A stretch of DNA of 47,078 nt from an uncultured Pelagibacteraceae bacterium (lineage in GTDB: Bacteria; Pseudomonadota; Alphaproteobacteria; Pelagibacterales; Pelagibacteraceae). Where the stretch lies: positions 1 through 47,078 of the forward strand of contig CACJOS010000010.1 of assembly GCA_902595115.1 (NCBI GenBank), in the 5' to 3' direction. Under the pieces are notes generated by a model. It saw only the letters and a program-made list of their open reading frames with translations. It did not search any database and was not told the origin of the DNA. Every line of letters starts with the position of its first letter. The first letter of the stretch is position 1. Position numbers and translations under genes: made by a program. Of the stretch, positions 1-47,078 are shown piece after piece.

Positions 1-1181
1 ACGCTCATTAATCTTGGATCAAACGTTGAGGGAATAATATAATCTCGTCCATAAGTTGGCCTCTCGCCACCCATTGCTGCTACAACTTCGTCAGGAACCC
101 TCTCTCTAGCAAGAGATGCAATAGCATTTGCGGCAGCTATTTTCATTTCCTCATTTATAGTTCTTGCTCTTACATCAAGTGCACCTCTAAATATATAAGG
201 AAATCCAATCAAGTTATTTACCTGATTTGGATAGTCAGATCTTCCAGTTGCTACAATTGCATCTTTTCTTACTTCTTCAACTTCTTCAGGGGTAATCTCT
301 GGATCAGGATTAGCGCAAGCAAAAATTATAGGATTTTTTGACATACTTTTAACCATTTTTTTTGACAAAATACTTTTAGACGACAACCCCAAAAAAACAT
401 CTGCACCTTCAATAACCTCCTCTAACTTTCTTTTTTTTGTAATAATTGCGTGCTCTGATTTCCATTTATTCAAATTATCCCTGCCTTTATATAAAACGCC
501 TTTGCTATCTAGCATCACAATATTATTGTATGGCACGCCTATTTTTTTAAATAAATTTGTGCAAGCGATAGCAGATGCTCCTGCTCCGTTTACTACTACT
601 TTAATTTTTTTTATAGATTTTTTTGAAATATCAAGTGCATTTAAAAGTGCTGCCGTTGTTATTATTGCAGTGCCATGTTGATCGTCGTGGAAAACAGGAA
701 TATCAAGTATTTTTTTTAATTCTTCTTCAATTATAAAACAATCTGGTGCAGCTATGTCCTCTAAATTTATTCCACCAAAACTACCAGATATACTTTTAAT
801 ACTTTTTGTTATCTCTTCAGGATCAGATGAATCAATTTCTATATCAATTGAATTGATGTCAGCAAAACGTTTAAATAGTACTGCCTTACCCTCCATAACT
901 GGCTTTGAAGCAAGAGATCCAAGATTGCCCATTCCTAAAATAGCTGAGCCATTACTAATTACAGCAACTAAATTTCCTTTACTTGTATAATCATAGGCAG
1001 CGTCTGGATTTTTTGATATTGCTTTTACGGGAGCAGCTACTCCAGGAGAATATGCTAACGCTAAATCTCTCTTTGTTGTCATGGGCTTAGATGAAATTAT
1101 CTCAATCTTGCCAGATTTCTCTTTATGATGAAAATCTAAAGCTTCTTTATCTGAGTAATGTTCAATTTTATTTTTTTTCAT
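1..1181 (-). CDS. maeB: NADP-dependent malic enzyme, 5' part (gene runs off the left edge)
   Basis: Oxidative decarboxylation of malate to pyruvate with NAD(P)+, linking the TCA cycle to pyruvate and NADPH supply in the cytoplasm. Translating the minus strand from the ATG at 1181 gives about 393 codons with no stop. Visible malic-enzyme blocks are LAYSPGVAAP near residue 45, the GNLGSLASKPVMEGKAVLFK stretch near 90-110, FHDDQHGTA near 170, VNGAGASAIA near 200 (NAD(P)-binding) and FDPRL at the window edge. MaeB-type enzymes of Proteobacteria are about 750 residues with a C-terminal phosphotransacetylase-like domain; that half, if present, lies outside the window. The gene is divergent from murJ with only 53 bp between the starts. 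Family assignment is sure; the C-terminal half is not seen. Confidence 0.93.
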   Translation of the reverse strand, partial: MKKNKIEHYSDKEALDFHHKEKSGKIEIISSKPMTTKRDLALAYSPGVAAPVKAISKNPDAAYDYTSKGNLVAVISNGSAILGMGNLGSLASKPVMEGKAVLFKRFADINSIDIEIDSSDPEEITKSIKSISGSFGGINLEDIAAPDCFIIEEELKKILDIPVFHDDQHGTAIITTAALLNALDISKKSIKKIKVVVNGAGASAIACTNLFKKIGVPYNNIVMLDSKGVLYKGRDNLNKWKSEHAIITKKRKLEEVIEGADVFLGLSSKSILSKKMVKSMSKNPIIFACANPDPEITPEEVEEVRKDAIVATGRSDYPNQVNNLIGFPYIFRGALDVRARTINEEMKIAAANAIASLARERVPDEVVAAMGGERPTYGRDYIIPSTFDPRLMS

Positions 1182-1234
1182 TGTTTATTAAATAGATATA
1201 CAAATAGAACTAATTTATAAGATTAATATGATTT

Positions 1235-2764
1235 ATGAATCTGATCAAGTCAACAAGCACATTTAGTTTCTTCGTTCTTATAAGCAGAATATTAGGATAT
1301 TTAAGAGACGTTTTAATTGCAATTTATCTTGGGTCTGGACCAATAGCGGACGCTTTTTTTGTAGCATTTAGAATACCAAATACGTTTAGAAGACTCTTCT
1401 CAGAGGGAACATTTAACTCTGCATTTGTCCCTAGTTATATGAAGGAGTTAAATAGTGGGAAAAAAAGAGCCAAAATATTTGCAGGTAACATTTTTAATTT
1501 TCTAACTTTAGTGATTTTATTTTTTGTTTTAGTTGTTGAAATATTTATGCCTTGGTTTGTCTTTTTAATAGCACCGGGTTTTACAGAAAATTCAGATAAG
1601 TTAGATATGACAATTAATTTAACCAGAATTACTTTCCCCTTTCTTTTATTCGTAAGTTTATCGTCTTTTTTTGGAGCAATTTTAAATTCGCATAATAAAT
1701 TCGCTGCCGCATCAGCGGCACCTATAATTTTAAATATTTTTTTAATAATCACACTTTTTTTTGCAAATTATTTAAAAGATGATTTAGTTATATTTTTATC
1801 ATATGCTGTTACTATCTCTGGGTTAGTACAATTGCTTTTTTTAATATTCTATACAAGAAAAATTTATTTTCCTGATGTGTCTTTCAAAATTAATTACAAT
1901 AGTAAACTTAAATTTTTTTTTAGAAAATTAATTCCAAGTATTTTTTCTTCTGGAGTTACACAAATAAATATTTTAGTGGGTACAATAATAGCCTCTTTCC
2001 AAGCTAGTGCTGTTTCCTATTTATATTATGCTGACAGGATCTACCAAATAAATTTAGCTATTGCTGGTATAGCAATTGGTACGGTATTACTCCCAAACTT
2101 GAGTAAATATGTTGAGAGGAAAAATGAAAAAAAAATAAAATTCATTCAAAACAAATCCTTGGAACTATGTCTCTTTTTAAGCATACCAGCAACCTTAGCA
2201 TTGTTGATATCATCAGAGGAAATCACATCTGCATTATTTGGATATGGTTCATTTAATCAAGCAAGTGTTAAAAATTCTGCTTACGCGCTATATTTCTTTT
2301 CATTTGGTTTGCCAGCATTTGCTTTAATCAAAGTATTTTCAAGTTATATTTTTGCTCGGCAAAATACGAAAACACCGTTTATTTTTTCAATTTATTCAGT
2401 AGTAATTAATATTTCCTTAAGCCTATATTATTTTGATGATCTTGGATTTATAATTATACCAATTGCTACAACTATATCTTCATGGGTAAATGCCCTTATG
2501 TTATTTATATTTATAACTAAAAAAAAATATTTTGAATTCGAAAACTATTTTATTTTTTCGATTTTTAAAATTTTTTCAAATTCAATAATTTCTGCTTTAA
2601 TTTTTTATCAAATGATCAATTTTTTTAACGATTTTCTTGTATACGAAAGTCAATACAAATTAGTTACCATAATCTTACTAGTTATAATAACGTTTATTTC
2701 ATACATACTTCTTTCAATAATTACTAAGGCTTTTAAAATATCTGATATTACTTTAAGGTATTAA
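1235..2764 (+). CDS. murJ: Lipid II flippase MurJ (MviN family)
   Basis: Flips undecaprenyl-linked peptidoglycan precursor (lipid II) across the inner membrane. The 509-residue product is very hydrophobic, with about 14 membrane segments as in the family, and opens with the typical MurJ N-terminus: STFSFFVLISRILGYLRD, then ADAFFVAFRIPNTFRRLFSEG around residues 38-60, and FVPSY near 65. The length matches the family. An ATG at 1228 is out of frame, so 1235 is the start; no clear Shine-Dalgarno sequence precedes it. trpS begins 6 bp after the stop, so the two are probably co-transcribed. Function is known for the family. Confidence 0.95.
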   Translation: MNLIKSTSTFSFFVLISRILGYLRDVLIAIYLGSGPIADAFFVAFRIPNTFRRLFSEGTFNSAFVPSYMKELNSGKKRAKIFAGNIFNFLTLVILFFVLVVEIFMPWFVFLIAPGFTENSDKLDMTINLTRITFPFLLFVSLSSFFGAILNSHNKFAAASAAPIILNIFLIITLFFANYLKDDLVIFLSYAVTISGLVQLLFLIFYTRKIYFPDVSFKINYNSKLKFFFRKLIPSIFSSGVTQINILVGTIIASFQASAVSYLYYADRIYQINLAIAGIAIGTVLLPNLSKYVERKNEKKIKFIQNKSLELCLFLSIPATLALLISSEEITSALFGYGSFNQASVKNSAYALYFFSFGLPAFALIKVFSSYIFARQNTKTPFIFSIYSVVINISLSLYYFDDLGFIIIPIATTISSWVNALMLFIFITKKKYFEFENYFIFSIFKIFSNSIISALIFYQMINFFNDFLVYESQYKLVTIILLVIITFISYILLSIITKAFKISDITLRY

Positions 2765-2770
2765 AATATA

Positions 2771-3772
2771 ATGAGTAAAAAAATTTTTTCTGGAGTTCAG
2801 CCCACAGGAAATTTGCATTTAGGTAATTATCTTGGTGCAATAAAAAACTTTGTTGATCTTCAAAAAGATAAAGATAATTCATGTATTTATTGTGTGGTGG
2901 ATTTACATGCAATTACTGTTAAACAGGATCCTAAGATATTAAAAAAAAATATAAGAGAAACAACTGCCTCCTTTTTAGCTAGCGGACTAAATTCAAGTAA
3001 AAGTATTATATTTAATCAATCCAAGGTCCCATCGCATGCAGAGGGATCTTGGTTATTGAGTTGTGTAGCAAGAATGGGTTGGTTAAACAGAATGACACAA
3101 TTTAAAGAAAAGGCGGGACATGATAAAGAGAAAGCAAGTGTTGGACTTTATATTTATCCAGTGTTGATGGCGGCCGACATTTTATTATATGATGCAACTC
3201 ACGTACCAGTTGGAGAAGATCAAAAACAACATCTAGAACTTACAAGAGACATAGCACAAAAATTTAATACAGATTTTAATTGCTCCGACTTTTTAAAAAT
3301 CCCAGAACCACTAATACAAAAAGATTTTTCAAGAATAATGAGTTTAAGAGACGGGACAAAAAAAATGAGTAAATCGGATCCATCGGATCAGAGCAGAATT
3401 AATATAACAGACACAAAAGACCAGATTGTGAATAAAATTAGAAAAGCCAAAACTGATAGCAAACCTCTTTCAGAGAATGTCAGTGACCTTGAAGGTAGGC
3501 CTGAGTTAAAAAATTTGCTTGGTATATTCTCAAGTTTACAAAATCAAGACTTAGACGTATCCACTAAAGAGTTTGCTGGAAAAAATTTTTCAGAGCTAAA
3601 AGAAAAACTAGCAGAAGTTCTAGTTGAAAAAATTCATCCAATATCTAATGAGATAAATAAATTGTTAAAAGATTATAAATATATTGATAAAATTTTGTTG
3701 GAAGGGTCAATAAAAGCTGAAAAAATTTCAAAAAAAAAAGTGAGTGAAATCAAAACAAAAATAGGATTTTAA
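2771..3772 (+). CDS. trpS: Tryptophanyl-tRNA synthetase
   Basis: Class I aminoacyl-tRNA synthetase that charges tRNA-Trp with tryptophan in the cytoplasm. The 333-residue length is normal for bacterial TrpS. The HIGH-type signature appears as PTGNLHLGN (residues 11-19) and the KMSKS loop is exact at residues 198-202. Further TrpS-typical stretches are MTQFKEKA near 108-115 and [13 protein letters not shown] near 148-160. It sits 6 bp behind murJ, so it is likely expressed from the same transcript; murJ-trpS-nfu is an arrangement familiar from alphaproteobacteria. Confidence 0.97.
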
Positions 3773-3802
3773 AAAAGTACTTCAAATTTAAGTATTAATT
3801 AC

Positions 3803-3814
3803 TATATATATAAT
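3803..3814 (+). promoter_or_regulatory. Candidate -10 region directly at the nfu start codon
   Basis: The 12 bases before the ATG at 3815 form an alternating TA stretch containing TATATA and TATAAT. No purine-rich ribosome-binding sequence lies between this and the ATG. If TATATA (3803-3808) is the -10 element, transcription would begin at or next to the start codon, giving a leaderless mRNA. The base composition is so AT-rich that chance occurrence cannot be excluded. Confidence 0.35.
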
Positions 3815-4363
3815 ATGTTTGTACAAACACAAAAAACACCAAATCCAGATTCACTAAAATTTTTGCCAGGCAGGAAAGTTTCAAATGCTGGTTCTTTTGA
3901 AGTTTCAAAAAAAGATAATTTTAACAATGTACTTGTGAAAAACATTTTATCAATTAATGGTGTTGAAAGTATATTTTTGGGATCTGATTTTGTCTCAATA
4001 AATAAAAATAAGGATATAGATTGGGAGGATATTAAACATATTGCTATATCTTTTATAAACGAATTTTATGAGGATGGTAATGAGTATATAATTAATCATT
4101 CTAAAAATAAGAACGAAGATGAAAATCTTGATGAAATCGAAAAAAAAATAATACATGTTCTCGAAACCAAAGTTAAACCAGCAGTTGCTAATGATGGAGG
4201 TGACATTAAATTTCTAGAATTTAAAAATGGTATTGTAAAAGTCAAACTACAAGGAAGTTGTTCAGGATGTCCAAGTGCCACAATTACTTTAAAACAAGGA
4301 GTTCAAAATCTGCTTAAACATTATGTTCCCGAGGTAAACCAAGTAGAAGCTGAAATGAATTAA
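3815..4363 (+). CDS. NifU-family Fe-S cluster carrier (Nfu type, with Nfu N-terminal domain)
   Basis: Carries and delivers Fe-S clusters to apo-proteins. The product has two domains: an Nfu/NifU N-terminal scaffold domain (about residues 1-85, opening FVQTQKTPNPDSLKFLPG, as in mitochondrial and alphaproteobacterial Nfu proteins) and a C-terminal NifU-like domain (about 108-178) with the cluster-ligand motif CSGC, cysteines 149 and 152, inside GSCSGCPSA. The 182-residue length fits the alphaproteobacterial family. The gene follows trpS after 42 bp and may have its own promoter. The ligands suggest a cluster shared across a dimer, as known for Nfu proteins; which clients it serves cannot be read from the sequence. 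Confidence 0.93.
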   Translation: MFVQTQKTPNPDSLKFLPGRKVSNAGSFEVSKKDNFNNVLVKNILSINGVESIFLGSDFVSINKNKDIDWEDIKHIAISFINEFYEDGNEYIINHSKNKNEDENLDEIEKKIIHVLETKVKPAVANDGGDIKFLEFKNGIVKVKLQGSCSGCPSATITLKQGVQNLLKHYVPEVNQVEAEMN

Positions 4364-4372
4364 TAGTTGAAA

Positions 4373-5503
4373 ATGTTAAAAAAGAAAAAAATTAATATTA
4401 CGAAAATTAAAAAAATTCTTGTTGAAAAAGGTTTTACGATTAAAAAAAAAAATAATTTTATTTTTTCTAATGATCTAAAAAGTTTTTATTACACAACTTT
4501 ATGTAGTTTTGGGCTAATACTAATTTTCTCCTTAATTCCGCTTTCGGTTAATATAAAAGAGGATATAAAAGTAGGTAAGTCAACTATCGATAATAATTCA
4601 AATATAAATTTTCAAAAAGTTCTGGAAGGAAAGTCAATAAATAAAGATAATATAGATGAAGGTTTAGACATTAAAAATTTATTTCAAGATATTTTCTCCC
4701 TAGATGAAGTTCCCACAGATACTGTTAGACTTAGTGCGGAAACCATTAATCAACTTTTTAAAGATACTAATTACACCTTAGAATCTGTAAGGAAAACAAA
4801 AATTGTGAAGCCAATAAGGCTTTCTTTACTTCCTACTGAAATAAAAAAGATTGAGAATACAAAAAAGAAAAAGAACTTATTTATTCAAATAATTCTCCCC
4901 CTAATTTTAGAAGAAAACAATCGGATCAAATTAGATAGAAAAAAACTTTTTACAATTTTAAATAAAAATATGAATTCAGACTCAGAAAAAAAATGGTTAA
5001 AGTCAAAATTTCAGCAATATGGAGTAATTAATAATGATTTATCAACACTTAAAGTAAGAATGGATATAGTTCCTGTATCACTTGCAATTGCCCAAGCAGC
5101 AAAAGAAACTGGCTGGGGAACGTCTAGATTTGCTATAGAGGGCAACGCACTTTTTGGACAGTGGACATGGTCGGGGGAAGGCATCAAACCTGCTGGTGTT
5201 GATCCTGAAGATTCAAACCATAAAGTTATGAAATTTAAAGTATTAAAGGCTTCTGTTAGAGCCTATCAAAGAAATTTAAATACACACGGAAGCTACAGAC
5301 AATTTAGATCTGCAAGAGCTAATATGAGAGATAACGACGATGATCTAGATAGTTTACTCCTAGCTGATTACTTAGACAAATATGCAGCCACAGGCAAAGA
5401 ATATACAAAAATAATTAAACAAATAATTAAACAAAATAATCTGCAAGATTTTGACAAGGTAAAATTATTACCTTCAAGTATAAAACTAAAAAATATTATT
5501 TAA
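4373..5503 (+). CDS. Bax-like glucosaminidase-domain protein, membrane anchored
   Basis: Predicted peptidoglycan hydrolase (N-acetylglucosaminidase fold, Bax/FlgJ-like). A TTG at 4367 would add two residues; the ATG at 4373 is preferred. There is a lysine-rich N-terminus, one membrane segment at about residues 43-62 (numbered from the TTG), a poorly conserved linker, and a glucosaminidase domain at about 230-355. Catalytic-type signature: SLAIAQAAKETGWGTSRF, with Glu247 as probable general acid, followed by EGNALFGQWTW, typical of Bax. The N-terminal anchor would place the domain in the periplasm. It starts right behind the nfu stop and converges on the deacetylase, with 4 bp of 3' overlap. 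Substrate specificity is inferred from the family only. Confidence 0.85.
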   Translation: MLKKKKINITKIKKILVEKGFTIKKKNNFIFSNDLKSFYYTTLCSFGLILIFSLIPLSVNIKEDIKVGKSTIDNNSNINFQKVLEGKSINKDNIDEGLDIKNLFQDIFSLDEVPTDTVRLSAETINQLFKDTNYTLESVRKTKIVKPIRLSLLPTEIKKIENTKKKKNLFIQIILPLILEENNRIKLDRKKLFTILNKNMNSDSEKKWLKSKFQQYGVINNDLSTLKVRMDIVPVSLAIAQAAKETGWGTSRFAIEGNALFGQWTWSGEGIKPAGVDPEDSNHKVMKFKVLKASVRAYQRNLNTHGSYRQFRSARANMRDNDDDLDSLLLADYLDKYAATGKEYTKIIKQIIKQNNLQDFDKVKLLPSSIKLKNII

Positions 5504-6558
5504 TCTAATTTAACAGAAAATTGTAACCCAAACCATCTCCAACCATCTGTATCGTTAAGAGAGCAATTTATTCTTCCTCTTCTAAATTTGAATTTATCTG
5601 AAAAATTTACAATTAATTTCCTATTATTAAATTTAATATCTGTTTTTTTCCAACCATCACCTTCATCTGAAAAACAATTTATATTTTTTAAATTTTTTTG
5701 ATTTTCAAAAAATTCGATTTGTAATTTAGGTGGATTATTATTTGTTATGTATTTATTCTCGGGTATTACTTTCTTATATTCTAAAGGCAATAAATCGATA
5801 TTAAATTCAAATCTCTTTAAATCCCCGTATTTTTCATTAATTGGAAATCTTGGTAACTCATACGGATTTTTATTAACATCAATAACACCTGAGTGTTGAC
5901 CAAAACCATATTTAAAAAATTTTTTAATAAATGATGTATGTTCAAGACTAAATTCTCCAAATGGATATGAAAAAAAAATTGGATTATATCCTAAATTTTT
6001 TTTAAAAATCTCAATAGACTTTAAAATATCATTTTGAAACTTATCGTAGTTGATATCTAGTAAATACTCATGTGAGTGAGAATGATTTCCTATAAACGCA
6101 AAACTTTCACTTTCAATTTCCTTTATTTGACTCCAATTCATGTACCCATTCTTTCCGACGGCTTCAGTAGAAATAAACAATATAAATGGAATTTTGTTTT
6201 CTTTTAGATACGGCCAAGCATGTTCATAAAAAGATTTAAATCCATCATCAATTGTAATTAATACCTTTTTAGTTGTTTTAACTTCTGAGAAATTTTTATC
6301 AAAATCATTAGGGTCTAAAAAATTGTATTTTTTTCTCTTTACAATTTCCATATGTTTTTTGAACACTTCCATTCTTATATTAGTTGATGGGTATTTATTT
6401 TCATTAAATCTGTGGTACATAATTGAGAGTATACCTTTGTCATTGGCATAAGATTTAATTTTATTTTCATCAGATTTTACATTAAGAGTAAGCAAGATAA
6501 ATATTATGAAAATATTAATAATAGATGCAACTGGAAAAAAAATTCTTTTAGGTCTCAT
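5500..6558 (-). CDS. Polysaccharide deacetylase family protein, secreted or membrane anchored
   Basis: Predicted carbohydrate esterase family 4 (NodB-like) deacetylase acting outside the cytoplasmic membrane. An N-terminal hydrophobic stretch (residues 9-26) looks like an uncleaved or cleaved signal. The NodB domain spans about 40-250 with the motif TIDDGF (Asp104-Asp105) and the metal-binding H-x3-H motif at His159 and His163 in NHSHSH. Residues 270-352 form an extra C-terminal region with two Cys and Trp/Gly-rich blocks, not recognised. No alternative in-frame ATG exists before the NodB domain, so the ATG at 6558 is used, although it makes the 5' end overlap the divergent tsaB by 53 bp. Substrate unknown; capsular or cell-wall glycan is possible. 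Confidence 0.85.
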   Translation of the reverse strand: MRPKRIFFPVASIINIFIIFILLTLNVKSDENKIKSYANDKGILSIMYHRFNENKYPSTNIRMEVFKKHMEIVKRKKYNFLDPNDFDKNFSEVKTTKKVLITIDDGFKSFYEHAWPYLKENKIPFILFISTEAVGKNGYMNWSQIKEIESESFAFIGNHSHSHEYLLDINYDKFQNDILKSIEIFKKNLGYNPIFFSYPFGEFSLEHTSFIKKFFKYGFGQHSGVIDVNKNPYELPRFPINEKYGDLKRFEFNIDLLPLEYKKVIPENKYITNNNPPKLQIEFFENQKNLKNINCFSDEGDGWKKTDIKFNNRKLIVNFSDKFKFRRGRINCSLNDTDGWRWFGLQFSVKLD

Positions 6559-6916
6559 TCTTAATAAAAATATTTATACAGGTACTTACATAAATAGTAA
6601 AAAGAATTATGATAAATTGATAATTTTGGTTAATAAATTCATATTAAAACATAAAACTAATTTAGATAAAATAAAAAGAATATATGTTAATAGAGGGCCT
6701 GGTAGTTATGCAGGTTTAAGAAATTCAGTTTCAATTGTTAAGGCTATACATCTATCAAAAAAAATTGACTATTACTCGTATAGTTATTCTGACTTTAGAC
6801 AAAAAGAAAATAATGTAGATCGAACAAATAATCATAAAAACCTAAGAGAATTGCCTAATTTGTGTGATAAATTTAACATTAAAAAAAATTTGATTAATCC
6901 TATTTATTTAAGTTAA
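6506..6916 (+). CDS. tsaB: Shortened TsaB-like tRNA t6A biosynthesis protein
   Basis: TsaB is the non-catalytic partner of TsaD in making N6-threonylcarbamoyladenosine at position 37 of ANN-decoding tRNAs. This product is only 136 residues against about 200-230 in typical TsaB. The N-terminal lobe is kept: ILIIDATG at residues 3-10 and the family signature GPGSYAGLRNSVSIVKAI around 66-83. After about residue 95 most of the second lobe is missing, yet the C-terminus ends in NPIYLS, resembling the PxYLR end of full TsaB, so the gene seems internally reduced, not cut off. It starts inside the 5' end of the divergent deacetylase gene and is followed 9 bp later by fur. Assignment is good; activity of such a short form is inference. 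Confidence 0.78.
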   Translation: MKILIIDATGKKILLGLILNKNIYTGTYINSKKNYDKLIILVNKFILKHKTNLDKIKRIYVNRGPGSYAGLRNSVSIVKAIHLSKKIDYYSYSYSDFRQKENNVDRTNNHKNLRELPNLCDKFNIKKNLINPIYLS

Positions 6917-6925
6917 AATATACTT

Positions 6926-7351
6926 ATGTCAGATAGTATTGAGCAAAAATGTTTAGCAAAAGGTGTAAAACTCACTGATCAGAGAAAAACAATTGCAAGA
7001 GTAGTATCTGAGTCTAAAAAAAATTATGGGGAATCTGATCATCCTGATGTCGATGAGCTATATAAAAGAGTACAAAAAATAGATCCAAAAATAAGTATTG
7101 CAACAGTTTATCGTACAGTGAAATTATTTGAAGAAACTGGAATATTAACCAAACATGATTTTAAGGGTGGTAAAGCTAGATATGAGGAATTGAGAGAAAG
7201 TCATCATGATCATCTAATTGATGTAAAAACAGGCGATATTATAGAATTTGTTGATGACGAAATAGAACTACTTCAAAAAAAGGTAGCAGAAAAATACGGT
7301 TATGAGCTTGTTGATCATAAGCTTGAACTATATGGAGTCAAAAAAAAATAA
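6926..7351 (+). CDS. fur: Fur-family metalloregulator (Fur/Mur type)
   Basis: DNA-binding repressor that senses iron or manganese. The 141-residue product has the Fur winged-helix domain (about 1-85; recognition region SIATVYRTVKLFEETGIL) and a C-terminal dimerisation/metal domain with ESHHDHLIDVKTGDIIEF and a late HKLELYGVKK end. Histidines of the regulatory site are present; the paired cysteines of the structural zinc site seen in gammaproteobacterial Fur are absent, as is common in alphaproteobacterial Fur/Mur. It lies in a tight run tsaB-fur-miaB-ybeZ-ybeY-lnt, so it may be co-expressed. Whether iron or manganese is the co-repressor cannot be decided here. A second Fur-family gene, irr, lies at 24.8 kb. 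Confidence 0.92.
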   Translation: MSDSIEQKCLAKGVKLTDQRKTIARVVSESKKNYGESDHPDVDELYKRVQKIDPKISIATVYRTVKLFEETGILTKHDFKGGKARYEELRESHHDHLIDVKTGDIIEFVDDEIELLQKKVAEKYGYELVDHKLELYGVKKK

Positions 7352-7354
7352 TTA

Positions 7355-8695
7355 ATGTCAAAAAAAGTTTTTGTTAAAACATTTGGCTGTCAGATGAATG
7401 TTTATGATTCTGATAAAATAATTGATGCACTTAAAATAATTGGATATGAAAAGTCAGAAAATTTGGATTCAGCAGATTGTTTTGTTTTAAATACATGCCA
7501 TATTAGAGATAAAGCAAAAGAGAAAGTTTATCACGAGATAGGACGAGTTAGAGAAACATTTATAAATAAAAAAAAACCACTAGTTATTGTTACAGGATGT
7601 GTGGCACAGGCCGAAAATACTGAAATGTTAAAGCGAGAGCCTTATATAGATCTGGTTATTGGACCACAATCTTACCACAAGCTTAACGAAACCATCTTAA
7701 AATTTGAAAGAAATAAATTGAAAAATGAAATTACTGACTTCGATACTATAGAAAAATTTAATTACTTAAGTAAAATATATAATAAGAAAAGTAAAGTTTC
7801 ATCTTTCTTAACCATTCAAGAGGGATGTGATAAATTTTGTCATTTTTGTGTTGTGCCCTACACAAGAGGACCAGAATACTCAAGACCATTTACTCAAATA
7901 ATAGATGAAGCAAAAATAATGGTTCAAAATGGATCTAAAGAAATTATTTTGCTAGGACAAAACGTAAATGCATATAATTATAATGAAGCAAATAAAGAAT
8001 TCAGACTTTCAGACTTAATTATTGCCCTCGAGAAAATAAATGGCATTGAAAGAATAAGATATACTACTTCTCATCCAAGGGATATGACCAAAGATTTATT
8101 AGAATGTTACAAACACTCAAAAAAACTCATGCCATTAGTACATTTACCAATTCAGTCAGGTTCTAATAAAATATTAAAATTAATGAACAGAAAACATAAA
8201 GTAGAAGAATATATTTTGACATTTGACTATTTGAAGGAAATTAATAATAAAATTGAATTTTCAAGCGATTTTATTATTGGATATCCTGGAGAAGAGGAGG
8301 AGGATTTTGAAAATACAATTAAATTAATTGATATGATTAAATTCATAAATTCATTTTCTTTTATTTTTAGTTCAAGACCAGGCACAATAGCATCAAAAAT
8401 AAAGCCAATTGATGAGAAGATTTCTAAAAAAAGACTTAAAATAATTCAAGAAAAACTATTTGGATATCAAAAATTAAAAAACAAATCATTCGAGGATAAA
8501 TACATAGATGTTTTGGTAGAAAATGAAATTAAGGGTCAAAATAAATTATTTGGAAGAAATGTATATATGAATTCAGTTATTTTTGAGGGAAGCAAGAGTT
8601 TAATCGGAAAAATTGTTAAGGTTAAAGTAACAAAAACTAACCAAAATACTCTGATTGGTGAACTAAATGAAAAAAATAAATTTAAGGCAGCATAA
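7355..8695 (+). CDS. miaB: tRNA-2-methylthio-N6-dimethylallyladenosine synthase MiaB
   Basis: Radical-SAM methylthiotransferase that converts i6A37 to ms2i6A37 in tRNAs reading UNN codons. All hallmark cysteines are visible: Cys12, Cys48 and Cys82 of the N-terminal UPF0004 domain (FGCQMN, NTCHIR, TGCVAQ) and the radical-SAM triad C158-x3-C162-x2-C165 in EGCDKFCHFC. A C-terminal TRAM domain (about 375-440) binds tRNA. The 446-residue length is typical. It starts 3 bp after fur and ybeZ begins 2 bp after it; the order miaB-ybeZ-ybeY-lnt is a classical proteobacterial cluster. Confidence 0.97.
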   Translation: MSKKVFVKTFGCQMNVYDSDKIIDALKIIGYEKSENLDSADCFVLNTCHIRDKAKEKVYHEIGRVRETFINKKKPLVIVTGCVAQAENTEMLKREPYIDLVIGPQSYHKLNETILKFERNKLKNEITDFDTIEKFNYLSKIYNKKSKVSSFLTIQEGCDKFCHFCVVPYTRGPEYSRPFTQIIDEAKIMVQNGSKEIILLGQNVNAYNYNEANKEFRLSDLIIALEKINGIERIRYTTSHPRDMTKDLLECYKHSKKLMPLVHLPIQSGSNKILKLMNRKHKVEEYILTFDYLKEINNKIEFSSDFIIGYPGEEEEDFENTIKLIDMIKFINSFSFIFSSRPGTIASKIKPIDEKISKKRLKIIQEKLFGYQKLKNKSFEDKYIDVLVENEIKGQNKLFGRNVYMNSVIFEGSKSLIGKIVKVKVTKTNQNTLIGELNEKNKFKAA

Positions 8696-8697
8696 AT

Positions 8698-9699
8698 TTG
8701 AATAGGGCTAAACAAAACATTAAGAGTAAAATAAAATTTGTATATTCTGATAATGATAGCCTTAGTGTCATATTTCAAGACAATGATTTGTTAATGGGAG
8801 TTGTTGGTGAATTTAATGAAAACTTAAAAGAACTTGAAAAACTTACTGGAACAAATTTATACTTTAGAGGCAATTCAATAATAATCAAAAGCAATCAAAA
8901 GAATAATGAAATTTTAAAAAATGCTATCATGTTTCTTTCAGATCAATTTATAAATAATGGCACGATTGAAAAAAAAGATATATTATCATCCATTAATAAA
9001 TTTATGATTAACGAAAATAGTAATTCTGGTCAGAAAATTGAATACATAATTAAAACTCCAAAAAAGTCAGTAATCCCACGATCTGAAAAGCAAAAAAAGT
9101 ATGTTAGAGCCTTAAAAGAGAGCGAGATAATTATTTCTACAGGCCCAGCTGGAACGGGAAAAACTTTTCTAGCAGTTGCTGTTGCATTAACTATGCTTTT
9201 AGAAAAAAAGATTGAGAGAATTATTTTATCTAGACCTGCAGTCGAAGCTGGAGAGAGACTTGGTTTTTTGCCAGGAGATATGAGAGAAAAAGTTGATCCT
9301 TATCTTAGACCGCTTTACGATTCCTTGTATGATTTGTTAGATTTTGAAAAAATTCAAAAAAAAATAGAGATAGGTGATATCGAAATTGCACCACTAGCAT
9401 TTATGCGAGGAAGGACATTAAAAAATTCATTTGCAATCTTAGATGAGGCTCAAAATGCAACTGATACTCAAATTAAAATGTTTTTAACGAGAATTGGAGA
9501 AAACTCTAAAATAGTAGTCAATGGCGATCCATCACAAATAGATTTGCCAAATAAGTCATTATCTGGTTTGAATAAATCTAAAAAGCTTATAGGTCACTTG
9601 GATGAAATTTCAGTAGTTGATTTTGATCATTCAGACGTGGTGAGGCATCCATTAGTTTCAAAAATAGTTAAAGCCTATTCAGATCAAAAAGATGATTAA
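8698..9699 (+). CDS. ybeZ: PhoH-like ATPase YbeZ
   Basis: PhoH-family P-loop ATPase, linked to RNA metabolism and ribosome maturation together with YbeY. The 333-residue product has an N-terminal KH-like/PhoH region (1-120) and a Walker A motif GPAGTGKT at residues 149-156, with FAILDEAQNA as Walker B further on. TTG at 8698 is chosen as start: it lies 2 bp after the miaB stop, and the next ATG would cut off the first 32 residues. The 3' end overlaps ybeY by 8 bp, suggesting translational coupling. Confidence 0.93.
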   Translation: MNRAKQNIKSKIKFVYSDNDSLSVIFQDNDLLMGVVGEFNENLKELEKLTGTNLYFRGNSIIIKSNQKNNEILKNAIMFLSDQFINNGTIEKKDILSSINKFMINENSNSGQKIEYIIKTPKKSVIPRSEKQKKYVRALKESEIIISTGPAGTGKTFLAVAVALTMLLEKKIERIILSRPAVEAGERLGFLPGDMREKVDPYLRPLYDSLYDLLDFEKIQKKIEIGDIEIAPLAFMRGRTLKNSFAILDEAQNATDTQIKMFLTRIGENSKIVVNGDPSQIDLPNKSLSGLNKSKKLIGHLDEISVVDFDHSDVVRHPLVSKIVKAYSDQKDD

Positions 9700-10147
9700 A
9701 GCTGAAGTTATCATAGATAACGCAGCGTGGGAAAAAAAAATAACAAACATTACAAAATTATTCAATAGAATATTAAAAAATTTACCCAAAAAATATATTT
9801 TAAAAAATAAGAAAACAATAATAACAGTTCTATTATCAAGTAATTCAAAAATAAAAAAATTGAATAAAATTTTTAGAAAAAAAAATAAACCTACAGATAT
9901 TTTATCCTTTCCAATCAAAAAAAGTATTGATAGTAAATTTTTTTATCTTGGAGACATAATTATAAGTTTTGAATTTATGAACAGACCTAAAACAATTAAA
10001 TTACTGGAGTTCAAAAAAAAAGTTATTAAAATATTTATTCATGGTTTTTTGCACTTAAATGGATTTGATCATAAGAAAAATAAGGATTTTTATAAAATGC
10101 AAAAAGAGGAAAATAAAATTTATAATTTGGTGAAAAATAAGATTTGA
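9692..10147 (+). CDS. ybeY: Endoribonuclease YbeY (rRNA maturation factor)
   Basis: Zinc-dependent single-strand endoribonuclease involved in 16S rRNA 3' maturation and ribosome quality control. The zinc motif H-x3-H-x5-H is exact at His117, His121 and His127 (HGFLHLNGFDH). Length 151 is normal; the first half is very rich in Lys, Asn and Ile, a base-composition effect. It overlaps ybeZ at the 5' end by 8 bp and lnt at the 3' end by 4 bp (TTGA), so all three are probably translated from one message. The corC/tlyC gene that often sits between ybeY and lnt is absent. Confidence 0.93.
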   Translation: MIKAEVIIDNAAWEKKITNITKLFNRILKNLPKKYILKNKKTIITVLLSSNSKIKKLNKIFRKKNKPTDILSFPIKKSIDSKFFYLGDIIISFEFMNRPKTIKLLEFKKKVIKIFIHGFLHLNGFDHKKNKDFYKMQKEENKIYNLVKNKI

Positions 10148-11685
10148 AAAAAACTGTAAAAAAAAAATTATTATCTTACTTTTATATCTTTTCTCTCGGG
10201 GTACTAAGTTCATTTAGTCTTCCACCTTATAACTTTTTTTTTATTAATTTTTTTACATTTTCAGCACTATTTATTTTTTTTGTGAAACAAAGATTTTCAC
10301 TATCTAAAAAAGAGTATTTTTTAAACGGCTGGGTATTTGGTTTTGGCTATTTTATGTCTGGATTGTACTGGATAACTATATCGCTTACATTTGATCAAGA
10401 ATTTAAGATTCTAATACCATTTGTTTTTTTTTTAATTCCATTATTTCTTGGAATATTCTACGGACTAGCTACATACTTTTTCAATTATTTTAAAAAGTTT
10501 AGTAATATTTCCTTAGTCTTGGCTTTCTCGGGTTTAATTTCAATTTTAGAATATTTAAGAGGAAATATTTTGTCAGGATTTCCCTGGAACTTAATATCAT
10601 TCTCTTTTTCAGACTTTTCGTATTTGTTGCAAACACTTTCATTGATTGGAACATATAGTTTCAATTTACTTTGTTTGACATTATTTATATTACCTTCAAT
10701 TTTTTATCTAAGAAAGAATAAATACGATATCTACTTTATAGTTTCATTTGGACTATTACTAATTTCTGGAATTATATTTGGTCACATGAAACTTGATCAA
10801 TCAAAGGGTGCCACTTTTATGAGTAATAACTTTATCATAAAGATTATTTCTCCTAAAATTGGAATCGAACGGTTTTACAATACTGAAAATGAGCAGGAAA
10901 TTCTTGAGAGTTTAATTAAGTTAAGCAAACCAAATAAAGAAGTTAAAACAATATTTGTATGGCCAGAGGGGGTTTTTAATAGTACAGAATTGAAAAATCT
11001 AAAAAAATACCAAGATGTTTTTAAAGAAAAATTTAGTAATAAGCATTTAATTATATTTGGCATTAATAATTCTGTTGATAAAAAAACTTTTAATTCACTA
11101 GCGGTAGTAAATAGCAATTTAGATGTTATAGAATTTTACAACAAAAATAACCTTGTTCCATTTGGTGAATTTCTACCCTTAGAAACATCTTTAAAAAGTT
11201 TAGGTATGAAGACAATTACAAATTTTTATAATTCATATTCAGCAGGTGAAAAAAGAGAAATAATTAATTTACAAAAACACGATTTTGACATCAGCTTTCT
11301 GCCGTTAATTTGTTATGAAATTATATACTCTGGCCAAATTTCAAAGAAATATAATTACGATTTAATTATAAATATTTCAGAGGATGGGTGGTTTGGAAAA
11401 TCAATTGGCCCACATCAACATTTTGCCCATTCTATTTTTCGATCTATAGAAGAGGGAAAAAGTATCATTAGATCAACCAATAATGGTACATCAGCTTTAA
11501 TTGATCCTTTTGGACAAGTTTCTAAAATATCAGAGTCAACTTATGAGGGAGTAATTGAAATTAACCAAATAAAAAACCCTAAAAAAACTTTTTTTTCTAA
11601 ACATGGGAATAATATGTTCTTTTATTTTATCGCTATATATATTAGCTTAATTTTTTTTTTAAAAACAAATAGGGAGATAAAATAA
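10144..11685 (+). CDS. lnt: Apolipoprotein N-acyltransferase
   Basis: Adds the third acyl chain to the N-terminal cysteine of lipoproteins in the inner membrane. The 513-residue product has about 7 membrane segments in residues 10-205, then a periplasmic nitrilase-like domain (about 225-480) with Glu275 in VWPEG and the catalytic Cys390 in LICYE, plus a C-terminal membrane segment. The nitrilase lysine probably lies in the region around [12 protein letters not shown]. Start is TTG at 10144, overlapping the ybeY stop. A likely client, the small lipoprotein at 38841-38960, is in the same window. metK follows after 1 bp. Confidence 0.95.
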
Positions 11686-11686
11686 A

Positions 11687-12850
11687 ATGAAAAAAGATTA
11701 TTTGTTCACTAGTGAATCTGTATCAGAAGGTCACCCAGATAAAGTTTGCGATAGAATTTCAGACATGGTTGTAGATACCTATTTAGGCATGGAGCCCGAA
11801 GCACGGGTAGCCTGCGAAACATTGACTACAACAAACAAAGTTGTTCTAGCAGGAGAAACAAGAGGACCTGACATTAAAAAAGATGAATTAATTTCCAAGG
11901 TTCGAGATTGCATCAAGGATATTGGTTATGATCAGGAGGGTTTTACTTACAAAGAAGCAACAAAAATTGAATGTCATTTACACTCTCAATCAGCTGATAT
12001 AGCTATGGGTGTAGACTCTTCCGGAAATAAAGATGAAGGCGCTGGAGATCAAGGAATAATGTTTGGTTACGCATGTAATGAGACTGATGTGCTTATGCCA
12101 GCACCAATTCACTTTTCACATAGAATCCTAAGACTTATGGCTGAAGATAGAAAGTCTGGAAAACTAAAAGGAATAGAACCAGATTCGAAAAGTCAAATAA
12201 CAATAGAATATAAAGATGGAGCACCAAAAGCTGTAAAGTCAGTTGTGATTTCCACACAACATTCAAAAGATGTGAACTTAGCAAAAGTAAAAGAATTATG
12301 CATGCCTTATATTGAGAAGTCTATTCCAAAAAATTTACTTGGAAGTCTTGATGAAAATGAAATATATATTAACCCCACAGGGAACTTTGTAATTGGTGGA
12401 CCTGATGGAGATAGTGGACTTACTGGAAGAAAAATAATTGTAGATACTTATGGCGGAGCAGCACCTCATGGTGGTGGAGCATTTTCAGGTAAAGATCCAA
12501 CCAAAGTGGATAGATCTGCAGCATATGCATCTAGATATTTGGCGAAAAATATTGTGGCATCAAAAATCGCAGACAAATGCTTGATACAGTTAGCTTATGC
12601 AATAGGAGTATCAAAACCTTTATCTATTTATGTGGATTTATTTAGCAACGATGAAGAAAAAAATCTTCATGTTGAGAAACTTATAAAAGAAAATTTTGAT
12701 TTAAGCCCCAGAGGAATTAGAGAAATGCTAGGGCTCAATAAACCAATTTATGAAAAATCTGCCGCTTACGGACATTTCGGTAGAGAACCAGGTAGCGATG
12801 GTTCATTTTCATGGGAAAAAACTGATAAAGCATCAGTATTTAATAAGTAA
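11687..12850 (+). CDS. metK: S-adenosylmethionine synthetase
   Basis: Makes S-adenosylmethionine from methionine and ATP. Signatures: [17 protein letters not shown] near the N-terminus, [12 protein letters not shown] near residue 118, and [19 protein letters not shown] near 265-280. Length 387 is standard. It starts 1 bp after lnt with a purine-rich sequence (GGGAGATAAAATAAA) ahead of the ATG. No SAM riboswitch fits, because there is no untranslated space upstream. Downstream comes an intrinsic terminator in front of nusA. Confidence 0.98.
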
Positions 12851-12855
12851 ATAAA

Positions 12856-12908
12856 GTTGAAAATCTAGGAAAAATACCTATATTCAACTCACATTATTGA
12901 ATTTTCAA
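12856..12908 (+). promoter_or_regulatory. Structured leader upstream of nusA with two alternative pairings
   Basis: Seen in the 95-bp metK-nusA gap. Pairing 1: GTTGAA (12856-12861) with TTCAAC (12883-12888), with TAGG/CCTA (12866-12869/12877-12880) stacked inside. Pairing 2: TTGAAAAT (12857-12864) with ATTTTCAA (12901-12908), perfect over 8 bp and excluding pairing 1. A third small hairpin, TTGAA/TTCAA, spans 12897-12908. The adjoining terminator begins at 12907. A switch or attenuator is inferred from this geometry; it is not a family I recognise. Confidence 0.45.
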
Positions 12909-12934
12909 AAATGGGCTTCGGCCCATTTTTTTTT
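12907..12934 (+). terminator. Intrinsic terminator immediately before nusA
   Basis: AATGGGC (12910-12916), a TTCG tetraloop and GCCCATT (12921-12927) form a 7-bp perfect stem, extended by A/T pairs on both sides, followed by a run of T to 12934. This is a textbook Rho-independent terminator. The Shine-Dalgarno GGAAGG of nusA starts in the very next base, so any transcript entering nusA from upstream must pass it. Confidence 0.85.
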
Positions 12935-12945
12935 GGAAGGAACAA

Positions 12946-14499
12946 ATGTTAAATAGAAGAGCGGATAAATTAGAACTAATCAGAATTGCAGAGGCAGTCG
13001 CCTTAGAAAAATCTATTGATAAAGAATTAATTATAAATTCAATGGAAACTGGTATAGCAAAAGCTGCTAAATCAAAGTTTGGACAAGAGAATGAAATTGA
13101 AGTCCAAATAAATAGAGATAACGGTGACATAGGTATATATAGAAAATTAATTGTTTGCGAGAAACCTGAAAACTTAAATACAGAAATAAGCCTTCCAGAT
13201 GCTATTAAATTAAGTGATGAAAATAAGCAAAAAAAAATAGGTGATACAATACTTCAACCATTACCTTCTTTTGATTTTGGTCGTATTGCTGCACAAACTG
13301 CAAAGCAGGTAATAAGCTTTAATGTGAGAGAAGCTGAGAGAGAAAGACAATACAATGATTTTAAAGATAAGAAAGATACTATTTTGAGCGGTATAGTAAA
13401 AAGATTAGAATTTGGAAACGCTATAGTTGACCTTGGAAGAACTGAAGCAATTATTCAAAAAAATGAAATGATACCACGAGAAAATGTAAAGGCGGGGGAT
13501 CGTATCAAAGCGTATTGTAGTGATGTAAGGAGAGAGCCAAGAGGTCAACAAATTTTTTTATCTAGAGCTCATACTAAATTCATGGAAAAGCTTTTCATAC
13601 AAGAAGTTCCAGAAATATACGATGGACTAATAGAAATTATTTCTTCAGCAAGAGACCCTGGAAGTAGAGCAAAGATATGTGTCAAGGCAATAGATACTTC
13701 CTTAGATCCTGTTGGAGCATGCGTTGGAATGAGAGGAAGTAGAGTACAAGCTGTAGTAAATGAGTTACAAGGAGAAAAAATAGATATTGTAAATTGGTCA
13801 GAAGATCCTGCAGTTGTTGTTTCTAACGCTTTGTCTCCTGCGGAAGTTCAAAGAGTAAATGTCGATATTGAAAATAAAAAATTGGATGTAATTTTAACAG
13901 AGGAAAATTTAAGTAAGGCAATTGGTAGAAGGGGACAAAATGTAAGACTTGCTACAAAATTAATGAGTTACGAAATAAATATAATGACTGACCAAGAGGA
14001 CTCGGAGAGACGACAAACAGAATTTAAGGAAAAGACAGAAAACTTTGTTAAAAATTTAGAACTTGATGAGACACTTGGGCAGTTACTAGTTGCTGAGGGA
14101 TTTTCTTCTATAGATGATTTAAAAGATTCTACAATTGATAATCTTATTAAAATTGAGGGAATAGAAGAAGAAACTGCCAAAGAACTTATAGATAGAGCCA
14201 ATGAATATCATAAGAAAGATCAAGAGGAAATTTCAAACAAAATTAAAGAACTTGGACTTGAAAATAGCTTAATAGATCACGAAGGATTAACACCAGGTAT
14301 GTTAGTTACACTAGGTGAACAAAAAATACTTACCCTAAGTGATTTTGCAGATTTAGCATCCGACGAACTTACAGGGAGCTATGATGTAATCAAGGGAGAA
14401 AGAGTAAAAATAAAAGGATATCTTGAAGAATTTGCTTTATCCAAAAAAGAAGCAGATGACTTAATAATGTCTGCTAGAGAAAAAGTTTATAAAGATTGA
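12946..14499 (+). CDS. nusA: Transcription termination/antitermination factor NusA
   Basis: RNA-polymerase-binding elongation factor controlling pausing, termination and antitermination. The 517-residue product shows the N-terminal polymerase-binding domain (about 1-125), an S1 domain (about 130-200), two KH domains (about 230-345; GACVGMRGSRVQAVV and KAIGRRGQNVRLA as GxxG-type loops) and C-terminal helix-hairpin-helix repeats (about 350-515) of the alphaproteobacterial form. The start is well supported by GGAAGG six bases upstream of the ATG. rimP, which usually precedes nusA, is not between metK and nusA. infB follows 10 bp downstream. Confidence 0.96.
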   Translation: MLNRRADKLELIRIAEAVALEKSIDKELIINSMETGIAKAAKSKFGQENEIEVQINRDNGDIGIYRKLIVCEKPENLNTEISLPDAIKLSDENKQKKIGDTILQPLPSFDFGRIAAQTAKQVISFNVREAERERQYNDFKDKKDTILSGIVKRLEFGNAIVDLGRTEAIIQKNEMIPRENVKAGDRIKAYCSDVRREPRGQQIFLSRAHTKFMEKLFIQEVPEIYDGLIEIISSARDPGSRAKICVKAIDTSLDPVGACVGMRGSRVQAVVNELQGEKIDIVNWSEDPAVVVSNALSPAEVQRVNVDIENKKLDVILTEENLSKAIGRRGQNVRLATKLMSYEINIMTDQEDSERRQTEFKEKTENFVKNLELDETLGQLLVAEGFSSIDDLKDSTIDNLIKIEGIEEETAKELIDRANEYHKKDQEEISNKIKELGLENSLIDHEGLTPGMLVTLGEQKILTLSDFADLASDELTGSYDVIKGERVKIKGYLEEFALSKKEADDLIMSAREKVYKD

Positions 14500-14509
14500 A
14501 AGATGAGTT

Positions 14510-16720
14510 ATGGAGAAAAAAAAAACCAAATTAAAATTATCGGGAAATATAAAAAAATCTATTACCAATATTGAAAGAGCCAAGTCTCAAGGTACAAACT
14601 CAGTTGTAATTGAAAAAAAATCTGGAAAATTTGGAGGCAAAAGACCTTTTAACATTAATAGACCAGATTCTAATTTTAAAAAAAATACTAGCCCGAAATT
14701 TAGAACAACAACAATAGAGAAACCTAATTTACCTAATAATGATTATGAAAAAAGAAAGCTCGCTGAACAAAGAGCTACCAAGAGATTAAAAGCGGATCCT
14801 GAAAAAAAAGAAATTAAGGGCAAGGTTGGATCTAAAAGAAGAGAACTAAAGTTGACGGTTTCAAGAGCTTTAAGTGGAGATGATGAGGGAAGATCAAGAA
14901 GTTTAGCCTCTTTAAAAAGAGCGAAGCAAAAAGAAAATAGAACTTTAGACAAAGATAATTCAAGAGAAAACTTAAAGCCTATCAAGAGAGAAATTAATAT
15001 ACCTGAAGTTATTACAATAAGAGAATTGGCGAATAGAATGGCAGAACAATCTAGTAACATTATAAAACACCTTCTTGGTATGGGAGTAACAGCAACTATT
15101 AATCACTCAATTGACTCAGATACAGCAGAATACTTAGTTAAAGAATTTGGTCATATTCCTATTAAAGAACAAAAAGCTGAGGAGATAATCAAACGAATTA
15201 AAGAGACAAAATCAGAAAATTTAAAAAAAAGGCCACCAATTGTAACAGTGATGGGCCACGTTGATCATGGAAAAACTTCTGTTCTTGATGTTCTAAGAAA
15301 AACTAATGTAGTTTCGGGTGAATTTGGAGGTATTACTCAACATATAGGAGCATATCAAATTCAGAATGATAAAAATAAAATAACTTTTATAGATACACCA
15401 GGTCATGCTGCTTTTACAGAAATGAGAGCTAGAGGATCAAAATTAACTGACATAGTTGTACTTGTTGTTGCAGCTGATGATGGAGTTAAACCTCAAACAA
15501 TTGAGTCGATTAAACACGCCAAAGCTGCGAAAGTTCCAATTGTTGTCGCAATAAATAAATGTGATTTACCTGAAGCAGACCCACAAAAGATTAAAAATCA
15601 ACTTCTAGAACATGAGCTTATAGCCGAAGAATTATCTGGAGACACTCTTATGGTTGAGATTTCAACAAAAACAAAGCATAATTTAAATAAACTGATTGAG
15701 GCAATTACACTTCAATCAGAAATTTTAGATCTAAGAACAGATTATGAAACAAAAGCTAATGGAGTAGTTTTAGAATCCAAGATAGATATTGGTAGAGGAC
15801 CTATAGCTAATATAATTATTACAAGTGGAACCTTAAAAAAAGGTGATTACTTTGTGAGCGGATTAAAATGGGGGAAAGTAAGAGCTATAATAAATGATCT
15901 TGGTGAAAACATACCTGAAGCTTTTCCCGCTTCACCTGTCGAGGTTTTGGGTATTAATGGAGCCTCAAAGTCAGGCGATGATTTTCTTGTCCTTGAAAAT
16001 GAAAAAGAAGCTAAATCTTTGTGTGATGTGAGAATTCAAGAGTCTAAAGAGGGCAAAAGTTCTCTTAATTTTGTTACTCAAGAATCAGCATTTAAAGACA
16101 AGATTTCAGAAGAATTAAATATAATCATAAAATCTGATGTTCATGGCTCATCAGAAGCAATCAAAAGTGCTGTTGTTCAAATAAAACACGACGAAATAAA
16201 ACCAAAAATTATTTTATCTGATATAGGTATGATAACAGAGACTGATGTGAGTCTAGCAAAAGCTTCTAATGCAATATTAATAGCTTTTAATGTAAAACCT
16301 ACTAAAGAAGCAAAAAAACTAGCAGAACAAGAAAAAGTTCAAATTTCATCTTACAACATAATTTATGAAGCCCTAGATTTTATAAAGGCTAAAATGTCAG
16401 GACTATTAGCACCAGAAGTTGAAGAAAAAATTATCGGTTCAGCAGAAATACTGGAAATTTTCAAAGTGTCAAAAGTTGGTAAAGTTGCTGGTTCTAAAGT
16501 TTTGGAAGGGGAAATATCAAACGAGGCAAATGCAAGAGTAATTAGAGATGGAGCAATTATATATAATGGTAAAATAAACACAATTTTTAGAGAAAAAAAC
16601 CAGGCAAAACAGGTAAGTGCTGGGCTTGAATGTGGTATAACTCTTAAAGATTTTAATGATTTCCAAAAAAAAGATATCATTGAGGCATACAACTCAAAAG
16701 TCACTGAAAGAAGAATATGA
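14510..16720 (+). CDS. infB: Translation initiation factor IF-2
   Basis: GTPase that brings fMet-tRNA to the 30S subunit. The basic N-terminal region (1-165) is followed by an IF2 N-terminal domain (about 165-220) and the GTPase domain with G1 GHVDHGKT at residues 249-256, G3 DTPGH at 295-299 and G4 NKCD at 349-352. The C-terminal IF-2 domains run to residue 736. It is shorter than E. coli IF-2 (890) because the variable N-terminal part is reduced. Its end overlaps the rbfA start by 4 bp (ATGA). Confidence 0.97.
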   Translation: MEKKKTKLKLSGNIKKSITNIERAKSQGTNSVVIEKKSGKFGGKRPFNINRPDSNFKKNTSPKFRTTTIEKPNLPNNDYEKRKLAEQRATKRLKADPEKKEIKGKVGSKRRELKLTVSRALSGDDEGRSRSLASLKRAKQKENRTLDKDNSRENLKPIKREINIPEVITIRELANRMAEQSSNIIKHLLGMGVTATINHSIDSDTAEYLVKEFGHIPIKEQKAEEIIKRIKETKSENLKKRPPIVTVMGHVDHGKTSVLDVLRKTNVVSGEFGGITQHIGAYQIQNDKNKITFIDTPGHAAFTEMRARGSKLTDIVVLVVAADDGVKPQTIESIKHAKAAKVPIVVAINKCDLPEADPQKIKNQLLEHELIAEELSGDTLMVEISTKTKHNLNKLIEAITLQSEILDLRTDYETKANGVVLESKIDIGRGPIANIIITSGTLKKGDYFVSGLKWGKVRAIINDLGENIPEAFPASPVEVLGINGASKSGDDFLVLENEKEAKSLCDVRIQESKEGKSSLNFVTQESAFKDKISEELNIIIKSDVHGSSEAIKSAVVQIKHDEIKPKIILSDIGMITETDVSLAKASNAILIAFNVKPTKEAKKLAEQEKVQISSYNIIYEALDFIKAKMSGLLAPEVEEKIIGSAEILEIFKVSKVGKVAGSKVLEGEISNEANARVIRDGAIIYNGKINTIFREKNQAKQVSAGLECGITLKDFNDFQKKDIIEAYNSKVTERRI

Positions 16721-17100
16721 GCAAAAAAAATATTAAAACAGTTTCACAAAGACAGTTGCGTGTTGGCGAAATGGTGAAGCAAGCACTATGTAATATTTTT
16801 ATGAGAGGGGAAGCAAAATTGCCTAATTTAGAAACAAGCAATATAACTGTAACTGAAGTTAGAATGAGTCCTGATTTGAAAACAGCAAAAGCTTTTGTAC
16901 TACCACTTGGTGGAAAAAACGCTACTGAAGCAATAGATGTATTAAAGGAATTTTCTTTTGTAGTAAGAAAAGTGTTATCAAAAAAAATTTCAACAAAATT
17001 TTTACCAAAATTACTATTTGTTAAGGATGAGTCATTTGATTATGCAGAAAAAATTGAAAATTTAATAAAACAAACAAACAGTCAGGAAAAATATGAGTAA
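16717..17100 (+). CDS. rbfA: Ribosome-binding factor A
   Basis: 30S maturation factor with a KH-like fold that binds near helix 1 of 16S rRNA. The 127-residue product matches RbfA: SQRQLRVGEMVKQAL at the start, TEVRMSPDLKTAKAFVLPLG around 45-65, and a C-terminal FDYAEKIENLI block. It overlaps infB by 4 bp and rpsO by 8 bp. The usual truB between rbfA and rpsO is absent. Confidence 0.95.
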   Translation: MSKKNIKTVSQRQLRVGEMVKQALCNIFMRGEAKLPNLETSNITVTEVRMSPDLKTAKAFVLPLGGKNATEAIDVLKEFSFVVRKVLSKKISTKFLPKLLFVKDESFDYAEKIENLIKQTNSQEKYE

Positions 17101-17341
17101 GAAAGCTAAAGAACTAGCAATTCACGAAAAAGATAATGGATCATCGGAGATCCAAATTGCTTTATTAACTGAGAAGATCGAAGCGTTATCAAAGCACATG
17201 AATTTATTTAAAAAGGATAAACATTCTTCGGTCGGTCTTTTAAAAGCAGTTAATAGAAGAAAAAAATTATTAGATTATTTAAAAAAAAATAAAATTGATT
17301 CTTACAAAAACGTCATAAGTAAATTGAATCTTAGAAAGTAA
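17093..17341 (+). CDS. rpsO: 30S ribosomal protein S15
   Basis: Primary 16S rRNA-binding protein of the small-subunit platform. The 82-residue product has the S15 core: GSSEIQIALLTEKIEALSKH, then HSSVGLLKAVNRRKKLLDYL near residues 43-63. E. coli S15 has 89 residues; this form lacks about seven at the N-terminus. No in-frame upstream start is better, since the ATG already overlaps rbfA by 8 bp. pnp follows after 3 bp, the widely conserved rpsO-pnp pair. Confidence 0.97.
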   Translation: MSKKAKELAIHEKDNGSSEIQIALLTEKIEALSKHMNLFKKDKHSSVGLLKAVNRRKKLLDYLKKNKIDSYKNVISKLNLRK

Positions 17342-17344
17342 AAA

Positions 17345-19417
17345 ATGTTTAAAATATTTAAAAAAGAAATTGATCTTAACGGAAAAAAAATAAAATTAGA
17401 AACAGGTAAAGTAGCTCGTCAAGCAGATGGAGCGGTTATAGCAACATGTGGAGAGACGGTTGTTTTGGCAACTGTTGTAGGAGCTAAAAAAGTAAACCCT
17501 GAGGTGGATTACTTTCCACTGTCTGTAAACTATCAGGAAAAATATTATGCTGCTGGGAAAATCCCGGGTGGTTATTTTAAAAGAGAAGCAAGACCGACTG
17601 AAAGTGAAACATTAATCTCAAGATTAATTGACAGACCTATAAGACCTTTGTTCCCAGATGAATTTAAAAACGAAGTTCAATTACTCCCGACGGTAATATC
17701 ATACGACAAAGAAAACGAAGCTGATATTTTATCTATCATCGCCTCTTCAGCAGCTTTGGCAATATCTGGAATGCCATTTCTTGGACCAGTTGGAGCATCA
17801 AGAGTTGGTTTCATCGATGGAAAATATGTTTTAAATCCATCAAAAATAGAATTAGAAAATTCTAAATTGGACCTTGTTGTTGCTGGAACTAAAGATGCAG
17901 TTTTAATGGTTGAGTCCGAAGCAAATGGATTAACTGAAGAAGAAATGTTGAATGCTGTTAAATTTGGTCATGAAAATTTTGTTCCAGTAATTAAAATGAT
18001 AGAGGAGCTTGCCAAAGAATGTAGAAAACCAGATTGGATTGTTGAGAAAAAAGATTTATCTGAAGTTAGGAAAAGATTAGAAAAGGAGTTTACTGATGAT
18101 CTAAAAAAAGCTTTTTCTACAAGAGATAAGCAAGATAGGTCAAATCAAATATCTGAAATTACTGAAAAGGCTAAGAAACTATATGAGGAGGATGAAAATT
18201 ATACTGAGCTGGACGTAAATTATGAGCTTAAAAATTTAGAAAAAAGAATAGTGCGAACAGATATTTTGAAAAATAAAAATAGAATTGATGGAAGAGGTTT
18301 AGCGGATGTTAGACCAATAATGTGCGAAGTGGGTATATTACCAAGAGTTCATGGGTCTGCTCTTTTTACTAGAGGAGAAACTCAAGCAATTGTAACTACT
18401 ACATTAGGTACGTCAGATGATGAGCAGAGGATCGAAAGTTTGGATGGTCTTCAAAGAGAAAGATTTATGCTTCACTATAATTTTCCACCATTTTCAGTTG
18501 GTGAAACTGGAAGGATTGGAACAGGAAGAAGAGAAATTGGTCATGGTAAACTTGCTTGGAGAGCAATTAATTCATCTTTGCCATCAAAAGAAAGTTTTCC
18601 TTATACATTTAGAATAGTATCTGAGATCACAGAGTCCAACGGATCATCTTCAATGGCGACTGTTTGTGGTTCATCTTTAGCGTTAATGGATGCAGGAGTT
18701 CCAATAAAAGAGCCAGTAGCTGGAATTGCAATGGGCTTAATTAAAGAGGGTGATGATTTTAGCGTCCTATCAGATATTCTTGGAGATGAAGATCATTTAG
18801 GTGATATGGATTTTAAAGTTGCTGGAACTAAAGATGGTATTACATCCCTTCAAATGGATATTAAAATTACAGGAATAACATTTGAAATAATGGAACAGGC
18901 TTTAAAACAAGCAAAAGATGGAAGAATTCATATTCTTGGTGAAATGAATAAAGCTTTAGCTAAATCACGAGATAATGTTGGAAAACATACCCCTAAAATG
19001 GAAAAAATTACTGTTGATAAAAAAGATATCGCAACAGTGATTGGAAAAGGTGGTGCAACAATAAGAGAAATTGTTGAAAAATCAGGGGCAAAAGTTGACG
19101 TTAATGACGAAGGTGTTGTAACAGTTGCTGCTCCAGACGAAGACTGTAGAAACAAGGCTATGCAAATGATTAAGGATTTAACTGCAAAAGCTGAATTAAA
19201 TAAAATTTATAATGGTAAAGTTATGAAAATTATGGAGTTTGGTGCATTCGTTAACTTTTTAGGTAAACAAGATGGTCTAGTTCACATTTCTGAACTTGCA
19301 GATAAAAGAGTCGCTAAAGTGACTGATGTTGTAAAAGAAGGTGATGAGGTAAAAGTTAAAGTAATCGGTTTTGATAGAGGAAAAGTTAAGCTTTCAATCA
19401 AACAAGCAGCGATATAA
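17345..19417 (+). CDS. pnp: Polyribonucleotide nucleotidyltransferase (PNPase)
   Basis: 3'-5' phosphorolytic exoribonuclease of mRNA decay and the RNA degradosome. The 690-residue product holds two RNase PH domains separated by a helical region, then a KH domain (about 555-615; [20 protein letters not shown]) and an S1 domain (about 620-690). The second core carries [20 protein letters not shown], the conserved catalytic region. Terminal part of the nusA-infB-rbfA-rpsO-pnp cluster; a 74-codon gene follows 10 bp downstream and may be co-transcribed. Confidence 0.97.
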
Positions 19418-19427
19418 AAAGTAGAAT

Positions 19428-19652
19428 ATGCAAAATCAAGAAATAATAAAAATAATTGAAAACTTAAAAGGTCGAAGGGGTTACGAGGAAAAAAAAGCAT
19501 TTAAGCTAGGCTTTTCTTCACTTTATGCTTATTTCGAGGATAAAATTTTAAAAGAAAAGCAGGCTATAGAAGATCAAAAAAAAGAATTAGAAGAAATCAA
19601 ATCTGATACCACCTCAGAAAAAAAAGAAAAGAAAAGCTGTGGTTGCTGTTAA
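19428..19652 (+). CDS. Small hypothetical protein with cysteine-rich C-terminus
   Basis: A 74-residue product not assigned to a family. Residues 1-40 carry an amphipathic basic helix (ENLKGRRGYEEKKAFKLGF), residues 38-70 form a charged, probably coiled helix, and the protein ends in KKSCGCC with three cysteines in the last four residues. Such a tail could bind a metal, form a disulfide or be a modification site; this is inference only. It begins 10 bp behind pnp with no terminator between, so it probably shares that transcript. The reading frame has the same lysine/glutamate usage as its neighbours, supporting a real gene. Confidence 0.6.
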   Translation: MQNQEIIKIIENLKGRRGYEEKKAFKLGFSSLYAYFEDKILKEKQAIEDQKKELEEIKSDTTSEKKEKKSCGCC

Positions 19653-19737
19653 GCACCTTTAAAAAATAAAAAAAGTCGCAGTGATTTTTTGATCTAAATA
19701 ACTATGTAATTTAAATATTAAAACGAAAGGAACACTA

Positions 19738-19944
19738 ATGAAAAAAATACTATTAGCTATAACTTTAATTATATTTTCAACCTCTGCTTTCGCTGGCTCA
19801 TGTCCGATGTTAAGTGGAAAAGTGAAAACTAAAATTGAAAAAGCTCAAAAACTTCATGATGCTGGTATGAAAGCACATTCTGATGGAGATCATTCAAAAT
19901 CAGAACAACTTTTAAATGAAGCACTTGATCTATTTAAAAGTTAA
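19738..19944 (+). CDS. Small secreted helical protein
   Basis: A 68-residue product with a clear Sec signal peptide: MKKILLAITLIIFSTSAFAG, cleavage expected after AFA (residue 19). The mature part of about 49 residues begins GSCPML, with a single cysteine, and continues as two helices with a TPR-like pattern (KLHDAGMKAHSDGDHSKSEQLLNEALDLFK). The start is supported by AAAGG eight bases upstream. No family name is recognised; TPR-like binding in the periplasm is a guess. It ends 14 bp before the left 29-bp repeat. Confidence 0.65.
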   Translation: MKKILLAITLIIFSTSAFAGSCPMLSGKVKTKIEKAQKLHDAGMKAHSDGDHSKSEQLLNEALDLFKS

Positions 19945-19958
19945 TTAATTTGGGGTTA

Positions 19959-19987
19959 GGGGCACCTGGCAACAGAACGCCCCTACT
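19959..19987 (+). repeat. Left copy of a 29-bp perfect direct repeat
   Basis: Identical over 29 bp to 21599-21627. It begins GGGGCACCTGG and ends GCCCCTACT, so the arms GGGGC (19959-19963) and GCCCC (19979-19983) can form a 5-bp stem around a 15-base loop. Weaker similarity (10 of 12 bases) continues to the right in both copies. It is GC-rich against its surroundings. It marks the left edge of a 1640-bp unit with one gene. Confidence 0.9.
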
Positions 19988-20051
19988 CATTTGTTAATTT
20001 AGTTTGCAGTACCAACGTTATTTAAAAAATACAACCTTGTGAGTCGTCCTG

Positions 20052-20063
20052 TGGTCGGCATTT
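20052..20063 (+). repeat. Inner 12-bp repeat, left copy
   Basis: TGGTCGGCATTT occurs here, three bases from the stop codon of the restriction-like gene, and again at 21510-21521 on the other side of that gene, where an overlapping third copy (TGGTCGGCATT, 21521-21531) follows. Together with the outer 29-bp repeats this gives a nested direct-repeat frame around the gene. Confidence 0.6.
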
Positions 20064-20066
20064 TAA

Positions 20067-21437
20067 TTAATTTATCCAATTAATATTCTTATTTAATTTA
20101 TTGTAGGTTTTTACTTTTTTATTATGAATCCAACACAATGTAATATTAAGATCCTCCATTAGATCTAACAAATAACTATATTTATTCATCAATTTCATCG
20201 GATCACTACTTAGAGCAAGATACATTTCTACTCTCTCAGGTAATATTTTTTCGTTTTGATATCTTATTTTATATTCTAACAGTTTTATTATTCCATTTCT
20301 TATTTGTTCTTTTAAATTTTGACTTTTCCAAGTTTTAATTTCAAAGAGTTTTCCAATACCATTCAGTTCAGTATATAGATCAAATTGTGCCCCTTTGTGC
20401 TGTAAATTCTTTTCTTTTAATTTTTTAGCAATAATTTTTACAGTTTCTTCATGTTGCATAGTAGCTTTTTCTAATAATTCTAATTTACTTTGATTTTTTT
20501 TCTCTAGATTTAAACCACCTTTAGGTTTCCATTTTTTTGCAACTTTATTTATATCAATATCGCTTAATTTTATTGGTGCTGGATTATTAAATATTTCTTT
20601 TGGTATCTCTTTTTTAAAATATTTAGTTTTTTCATTCGCAACAAAGTTCTCTTCTCTAACTAATTTAAAGTTACAAATTTTAAAACCATCTACACCTTGA
20701 GAATACCAGAAATCATTGATTAGATATTTACCATCATATCTATAACCATTCTTAGGTGCATAATCAGAATTTAAATTACTACCTCTAAAAACCCTTACTG
20801 GTATGTTCCAATTGCAATTAAATACTAAAGATTTATTAAATGTATTTTCAAATGATTGGTTTGATGTTTGTTTACCTGTTTTTTCATCCCTTCCGCCCTG
20901 ACCAATATAAATTACTTCTTCTCCTCGGTCATAGGTTTCATCAACGTAACCTCCAGATAACACAACTGCCTTTGCTACCCCTTGAATTTGAGATATTCCA
21001 AATACAGTATTATTATGTAGCCCTGCCTTAAGAATTTCTTTCCTATCTTTAAATACTTTACCTTCTTTATGTTCTTCAACTTTTTTAAAATTTGAAACGT
21101 TTAGTTTATCTAAATCTATGTCTTTATAAATAATTGGATTTCTTTCTTTACCCCAAAATTCTGGGATTGAAATTTCTGCATATTCTCTAAATCTAATTTT
21201 ATATCTGCCTGGTCCAAAAGGTGACTTTATAATTTCTTTTATTTTTCCAATTAAAAAAGCCTCTCTATGCTTCTCTTTGCCATGCCAAATTTTTCTTGTA
21301 TCGTGTCTGTTCCTTGTGCAGATAACATATTTACATTTTGATGCTTTTATAGGATTTAATTTCCAAGACTCTGAAGTTTCTTTGAGCACAATCTCATCAA
21401 TGCTTTTGTAGGTAAGTACAACAATTGTGTTTGGCAT
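20067..21437 (-). CDS. Predicted modification-dependent restriction endonuclease: N-terminal PUA-like region, SRA/YDG domain, PD-(D/E)XK nuclease
   Basis: 456 residues in three parts. Residues 1-120 are beta-rich and unassigned (AFLIGKIKEI and GRYKIRFREYAEI resemble EVE/ASCH-type PUA-like folds). Residues about 138-263 form an SRA/YDG domain like that of eukaryotic UHRF1: GVAKAVVLSGGY, GEEVIYIGQGGRD, PVRVFRG, the YDG signature in RYDGKYLI (233-240), and GFKICNFKLVRE. Residues about 325-445 carry a nuclease pattern: Glu330 in HEETV, Asp353 in QFDLY, Glu366-x-Lys368 in FEIK, and QIRNGIIKLLEY with Gln378. SRA domains flip out 5-methyl- or hydroxymethyl-cytosine, so cutting of cytosine-modified (phage) DNA is inferred. 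No methyltransferase lies near, which fits a stand-alone type IV enzyme. The gene sits alone between direct repeats among housekeeping genes, suggesting acquisition. Length 456 and domain order differ from MspJI and PvuRts1I as I know them. Confidence 0.82.
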   Translation of the reverse strand: MPNTIVVLTYKSIDEIVLKETSESWKLNPIKASKCKYVICTRNRHDTRKIWHGKEKHREAFLIGKIKEIIKSPFGPGRYKIRFREYAEISIPEFWGKERNPIIYKDIDLDKLNVSNFKKVEEHKEGKVFKDRKEILKAGLHNNTVFGISQIQGVAKAVVLSGGYVDETYDRGEEVIYIGQGGRDEKTGKQTSNQSFENTFNKSLVFNCNWNIPVRVFRGSNLNSDYAPKNGYRYDGKYLINDFWYSQGVDGFKICNFKLVREENFVANEKTKYFKKEIPKEIFNNPAPIKLSDIDINKVAKKWKPKGGLNLEKKNQSKLELLEKATMQHEETVKIIAKKLKEKNLQHKGAQFDLYTELNGIGKLFEIKTWKSQNLKEQIRNGIIKLLEYKIRYQNEKILPERVEMYLALSSDPMKLMNKYSYLLDLMEDLNITLCWIHNKKVKTYNKLNKNINWIN

Positions 21438-21459
21438 AGATATTAATATTTTAAAAGTT

Positions 21460-21490
21460 CTTCATGATCCAAGGCTATCAAATCATGAAG
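21460..21490. promoter_or_regulatory. Inverted repeat upstream of the SRA-nuclease gene
   Basis: CTTCATGAT (21460-21468) and ATCATGAAG (21482-21490) are a perfect 9-bp inverted repeat with a 13-base spacer, 22 bp upstream of the gene's ATG at 21437. It could be an operator for a regulator or an mRNA 5' hairpin. No regulator gene is visible next to it. Confidence 0.5.
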
Positions 21491-21497
21491 CCTGTGA

Positions 21498-21531
21498 CGA
21501 CCAGATTTTTGGTCGGCATTTGGTCGGCATT
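21498..21531. repeat. Hairpin plus tandem TGGTCGGCATT repeats
   Basis: CGACCA (21498-21503) and TGGTCG (21510-21515) form a 6-bp stem; the second arm belongs to TGGTCGGCATTT (21510-21521), which is repeated with one base overlap at 21521-21531. The same 12-mer lies at 20052-20063. Short repeated arms of this kind are seen at recombinase core sites, but no recombinase gene is present, so the role is open. Confidence 0.5.
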
Positions 21532-21598
21532 ATTCTATAATTTGTGTGATTTGATTATTGCTGATTGTTGCAATATAAGGATTATTGAAACAAAGTTC

Positions 21599-21627
21599 GG
21601 GGCACCTGGCAACAGAACGCCCCTACT
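21599..21627 (+). repeat. Right copy of the 29-bp perfect direct repeat
   Basis: Same 29 bases as 19959-19987. This copy contains the stop codon (CTA on the plus strand, 21623-21625) of the small minus-strand gene 21623-21775, so it lies in that gene's 3' end. The distance between copies is 1640 bp. This copy is probably the ancestral one, belonging to the 3' region of the small gene, with the island inserted beside it; that order is inferred. Confidence 0.9.
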
Positions 21628-21775
21628 TATTTATTTTGTGTTTAATTTTACTTATTAAGAAAATAGCTATTGCACTAACTGCAGCAAATACCTCAAGTGC
21701 GTGACCAGAATCACCCAGTATCATTTGAACAATATAAAATATAATACAAACAACAAACCAAACTAGAATTAGCAT
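21623..21775 (-). CDS. Small hydrophobic membrane protein, 50 residues
   Basis: Read from ATG at 21775 to TAG at 21623. The product starts MLILVWFVVCIIFYIVQMIL, a membrane segment, followed by a short polar turn (GDSGHALE) and a second hydrophobic segment (VFAAVSAIAIFLI) with a basic tail ending in KHKINK. It would be a two-helix hairpin in the inner membrane. It lies 3 bp downstream of the tautomerase gene on the same strand and so could be the last gene of the fabA-fabB-fabI-tautomerase transcript. No family recognised. Confidence 0.55.
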   Translation of the reverse strand: MLILVWFVVCIIFYIVQMILGDSGHALEVFAAVSAIAIFLISKIKHKINK

Positions 21776-21778
21776 TAT

Positions 21779-22219
21779 TTATCTTTCCATTTGTGAAAGT
21801 TTCTTTTTGAGTTTATTTGATAAACCTTTAAACCATTCTCCTTCTTTACCTGACTCTGGTAGCACCTCACCATATTCAATCATCTGCGAAGGTGGTAGAT
21901 CAACTATATAAACCCACACTTGAGTTTCATTTAACTTTGTTTTTTTTACTAAGATATTTTTTAAATCAGATATTAGTTTATCCTTTATTTTTTTAGGTCT
22001 ACCGGCTCTTATTTGACCAAGTAAAAATAATGAGGGCTCTTTTACTTTTTTACCTCCCATAAAATGATTATTTTTTTTGGTTTTATTAAATATAACTTGA
22101 GCAAAATAAGTGTTTGCCCCAGTAACTACATTATGAACCTTGGTTATGCCTTGCGCTAAATCTTTTTGTTGTTTGGCAGTTAAATTAAAGTTTGAATTGG
22201 TAACTGTGTAAGTTGGCAT
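21779..22219 (-). CDS. Tautomerase-superfamily protein
   Basis: Small enzyme of the 4-oxalocrotonate tautomerase superfamily. The catalytic N-terminal proline follows Met directly (MPTY). The length of 146 residues is that of the cis-CaaD/malonate-semialdehyde-decarboxylase-like group with two fused beta-alpha-beta units, the second around GQIRAGRPKKIKDKLI, residues 68-83. WVYIVDLPPSQMIEYGEVLP near 102-121 is typical of these proteins. The substrate cannot be told. It starts directly at the fabI stop codon, so it is translated with the fatty-acid genes. Confidence 0.82.
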   Translation of the reverse strand: MPTYTVTNSNFNLTAKQQKDLAQGITKVHNVVTGANTYFAQVIFNKTKKNNHFMGGKKVKEPSLFLLGQIRAGRPKKIKDKLISDLKNILVKKTKLNETQVWVYIVDLPPSQMIEYGEVLPESGKEGEWFKGLSNKLKKKLSQMER

Positions 22220-23008
22220 TTATTCACTTATATTTTTTGGATCAGGCATTCCAACTTTATTGTATCCAGCATCTACGTAATGAATTTCACCTGTAACCCC
22301 ACTTGCCATATCACTTAATAAATATAAAGCTGAATTTCCAACATCAAGATTGTCTACATTCCTTTTAAGAAATGAATGATCAGCATTCCATTTATATAAA
22401 AATTTAGCATCACCAATTGCGGAAGCTGCCAAGGTCTTTATCGGACCTGCGCTAATTGCATTTACTCTTACTCCTCTAGATCCAAGATCTCTTGCTAGAT
22501 ATTTTACGCTTGCCTCTAAAGCTGCTTTACAAACACCCATTACATTATAATTAGGTATAGCTTTATTTGCTTCATAACTTAGGGTAATCATGCTTCCACC
22601 CTGCTTCATTATTCTTGATGCTTCTTTTGCAACCTCTGTAAATGAAAAACATGAAATTAACATACTTCTTAAGAAGTTTTCTCTTGTTGTATTTAGATAT
22701 TCTCCTGATAATTCAGATTTATCTGAAAATGCTATAGCATGCACCACAAAGTCAATCTCTCCCCATTTAGACTTTACATCCTCAAAAAGTTTTACAACTT
22801 CCTCTTTCTTTTCAACATCACAACTAAAAGTTAAATTTGAATTTAATTTTTCTGCCAATGGAATTACTCTTTTTTTAAGAGCATCTCCCAAATATGTAAA
22901 AGCTAATTCAGCTCCAGCCTCTGCTAATTTTTGTGATATTCCCCAAGCAATAGATCTCTCATTGGCAACACCCATGATTAATCCTTTTTTGCCCTTCATT
23001 AAACTCAT
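22220..23008 (-). CDS. fabI: Enoyl-[acyl-carrier-protein] reductase (NADH)
   Basis: Last reductive step of each fatty-acid elongation round. The 262-residue SDR-fold protein has GVANERSIAWGIS at residues 13-25 (nucleotide binding), SYEANKAIPNYNVMGVCKAA with Tyr145, Tyr154 and Lys161 (the FabI Y-x6-K catalytic set) and a C-terminal DMASGVTGEIHYVDAGYN. The position directly after fabB is the alphaproteobacterial fabA-fabB-fabI order. FabI of this type is the target of triclosan. Confidence 0.97.
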   Translation of the reverse strand: MSLMKGKKGLIMGVANERSIAWGISQKLAEAGAELAFTYLGDALKKRVIPLAEKLNSNLTFSCDVEKKEEVVKLFEDVKSKWGEIDFVVHAIAFSDKSELSGEYLNTTRENFLRSMLISCFSFTEVAKEASRIMKQGGSMITLSYEANKAIPNYNVMGVCKAALEASVKYLARDLGSRGVRVNAISAGPIKTLAASAIGDAKFLYKWNADHSFLKRNVDNLDVGNSALYLLSDMASGVTGEIHYVDAGYNKVGMPDPKNISE

Positions 23009-23010
23009 TG

Positions 23011-24222
23011 TTAAACTTTCTCAAAAACTAAAGTTGCATTTGTTCCACCAAAACCAAAACTATTAGACATTATAGAATTTAAGGAAACATTTTTTTCTAC
23101 TTTTGTAATTATTGGATATTTTTTTGCTTCGTCATCCATATCAACAATATTTGCTGACGCTGAAATAAAATTATTTTTCATCATTATTAAACTATAAACT
23201 GCCTCGTGAACTGAGGTTGCTCCCAAAGAATGTCCAGATAATGATTTTGTTGAGCTTATTTTCGGTTTGTAATCTTTAAAAACCTCACCTACTGCTTTTA
23301 ATTCAGTTATATCTCCTACAGGTGTAGATGTTCCGTGAGTATTTATATAATCAATTTTATTTTTTGCAGTTTTTAACGCCATTTGCATACATCTAACAGC
23401 ACCTTCTCCAGATGGAGCAACCATATCGTAACCATCAGATGTTGCACCGTAGCCGGTTAATTCTGCATAAATTTTTGCACCTCTTGCTTTTGCATGCTCA
23501 TATTCCTCAAGCACTAAAACACCGCCACCACCTGAAATAACAAAACCATCTCTTGTTTTATCATAAGGTCTTGATGCTTTATCTGGTGTATCATTGTATT
23601 TAGATGATAAAGCTGTCATCGCATCAAACATGGCTGTCATTGCAAAGTGAACTTCATCACTTCCTCCTGCAAAGATAACATTCTGTTTTCCTAATTGAAT
23701 TAATTCCATCGCATTACCGATACAGTGTCCACTTGTAGCGCATGCAGAACTTATGGTGTAATTTACACCTTTTATTTTAAATGGTACAGCCAGTGTTGCG
23801 GAAGCTGTACTTGCCATAGTTCTTGGCACTACGAACGGTCCCATTTTTTTTGGATTTTTTTCTCTAGTTTTATCTGCAGCCAAAATTACATTTTCAATTG
23901 AAGGTCCTCCCGACCCCATTACCATTCCTGTGGAAATATTACTTACGTCTTTTTCCTCTAAACCAGAATCTTTTACAGCTTCATTCATGGCTATATAATT
24001 ATAAGCTGAACCTTTGCCCATAAATCTAATAACTTTTCTATCTACGTGGTCTTCTAATTTTATGTTTGGTAAACCATGAACATGGCTCTTGAGATTAAAT
24101 TCTTTATATTCTTCAGAGAAAGTAATACCTGATTTTGAATTTATAAGAGAATTGTAAACTTCTTCTTGATTGTTACCTAAACAAGAAACTACCCCAATTC
24201 CAGTTACTACTACCCTTTTCAT
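23011..24222 (-). CDS. fabB: Beta-ketoacyl-ACP synthase I
   Basis: Condensing enzyme needed to elongate unsaturated acyl chains. The 403-residue thiolase-fold protein has the Cys-His-His triad: Cys161 in SSACATSGH, His296 in [11 protein letters not shown] and His331 in [10 protein letters not shown]. The absence of FabF-type insertions and the place right after fabA support FabB. It shares one base with the fabA stop (TAATG), a translationally coupled pair. Confidence 0.95.
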
Positions 24223-24725
24223 TATTTAAACAATCCAACTTTCAAATTTTCAGCAGAATATATTTTTTTATCATCTGCTTTAAGAATTCCATTTGCTAAA
24301 CCTACTGTTGTACCCTCTTTAACTAAAATTCTCTTCATATCAATTTCATATGTTGCGATTTTTACATTTTTTAACACTTCACCTGTAAACTTTACTGCCC
24401 CAACTCCTAACGCTCTACCTCTTCCGGGGTTTCCAAGCCAACCTAAATAAAATCCAACTAGTTGCCACATTGCATCAAGTCCTAAGCATCCAGGCATAAC
24501 TGGGTCCTCCTTAAAATGACAATCAAAAAACCATAATTCATTTTTAATGTCCAGTTCTGCTTTCAAAATACCTTTTTTAAAAGCTCCCTTATTATCCGCA
24601 ATTTCAGTAATTCTATCAAACATAAGCATTGGTGGTAAAGGAAGTTTTGCATTTCCAGGTCCGAAAAGTTCGCCATTACCGCACTTTATTAGCTCTTCGT
24701 AATTGTATGCTGATTTTTTTTCCAT
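24222..24725 (-). CDS. fabA: 3-hydroxydecanoyl-ACP dehydratase/isomerase
   Basis: Dehydrates 3-hydroxydecanoyl-ACP and isomerises the product to the cis-3 enoyl form, the branch point to unsaturated fatty acids. The open frame extends upstream to 24770, but the ATG at 24725 is chosen: the protein is then 167 residues and the catalytic His70 (DCHF) and Asp84 (GLDAMWQL) line up with His71/Asp85 of E. coli FabA. The hot-dog signature [20 protein letters not shown] is intact. Divergent from irr, as in many alphaproteobacteria. Confidence 0.96.
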
Positions 24726-24801
24726 AAAGTTGTTCTTTAATAGTGTATTTAGATAATTTACAATATACAATCAGATTTGAACTGATAAATTAGGCTAAAT
24801 A

Positions 24802-25215
24802 ATGAATAATAATACTCATTTTGAGGAAAAATTGAGATCTGCAGGCTTAAGAACTACTAAGCAAAGATTAAAAATGTGTGAAATTCTTTTTGATAGAAAA
24901 AAGACTTTTCATTTTACTATAGATGATCTTCGAAAAATTTTAAAAAAGAAACTAGATATTAAAATATCTCAAGCTACAATTTATAATACAATTAATGCCT
25001 TTAAGAACAAAGGTTACATAAAGGAAATTTCATTAAATTCCGATAAAACATATTTTGATACAAATGTAACAAATCACCACCATTTTTATAACGAGACAAC
25101 TAGTGAGCTTATTGATTTTCATGATAAAGATGTCGAGGAAATAAAATTGAGAAAAAACCTTCCAGGAAAAAAAATTAAATCAATTGAGGTTTTGGTTAAA
25201 GTTTCAAATAAATAA
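24802..25215 (+). CDS. irr: Iron response regulator Irr (Fur family)
   Basis: Alphaproteobacterial heme/iron-status regulator. The 137-residue product has a Fur-type winged helix (KISQATIYNTINAFKNKGYI at 54-73) and the Irr-type HHHF motif at His92-His94 in place of the Fur metal-site sequence. No CP-type heme regulatory motif, as in Bradyrhizobium Irr, is seen near the N-terminus. fabA lies divergently 76 bp upstream and katG 95 bp downstream; a close match to the Irr operator lies between irr and katG. Heme sensing is known from the family and not shown here. Confidence 0.9.
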   Translation: MNNNTHFEEKLRSAGLRTTKQRLKMCEILFDRKKTFHFTIDDLRKILKKKLDIKISQATIYNTINAFKNKGYIKEISLNSDKTYFDTNVTNHHHFYNETTSELIDFHDKDVEEIKLRKNLPGKKIKSIEVLVKVSNK

Positions 25216-25256
25216 CAATAATTATTCACATCTAGTAAAGTAGGACAAAAAAACAC

Positions 25257-25273
25257 TTTAGAATCATTCTAAT
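25257..25273. promoter_or_regulatory. Irr-box (iron control element) upstream of katG
   Basis: TTTAGAATCATTCTAAT is a near-perfect inverted repeat and differs from the reported alphaproteobacterial Irr-box consensus TTTAGAA-N3-TTCTAAA only in the last base. It lies between irr and katG and ends 3 bp before the candidate -35 hexamer of katG, a place from which a bound regulator would touch RNA polymerase. Confidence 0.75.
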
Positions 25274-25276
25274 ATA

Positions 25277-27532
<2,256 letters not shown>

Positions 27533-27538
27533 TAATGT

Positions 27539-27787
27539 ATGACCGAATTAACCAGAGGCATATTTCAAACTAGTAAATCATTTTATGATAGTAATAAAGG
27601 TTCATTATTAAGAACTTTAATCTATACTATCGGGCACTTTGCAATTGCTATTACAGTTTTAATGTTAATAGCGGATGTATCGTTTATGATTGCATTAACA
27701 GATGCAATTGTTGAGCCTTTAGCTAATGCAGTATGGTATTTTGTGCTAGATAAACTCTGGACAAGCAAATTAAGTAAGAAAAAATAA
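27539..27787 (+). CDS. DUF2061 small membrane protein
   Basis: An 82-residue inner-membrane protein resembling the DUF2061 family: SLLRTLIYTIGHFAIAITVL, a second segment around residues 44-60, and the family-like EPLANAVWYFVLDKLW near the C-terminus, with a basic tail. Function unknown for the family. An ATG four bases upstream (27535) is in another frame. It follows katG by 14 bp and converges on the SH3-like gene, with the two stop codons directly adjacent. Confidence 0.8.
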   Translation: MTELTRGIFQTSKSFYDSNKGSLLRTLIYTIGHFAIAITVLMLIADVSFMIALTDAIVEPLANAVWYFVLDKLWTSKLSKKK

Positions 27788-28228
27788 TTAGTTTTTACCC
27801 CATACATTATACATATTAATCCACCCTTTATAAGTTTGGCTACTAACTTCGCACCAATCTTTTTTGCATTTTTTTAAGACAAGTAATCTACCACTATCTA
27901 TATTTGCAATAGGTTTTGAATAAACACTTGGTTTTTTAAATAGAATTCTATTTGATAAAACAATTACAGAATTTACTTTTTTTAATTGAGAGATGTGTAT
28001 CCATCCACTATTTTTTTTATGGTCAATTACTTTTCTAAAGTTCTCTTTTTTATCAATGACTTTGACTGGTAAATATTTTTTTTTATAAATAAATTTTACA
28101 GGATAATCTAAACCTGGACCCATTCTTACATTTACTTTAGAATTTTTTAGCATTAAATAGTAATTTTCATTACTAAATGCAGTAGTACAAAAAAAAATTA
28201 AAAAGAAAAAAATTATTTTTTTCCGCAT
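27788..28228 (-). CDS. Secreted SH3-like domain protein
   Basis: A periplasmic protein of about 146 residues with bacterial SH3-type repeats. The signal peptide is RKKIIFFFLIFFCTTAFS, cleaved before NENYYLML. The first SH3 motif is KNSKVNVRMGPGLDYPVKF, followed by SGWIHISQL near 76-84; the second runs about 90-146 with CEVSSQTYKGWINMYNVW. Such domains often bind peptidoglycan. An alternative non-ATG start two codons upstream (28234) is less likely than the ATG at 28228. The 5' end overlaps the MoeB/ThiF-type gene. Confidence 0.8.
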   Translation of the reverse strand: MRKKIIFFFLIFFCTTAFSNENYYLMLKNSKVNVRMGPGLDYPVKFIYKKKYLPVKVIDKKENFRKVIDHKKNSGWIHISQLKKVNSVIVLSNRILFKKPSVYSKPIANIDSGRLLVLKKCKKDWCEVSSQTYKGWINMYNVWGKN

Positions 28229-28971
28229 ATACAATTCTTTTTTTTTGAAAATCTCGTATGTCTAAAAGTTAAATTTAAAAGATTTATTATCAAGATTTTA
28301 TTTGATAGCACGTTTTTTAGACCTAATATATATTTAAGAACTTCTGTTGCCTGTATGTTGCCCACTATACCTGCAACTGGACCTAAAATTCCATCAGTTT
28401 CACAGTTTAAAACTTCTTCGTTAACATCTGATTGATAAAAACATTTTAAACATGCCTCATTATTTCTTTTAAAATTAAAAGAAAAGATATGACCGTCGTA
28501 TTTACCTATGGCACCGACTATAAATATTTTTTTTAATTTATTTGCAAATTGGTTCAATAAAAATTTTGTCTTAAAATTATCAGAACCATCTACAATAATA
28601 TCAAATTGATTTAATATTTTATAAGCGTTTTTTTTTGTTATTTTAGTTTTATAAATTTTAGTTTTTACGTCAGGATTAATATCAATTATTTTTTTTTTTA
28701 ATACCTCAACTTTATATTTTCCCACATCCTTCAATGTATAAATTGATTGCCGATGTATGTTTGATGCATCAACTTTATCATAATCAACTATGCCTATTTT
28801 TCCTACTCCTGCTCTAGATAAATAATCAGCAACTGGACATCCAAGACCACCCGTTCCTACAATCAAAACATTTGAACTAAGTATTTTTTTTTGACCTATC
28901 GTTCCAACATTTTTCAGAACTATCTGTCTTGAATATTTTTCAATTTGTTTTGTGGAAAGATTTTTCCTCAT
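28213..28971 (-). CDS. ThiF/MoeB/HesA-family adenylyltransferase
   Basis: E1-like enzyme that adenylates the C-terminal glycine of a small sulfur-carrier protein (MoaD or ThiS). The 252-residue product has the P-loop-like GTGGLG at residues 39-44, the conserved DYDKVDASNIHRQ near 63-75, DGSDNF near 129-134, a zinc-binding C-x2-C in CLKCF and the second pair CICG at the C-terminus. Overall layout is MoeB-like. No molybdopterin or thiamine genes are in the window, so the partner carrier cannot be named. It overlaps dut by 4 bp. Confidence 0.85.
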   Translation of the reverse strand: MRKNLSTKQIEKYSRQIVLKNVGTIGQKKILSSNVLIVGTGGLGCPVADYLSRAGVGKIGIVDYDKVDASNIHRQSIYTLKDVGKYKVEVLKKKIIDINPDVKTKIYKTKITKKNAYKILNQFDIIVDGSDNFKTKFLLNQFANKLKKIFIVGAIGKYDGHIFSFNFKRNNEACLKCFYQSDVNEEVLNCETDGILGPVAGIVGNIQATEVLKYILGLKNVLSNKILIINLLNLTFRHTRFSKKKNCICGKK

Positions 28972-29405
28972 TTGCCAGTAGAACCAAAACCTCCACTTCC
29001 TCTAATTGTTTCAGGAAGTTCATTCACTTCTTTAAATTCGATTTTTAATACTGGTGTGAGAATCATTTGTGCTATTCTATCATCGCAATTTATCACAAAT
29101 TCACTTTCACCATGATTAAAGATTATTACTTTAATTTCACCTCGATAATCACTATCAATAGTTCCTGGAGTGTTAAGAACACTGATGCTTTGTTTAGCTG
29201 CTAATCCAGATCTTGGTCTTATTTGTACTTCAAATTCTTCAGGAAAAGCTATTGAGATTCCAGTTGGAATTAAAGCTGATGCTCTAGGCTTGATTTTAAT
29301 TGGTTTTTCAATAAATGCCATTAAATCCATCCCCGATGAGCCAATAGTTTTATATTTTGGCAACTTTACTTTTGGATCAAGCCTTTTTACTAAAACTTTA
29401 ACCAT
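28968..29405 (-). CDS. dut: dUTP diphosphatase
   Basis: Hydrolyses dUTP to dUMP and pyrophosphate, keeping uracil out of DNA and supplying dTMP synthesis. The 145-residue trimeric-type dUTPase shows all five motifs: SGMDLMA, PRSGLAAK, GTIDSDYRGEI, DRIAQMI and the C-terminal RGSGGFGSTGK. It is 3 bp downstream of coaBC; the coaBC-dut pair is widely conserved in Proteobacteria. Confidence 0.97.
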   Translation of the reverse strand: MVKVLVKRLDPKVKLPKYKTIGSSGMDLMAFIEKPIKIKPRASALIPTGISIAFPEEFEVQIRPRSGLAAKQSISVLNTPGTIDSDYRGEIKVIIFNHGESEFVINCDDRIAQMILTPVLKIEFKEVNELPETIRGSGGFGSTGK

Positions 29406-29408
29406 TAA

Positions 29409-30608
29409 TTATTCCAGATTTGAAACAATTTTTTTTACAATTTTGTTAGCAATTACAGATTTTTTATCTTTAGAAATTTTTTCAATTTCCCCATTTTTGT
29501 ACAAGATGCTTACTTCATTGAAGTCTGAATCAAAGCCTATCTCTTTATTAGAAACATCGTTTGCAATTAACCAATCACAATTTTTTTCATTTATTTTTTT
29601 TTGTGAATTTTCAATTATATCATTGGTTTCAGCTGAAAAACCTAATACCAATTTAGGTCTTAAGGAATTATGGTTTGAAACATGTTTTAAAATATCAATA
29701 TTTTTTTCTAAACTAAGGCTATAGTTTTCTTTATTTTTAATTTTAGTTTCGGATACTTCTTTGAGCTTGAAATCTGCGACAGCAGCAGAAAAAATTGCTA
29801 CATCTACAGGCAGATTTTCAATTACGGCATCAAACATTTCTTTTGCTGAATTAATATTGATTATTTTTACACCTTTAATTGGATCAAGTTGCGTTGGACC
29901 CGATATAAGGGTTGTATTAAACCCACTTCTTTTAAGTGAATTTGCTATCTCATAACCTTGTTTTCCGCTTGATTTGTTAGTTATATACCTTACCGGATCA
30001 ATAAATTCTTTGGTAGGTCCGGCAGTTACAAGTGCTTTAAGGCCATTGTTTTTTTTTAATTCTTTTGATTTTTTTTCCAAAAAATTAATTATTTCTAGTG
30101 GTTCGGTCATTTTACCTTCGCCATACTCTCCACATGCCATATCGCCGATATCTGGGCCTATAAATTCATGACCCATATTTTTTAAAATATTTACGTTGTT
30201 TTGATTAGATTTATTTTCCCACATTCTAACATTCATAGCTGGAGCAATATAAAATTCTTTATCTGCAGCTAATAATACAGTTGATGCTAAGTCATCAGCA
30301 TTAGCATTTGAAATTTTTGATAATGTATTTGCAGTTGCAGGCGCAATTAATATTATATCTGCCCATCTAGATAGTGAAATATGATCCATCTCAGCTTCAG
30401 AACTTGGATCAAATAAGTCTGTATAAACTTTTTCTTGAGATAAACCAGTAACAGAAAGAGGTGTTACAAATTTGTTAGCATTCTTAGAAAGTATAGTTTT
30501 AACTGAGCTACCTTTTTTTTTCAAAAGTCTAATTAATTCTAAAGCTTTATAAGCTGCAATTCCTCCTGTTATAACTAGTAATACTTTTTTATTTTTTAAT
30601 TCACTCAT
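29409..30608 (-). CDS. coaBC: Bifunctional phosphopantothenoylcysteine decarboxylase/phosphopantothenate-cysteine ligase
   Basis: Two consecutive coenzyme A steps: ligation of cysteine to phosphopantothenate (CoaB) and decarboxylation of the product (CoaC). The N-terminal flavoprotein domain (about 1-180) has VTGGIAAYKALEL, PAMNVRMWEN and MACGEYGEGKM; the C-terminal ligase domain (about 185-399) has TAGPTKEFIDPVRYITNKSS and the KLVLGFSAET region. The 399-residue length is standard. It lies 7 bp behind ubiB. Confidence 0.97.
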   Translation of the reverse strand: MSELKNKKVLLVITGGIAAYKALELIRLLKKKGSSVKTILSKNANKFVTPLSVTGLSQEKVYTDLFDPSSEAEMDHISLSRWADIILIAPATANTLSKISNANADDLASTVLLAADKEFYIAPAMNVRMWENKSNQNNVNILKNMGHEFIGPDIGDMACGEYGEGKMTEPLEIINFLEKKSKELKKNNGLKALVTAGPTKEFIDPVRYITNKSSGKQGYEIANSLKRSGFNTTLISGPTQLDPIKGVKIININSAKEMFDAVIENLPVDVAIFSAAVADFKLKEVSETKIKNKENYSLSLEKNIDILKHVSNHNSLRPKLVLGFSAETNDIIENSQKKINEKNCDWLIANDVSNKEIGFDSDFNEVSILYKNGEIEKISKDKKSVIANKIVKKIVSNLE

Positions 30609-30615
30609 CTTTGGA

Positions 30616-32184
30616 TTAAAATACCATGAAACCTATAAATACAAGCAGTAATAAGCCAATAATACTCTGATTTCTAAAGGTTTTCATTTCAAGTTCTTTA
30701 TTTTTCATTGCTGAGTAAGAATTTGTATTTTGTGGAATCTGACCACTTGCAAGGAATGTTAGTGCTTGATTAGCTTTTTCCATCATTTGTGGTAATTCAG
30801 GAAGTTTTTTTAAAACTTCTGCAGAATCCTTTAAAGTTTCTGTAAAATTATTTATTGGATCTTTTGTTTCTCTTAACCATTTTTCTAACACTGGTCTTGA
30901 AGTCTCCCATATATTAGTTTCTGGGTTTAGTTTTCTTGCGACTCCTTCCACTACTACCATTGTTTTTTGTAACAAAAGTAGCTGAGGTTGAGTTGGCATA
31001 TTAAATTTTTCTGTAATATCAAACAACTGTTTAAGTAATCTCCCACCTGAAATATCCTTAACTGATTGACCAAAAATTGGTTCACCTATTGATCTCAAAG
31101 CTTGAGCGAGCTCATCAACATTTACATTATTTGGCACTAAGCCTGCTACGAGATGAACTTCAGCGACTTTTTTATAGTCTCTTTGAATAAAACCAAATAA
31201 AATCTCCGCTAAATATCTTCTGTTGAGTTTGTCAATTCTACCCATTATACCAAAATCAATTGGCACTATTTGTCCACTTTCATTTATAAATAAATTACCT
31301 TGGTGCATATCAGCATGAAAAAACCCATCTCTTACTGCATGTCTTAAAAAATGTTGTATAATATTCGAGGCAATATTTTTTACATCTATATCTCTTTCAT
31401 TAATTAAATCTCTTTCTCTTATGGAAACTCCATCAACCCAATCTAAAGTCAAAACTTTTTCACTAGTATAAATCCAGTATATTTTGGGCACAAAAAACCC
31501 AGAATCATTCTTTGTATTTTCGGCAAATTCGTTAGCGGCCGCTGCTTCAAACCTTAAGTCCATCTCATGATTAGTAATTTCCTTTAGAAGAAAAACTACT
31601 TCTACCAGTTTAAGTCTTTTAGTTTTTGTTACTGTACTTTGAATTATGTATGCAAGAAGCATCAAAGCATCAATCTCTTCATTAAAAACTTTTTTTATTT
31701 CAGGTCTTAATATTTTAATTGCTACATCTTTTACGGTTCCATTTTCATTGATCTGTGCTTTATGGACTTGCGCTATGGATGCTGCAGCCACTGGCTCACT
31801 AAGATTTAAAATAGAATTGTAATTATCTAAGCCTAAACTTTCTTTTAAAATATTTTTAGCTTCTGACATTTTAAATGGAGGTAATCTATCTTGAAGTTTT
31901 TCTAATTTTTTTGAAACCTCCTCGCCAATTATATCTGGCCTAGTTGCTAAAAATTGACCTAATTTGATAAATGTTGTTCCCATACCCTGAATAGATTCAC
32001 ATAGTTTGTCTTCATCAGATTTATTATTTAAAGGATCTTTTTGTTTGTAAAATGAAAAGGCAAAAATGTTTAATAAAATTTTAATAATTAATGGTGGCTG
32101 ATGTATTTTCGAGACTATTTCTACAGCATCGGATTTAGCCAATCTTCTTGCAATCCTGAATAAAATAAAAATCTTTCTTAACAT
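30616..32184 (-). CDS. ubiB: Ubiquinone biosynthesis protein kinase-like UbiB
   Basis: ABC1/ADCK-family atypical kinase/ATPase needed for ubiquinone synthesis at the inner membrane. The 522-residue product shows the KxGQ-type motif as FIKLGQFLATRPDI near residues 74-87, an alanine-rich nucleotide loop AAASIAQVHKA near 132, VAIKILRP, and HADMHQGNLF plus DFGIMGR of the catalytic loops near 290-320. The C-terminus holds a membrane segment (SIIGLLLLVFIGFMVF). It shares a base with the ubiE stop region, as in the usual ubiE-ubiB pair. Confidence 0.95.
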   Translation of the reverse strand: MLRKIFILFRIARRLAKSDAVEIVSKIHQPPLIIKILLNIFAFSFYKQKDPLNNKSDEDKLCESIQGMGTTFIKLGQFLATRPDIIGEEVSKKLEKLQDRLPPFKMSEAKNILKESLGLDNYNSILNLSEPVAAASIAQVHKAQINENGTVKDVAIKILRPEIKKVFNEEIDALMLLAYIIQSTVTKTKRLKLVEVVFLLKEITNHEMDLRFEAAAANEFAENTKNDSGFFVPKIYWIYTSEKVLTLDWVDGVSIRERDLINERDIDVKNIASNIIQHFLRHAVRDGFFHADMHQGNLFINESGQIVPIDFGIMGRIDKLNRRYLAEILFGFIQRDYKKVAEVHLVAGLVPNNVNVDELAQALRSIGEPIFGQSVKDISGGRLLKQLFDITEKFNMPTQPQLLLLQKTMVVVEGVARKLNPETNIWETSRPVLEKWLRETKDPINNFTETLKDSAEVLKKLPELPQMMEKANQALTFLASGQIPQNTNSYSAMKNKELEMKTFRNQSIIGLLLLVFIGFMVF

Positions 32185-32888
32185 TAAACCTTCCAGCCAG
32201 AATGTATTGCAACTATTCCACCATTAAAATTTCTATATTTGCAATTTGTAAAATTATTACTTTTCATGCAATCAATTAGTTCTTCTTGATTAATAAATTT
32301 ATCTATACTCTCAACTAGATACTCATATGGCTGTTTATCTCCAACAACAAAATCACCTATTTTTGGTATCAGTTTTGAATATTTCTCATAAATTTTTCTT
32401 AAATTTTCATTTTGAACTTTTGAAAATTCAAGGCATAAAAATTTTCCACCTGGTTTAAGAACTCTAAAGGCTTCTTTTATAGACTTATCAATATTTTTAG
32501 TATTTCTTAATCCGAAACTAATAGTATAGAAGTCGAAATAATTATTTTTAAATTTTAAATTTTCAGCCGAATTTACATACCATTTAATATTATCAATATT
32601 CTTAAATTTTTTTTTTCCTTCGTTAATCATATTTTTATTTGGGTCAACATTGTAAACCACACCATTATAATTAAGCGAATCCAAGAATAATTTACCAATA
32701 TCACCAGTGCCACATGCTACATCTATTAACTTCGAATTTTTGGATGGAGACATCATATTTATTAAATCCTTCTTCCAAAGCCTGTGAAGTCCAAGCGACA
32801 TGAAGTCATTCATCAAATCGTACTTGTTTGATACTTTGTCGAAGACTTCCTGAACAAGTCCTTTATTATTTTGTAAAATTTGTTTCAT
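32184..32888 (-). CDS. ubiE: Ubiquinone C-methyltransferase UbiE
   Basis: SAM-dependent C-methyltransferase of the ubiquinone ring. The 234-residue class I methyltransferase has VFDKVSNKYDLMNDFMSLGLH near the N-terminus, the SAM motif LIDVACGTGDIG near 52-63, SFGLRNTKNIDKS near 120 and the C-terminal GGIVAIHSGWK, all typical for UbiE. It overlaps ubiB by one base and is divergent from mutM with 34 bp between. Confidence 0.96.
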   Translation of the reverse strand: MKQILQNNKGLVQEVFDKVSNKYDLMNDFMSLGLHRLWKKDLINMMSPSKNSKLIDVACGTGDIGKLFLDSLNYNGVVYNVDPNKNMINEGKKKFKNIDNIKWYVNSAENLKFKNNYFDFYTISFGLRNTKNIDKSIKEAFRVLKPGGKFLCLEFSKVQNENLRKIYEKYSKLIPKIGDFVVGDKQPYEYLVESIDKFINQEELIDCMKSNNFTNCKYRNFNGGIVAIHSGWKV

Positions 32889-32911
32889 TATTTTTTTTTA
32901 ATATCTGATAA

Positions 32912-32917
32912 TATAGT
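32912..32917 (+). promoter_or_regulatory. Candidate -10 element of mutM
   Basis: TATAGT lies five bases before the mutM ATG, in the 34-bp ubiE-mutM divergent gap. No Shine-Dalgarno sequence and no clear -35 are seen. A start site at or near the ATG would make the mRNA leaderless. Chance occurrence in AT-rich DNA is possible. Confidence 0.35.
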
Positions 32918-32922
32918 ACTTA

Positions 32923-33816
32923 ATGCCAGAATTGCCAGAAGTAGAAATTGTTAAACAGTCACTTATAAAAAACATTAAATCTCAAAAAATTCTAAAAGTA
33001 ATAGTAAGAAATAGAAATCTAAGATTTAAAATACCAAAAAATTTTAAGAGTATTCTTCAAAATAAAAAAATTATTAATATAAGAAGGTTTTCTAAGTATA
33101 TAATTCTTGAACTTTCAAACAAATCGTATTGCATTTTACATTTGGGAATGTCTGGAACGATACATATTATTAAAAAAAAAAGGAAAAACTTCGTTACAAA
33201 TTCAAGTTTTTATCACTCACCATTTTTACCAAAAAAACATAATCATGTTGAATTTATATTTAACAAATTGAGACTTATTTATAATGATCCAAGAAGATTT
33301 GGATATTTCAAAATTTTAAATGATCATTTAAAATTAAAAAATTTTATTAAAAAGTACGGCATTGAACCTTTTAATAAAAAGTTTAATTATAATTATGTTA
33401 AAAGTAGACTACAAAATAAGAAAAAAAATATTAAAGATTATCTTTTAGATCAAAAATTTGTTTCTGGTATTGGAAACATTTATGCATCAGAAATTTTGTT
33501 TGAAAGTAAAATAAATCCTAAAAAAAAATCATGTGATCTTTTGGAAAATGAATTGAAAAATATGGTGAAATATTCAAAAATTGTTTTAAGAAATTCAATT
33601 AAAAGGGGTGGTTCAAGTATAAGAAATTTTGTTAATACCTCAGGCGACATTGGCAGTTTTCAAAAATATTTTAAAGTTTATAGAAGAGAGGGAAAAAACT
33701 GTCCTAAAATTAATTGCGATGGTAAGATTTTGCGTATAGTAATTTCGAATAGATCGACTTTCTATTGCAATAATTGTCAAAAAAATAAAAATAAGCAGTT
33801 GACCGTGCCAATTTGA
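32923..33816 (+). CDS. mutM: Formamidopyrimidine-DNA glycosylase
   Basis: Base-excision repair enzyme removing 8-oxoguanine and formamidopyrimidines, with AP-lyase activity. The catalytic N-terminal Pro-Glu is exact after Met (PELPEVE). The 297-residue product has the H2TH region around DQKFVSGIGNIYASEILF and a C-terminal zinc finger of the form C-x4-C-x16-C-x2-C (CPKINC to CNNC). The order mutM-rpsT-dnaA is typical of alphaproteobacteria. Confidence 0.96.
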   Translation: MPELPEVEIVKQSLIKNIKSQKILKVIVRNRNLRFKIPKNFKSILQNKKIINIRRFSKYIILELSNKSYCILHLGMSGTIHIIKKKRKNFVTNSSFYHSPFLPKKHNHVEFIFNKLRLIYNDPRRFGYFKILNDHLKLKNFIKKYGIEPFNKKFNYNYVKSRLQNKKKNIKDYLLDQKFVSGIGNIYASEILFESKINPKKKSCDLLENELKNMVKYSKIVLRNSIKRGGSSIRNFVNTSGDIGSFQKYFKVYRREGKNCPKINCDGKILRIVISNRSTFYCNNCQKNKNKQLTVPI

Positions 33817-33827
33817 GCAGTTATATC
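33799..33827 (+). promoter_or_regulatory. Candidate rpsT promoter
   Basis: TTGACC (33799-33804), a 17-base spacer and TATATC (33822-33827), placed in the last codons of mutM. Ten bases remain to the rpsT ATG at 33838, so the 5' leader would be only a few bases. The spacing is ideal and the -35 matches five of six consensus bases. Confidence 0.5.
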
Positions 33828-33837
33828 TCCTCGCGTT

Positions 33838-34098
33838 ATGGCAAATACAAAATCCGCAATTAAAACTACTAGAAGAATATCTAGAGAAACAAAAGTGAAC
33901 AAGCTTAGAAAAAGTAGGTTCAAAAATGCTATAAAAAAAATGAACGTTTTGATTGAAAAGAAAAATAAAAAAGAGGCTTTAAGTTATTTACCAAAATTAA
34001 ACTCAGAAATCATGAAAATTGCTAAGACCGGTATTATTAAAAAGGGAAACGCCTCTAGAAATTTGTCAAGACTTACAAAAAAAATAAACGCTCTTTAA
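33838..34098 (+). CDS. rpsT: 30S ribosomal protein S20
   Basis: Small-subunit protein that binds 16S rRNA helices near the bottom of the 30S body. The 86-residue, lysine-rich, all-helical product starts MANTKSAIKTTRRISRE and ends with GIIKKGNASRNLSRLTKKI, as in other S20 proteins. It is 21 bp behind mutM and followed by the dnaA upstream region. Confidence 0.97.
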   Translation: MANTKSAIKTTRRISRETKVNKLRKSRFKNAIKKMNVLIEKKNKKEALSYLPKLNSEIMKIAKTGIIKKGNASRNLSRLTKKINAL

Positions 34099-34178
34099 CA
34101 ACCCCTAAGCGACATCAGTATCTTCAACTTTTGGTTTACACTAAATATCTTAAACTTTTATTTTTAAATACTAAATAT

Positions 34179-34193
34179 AGATTAATTTAATCT
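34179..34193. repeat. 15-bp palindrome upstream of dnaA
   Basis: AGATTAATTTAATCT is a perfect inverted repeat (7 bp arms around one base). It could be a protein-binding site or simply reflect the A/T-rich composition. Confidence 0.45.
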
Positions 34194-34255
34194 GTTAAAA
34201 ATTTTTCTTTTTTATTTTTTTTTTAAAAAAAATTACCACCTTTAGTTTAAAAAAT

Positions 34256-34300
34256 TTCTATTATAGATTTAATTTTCAATTCTATTACAGATTTAATTTT
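34256..34300 (+). repeat. Two tandem 21-bp repeats, period 24 bp, upstream of dnaA
   Basis: A 21-mer beginning TTCTATTA and ending GATTTAATTTT occurs at 34256-34276 and again at 34280-34300 with one difference (TATAG against TACAG in the centre). A weaker third relative with CAGATTTTATT lies near 34320. A 24-bp period is a little over two helical turns, which would place bound proteins on about the same face. Confidence 0.7.
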
Positions 34301-34405
34301 TAATTTAATAATACACTTGCAGATTTTATTTTTTTTTTACTTTTTGAAAATTTTTGTTGATAAAATTTTTTAAAAGTCTGTAAATGAAATTCTTACAAAT
34401 ATCTC

Positions 34406-35818
34406 ATGAACAACAAAATAACACTTAATTCTAACTCTCAAACACAGCTCTCTTGGGAAAAAATTCAATCAGATTTGAAATATAAGTTTGGAAATGATAT
34501 TTATGATAGCTGGCTTCGAAAAATTACTTTTGAAGAAGAGTTTAATAATTACATATTATTATCAGTTACAACACCATTTATAAGAGATTGGATTACATCA
34601 AGGTATCTTGACCAAATCTTACAAACAGTTAAATCTCATAAGTCGGAAATAAGTAGAATAGAACTATCTATAAATTCGAGTTTAGCCAAAGAAAAATTTG
34701 AACCAAAAGTTGTAGATAAAATTGAAAAACCAAGTAGTAACATTTCATTCATAAAAGATTTTGTATTTCAATATAACAGAATTGACCCAAATAAAAGTTT
34801 TGAGACTTTTATTACTGGTGAAAGCAATAAGTTGGCTTTTGAGGCTTCCAAAAAAGTTTCTGAAAAGATCTCTCACTATAATCCGTTGTACATTTATGCT
34901 GGTGTTGGAATGGGCAAAACTCACTTGTTAAATGCTATAGGGCTTAAACTTAAACAAGAAAATAAAGTAATGCTTATTTCTGCCGAGAGATTTATGTATC
35001 AATTTGTAAAAGCTATAAAATCAAATGATATGGTTAAATTTAAAGATTATTTTCGAAATGCTGATGTATTTTTAATAGATGACATTCAATTTATGAATGG
35101 AAAAGAGGCTATGCAAGAAGAGTTTTTTCACACTTTTAATGCTCTTCTTGATAAAGGATCACAAATAATAATTTCTGGAGATAGACCGCCAAATAAACTT
35201 TCTAGAATACAAGAACGAATAAAATCTAGATTTTCTGGAGGATTAGTAATTGATATTCAGCAGCCTGATTTAGAGTTAAGAAAGAAAATTATCAAGTTTA
35301 AGTCGGAAGAATTAATTAAATATCATGCAAACCAAATAAATATATCTGATGAGATTCAACTTTTTTTAAGCAAAGAAATTAAAAATAGTATTAGAGAATT
35401 AGTCGGTGCTTTGAATAGAATTGTCTCATTTTCAAGAATCTATAACAAAACACCTAACATTTCTGAGATAAAAATTATTTTAAAAGATTTGCTTAATTAC
35501 TCAGAAAATAAAGTTACAGTTGATTTAATACAATCTTTGGTATGTAAATTTTTTAAAATATCTAAAACTGAGATGTTATCTTCAAGACGATCAAGATATT
35601 TAGTTAGACCCAGGCAAACAGCAATCTATCTCACTAAACTTTTAACTACAAAATCATTACCAGAAATAGGTAGAGATTTTTCAAATAGAGACCATACTAC
35701 TGTGATACACTCTATAAAAACGATTGAAAATTTAAAGAAAAATGACAATGAGCTATGTAACAATATTGATACTTTAAAAAATCAAATTTTATACAACAAT
35801 CAGAAAAATGAAATTTAA
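34406..35818 (+). CDS. dnaA: Chromosomal replication initiator protein DnaA
   Basis: AAA+ ATPase that opens the chromosome origin. The 470-residue product has the N-terminal domain I (about 14-80), a linker, the AAA+ core with Walker A GVGMGKTH at residues 166-173 and Walker B FLIDDIQF with Asp225-Asp226, and the C-terminal DNA-binding domain with RPRQTAIYLTK and the DnaA signature GRDFSNRDHTTVIHSI. It overlaps dnaN by 11 bp, so expression of both is coupled. Confidence 0.98.
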   Translation: MNNKITLNSNSQTQLSWEKIQSDLKYKFGNDIYDSWLRKITFEEEFNNYILLSVTTPFIRDWITSRYLDQILQTVKSHKSEISRIELSINSSLAKEKFEPKVVDKIEKPSSNISFIKDFVFQYNRIDPNKSFETFITGESNKLAFEASKKVSEKISHYNPLYIYAGVGMGKTHLLNAIGLKLKQENKVMLISAERFMYQFVKAIKSNDMVKFKDYFRNADVFLIDDIQFMNGKEAMQEEFFHTFNALLDKGSQIIISGDRPPNKLSRIQERIKSRFSGGLVIDIQQPDLELRKKIIKFKSEELIKYHANQINISDEIQLFLSKEIKNSIRELVGALNRIVSFSRIYNKTPNISEIKIILKDLLNYSENKVTVDLIQSLVCKFFKISKTEMLSSRRSRYLVRPRQTAIYLTKLLTTKSLPEIGRDFSNRDHTTVIHSIKTIENLKKNDNELCNNIDTLKNQILYNNQKNEI

Positions 35819-36920
35819 TGTTAATCAAAATGATCTTCAAAAATCTTTAGGATATTGTCAAGGGGTTATAGAAAAAAGAAGCACACTGCCAATACTTTCT
35901 AATATTCTATTAGATGCTGGCGAGGCAAAATTAAAAATCACTGCAACAGATCTAGATTTGATATTTATTAATGAGATTAAAAATGTTGAAATTTTAGAAG
36001 AGGGTAAAACCACAACTACATCCTCGACAATGTATGATATTATAAGAAAATTTAGTTCAGGAAAAAAAATAAATTTTAATTTGTCGGGAGAAAATAAAGT
36101 AAAACTTGAGTCTGAAAAATCAATTTTCAATCTAAATTGTATTTCTGCCTCTGAGTTTCCAGTCACAGAGGAAAATTTCAATGAAAATGAATTTAACATT
36201 AAATCTAAGCAGCTTCTTAAGCTATTGAATAAATGCAAGTTTTCTGTTTCAAACGATGAAACTAGACATTACCTAAGTGGGATTTATTTTCATCAAACTG
36301 AGCTAGATGATAAAATTTACTTAAATGCGGTGGCTACTGATAGTCATAGAATGTCAATTTCGAAAGTGCAACTAAGCCAAAAAATTAATTTTGAACCTAT
36401 AATTCTACCAAAAAAAACAATATTTCAATTGGTGAATTTATTAGAAGATTATGATGGGGAAGTTAAAATATCAAATATTAAATCTAAAATAAAATTTGAA
36501 ATGGAAGATAGTGTATTAATATCAAAACTCATTGATGGTAAGTTCCCTAACTATATTCAGGTAGTACCGAAAAGTAATAAAAAAAGATTAGAAGTTGAAC
36601 TAAAACCATTTTTAAATTCTGTAGATAGAGTTGCATCAGTCTCAATGGATAAAAAAGATAGCGTTAAATTTAAGTTAACAAAAGATAAACTTGATTTATC
36701 AGTGAACAATACAAGTAGTGGAGATGGAAATGAAACTCTTAATGTAAATTTCGATCATGAACTTGATATTAGTTTTAATTCGAGGTATCTTATTGACATA
36801 GCATCTCAATTAGACGGTGATAAAATTGAAATATACCTAAACGAGACTGGCTCACCGGCATTAATTAAAGACCCTTCCGATTTTGATAGTATTTATGTTG
36901 TTATGCCGATGAAGGGCTAG
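35808..36920 (+). CDS. dnaN: DNA polymerase III beta subunit (sliding clamp)
   Basis: Ring-shaped processivity factor of the replicative polymerase. The 370-residue product has three clamp repeats; recognisable parts are KRSTLPILSNILL near 23-35, ATDSHRMS near 178-185 and the C-terminal YVVMPMKG hydrophobic-pocket end. It starts inside dnaA and its end overlaps the convergent plsC by 20 bp. Confidence 0.97.
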   Translation: MKFNVNQNDLQKSLGYCQGVIEKRSTLPILSNILLDAGEAKLKITATDLDLIFINEIKNVEILEEGKTTTTSSTMYDIIRKFSSGKKINFNLSGENKVKLESEKSIFNLNCISASEFPVTEENFNENEFNIKSKQLLKLLNKCKFSVSNDETRHYLSGIYFHQTELDDKIYLNAVATDSHRMSISKVQLSQKINFEPIILPKKTIFQLVNLLEDYDGEVKISNIKSKIKFEMEDSVLISKLIDGKFPNYIQVVPKSNKKRLEVELKPFLNSVDRVASVSMDKKDSVKFKLTKDKLDLSVNNTSSGDGNETLNVNFDHELDISFNSRYLIDIASQLDGDKIEIYLNETGSPALIKDPSDFDSIYVVMPMKG

Positions 36921-37611
36921 AAGTCTTATTTAAAACATCATACATAGTATTTTGCAGTGAATTCAAAAATAGTTTACCCTCAAGTCCTGGTTTTATTGGT
37001 TTAAGTATTGTTATAGTTATTTTTTTATTTTTACTAAGATTTCCATTTTTGGGCCATACTTCACCTGAATTAATTGTAACAGGCAAACAATTGATATTTA
37101 ATTCCTGGTATATTCTAGCGACGCCTTTTTTAAAATCAGGTCTTTCATTAGGATTGGTCCTTGTTCCCTGTGGAAAGATAACTATTGGTCTATTATCTTT
37201 GGATGAGATTTTTATCGTATCTACAAAATTAATTTTTTCTTTTGATATTTTATTTCTTTCCACTGGTATTGATCCAATTTTTTTTAAATACCAACCAAAA
37301 ATTGGAATTTTAATTAACTCTTTTTTTAATATAAATTTAGGTCCTTTAAATATTGCTTGCAGATAAAACGTTTCAAAAGCTGATTGATGAGTACAAGCAA
37401 TAAAAAATTTTTCACTATTCAAAATATTTTCCTTACCAATAATTTCAATTTTAGTAGAGAGAAATAGTTTTAAACAAATCTTTGACCAATGTCCTAATAT
37501 TTTTCCGCCAAAGATAGTAATATTTTTTGGCATCAATAAAGATGGTAAAAATACAATACAAACTAAAATAACTCCACTATAAAAAAAAATCGAAAAAAGT
37601 TTTTTAGTCAT
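36901..37611 (-). CDS. plsC: 1-acyl-sn-glycerol-3-phosphate acyltransferase
   Basis: Second acylation step of phosphatidic acid synthesis at the inner membrane. The 236-residue product has an N-terminal membrane segment and the acyltransferase motifs in slightly changed form: HQSAFE (H-x4-E, where the general motif is H-x4-D) and FPQGTR (usually FPEGTR). This variant is the one found in many alphaproteobacterial PlsC proteins, so activity is not in doubt. Lies 15 bp downstream of lysA. Confidence 0.9.
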   Translation of the reverse strand: MTKKLFSIFFYSGVILVCIVFLPSLLMPKNITIFGGKILGHWSKICLKLFLSTKIEIIGKENILNSEKFFIACTHQSAFETFYLQAIFKGPKFILKKELIKIPIFGWYLKKIGSIPVERNKISKEKINFVDTIKISSKDNRPIVIFPQGTRTNPNERPDFKKGVARIYQELNINCLPVTINSGEVWPKNGNLSKNKKITITILKPIKPGLEGKLFLNSLQNTMYDVLNKTSSPSSA

Positions 37612-37626
37612 AAATTAAAATCTTTA

Positions 37627-38841
37627 CTAGATGATGTTGATTAGCTTTTGCCTTTTAAGGACCACTTTCATCAATTTATTATTTATCATTATTTCTAAAG
37701 GTTTAGGTCTTAAATTATAATTTGAGGATAAAGACATTCCATATGCACCAACATCTGAAATTGCTACAAATTCCTTTTCTTTTAGATCCTGAAAACTTTT
37801 CACAGATAAAAATTTGTCAGTGGTTTCACATACCGGACCAACGAAATCATGTATCCTTTTATTTTTTTTATTTGTTTTTAATAAAGGAATAATACTGTGA
37901 TATGATCCATATAAAGCAGGCCTCATTAGATCATTCATTGCTGCATCTAAAATAATAAATTTTTTTTTGTTTGTATTTTTTATATAAATAATTTGTGTAA
38001 ATAAAACTGCTGTGTTTGCAATTAAAGATCTTCCAGGTTCAAAAATAATTTTAACATTATGTCTTTTTAAAAATTTTTTTATTATTTTGTTATATTTTTT
38101 ATAATTAAATACTTTCGTTTTTTTGTCATATTGAATACCCATTCCCCCACCTAAATCCACGTATTCAAAAAAATATTTAGATTTTTTAATAATTAGATCT
38201 AAAACATTGAGCATTTTAAGATATGGCTTGTAGTCAGTTATTTGACTACCAATATGAACACTTAAGCATTTTACTTTTACATACTTGGAATTTTCGAATT
38301 TATTTAATATGTTTAAGAAAGCTTTTTCTGTTAGACCAAATTTATCCTCGTGTTTGCCAGTAGAAATTTTTTTTAAAGTTTTAGCATCAATGTTTGGGTT
38401 TAACCTTATTCCAATATTTACAATTTTTTTTTTTAGTTTGGCTAATCTCTCAATTTCAAATATTTCACTCTCGGATTCTGTATTTATAAGTAAAATTTTT
38501 TTTTCTATTGCAAATTTTAGTTCCTCTGTTTTTTTTCCTACACCAGAAAATACAATTTTTTTTGGTAATATGCCTGCCTTTAAAGCTTGCATCATTTCTC
38601 CTTTTGAGACAACATCAGCACCCACTCCAAACTTTTTAATTTCTTTCAAAATTTGACGGTTATTATTTGATTTTACAGAAAAGCATATTAAAGGGCTTAT
38701 GGATTTAAAACTTCGTTGAAAATTGCGAATATTATTCCGCAACCTATTTAGTGAGTAACAATAAGTTGGTGTTCCATATTTTCGAACTATTTTTAAAGCA
38801 TCAACCTTCTCAACAAAAAGTTTATTTTTTTTAAAATACAT
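37627..38841 (-). CDS. lysA: Diaminopimelate decarboxylase
   Basis: PLP enzyme making lysine from meso-diaminopimelate. The 404-residue product has the PLP lysine Lys57 in CFSVKSNNN, the HIGSQI block near residue 196, VDLGGGMG near 233 and the C-terminal GPVCETTD and DVGAYGMSLSSNYN, all typical. Its ATG shares one base with the stop of the small lipoprotein gene upstream (TAATG). Confidence 0.96.
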   Translation of the reverse strand: MYFKKNKLFVEKVDALKIVRKYGTPTYCYSLNRLRNNIRNFQRSFKSISPLICFSVKSNNNRQILKEIKKFGVGADVVSKGEMMQALKAGILPKKIVFSGVGKKTEELKFAIEKKILLINTESESEIFEIERLAKLKKKIVNIGIRLNPNIDAKTLKKISTGKHEDKFGLTEKAFLNILNKFENSKYVKVKCLSVHIGSQITDYKPYLKMLNVLDLIIKKSKYFFEYVDLGGGMGIQYDKKTKVFNYKKYNKIIKKFLKRHNVKIIFEPGRSLIANTAVLFTQIIYIKNTNKKKFIILDAAMNDLMRPALYGSYHSIIPLLKTNKKNKRIHDFVGPVCETTDKFLSVKSFQDLKEKEFVAISDVGAYGMSLSSNYNLRPKPLEIMINNKLMKVVLKRQKLINII

Positions 38842-38960
38842 TAAATTAATTTAATAACTTTTAATTGATTTTTTTGACCCTGATATTCTGGATCACCTTT
38901 TTTTCCACAAGAAAAAAAAATTATTGCACAAAATAAAATTAAAAATATTTTTTTAAACAT
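38841..38960 (-). CDS. lptM: Small lipoprotein, LptM/YifL-like, 39 residues
   Basis: Read from ATG at 38960 to TAA at 38841. The product begins MFKKIFLILFCAIIFFSCGK, a lipoprotein signal with the lipobox FFSC (Cys18), followed directly by GKKGDPEYQ. A conserved CGxKGxx start after the lipidated cysteine is the mark of LptM, which assists oxidative maturation of the LPS transporter LptDE in E. coli. The place between argH and lysA is where alphaproteobacteria carry this gene. It overlaps the argH end by 8 bp and the lysA start by 1 bp, so it is translated within that operon. The family call rests on the short motif and on context. Confidence 0.72.
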   Translation of the reverse strand: MFKKIFLILFCAIIFFSCGKKGDPEYQGQKNQLKVIKLI

Positions 38961-40344
38961 GTTTTTTGTATTTTTTTATCATTTTCTTTATATTTTCAAA
39001 AGAAGTTCCACCATAAGATTTTTTTGATTTTACTGAATTTTCAAGATTAAATAATTTCAACGCACTTTCATTAAGATTTTTGTCAATACTTTTTATTTCA
39101 GAGACAGTTAAATCATTCAATTTTTTACCTTTTTGTTCTGCTAAATTTACAATTTTTGAAGTTACCAAGTATGCTTTCCGAAATGGATATTTGTGTTCTC
39201 TTACAATATAGTCAGCAAGGTCTGTAGCAGTCGTATAACCAGTTTCTGCTAATTGTATCATTTTTTTTTTATTAACAATAAAATTATTCAAAACTTCTCT
39301 CATAATTTGTAAAGATATTTTTATTTGATCAAATGATTTAAAAGCTAACTCTTTATCATCCTGCAAATCTTTAAAGTATGATAGTGGCAAACCTTTAAGT
39401 ATTGTCAGCATCGAAAATAAATTTCCGTAAGTATTTCCGGTTTTTCCTCTTAAGTACTCAAGGGTATCTGGATTTTTTTTTTGTGGCATTATCGATGAAC
39501 CTGTAACAACTTTATCCTTTAATTTAATTAAATCAAAAGCATCTGAATTCCACAGGATAAATTCCTCAGCAAATCTAGATATATGATTTGAGCAAACTGA
39601 GATTGAATATAGAAAATCTAAAACAAAATCTCTATCCGAGACAGTATCAACAGAATTATTAGTTGGTTTTTTAAACTTTAATTTTTTTGTAGTAAATTCT
39701 CTATCTATATCAAAACTAGTTCCTGCAATTGCGGCAACACCTAAGGGATTTTCTAATAATGATTCCTTATTATATAAAAATCTCTTTTTATCTCTACTTA
39801 ACATTTCTACATAGGCCAGAATATAATGTGCAAATGAGATAGGTTGTGCGTTTTTTAAATGGGTAAAGCTGGGCATTATTGTGTATATATTTTTTTCAGC
39901 AATTTTAATTATTGATTTTATTGTAGTATCAATTTCTTTAACTATGTCATTTGAGGCATCTATCATCCAAAGTTTAAAATCTACAATTACTTGGTCATTT
40001 CTTGATCTTGCTGTATGAATAAATCCAGCATCCTCACCAATTAAATCAAAAAGCCTTTTTTCAATACTCATGTGAATATCTTCACTTTGATTGTTAAAAA
40101 TAAATTTTTTTTTATTTATTTCATTAAATATTTTTTTAAGTCCCCAGATAATTTTATTTTTAACTTGTAAGGAAATAATCTTTTTTTTAAAAAGCATTTC
40201 TACATGTATGGAGGAAGCATAAATATCCTGCTTATAAAGTCTTTTATCGATATTTATTGAGCTTCCAACTTTTGCAAATAAACTTGAGCTATTTTTTTTA
40301 ATTCTAGTGCTCCAAACTGGTTTATTGTTTTTATTTTTACTCAT
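38953..40344 (-). CDS. argH: Argininosuccinate lyase
   Basis: Final step of arginine synthesis, splitting argininosuccinate to arginine and fumarate. The 463-residue fumarase-superfamily protein has HTARSRNDQV near residue 109 and the signature GSSIMPQKKNPD near 282-293. First gene of argH-lptM-lysA-plsC on the minus strand, divergent from the thioredoxin gene with a 23-bp gap, an arrangement also known in other alphaproteobacteria. Confidence 0.97.
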   Translation of the reverse strand: MSKNKNNKPVWSTRIKKNSSSLFAKVGSSINIDKRLYKQDIYASSIHVEMLFKKKIISLQVKNKIIWGLKKIFNEINKKKFIFNNQSEDIHMSIEKRLFDLIGEDAGFIHTARSRNDQVIVDFKLWMIDASNDIVKEIDTTIKSIIKIAEKNIYTIMPSFTHLKNAQPISFAHYILAYVEMLSRDKKRFLYNKESLLENPLGVAAIAGTSFDIDREFTTKKLKFKKPTNNSVDTVSDRDFVLDFLYSISVCSNHISRFAEEFILWNSDAFDLIKLKDKVVTGSSIMPQKKNPDTLEYLRGKTGNTYGNLFSMLTILKGLPLSYFKDLQDDKELAFKSFDQIKISLQIMREVLNNFIVNKKKMIQLAETGYTTATDLADYIVREHKYPFRKAYLVTSKIVNLAEQKGKKLNDLTVSEIKSIDKNLNESALKLFNLENSVKSKKSYGGTSFENIKKMIKKYKKHV

Positions 40345-40352
40345 GATATGTA

Positions 40353-40360
40353 ACTATACA
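40353..40360. promoter_or_regulatory. Overlapping divergent -10 elements for argH and the thioredoxin gene
   Basis: In the 23-bp gap, ACTATACA reads TATACA on the plus strand (40355-40360, seven bases before the ATG at 40368) and TATAGT on the minus strand (40358-40353, eight bases before the ATG at 40344). Both would start transcription at or within two bases of the start codons. No Shine-Dalgarno is seen on either side. Confidence 0.45.
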
Positions 40361-40367
40361 TTTTAGA

Positions 40368-40898
40368 ATGAGATTATTAAGCTTAAAATTATTTTTGTTA
40401 TTTATATATTTATTATTTCCATCAATTACTAGTGCTGATCAAAAGCTAGATATAAAAAATCTTAAAATTCACAAAGAACCAAAGAAAGTCAATAATATAA
40501 TTTTCAAGAATTTTGACGATATAACTATTTCTTTAAATGATTTTAAAGGTAAATTAGTTGTTATAAATTTTTGGGCAACCTGGTGTGCTCCATGTAGAGA
40601 GGAGATGCCATCTTTAGATATCCTTCAATCAAATAAAAATTTCGAGGATTTAATAGTTTTGCCGATTAATGTTGGAAAAGAAAATAAAGAAAAAGCAAAA
40701 AAATTTTTTAACGATTTAAAAATAAAAAATCTAAAACTTTACTACGACGACTCAGTTAAGCTTGCCAACACTTTCTCGTTAATAGGACTTCCAACTACTA
40801 TTTTTATAGATAAAGACGGTGATGAATTTGCAAGGATTATAGGGTCCGTTGACTTTGGAGATCAAAACTTTATTAAATGGTTATCGAATTATAATTAG
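40368..40898 (+). CDS. TlpA-like periplasmic thioredoxin-fold protein
   Basis: Periplasmic disulfide reductase of the TlpA/ResA type. The N-terminal signal is [20 protein letters not shown], with cleavage expected near SITSA-DQ (residues 20-25). The thioredoxin domain (about 45-170) has the active site WCAPC (Cys73, Cys76) within [16 protein letters not shown] and the cis-proline in [11 protein letters not shown]. Family members reduce apocytochrome c or copper-site thiols; which applies here is open. It is followed 3 bp later by the esterase gene. Confidence 0.9.
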
Positions 40899-40901
40899 AT
40901 T

Positions 40902-41552
40902 ATGGAATTTGTTTTAAACTCAAAAATTATCGAGTCTGAAAATAAAGATAAAATAAAATATGCTGTAATTCTTCTCCATGGATATGGAGGTGATGGCGCA
41001 GATATAAGTTCAATTGCGCATACATGGAGACGTTTTATAGATAATACAATTTTCTTTTGTCCTGATGGACCACAAACTTGTAAATTAAATCCAATTGGCT
41101 TTCAGTGGTTTGATTTAAGTATAGATGACCAAAATTATATTATTGCAGAAGTTAAAAAAACTGAAAAGATTTTAATTGAATACGTTGATCAAATTAAGGA
41201 AAAATTTAAATTAAATAATTCTCAAATTATTTTAGCAGGATTTAGTCAAGGATGCATGATGTCAATTAATTTAGGTCTTACAAGTAATGAAAAATTTAAA
41301 TCTGTCATTGGATTTTCAGGAAAAATAATAAACAAAATTGACTTACAGGAAAGAATGAATTCAAAAACAGATGTATTACTGTTTCATGGTGACGCAGATG
41401 AAGTTGTCCCACCATCAAGTTTACTAGAAGCGAAAGATTTTCTCGAGAGAAACAAAATAAAAGTAGAAGTTAATATGATAAAAAATTGTGCTCATCATAT
41501 ACCTGTTGAAGCACTAAGTTTAGCGTTAAAATATATTAAAAAAATAATATAA
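40902..41552 (+). CDS. Phospholipase/carboxylesterase-family alpha/beta hydrolase
   Basis: Serine hydrolase of the bacterial carboxylesterase/YpfH-like family, cytoplasmic (no signal peptide). The 216-residue product shows LLHGYGGDGADI (oxyanion region), the nucleophile Ser115 in GFSQG, an Asp (164 or 166) in HGDADEVVP and His198/His199 in CAHHIP. The natural substrate is not known. Three bases after the thioredoxin gene, so co-transcribed. Confidence 0.88.
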   Translation: MEFVLNSKIIESENKDKIKYAVILLHGYGGDGADISSIAHTWRRFIDNTIFFCPDGPQTCKLNPIGFQWFDLSIDDQNYIIAEVKKTEKILIEYVDQIKEKFKLNNSQIILAGFSQGCMMSINLGLTSNEKFKSVIGFSGKIINKIDLQERMNSKTDVLLFHGDADEVVPPSSLLEAKDFLERNKIKVEVNMIKNCAHHIPVEALSLALKYIKKII

Positions 41553-41622
41553 AAAAAATTTTAATAATTTGATTGATAATATTGATTATTAAAAATTAAT
41601 AAGTTATTCTAAACATAATAAC

Positions 41623-42189
41623 ATGACATTCATTGATAAAAATACATCTTTAGATAACTGCCCAGCTTTGGTTTTAAATGCAGACTATAGACCTTTAAGT
41701 TATTATCCTTTATCTCTTTGGAGTTGGCAAGATTCTGTTAAGTCAGTTTTTTTGGATAGAGTTTCAATTGTAAACTATTATGATAAAATAGTGCACAGTC
41801 CATCATTTAGCATGAAACTGCCAAGTGTAATTGCATTAAAGAGTTATATAAAGCCAATTTCAAATCCTAATTTTACAAGATTTAATGTATTTTTAAGAGA
41901 CAAATTTAGTTGTCAATACTGCGGTAGTAAAAAAGAACTTACATTTGATCATCTTCTGCCTAGATCTAAGGGCGGTAAAACTGATTGGGACAATGTTGTT
42001 ACAGCTTGTTCAAGCTGCAATGTCAAAAAAGGAGGAAGATTATTAAATAAGTCTGGTATGAGTCTAAATCAGATGCCTTATCAACCTTCAACTGAAGATC
42101 TTCATCGGAATGGAAAACATTTTCCACCAAATTTCCTACACAAAACTTGGGTAGATTATTTATATTGGGATGTTGAACTTGAACCTTAA
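41623..42189 (+). CDS. HNH nuclease-domain protein conserved in alphaproteobacteria
   Basis: The 188-residue product has an N-terminal region of about 80 residues (ALVLNADYRPLSYYPLSLWS) followed by an HNH zinc domain: Cys97-x2-Cys100, Asp109-His110, Asn124 and Cys129-x2-Cys132. The same architecture is common in alphaproteobacterial and other genomes as a single housekeeping-like gene. It is not a homing endonuclease in an intron here, as no host gene is split. Function unknown; DNA cleavage is inferred from the motif. A 70-bp gap with no clear promoter precedes it. Confidence 0.85.
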   Translation: MTFIDKNTSLDNCPALVLNADYRPLSYYPLSLWSWQDSVKSVFLDRVSIVNYYDKIVHSPSFSMKLPSVIALKSYIKPISNPNFTRFNVFLRDKFSCQYCGSKKELTFDHLLPRSKGGKTDWDNVVTACSSCNVKKGGRLLNKSGMSLNQMPYQPSTEDLHRNGKHFPPNFLHKTWVDYLYWDVELEP

Positions 42190-42723
42190 TTAAATTTTTT
42201 CAGACACACGAATTGCAATTTTTGATCCAGTTTTTACAATTTTATCAAATATCGAATAAATACCATCTTTTGATGCACCTTTTTCGTACGCGATATCTTT
42301 ATGATGCAGCTCGTCTTCTCTAAATTTTATAATTTTTTCTTTAAGTTCTTTTTCATCAGATTCGATTTGATCAATTTGATTTTGATAATGTTCGTCTATC
42401 ACCTCTTCAACTGATGCTGTACAAAGCATTGCTGCTTTTTTACCAAGCAAAGTTGACCCAAATCCTAAACCAACACCTAATAGATCCCATAATGGTAAAA
42501 ATTTTGTTGGTTTGATTCTTCTTCTTCTTATTTCTTTTTCAAAATAATTTGCATGCTCACGTTCATGTTCTTTCATTTCTTCTATTGTTTTTTTCAGTTC
42601 GTCATCTTTAACAAAGGTGTTTAAGGCTAATAGTTGACCTTCGTATATTTTTATTGCCCCTCTTTCACCCGCATGATCAACTCTAATAAATTCTTCGATT
42701 TTTTTTTTATTACTTTTTTTCAT
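42190..42723 (-). CDS. coq7: Coq7-type 5-demethoxyubiquinone hydroxylase
   Basis: Di-iron monooxygenase that hydroxylates C6 of the ubiquinone ring, membrane associated. The 177-residue product shows the ferritin-like ligand pattern: Glu20 in HAGERGA, Glu54-x2-His57 in EHEREH, Glu106/107 in EEVIDEHY and Glu138-x2-His141 in EDELHH. It works with UbiE and UbiB, both in this window. It overlaps the dsbB-like gene by 14 bp. Confidence 0.92.
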   Translation of the reverse strand: MKKSNKKKIEEFIRVDHAGERGAIKIYEGQLLALNTFVKDDELKKTIEEMKEHEREHANYFEKEIRRRRIKPTKFLPLWDLLGVGLGFGSTLLGKKAAMLCTASVEEVIDEHYQNQIDQIESDEKELKEKIIKFREDELHHKDIAYEKGASKDGIYSIFDKIVKTGSKIAIRVSEKI

Positions 42724-43195
42724 ATTTAATAAATATAGTAAAAGTTATAATCATTATAAGAGCGGAAATAAAAGTATTTATTGTAGCAAGCGAGACCCCA
42801 AATATTGAAAAAGTAACATCTTTACAGCTTATAGGCTTATTCTTTAATTGTTTTAAAATTTCTGTTTTGTCAATTATAGTTGTGTCTATATTACTACCAC
42901 AAACAAAGGACTCCGCGATTAAACCTTGCTCAATACCAACATGGTATATTGACAATAATGTCCCTGATAAAAAAATTATACCCAATATCAAAAAAGATAA
43001 TTTTTCTAAATCTTTTAAAATAGTTACTAAAATAATCATTATAATTGTCAGGATATAAGGTACTCTTTGTAGCAAACAGAGATTACATGGTTTATGTCCT
43101 AAAACGTATTCTACAAAAAAAGCGAATAAAATCGCAGATATTGAGAAAATTAATAATAAATTTAATTCAGTTTTATACCTCAGAGAAGTTATCAT
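42710..43195 (-). CDS. dsbB: Disulfide bond formation protein B-like
   Basis: Inner-membrane quinone reductase that reoxidises a DsbA-type thiol oxidase. The 161-residue protein has four membrane segments. The first periplasmic pair is Cys37-x2-Cys40 in CNLCLLQRVPY and the second is Cys99 (FVCGS) and Cys124 (ISCKD). The first pair's context matches DsbB well. Coupling to ubiquinone fits the neighbouring coq7. It shares one base with the VTT-domain gene. Confidence 0.88.
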   Translation of the reverse strand: MITSLRYKTELNLLLIFSISAILFAFFVEYVLGHKPCNLCLLQRVPYILTIIMIILVTILKDLEKLSFLILGIIFLSGTLLSIYHVGIEQGLIAESFVCGSNIDTTIIDKTEILKQLKNKPISCKDVTFSIFGVSLATINTFISALIMIITFTIFIKYEKK

Positions 43196-43794
43196 TATTT
43201 AATTAAAGTTAAGTAAATTAGAGTTATTAAAAAAATTATTATAGTACCAATAATAGAAGACCACACTGCGCCTTTTTGTTCAATAAAGCTTACAAATTTT
43301 TCACCAAATTTAAATGTAAGAAATGAAACTAAAAAAAATCTTAGACCTCTTGATATTAAACTAATAATTATAAACGCAATTATATCAAATCCTATTAAAC
43401 CACTAGTGATTGTAAAAACTTTATATGGTAAAGGGGTAAAACCCGCTAGAAATAAAGTACCAAGCCAGATGAACATTCCACTTCCTTGAGAAAGATCCAT
43501 TTTTAACTTTAAAACTTTGTTTTCATAATTATAGAATTCAATAACATTCATTGCTAAATCTATAAATAAATAGCCAATCAGATATCCAAAAATACCTCCA
43601 AGCACAGAAAATATTGTTGCAATAAAAAAAATTTTTAAATACGAGGATTTTTTTGCAAGCACCATTGGAACAACCATTACATCTGGTGGAATTGGGAAAA
43701 AGGAGCTTTCAATGAAAGATACAATGCCTAAGTAAAGATTTGATCTCTTATTTGACGCTAATTCTATTGATTTATTGTAAAGTTTTTTGAACAT
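43195..43794 (-). CDS. VTT/DedA-like membrane protein (YqaA type)
   Basis: Integral membrane protein of the SNARE-associated/VTT superfamily, thought to move phospholipids or undecaprenyl phosphate. The 199-residue product has five or six membrane segments; the family motif region includes SFIESSFFPIPPDVMVVPMVL near residues 26-46 and the second half has FLAGFTPLPYKVFTITSGLIG near 115-135. Exact role unknown. First gene of the minus-strand run VTT-dsbB-coq7. Confidence 0.87.
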   Translation of the reverse strand: MFKKLYNKSIELASNKRSNLYLGIVSFIESSFFPIPPDVMVVPMVLAKKSSYLKIFFIATIFSVLGGIFGYLIGYLFIDLAMNVIEFYNYENKVLKLKMDLSQGSGMFIWLGTLFLAGFTPLPYKVFTITSGLIGFDIIAFIIISLISRGLRFFLVSFLTFKFGEKFVSFIEQKGAVWSSIIGTIIIFLITLIYLTLIK

Positions 43795-43861
43795 TTTTTG
43801 GTTTTATTACAAAATAACTTTTTATACTATTTATTTAAATAAAATTAATTGTTTAAATATA

Positions 43862-43946
43862 GGGCGAATGGCGGAACTGGTAGACGCGCACGACTCAAAA
43901 TCGTGTTTCGCAAGAAGTGAGAGTTCGATTCTCTCTTCGCCCACCA
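43862..43946 (+). tRNA. tRNA-Leu (anticodon CAA), CCA encoded
   Basis: Acceptor stem GGGCGAA (43862-43868) pairs with TTCGCCC (43936-43942), discriminator A, then encoded CCA to 43946. The anticodon arm CACGA-CTCAAAA-TCGTG gives anticodon CAA (reads UUG). A long variable arm, typical for leucine tRNAs, and a T arm GAGAG-TTCGATT-CTCTC are clear. The start codon of the acyl-CoA synthetase is only four bases downstream. Confidence 0.97.
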
Positions 43947-43950
43947 AATT

Positions 43951-45627
43951 ATGGAAGTATCAGAAATAAATAGTCTTGTTGAATTATTTTTTAAAAAATT
44001 AGAGGAAGTAGATAACAAAAAACCACTTCTTAACTCGTTAAAATCCGAAAAAAAAACTTATAACTGGAGCGATGTATCTGAACGAATATTTAAACTATCA
44101 AGTAAAATAAAAAAATTAATAAAATCCGGCGATAAATGTCTAATTCTTTCAGAAAATAATCCAAATTGGTTTATTTCTGATATTGCAATTATGAATGCAG
44201 GTGGAATTTCAGTACCTATTTTTACTACTTACTCAGATAATGACTATAAATTCATACTTGAGGACTGTAATCCAACTTTAGTAATTGTTTCAAATAACAC
44301 GCAATTCAAAAAAATAAAAGAATTTATAAATGATAAATCAATTGAAATAATTTCTTTTGAAAAAATAGATACCAAAAGTTATTTGATAGAAGATATATTT
44401 AAAGATACTTTAAACGAAACAATAATTAATAATAATTTAAAAAGAAATATGCCTGCATGTATCATTTATACATCCGGGACATCTGGCAATCCAAAAGGAG
44501 TTATTTTAAGTCACGGCGGAATTCTAGCAAATTGCGAAGGTGCCTTTGATTTACTATTGCCATTAATTAAAAAAACTTCGCCAGTGTTTCTCACATGGTT
44601 ACCATTATCACATTCCTATGAACATACCGTACAATTTGTACAGATTTTAATTGGTGCTAAAATATTCTATGCTGAAAGTTTGGAAAAACTGTTGACTAAT
44701 ATGTCAGAGGCAAAACCAACTATAATGACCGCAGTCCCTAGATTTTATCAAAACTTATTCAATAAGATTAATATTAACTTTAATAAACAAAAAGGATTTA
44801 AAAAAAAATTGATAAATTTAACAATTGAAATTGGAACAAAAAAATTGAAAAAAATTAAACTTAAATATCATGAAAAAATAATAGACTTTTTCTGTGAGAA
44901 ATTGGTCAGAAAAAAAGTTAAACAACAATTTGGTGGAAATCTTCAAGCTTTTGTCTCAGGAGGTGGTGCACTTGATCAAAAAATTGGAGAATTTTTAAAT
45001 TCAATAGGTCTTCCAACGCTTCAAGGTTATGGTTTAACAGAAGCCTCACCAGTGGTTAGTTGTAATATACCTGGTAAAATTCAAGTTGAAACCGTGGGGC
45101 CACCTTTTAAAACTAATTTAGTTAAAATTGCTGAAGACGGAGAAATTTTGATTAAAGGAGAAAATGTAATGTTAGGCTATCTAAATAAAAAAAAAGAAAC
45201 CGATGACATCATTAAAGATGGTTGGCTATATACTGGTGATATAGGTGAAATAAATGAAGAGGGAAATTTAAAAATAACAGATAGAAAGAAAGAATTAATT
45301 GTTAACTTAGGTGGAGATAATATTTCACCAACAAAAATAGAAAATTTATTATGTTTAAGTGAAAATATTAAACAAAGTTTTGTTTATGGTGATAAAAAAA
45401 ATTACCTTGTTGCTCTAATTGTTGCTGAAAAAAATATAAATGAGCAGGAAATAAAAAAATTTATTGAAAATATTAATACAAAACTATCTTTAATCGAAAA
45501 AATTAAAAAGTTTTTAGTTATTTATGATGAATTTACAATTGAAAATAGAATGTTAACACCAACTTTAAAGTTAAAAAGAAAAATAATCTTAGAAAATTAT
45601 AAAAAAGATTTAGAAAATCTTTACTAA
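43951..45627 (+). CDS. Long-chain fatty-acid-CoA ligase (AMP-binding family)
   Basis: Activates fatty acids to acyl-CoA via acyl-AMP. The 558-residue product has the AMP-binding signature IYTSGTSGNPKGV at about 172-184, LPLSHSYEHT near 215, GYGLTEASPVVSCN near 353-366, the hinge region WLYTGDIGEINEEGNLKITDRKKE near 425-448, and the C-terminal NLGGDNISPTKIE. It resembles FadD15/FAA-type long-chain ligases. Start: ATG at 43951, four bases behind the tRNA, with no room for an untranslated leader or Shine-Dalgarno outside the tRNA. Confidence 0.9.
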   Translation: MEVSEINSLVELFFKKLEEVDNKKPLLNSLKSEKKTYNWSDVSERIFKLSSKIKKLIKSGDKCLILSENNPNWFISDIAIMNAGGISVPIFTTYSDNDYKFILEDCNPTLVIVSNNTQFKKIKEFINDKSIEIISFEKIDTKSYLIEDIFKDTLNETIINNNLKRNMPACIIYTSGTSGNPKGVILSHGGILANCEGAFDLLLPLIKKTSPVFLTWLPLSHSYEHTVQFVQILIGAKIFYAESLEKLLTNMSEAKPTIMTAVPRFYQNLFNKININFNKQKGFKKKLINLTIEIGTKKLKKIKLKYHEKIIDFFCEKLVRKKVKQQFGGNLQAFVSGGGALDQKIGEFLNSIGLPTLQGYGLTEASPVVSCNIPGKIQVETVGPPFKTNLVKIAEDGEILIKGENVMLGYLNKKKETDDIIKDGWLYTGDIGEINEEGNLKITDRKKELIVNLGGDNISPTKIENLLCLSENIKQSFVYGDKKNYLVALIVAEKNINEQEIKKFIENINTKLSLIEKIKKFLVIYDEFTIENRMLTPTLKLKRKIILENYKKDLENLY

Positions 45628-45747
45628 ATTAATTAAAATCATTTGATTATTATTCGCATAAACTCTTACATTTTTAACAATTAAAGAATTAAAAAAATTT
45701 ATTAATTTTTTTTTCAACATCGAATTTTTTTGCAATCAATTAAATGT

Positions 45748-45776
45748 TTGACATAACTTAATTAAAAAAATAAATT
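45748..45776 (+). promoter_or_regulatory. Strong candidate promoter of the Ala/Lys/Arg mini-protein
   Basis: Perfect -35 TTGACA (45748-45753), a 17-base spacer, and TAAATT (45771-45776); a start site near 45783 would follow. The rest of the gap 45628-45747 shows only A/T runs. The same TTGACA/TAAATT pair occurs at katG. Confidence 0.65.
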
Positions 45777-45786
45777 ATAACAAACG

Positions 45787-45804
45787 ACGAATCAAATGAT
45801 TCGT
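45787..45804 (+). promoter_or_regulatory. Inverted repeat in the 5' leader of the mini-protein gene
   Basis: ACGAATCA (45787-45794), AA, TGATTCGT (45797-45804): perfect 8-bp arms with a two-base centre. It lies just after the predicted start site. The two-base spacer is short for an RNA hairpin, so a protein-binding operator is as likely as an mRNA-stabilising stem. Confidence 0.6.
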
Positions 45805-45825
45805 TAAACAACAAGGGAGCTAAAG

Positions 45826-45891
45826 ATGGCTAAAAGAAGAAAAAAAGCTAAGAAGAAAAAAGCTAAAAAAAGAAGAAAAAAAAGAAGATAG
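45826..45891 (+). CDS. 21-residue highly basic protein composed only of Ala, Lys and Arg
   Basis: ATG at 45826 to TAG at 45891. After Met the product has 11 Lys, 6 Arg and 3 Ala and nothing else, in blocks such as AKRRKKAKKKK. Support for a real gene: GGGAG eight bases before the ATG, a strong promoter upstream and an intrinsic terminator right behind, so it forms a single-gene transcription unit. It would bind nucleic acid; comparable very short basic proteins are known as extra ribosomal proteins (for example bTHX, or the small actinobacterial bL37) or as nucleoid proteins. The function here is inference. It lies next to carD, whose own N-terminus is lysine-rich. Confidence 0.75.
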   Translation: MAKRRKKAKKKKAKKRRKKRR

Positions 45892-45905
45892 TTTTTTCTT
45901 GAATT

Positions 45906-45948
45906 AAAACGCTTCTCATAACGCTTGTGTGAGAAGCGTTTTTTTTTA
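45906..45948. terminator. Intrinsic terminator, probably bidirectional, between the mini-protein gene and carD
   Basis: AAAACGCTTCTCA (45906-45918) pairs with TGAGAAGCGTTTT (from 45930), a stem of 11 or more pairs around an 11-base loop, followed by a T-run to 45947. The A-rich left side serves as the T-run for the opposite strand, where carD ends at 45946. It can therefore stop transcription from both convergent genes. Confidence 0.88.
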
Positions 45949-46791
45949 CTCTGGATTTTCTTCCACTAAATCATCTGTTCCACCCTCGACATTGTTTTCT
46001 GTTTGCTCTACCTGAACTTTTTTACTTTGAGTGGTTGCTGATCCAGTTTGATTTTCTAAATTTCTTTTTAATGCTTTATTTAATTTTTTTTGAATATCTT
46101 CATAAGACAAATTAAGAACGATTTGAAATTCTGAAAGTATTCTTTCATATGCTTTTTCAAAAAGTTGTCTTTCGCTATAAGACTGATCTACCATTAGGTC
46201 ATCACCCTTATTTAAATCTCTTACAACTTCGGCTAAATCGTAAATTTTTCCAGATGTTATTTTTTGCTCGTATTCCTGAGCTCTTCTACTCCACATTGAT
46301 CTTTTAATTTTAGGTTTCCCCTTCAAAATTGATATTGATTTATTAATTTGGTTTATTGTTGAAAGTGGTCTTAAGTGTGATTGTTTATTTATAGGTAATA
46401 AACCCATCGCTTTGTCTTTTTCAAATTTAATGTCATAACACTGAACTTCAATACCACCTATAGTTTTAGTGTTTATAGATAAAATTTGTCCAACCCCGTG
46501 TTTTGGATAAACAACATAATCTTTAGCTTTATAATCTTTTTTTTCTGTATCCTGTTTTTTAATTTTCTTTATCTCGGGTTTTTGATCGGCTGATTTTACG
46601 ACTTTTAAATTTACGTTATTCGTTTTTTCGATATTTTTAATTTTTTCCTTTTTTACCTTAATAGTTTTTTTTATTTTTTTTAATGGGATTTTTTTTTCTT
46701 TTTTTATTTTTTTAACTTTTTTTGATTTTTTAACCTTTGGTTTATTTTTAAAGGTTTTCTTTAAAATACTTTTCAAATTTATTTTCTTCAT
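45946..46791 (-). CDS. carD: CarD-family transcriptional regulator with long lysine-rich N-terminal extension
   Basis: CarD/CdnL proteins bind RNA polymerase beta and stabilise open promoter complexes, often at rRNA promoters. The CarD domain begins near residue 88 ([15 protein letters not shown]) and runs to about 255, with [14 protein letters not shown] near 180 as the helical part. Typical CarD is 160-170 residues; here about 87 extra N-terminal residues are mostly Lys with Ile and Val, and an acidic tail (about 255-281) closes the protein. No later in-frame ATG would remove the extension. The start overlaps the fdxA end by 44 bp; carD beside fdxA is common in alphaproteobacteria. Confidence 0.88.
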
Positions 46792-47074
46792 CTTCGTACT
46801 TTTTATGATCTTCTAGAGGATCTTTCTTTTTGTTTATGTTTGGCCATATCTCTGAATATTTTGTATTTATTTCCAACCATTTTTCTACATCATTGTTTGT
46901 ATCTGGGACAATCGCATTTATTGGACATTCCGGTTCACAAACGCCACAATCTATACACTCATCCGGCTTAATTACAAGCATATTTTTTCCTTCGTAAAAA
47001 CAATCAACTGGACACACATCTACACAATCAGTTAGTTTACATTTAATGCATTTATCATTTACTAAGTAAGTCAT
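46748..47074 (-). CDS. fdxA: Ferredoxin FdxA (3Fe-4S/4Fe-4S type)
   Basis: Small electron carrier. The 108-residue product has nine cysteines in the FdxA pattern: Cys9, 12, 17, 21 and 25, then Cys40, 43, 46 and 50 ([12 protein letters not shown]). This fits one 3Fe-4S and one 4Fe-4S cluster as in Azotobacter FdI-type proteins. The C-terminal part (60-108) with [11 protein letters not shown] is typical for FdxA. The start ATG lies four bases from the window edge, so its promoter is not visible. Confidence 0.95.
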
Positions 47075-47078
47075 TTAT

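What the first reader, a model, noticed from the sequence alone, without database searches (positions are those of the whole stretch)
20067..21437. Stand-alone SRA-nuclease: a candidate type IV (modification-dependent) restriction enzyme with unusual architecture
Seen: a UHRF1-like SRA/YDG domain in the middle (RYDGKYLI, GGRD and GEE blocks) and a C-terminal nuclease pattern Glu330, Asp353, Glu366-x-Lys368, Gln378, plus a 120-residue N-terminal beta-rich region without assignment. Known: SRA domains read 5mC/5hmC; MspJI has SRA first and nuclease last, PvuRts1I the reverse. Inference: three-part (PUA-like)-SRA-PDEXK enzyme that cuts cytosine-modified phage DNA in a lineage known for very few defence genes. 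No methyltransferase is next to it. This is the strongest candidate for an undescribed system here.
Basis: partly seen in the sequence, partly recalled or inferred. Interest (0 to 1): 0.86.

Follow-up and report, generated by a model that had tools for sequence, protein, structure and literature searches.

The report
Ocean bacterium's cassette-borne modified-DNA cutter
A marine bacterium of the Pelagibacter (SAR11) family carries, between two copies of the end of its tmRNA gene, a gene whose protein has an SRA domain (the kind that reads methylated cytosine), a second predicted reader and a predicted DNA-cutting domain; it likely destroys incoming phage DNA with modified cytosines, and the small DNA cassette that holds it probably moves between genomes.

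Summary

Unexpected: the gene lies in a 1640-bp cassette without recombinase, between two 41-bp copies of the tmRNA 3' end; a relative has the empty site with one copy. All 4 SRA loci found lie in such cassettes, at tmRNA or tRNA-Thr ends. In 13 of 26 cassettes a cassette-specific motif pair, exactly 11 bp apart, stands at both ends (23 of 650 mismatched end pairs; no other spacing from 7 to 16 bp: 0). The enzyme is a new variant of a known kind; the cassette family is the more novel part.

The parts
20067..21437 (-). Gene for the three-part protein, 456 aa
   Evidence: 11 full-length database homologs, 62-99% identity; dN/dS 0.016/0.191 against L102
21087..21437 (-). N-terminal domain, residues 1-117, predicted PUA-like (YTH/ASCH/EVE-type) second reader
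20649..21086 (-). SRA domain, residues 118-263
20070..20462 (-). Predicted PD-(D/E)XK nuclease domain, residues 326-456 (D353, E366, K368, Q378)
19955..19995 (+). Left copy of the tmRNA 3' end (att-like repeat)
   Evidence: the third exact copy of its core in the genome is inside a called tmRNA (L007)
21595..21635 (+). Right copy of the tmRNA 3' end (att-like repeat)
   Evidence: a single copy stands in the empty site of G026
20043..20062 (+). Left motif pair, units 11 bp apart (GTCGTC at 20043, GTCGGC at 20054)
   Evidence: (D9)
21512..21531 (+). Right motif pair, units 11 bp apart (GTCGGC at 21512 and 21523)
   Evidence: (D9)

Best explanation
The gene at 20067-21437 encodes a protein with an SRA domain between a predicted PUA-like domain and a predicted PD-(D/E)XK nuclease, and it most likely works as a single-chain type IV restriction enzyme that would cut incoming DNA carrying modified cytosines. 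Inferred mechanism: the SRA domain flips a modified cytosine into its pocket; the N-terminal domain reads a second base or helps to hold the DNA; engagement positions the C-terminal nuclease, probably as a dimer, to cut nearby. Host DNA would be spared because it lacks cytosine-5 methylation. Shown: the SRA domain, the conserved nuclease residues, purifying selection, the absence of a C5-methylase match in the held genome, and the position inside a cassette bounded by tmRNA 3' ends. Predicted: the folds of the first and last domains. Inferred: binding, cutting, phage as the target, and movement of the cassette by a recombinase acting in trans.
Against: No binding or cutting was measured. No PADLOC or NCBIfam model matches. 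The SRA pocket departs from the others: E167 in place of D, an inserted residue and I178 in place of T in 12 of 12 members, so the usual target may have been lost. The N-terminal domain occurs alone on plasmids and in jumbo phages, which says nothing for a role in restriction, and its fold scores are at the level where chance arrangements occur. The residues 272-325 linker has pLDDT under 50.
Confidence: 0.72

Rival explanations
1. The enzyme is modification-dependent but its target is a base other than 5mC or 5hmC (a bulkier cytosine adduct or another hypermodified base), because the pocket was remodelled.
For: E167, one inserted residue and I178 are fixed in 12 of 12 family members, against D, no insertion and T in 15 of 15 other SRA proteins of the alignment. 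In UHRF1 the equivalent positions (D469, T479) contact the flipped base (recalled, not looked up).
Against: The aromatic residues that sandwich the base (Y164, Y177) and the rest of the SRA core are kept; other SRA domains were reported with 5mC and 5hmC.
Confidence: 0.3
2. The enzyme is a weapon between mobile elements: it attacks 5mC put on by the C5 restriction-modification systems that carry the same nuclease module, rather than phage DNA.
For: The same nuclease module lies beside C5 methyltransferases in 9 of 9 loci without SRA, and in 399 genomes no genome had both forms. The gene rides on a cassette.
Against: Only 2 full-length SRA forms and 9 nuclease-only forms were seen among 399 genomes, so absence of co-occurrence means little. 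The altered pocket does not point to plain 5mC.
Confidence: 0.15
3. The protein binds modified DNA but does not cut it in the cell: a reader that regulates, or a decayed nuclease.
For: No activity data; its N-terminal domain exists as a free-standing protein without a nuclease.
Against: Active-site residues are invariant in 9 of 9 and dN/dS of the nuclease segment is 0.076 against L102.
Confidence: 0.08

Closest known systems
TagI (SRA-HNH type IV restriction enzyme)
   Different: TagI ends in an HNH nuclease; here a predicted PD-(D/E)XK domain; TagI has no N-terminal PUA-like domain; pocket signature differs
MspJI
   Different: The superposition over both domains is poor (rmsd 17-19 A); no sequence match; MspJI lacks the extra N-terminal domain (recalled)
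ScoMcrA (SBD-SRA-HNH)
VcaM4I (EVE-HNH) and PD-T4-3/CMoRE (GIY-YIG with a modification-sensing domain)
   Different: One reader, no SRA, other nucleases
MTaX1-type restriction genes beside C5 methyltransferases in the same genus
   Same: Same C-terminal nuclease module, with D353, E366, K368 and Q378 conserved
   Different: N-terminal MTaX1 domain in 2 of 3 scanned in place of PUA-like plus SRA; a cognate methyltransferase is present
CIMEs and additive flexible genomic islands (for the cassette)
   Same: Stretches between att-type repeats, without recombinase (CIMEs, PMC7563491, passages); islands with recurring last 20 nt of tRNA-Lys in Methylopumilus (PMC10872708, passages)
   Different: Here mostly one or a few genes, repeats of the tmRNA or tRNA-Thr 3' end, and a cassette-specific motif pair 11 bp apart at both ends
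Tycheposons
   Same: Elements at tRNA ends in streamlined marine bacteria (described in PMC10872708, passages)
   Different: Those are 4-200 kb and carry a tyrosine recombinase; no Phage_integrase match lay in these cassettes

Membership tests
Type IV (modification-dependent) restriction enzymes of the SRA kind | SRA-type modification reader | tested here: met
   [not shown]
Type IV (modification-dependent) restriction enzymes of the SRA kind | Nuclease domain in the same chain | tested here: met
   [not shown]
Type IV (modification-dependent) restriction enzymes of the SRA kind | No accompanying DNA methyltransferase | tested here: met
   None seen among window ORFs (by eye); no C5-methylase match in the 72%-complete genome; other methylase families not searched
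Type IV (modification-dependent) restriction enzymes of the SRA kind | Cleavage that depends on a modified base | not testable with these tools
   Needs an assay
MspJI family | SRA-type reader before PD-(D/E)XK nuclease, with recognisable sequence or fold kinship of the whole chain | tested here: inconclusive
   [not shown]
SRA-HNH family (TagI) | C-terminal HNH nuclease | tested here: not met
   No HNH family match; C-terminal fold matches PD-(D/E)XK entries
MTaX1/C5-methyltransferase restriction-modification | MTaX1 domain and adjacent C5 methyltransferase | tested here: not met
   No MTaX1 in the window protein; no C5 methylase
CIME | att-type repeats on both sides and no recombinase | tested here: met
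   Repeats; single gene; the one Phage_integrase match of the genome is on another contig
CIME | Derived from an ICE or IME; can be mobilised in cis | not tested
   No search for conjugation genes was made
Tycheposon | Carries a tyrosine recombinase | tested here: not met

The most novel reading that the evidence does not exclude
The enzyme is one cargo of an undescribed family of minimal mobile cassettes in Pelagibacter: one or a few genes between copies of the tmRNA or tRNA-Thr 3' end, without a recombinase, each with its own motif pair 11 bp apart at fixed distances from both ends that would serve as the address for a recombinase acting in trans. Cargo genes pass from one cassette frame to another, and the system would supply SAR11 bacteria, said to have almost no defence genes, with single-gene phage defences including a two-reader restriction enzyme of a new architecture.
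Probability: 0.5. Interest if true: 0.82.

Novelty: new variant of a known kind. Interest (0 to 1): 0.68.

Why it matters
A DefenseFinder survey found anti-phage systems in 19 of 172 Ca. P. ubique genomes, all of them restriction-modification, and in 0 of 14 bloom MAGs (PMC11066056, passages seen). A type IV enzyme here would be a defence that such catalogues miss (PADLOC: no match). It also shows one nuclease family used both with a cytosine methyltransferase and with a reader of modified cytosine, which makes the switch from 'cut unless modified' to 'cut if modified' open to study. The remodelled pocket, fixed in the family, gives a testable prediction of unusual base specificity. The cassettes, with a strict 11-bp motif-pair rule at both ends, may explain how streamlined ocean bacteria trade single genes.

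Tried and rejected
Considered and dropped: Rieske_2 as the N-terminal domain (Pfam E 0.11, under cut-off). The 41-bp repeat as a terminator, riboswitch or transposon end: Rfam finds only a tRNA in the window, and the third copy in the genome is the 3' end of a called tmRNA. A phage origin of the cassette ends: an exact 27-mer of a right end has 0 matches in viral contigs; a 21-mer of the core has 8, and in 8 of 8 it lies in a phage-borne tmRNA. Relatives in viral contigs: none confirmed for the whole protein or for residues 1-118. First structure model (12 sequences) left the SRA domain at pLDDT near 30; the second, with 15 more SRA proteins, gave 73.5 on average. A search by residues 1-118 found only whole-length homologs because candidates are limited by length; PHROGs and tblastn found the short ones.

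Against tidy readings: AG-345-F21 holds the gene in a 3-gene stretch whose right repeat has 4 mismatches to the 25-bp core and whose two ends carry different motif pairs (read by eye). 13 of 26 cassettes do not have the coupled 11-bp pairs, among them all three segments of L054. 12 of 26 share no 8-mer between ends. The motif-pair test chose 6-mers from the same ends; its control is the mismatched end pairs (23 of 650), some of which come from cassettes that share a motif.

An absence from print is claimed only for the held library: searches. The main tycheposon paper was not among the listings.

Full report

The nuclease residues.

The family. A search of 5.8 billion proteins gave 41 hits: 11 full-length homologs at 62-99% identity with the same order, the rest matching by SRA or nuclease alone; most full-length ones come from ENA metagenome sources. 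Two named single-cell genomes carry it: AG-345-F21 (96% over the whole length) and AG-325-E08 (65%). dN/dS between the window and AG-345-F21 is 0.016/0.191 = 0.08, and under 0.13 in each of four segments. A search of 399 genomes of the genus gave 12 matches: 2 full-length genes (the window and G341, whose contig has the length of the AG-325-E08 contig), 1 SRA-HNH protein (G235) and 9 that match by the nuclease only. A separate Pfam SRA search of 151 genomes found only the window's.

One nuclease, two partners. In 9 of 9 nuclease-only loci a C5 methyltransferase gene is adjacent (G059, G022, G359, G267, G434, G424, G025, G205, G304). Two of three of these proteins that I scanned carry MTaX1, 'methylase-associated X1', at the N-terminus. 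So the module serves with a methyltransferase in one setting and with a modification reader in the other; which came first was not tested.

The pocket. Aligned with 15 other SRA proteins, 12 of 12 family members have E167 where the others have D, one extra residue (169), and I178 where the others have T; Y164 and Y177 are common to all 27. From memory of the UHRF1 structures, D469 and T479 contact the flipped base. The change is fixed in the family and suggests an altered target; this is inference.

The cassette. The gene is bounded by 41-bp direct repeats, 93% identical, 1640 bp apart. Their 25-bp core occurs three times in the genome, the third time (C11) inside a tmRNA called by ARAGORN; in AG-345-F21 Rfam alpha_tmRNA covers the same 3' end. 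Genome G026 has the same neighbours (pnp, a small ORF, then the gene upstream of fabI) with no SRA gene and one copy of the repeat. In AG-345-F21 the gene lies just downstream of the tmRNA gene itself, in a three-gene stretch ended by a repeat copy with 4 mismatches; DNA similarity to the window covers only the gene (window 20061-21449, 95.5%) and the repeat. In G341 the gene and a DUF6994 gene lie between exact 51-bp copies of the tRNA-Thr 3' end. In G235 an SRA-HNH gene lies between 59-bp copies (97%) of the same tRNA end. That is 4 of 4 SRA loci found.

Other cassettes. The core (up to 2 mismatches) occurs in 166 of 201 genus genomes, in all 29 of the 29 that are at least 90% complete; by my hand count 73 of 201 have two or more copies; the reversed control pattern shows 0 in the rows listed. 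From 20 loci that I fetched because copies lay close together, 19 give 23 stretches of 0.3-4.6 kb between copies; the window adds one. Of their 48 ORFs of 60 aa or more (besides the window's) I scanned 13 with Pfam: two GIY-YIG proteins, an MrcB_N protein with a sub-threshold HNH match next to a BRCT protein, a DUF4268 protein, two trypsin-like proteins, one DUF6994 protein and others with no or weak family. The DUF4268 protein is PADLOC's phage-defence candidate PDC-S11 (E 2e-123).

The ends. With two tRNA-Thr cassettes added, 14 of 26 share a GC-containing 8-mer between their own left and right ends, against 60 of 650 mismatched end pairs; 0 of 2000 permutations reach the observed sum. In 13 of 26 the shared motif stands as a pair exactly 11 bp apart at both ends, roughly 45-75 bp from the left and 59-85 bp from the right repeat; mismatched pairs give 23 of 650, and every other spacing from 7 to 16 bp gives 0 of 26 and 0 of 650. 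The motif differs between cassettes while the repeat stays the same. The arrangement resembles arm-type sites of tyrosine recombinases (recalled); what reads it is unknown. None of the Phage_integrase matches listed for cassette genomes lies on the cassette contig (G000, G019, G025, G105, G132, G134, G135, G144, G149, G168, G178, G197, G231); G130 and G219 have no match. Most genomes show one match of about 310-325 aa, which I take for the host Xer enzyme.

Host. No C5-methylase match in the window's genome (72% complete), AG-345-F21 or G235; a truncated 149-aa frame in G341; 7 of 7 restriction-modification genomes tested had matches, as expected from how they were chosen. A marine methylome study reports the adenine motif GANTC for Pelagibacter (PMC9516812, passages). 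This fits a host that would not cut itself.

Conclusion. The best reading is a type IV restriction enzyme of a new layout (PUA-like, SRA, PD-(D/E)XK) carried by small cassettes. The enzyme's mechanism is inferred from anatomy and kin; the cassette anatomy is shown by sequence; its mobility is inferred from different sites, different frames around a nearly identical gene, and an empty site.

Noticed in passing
L050-L069 and window 19955-21635: Pelagibacter cassettes between tmRNA 3'-end copies with cassette-specific motif pairs exactly 11 bp apart at both ends; the reader of the motif is unknown.
   Followed up: partly
L089:472-2164: A different SRA gene (SRA-HNH, 375 aa) in a cassette at the same tRNA-Thr as the G341 SRA gene.
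   Followed up: partly
L114:1076-1609, L115:4476-5003, L116:4986-5495, L117:2193-2702, L118:4977-5480: Free-standing relatives of the N-terminal domain, 167-177 aa, function unknown, on small plasmids and in a jumbo phage.
   Followed up: partly
L058:2168-3124: Cassette cargo matching the phage-defence candidate PDC-S11 (E 2e-123), beside a 474-aa protein without family.
   Followed up: no
L063:1851-3089: Cassette with an MrcB_N protein (sub-threshold HNH match) next to a BRCT protein, possibly another modified-DNA enzyme.
   Followed up: no
L055:2779-3483 and L088:5998-6543: DUF6994 genes in both a tmRNA cassette and the tRNA-Thr SRA cassette.
   Followed up: no
window 19738-19944: 68-aa putative secreted protein just left of the left repeat; its relative is the cargo of a 343-bp cassette in G019 (L053), so the left flank may be the rest of an older cassette.
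   Followed up: partly
[not shown]
   Followed up: no
P0012, P0013: Database proteins in which part of this family is fused to parts of unrelated enzymes on short contigs; probably assembly chimeras.
   Followed up: no
L104-L111: Eight viral contigs carry a tmRNA gene with the same 3' end as the SAR11 repeat.
   Followed up: no
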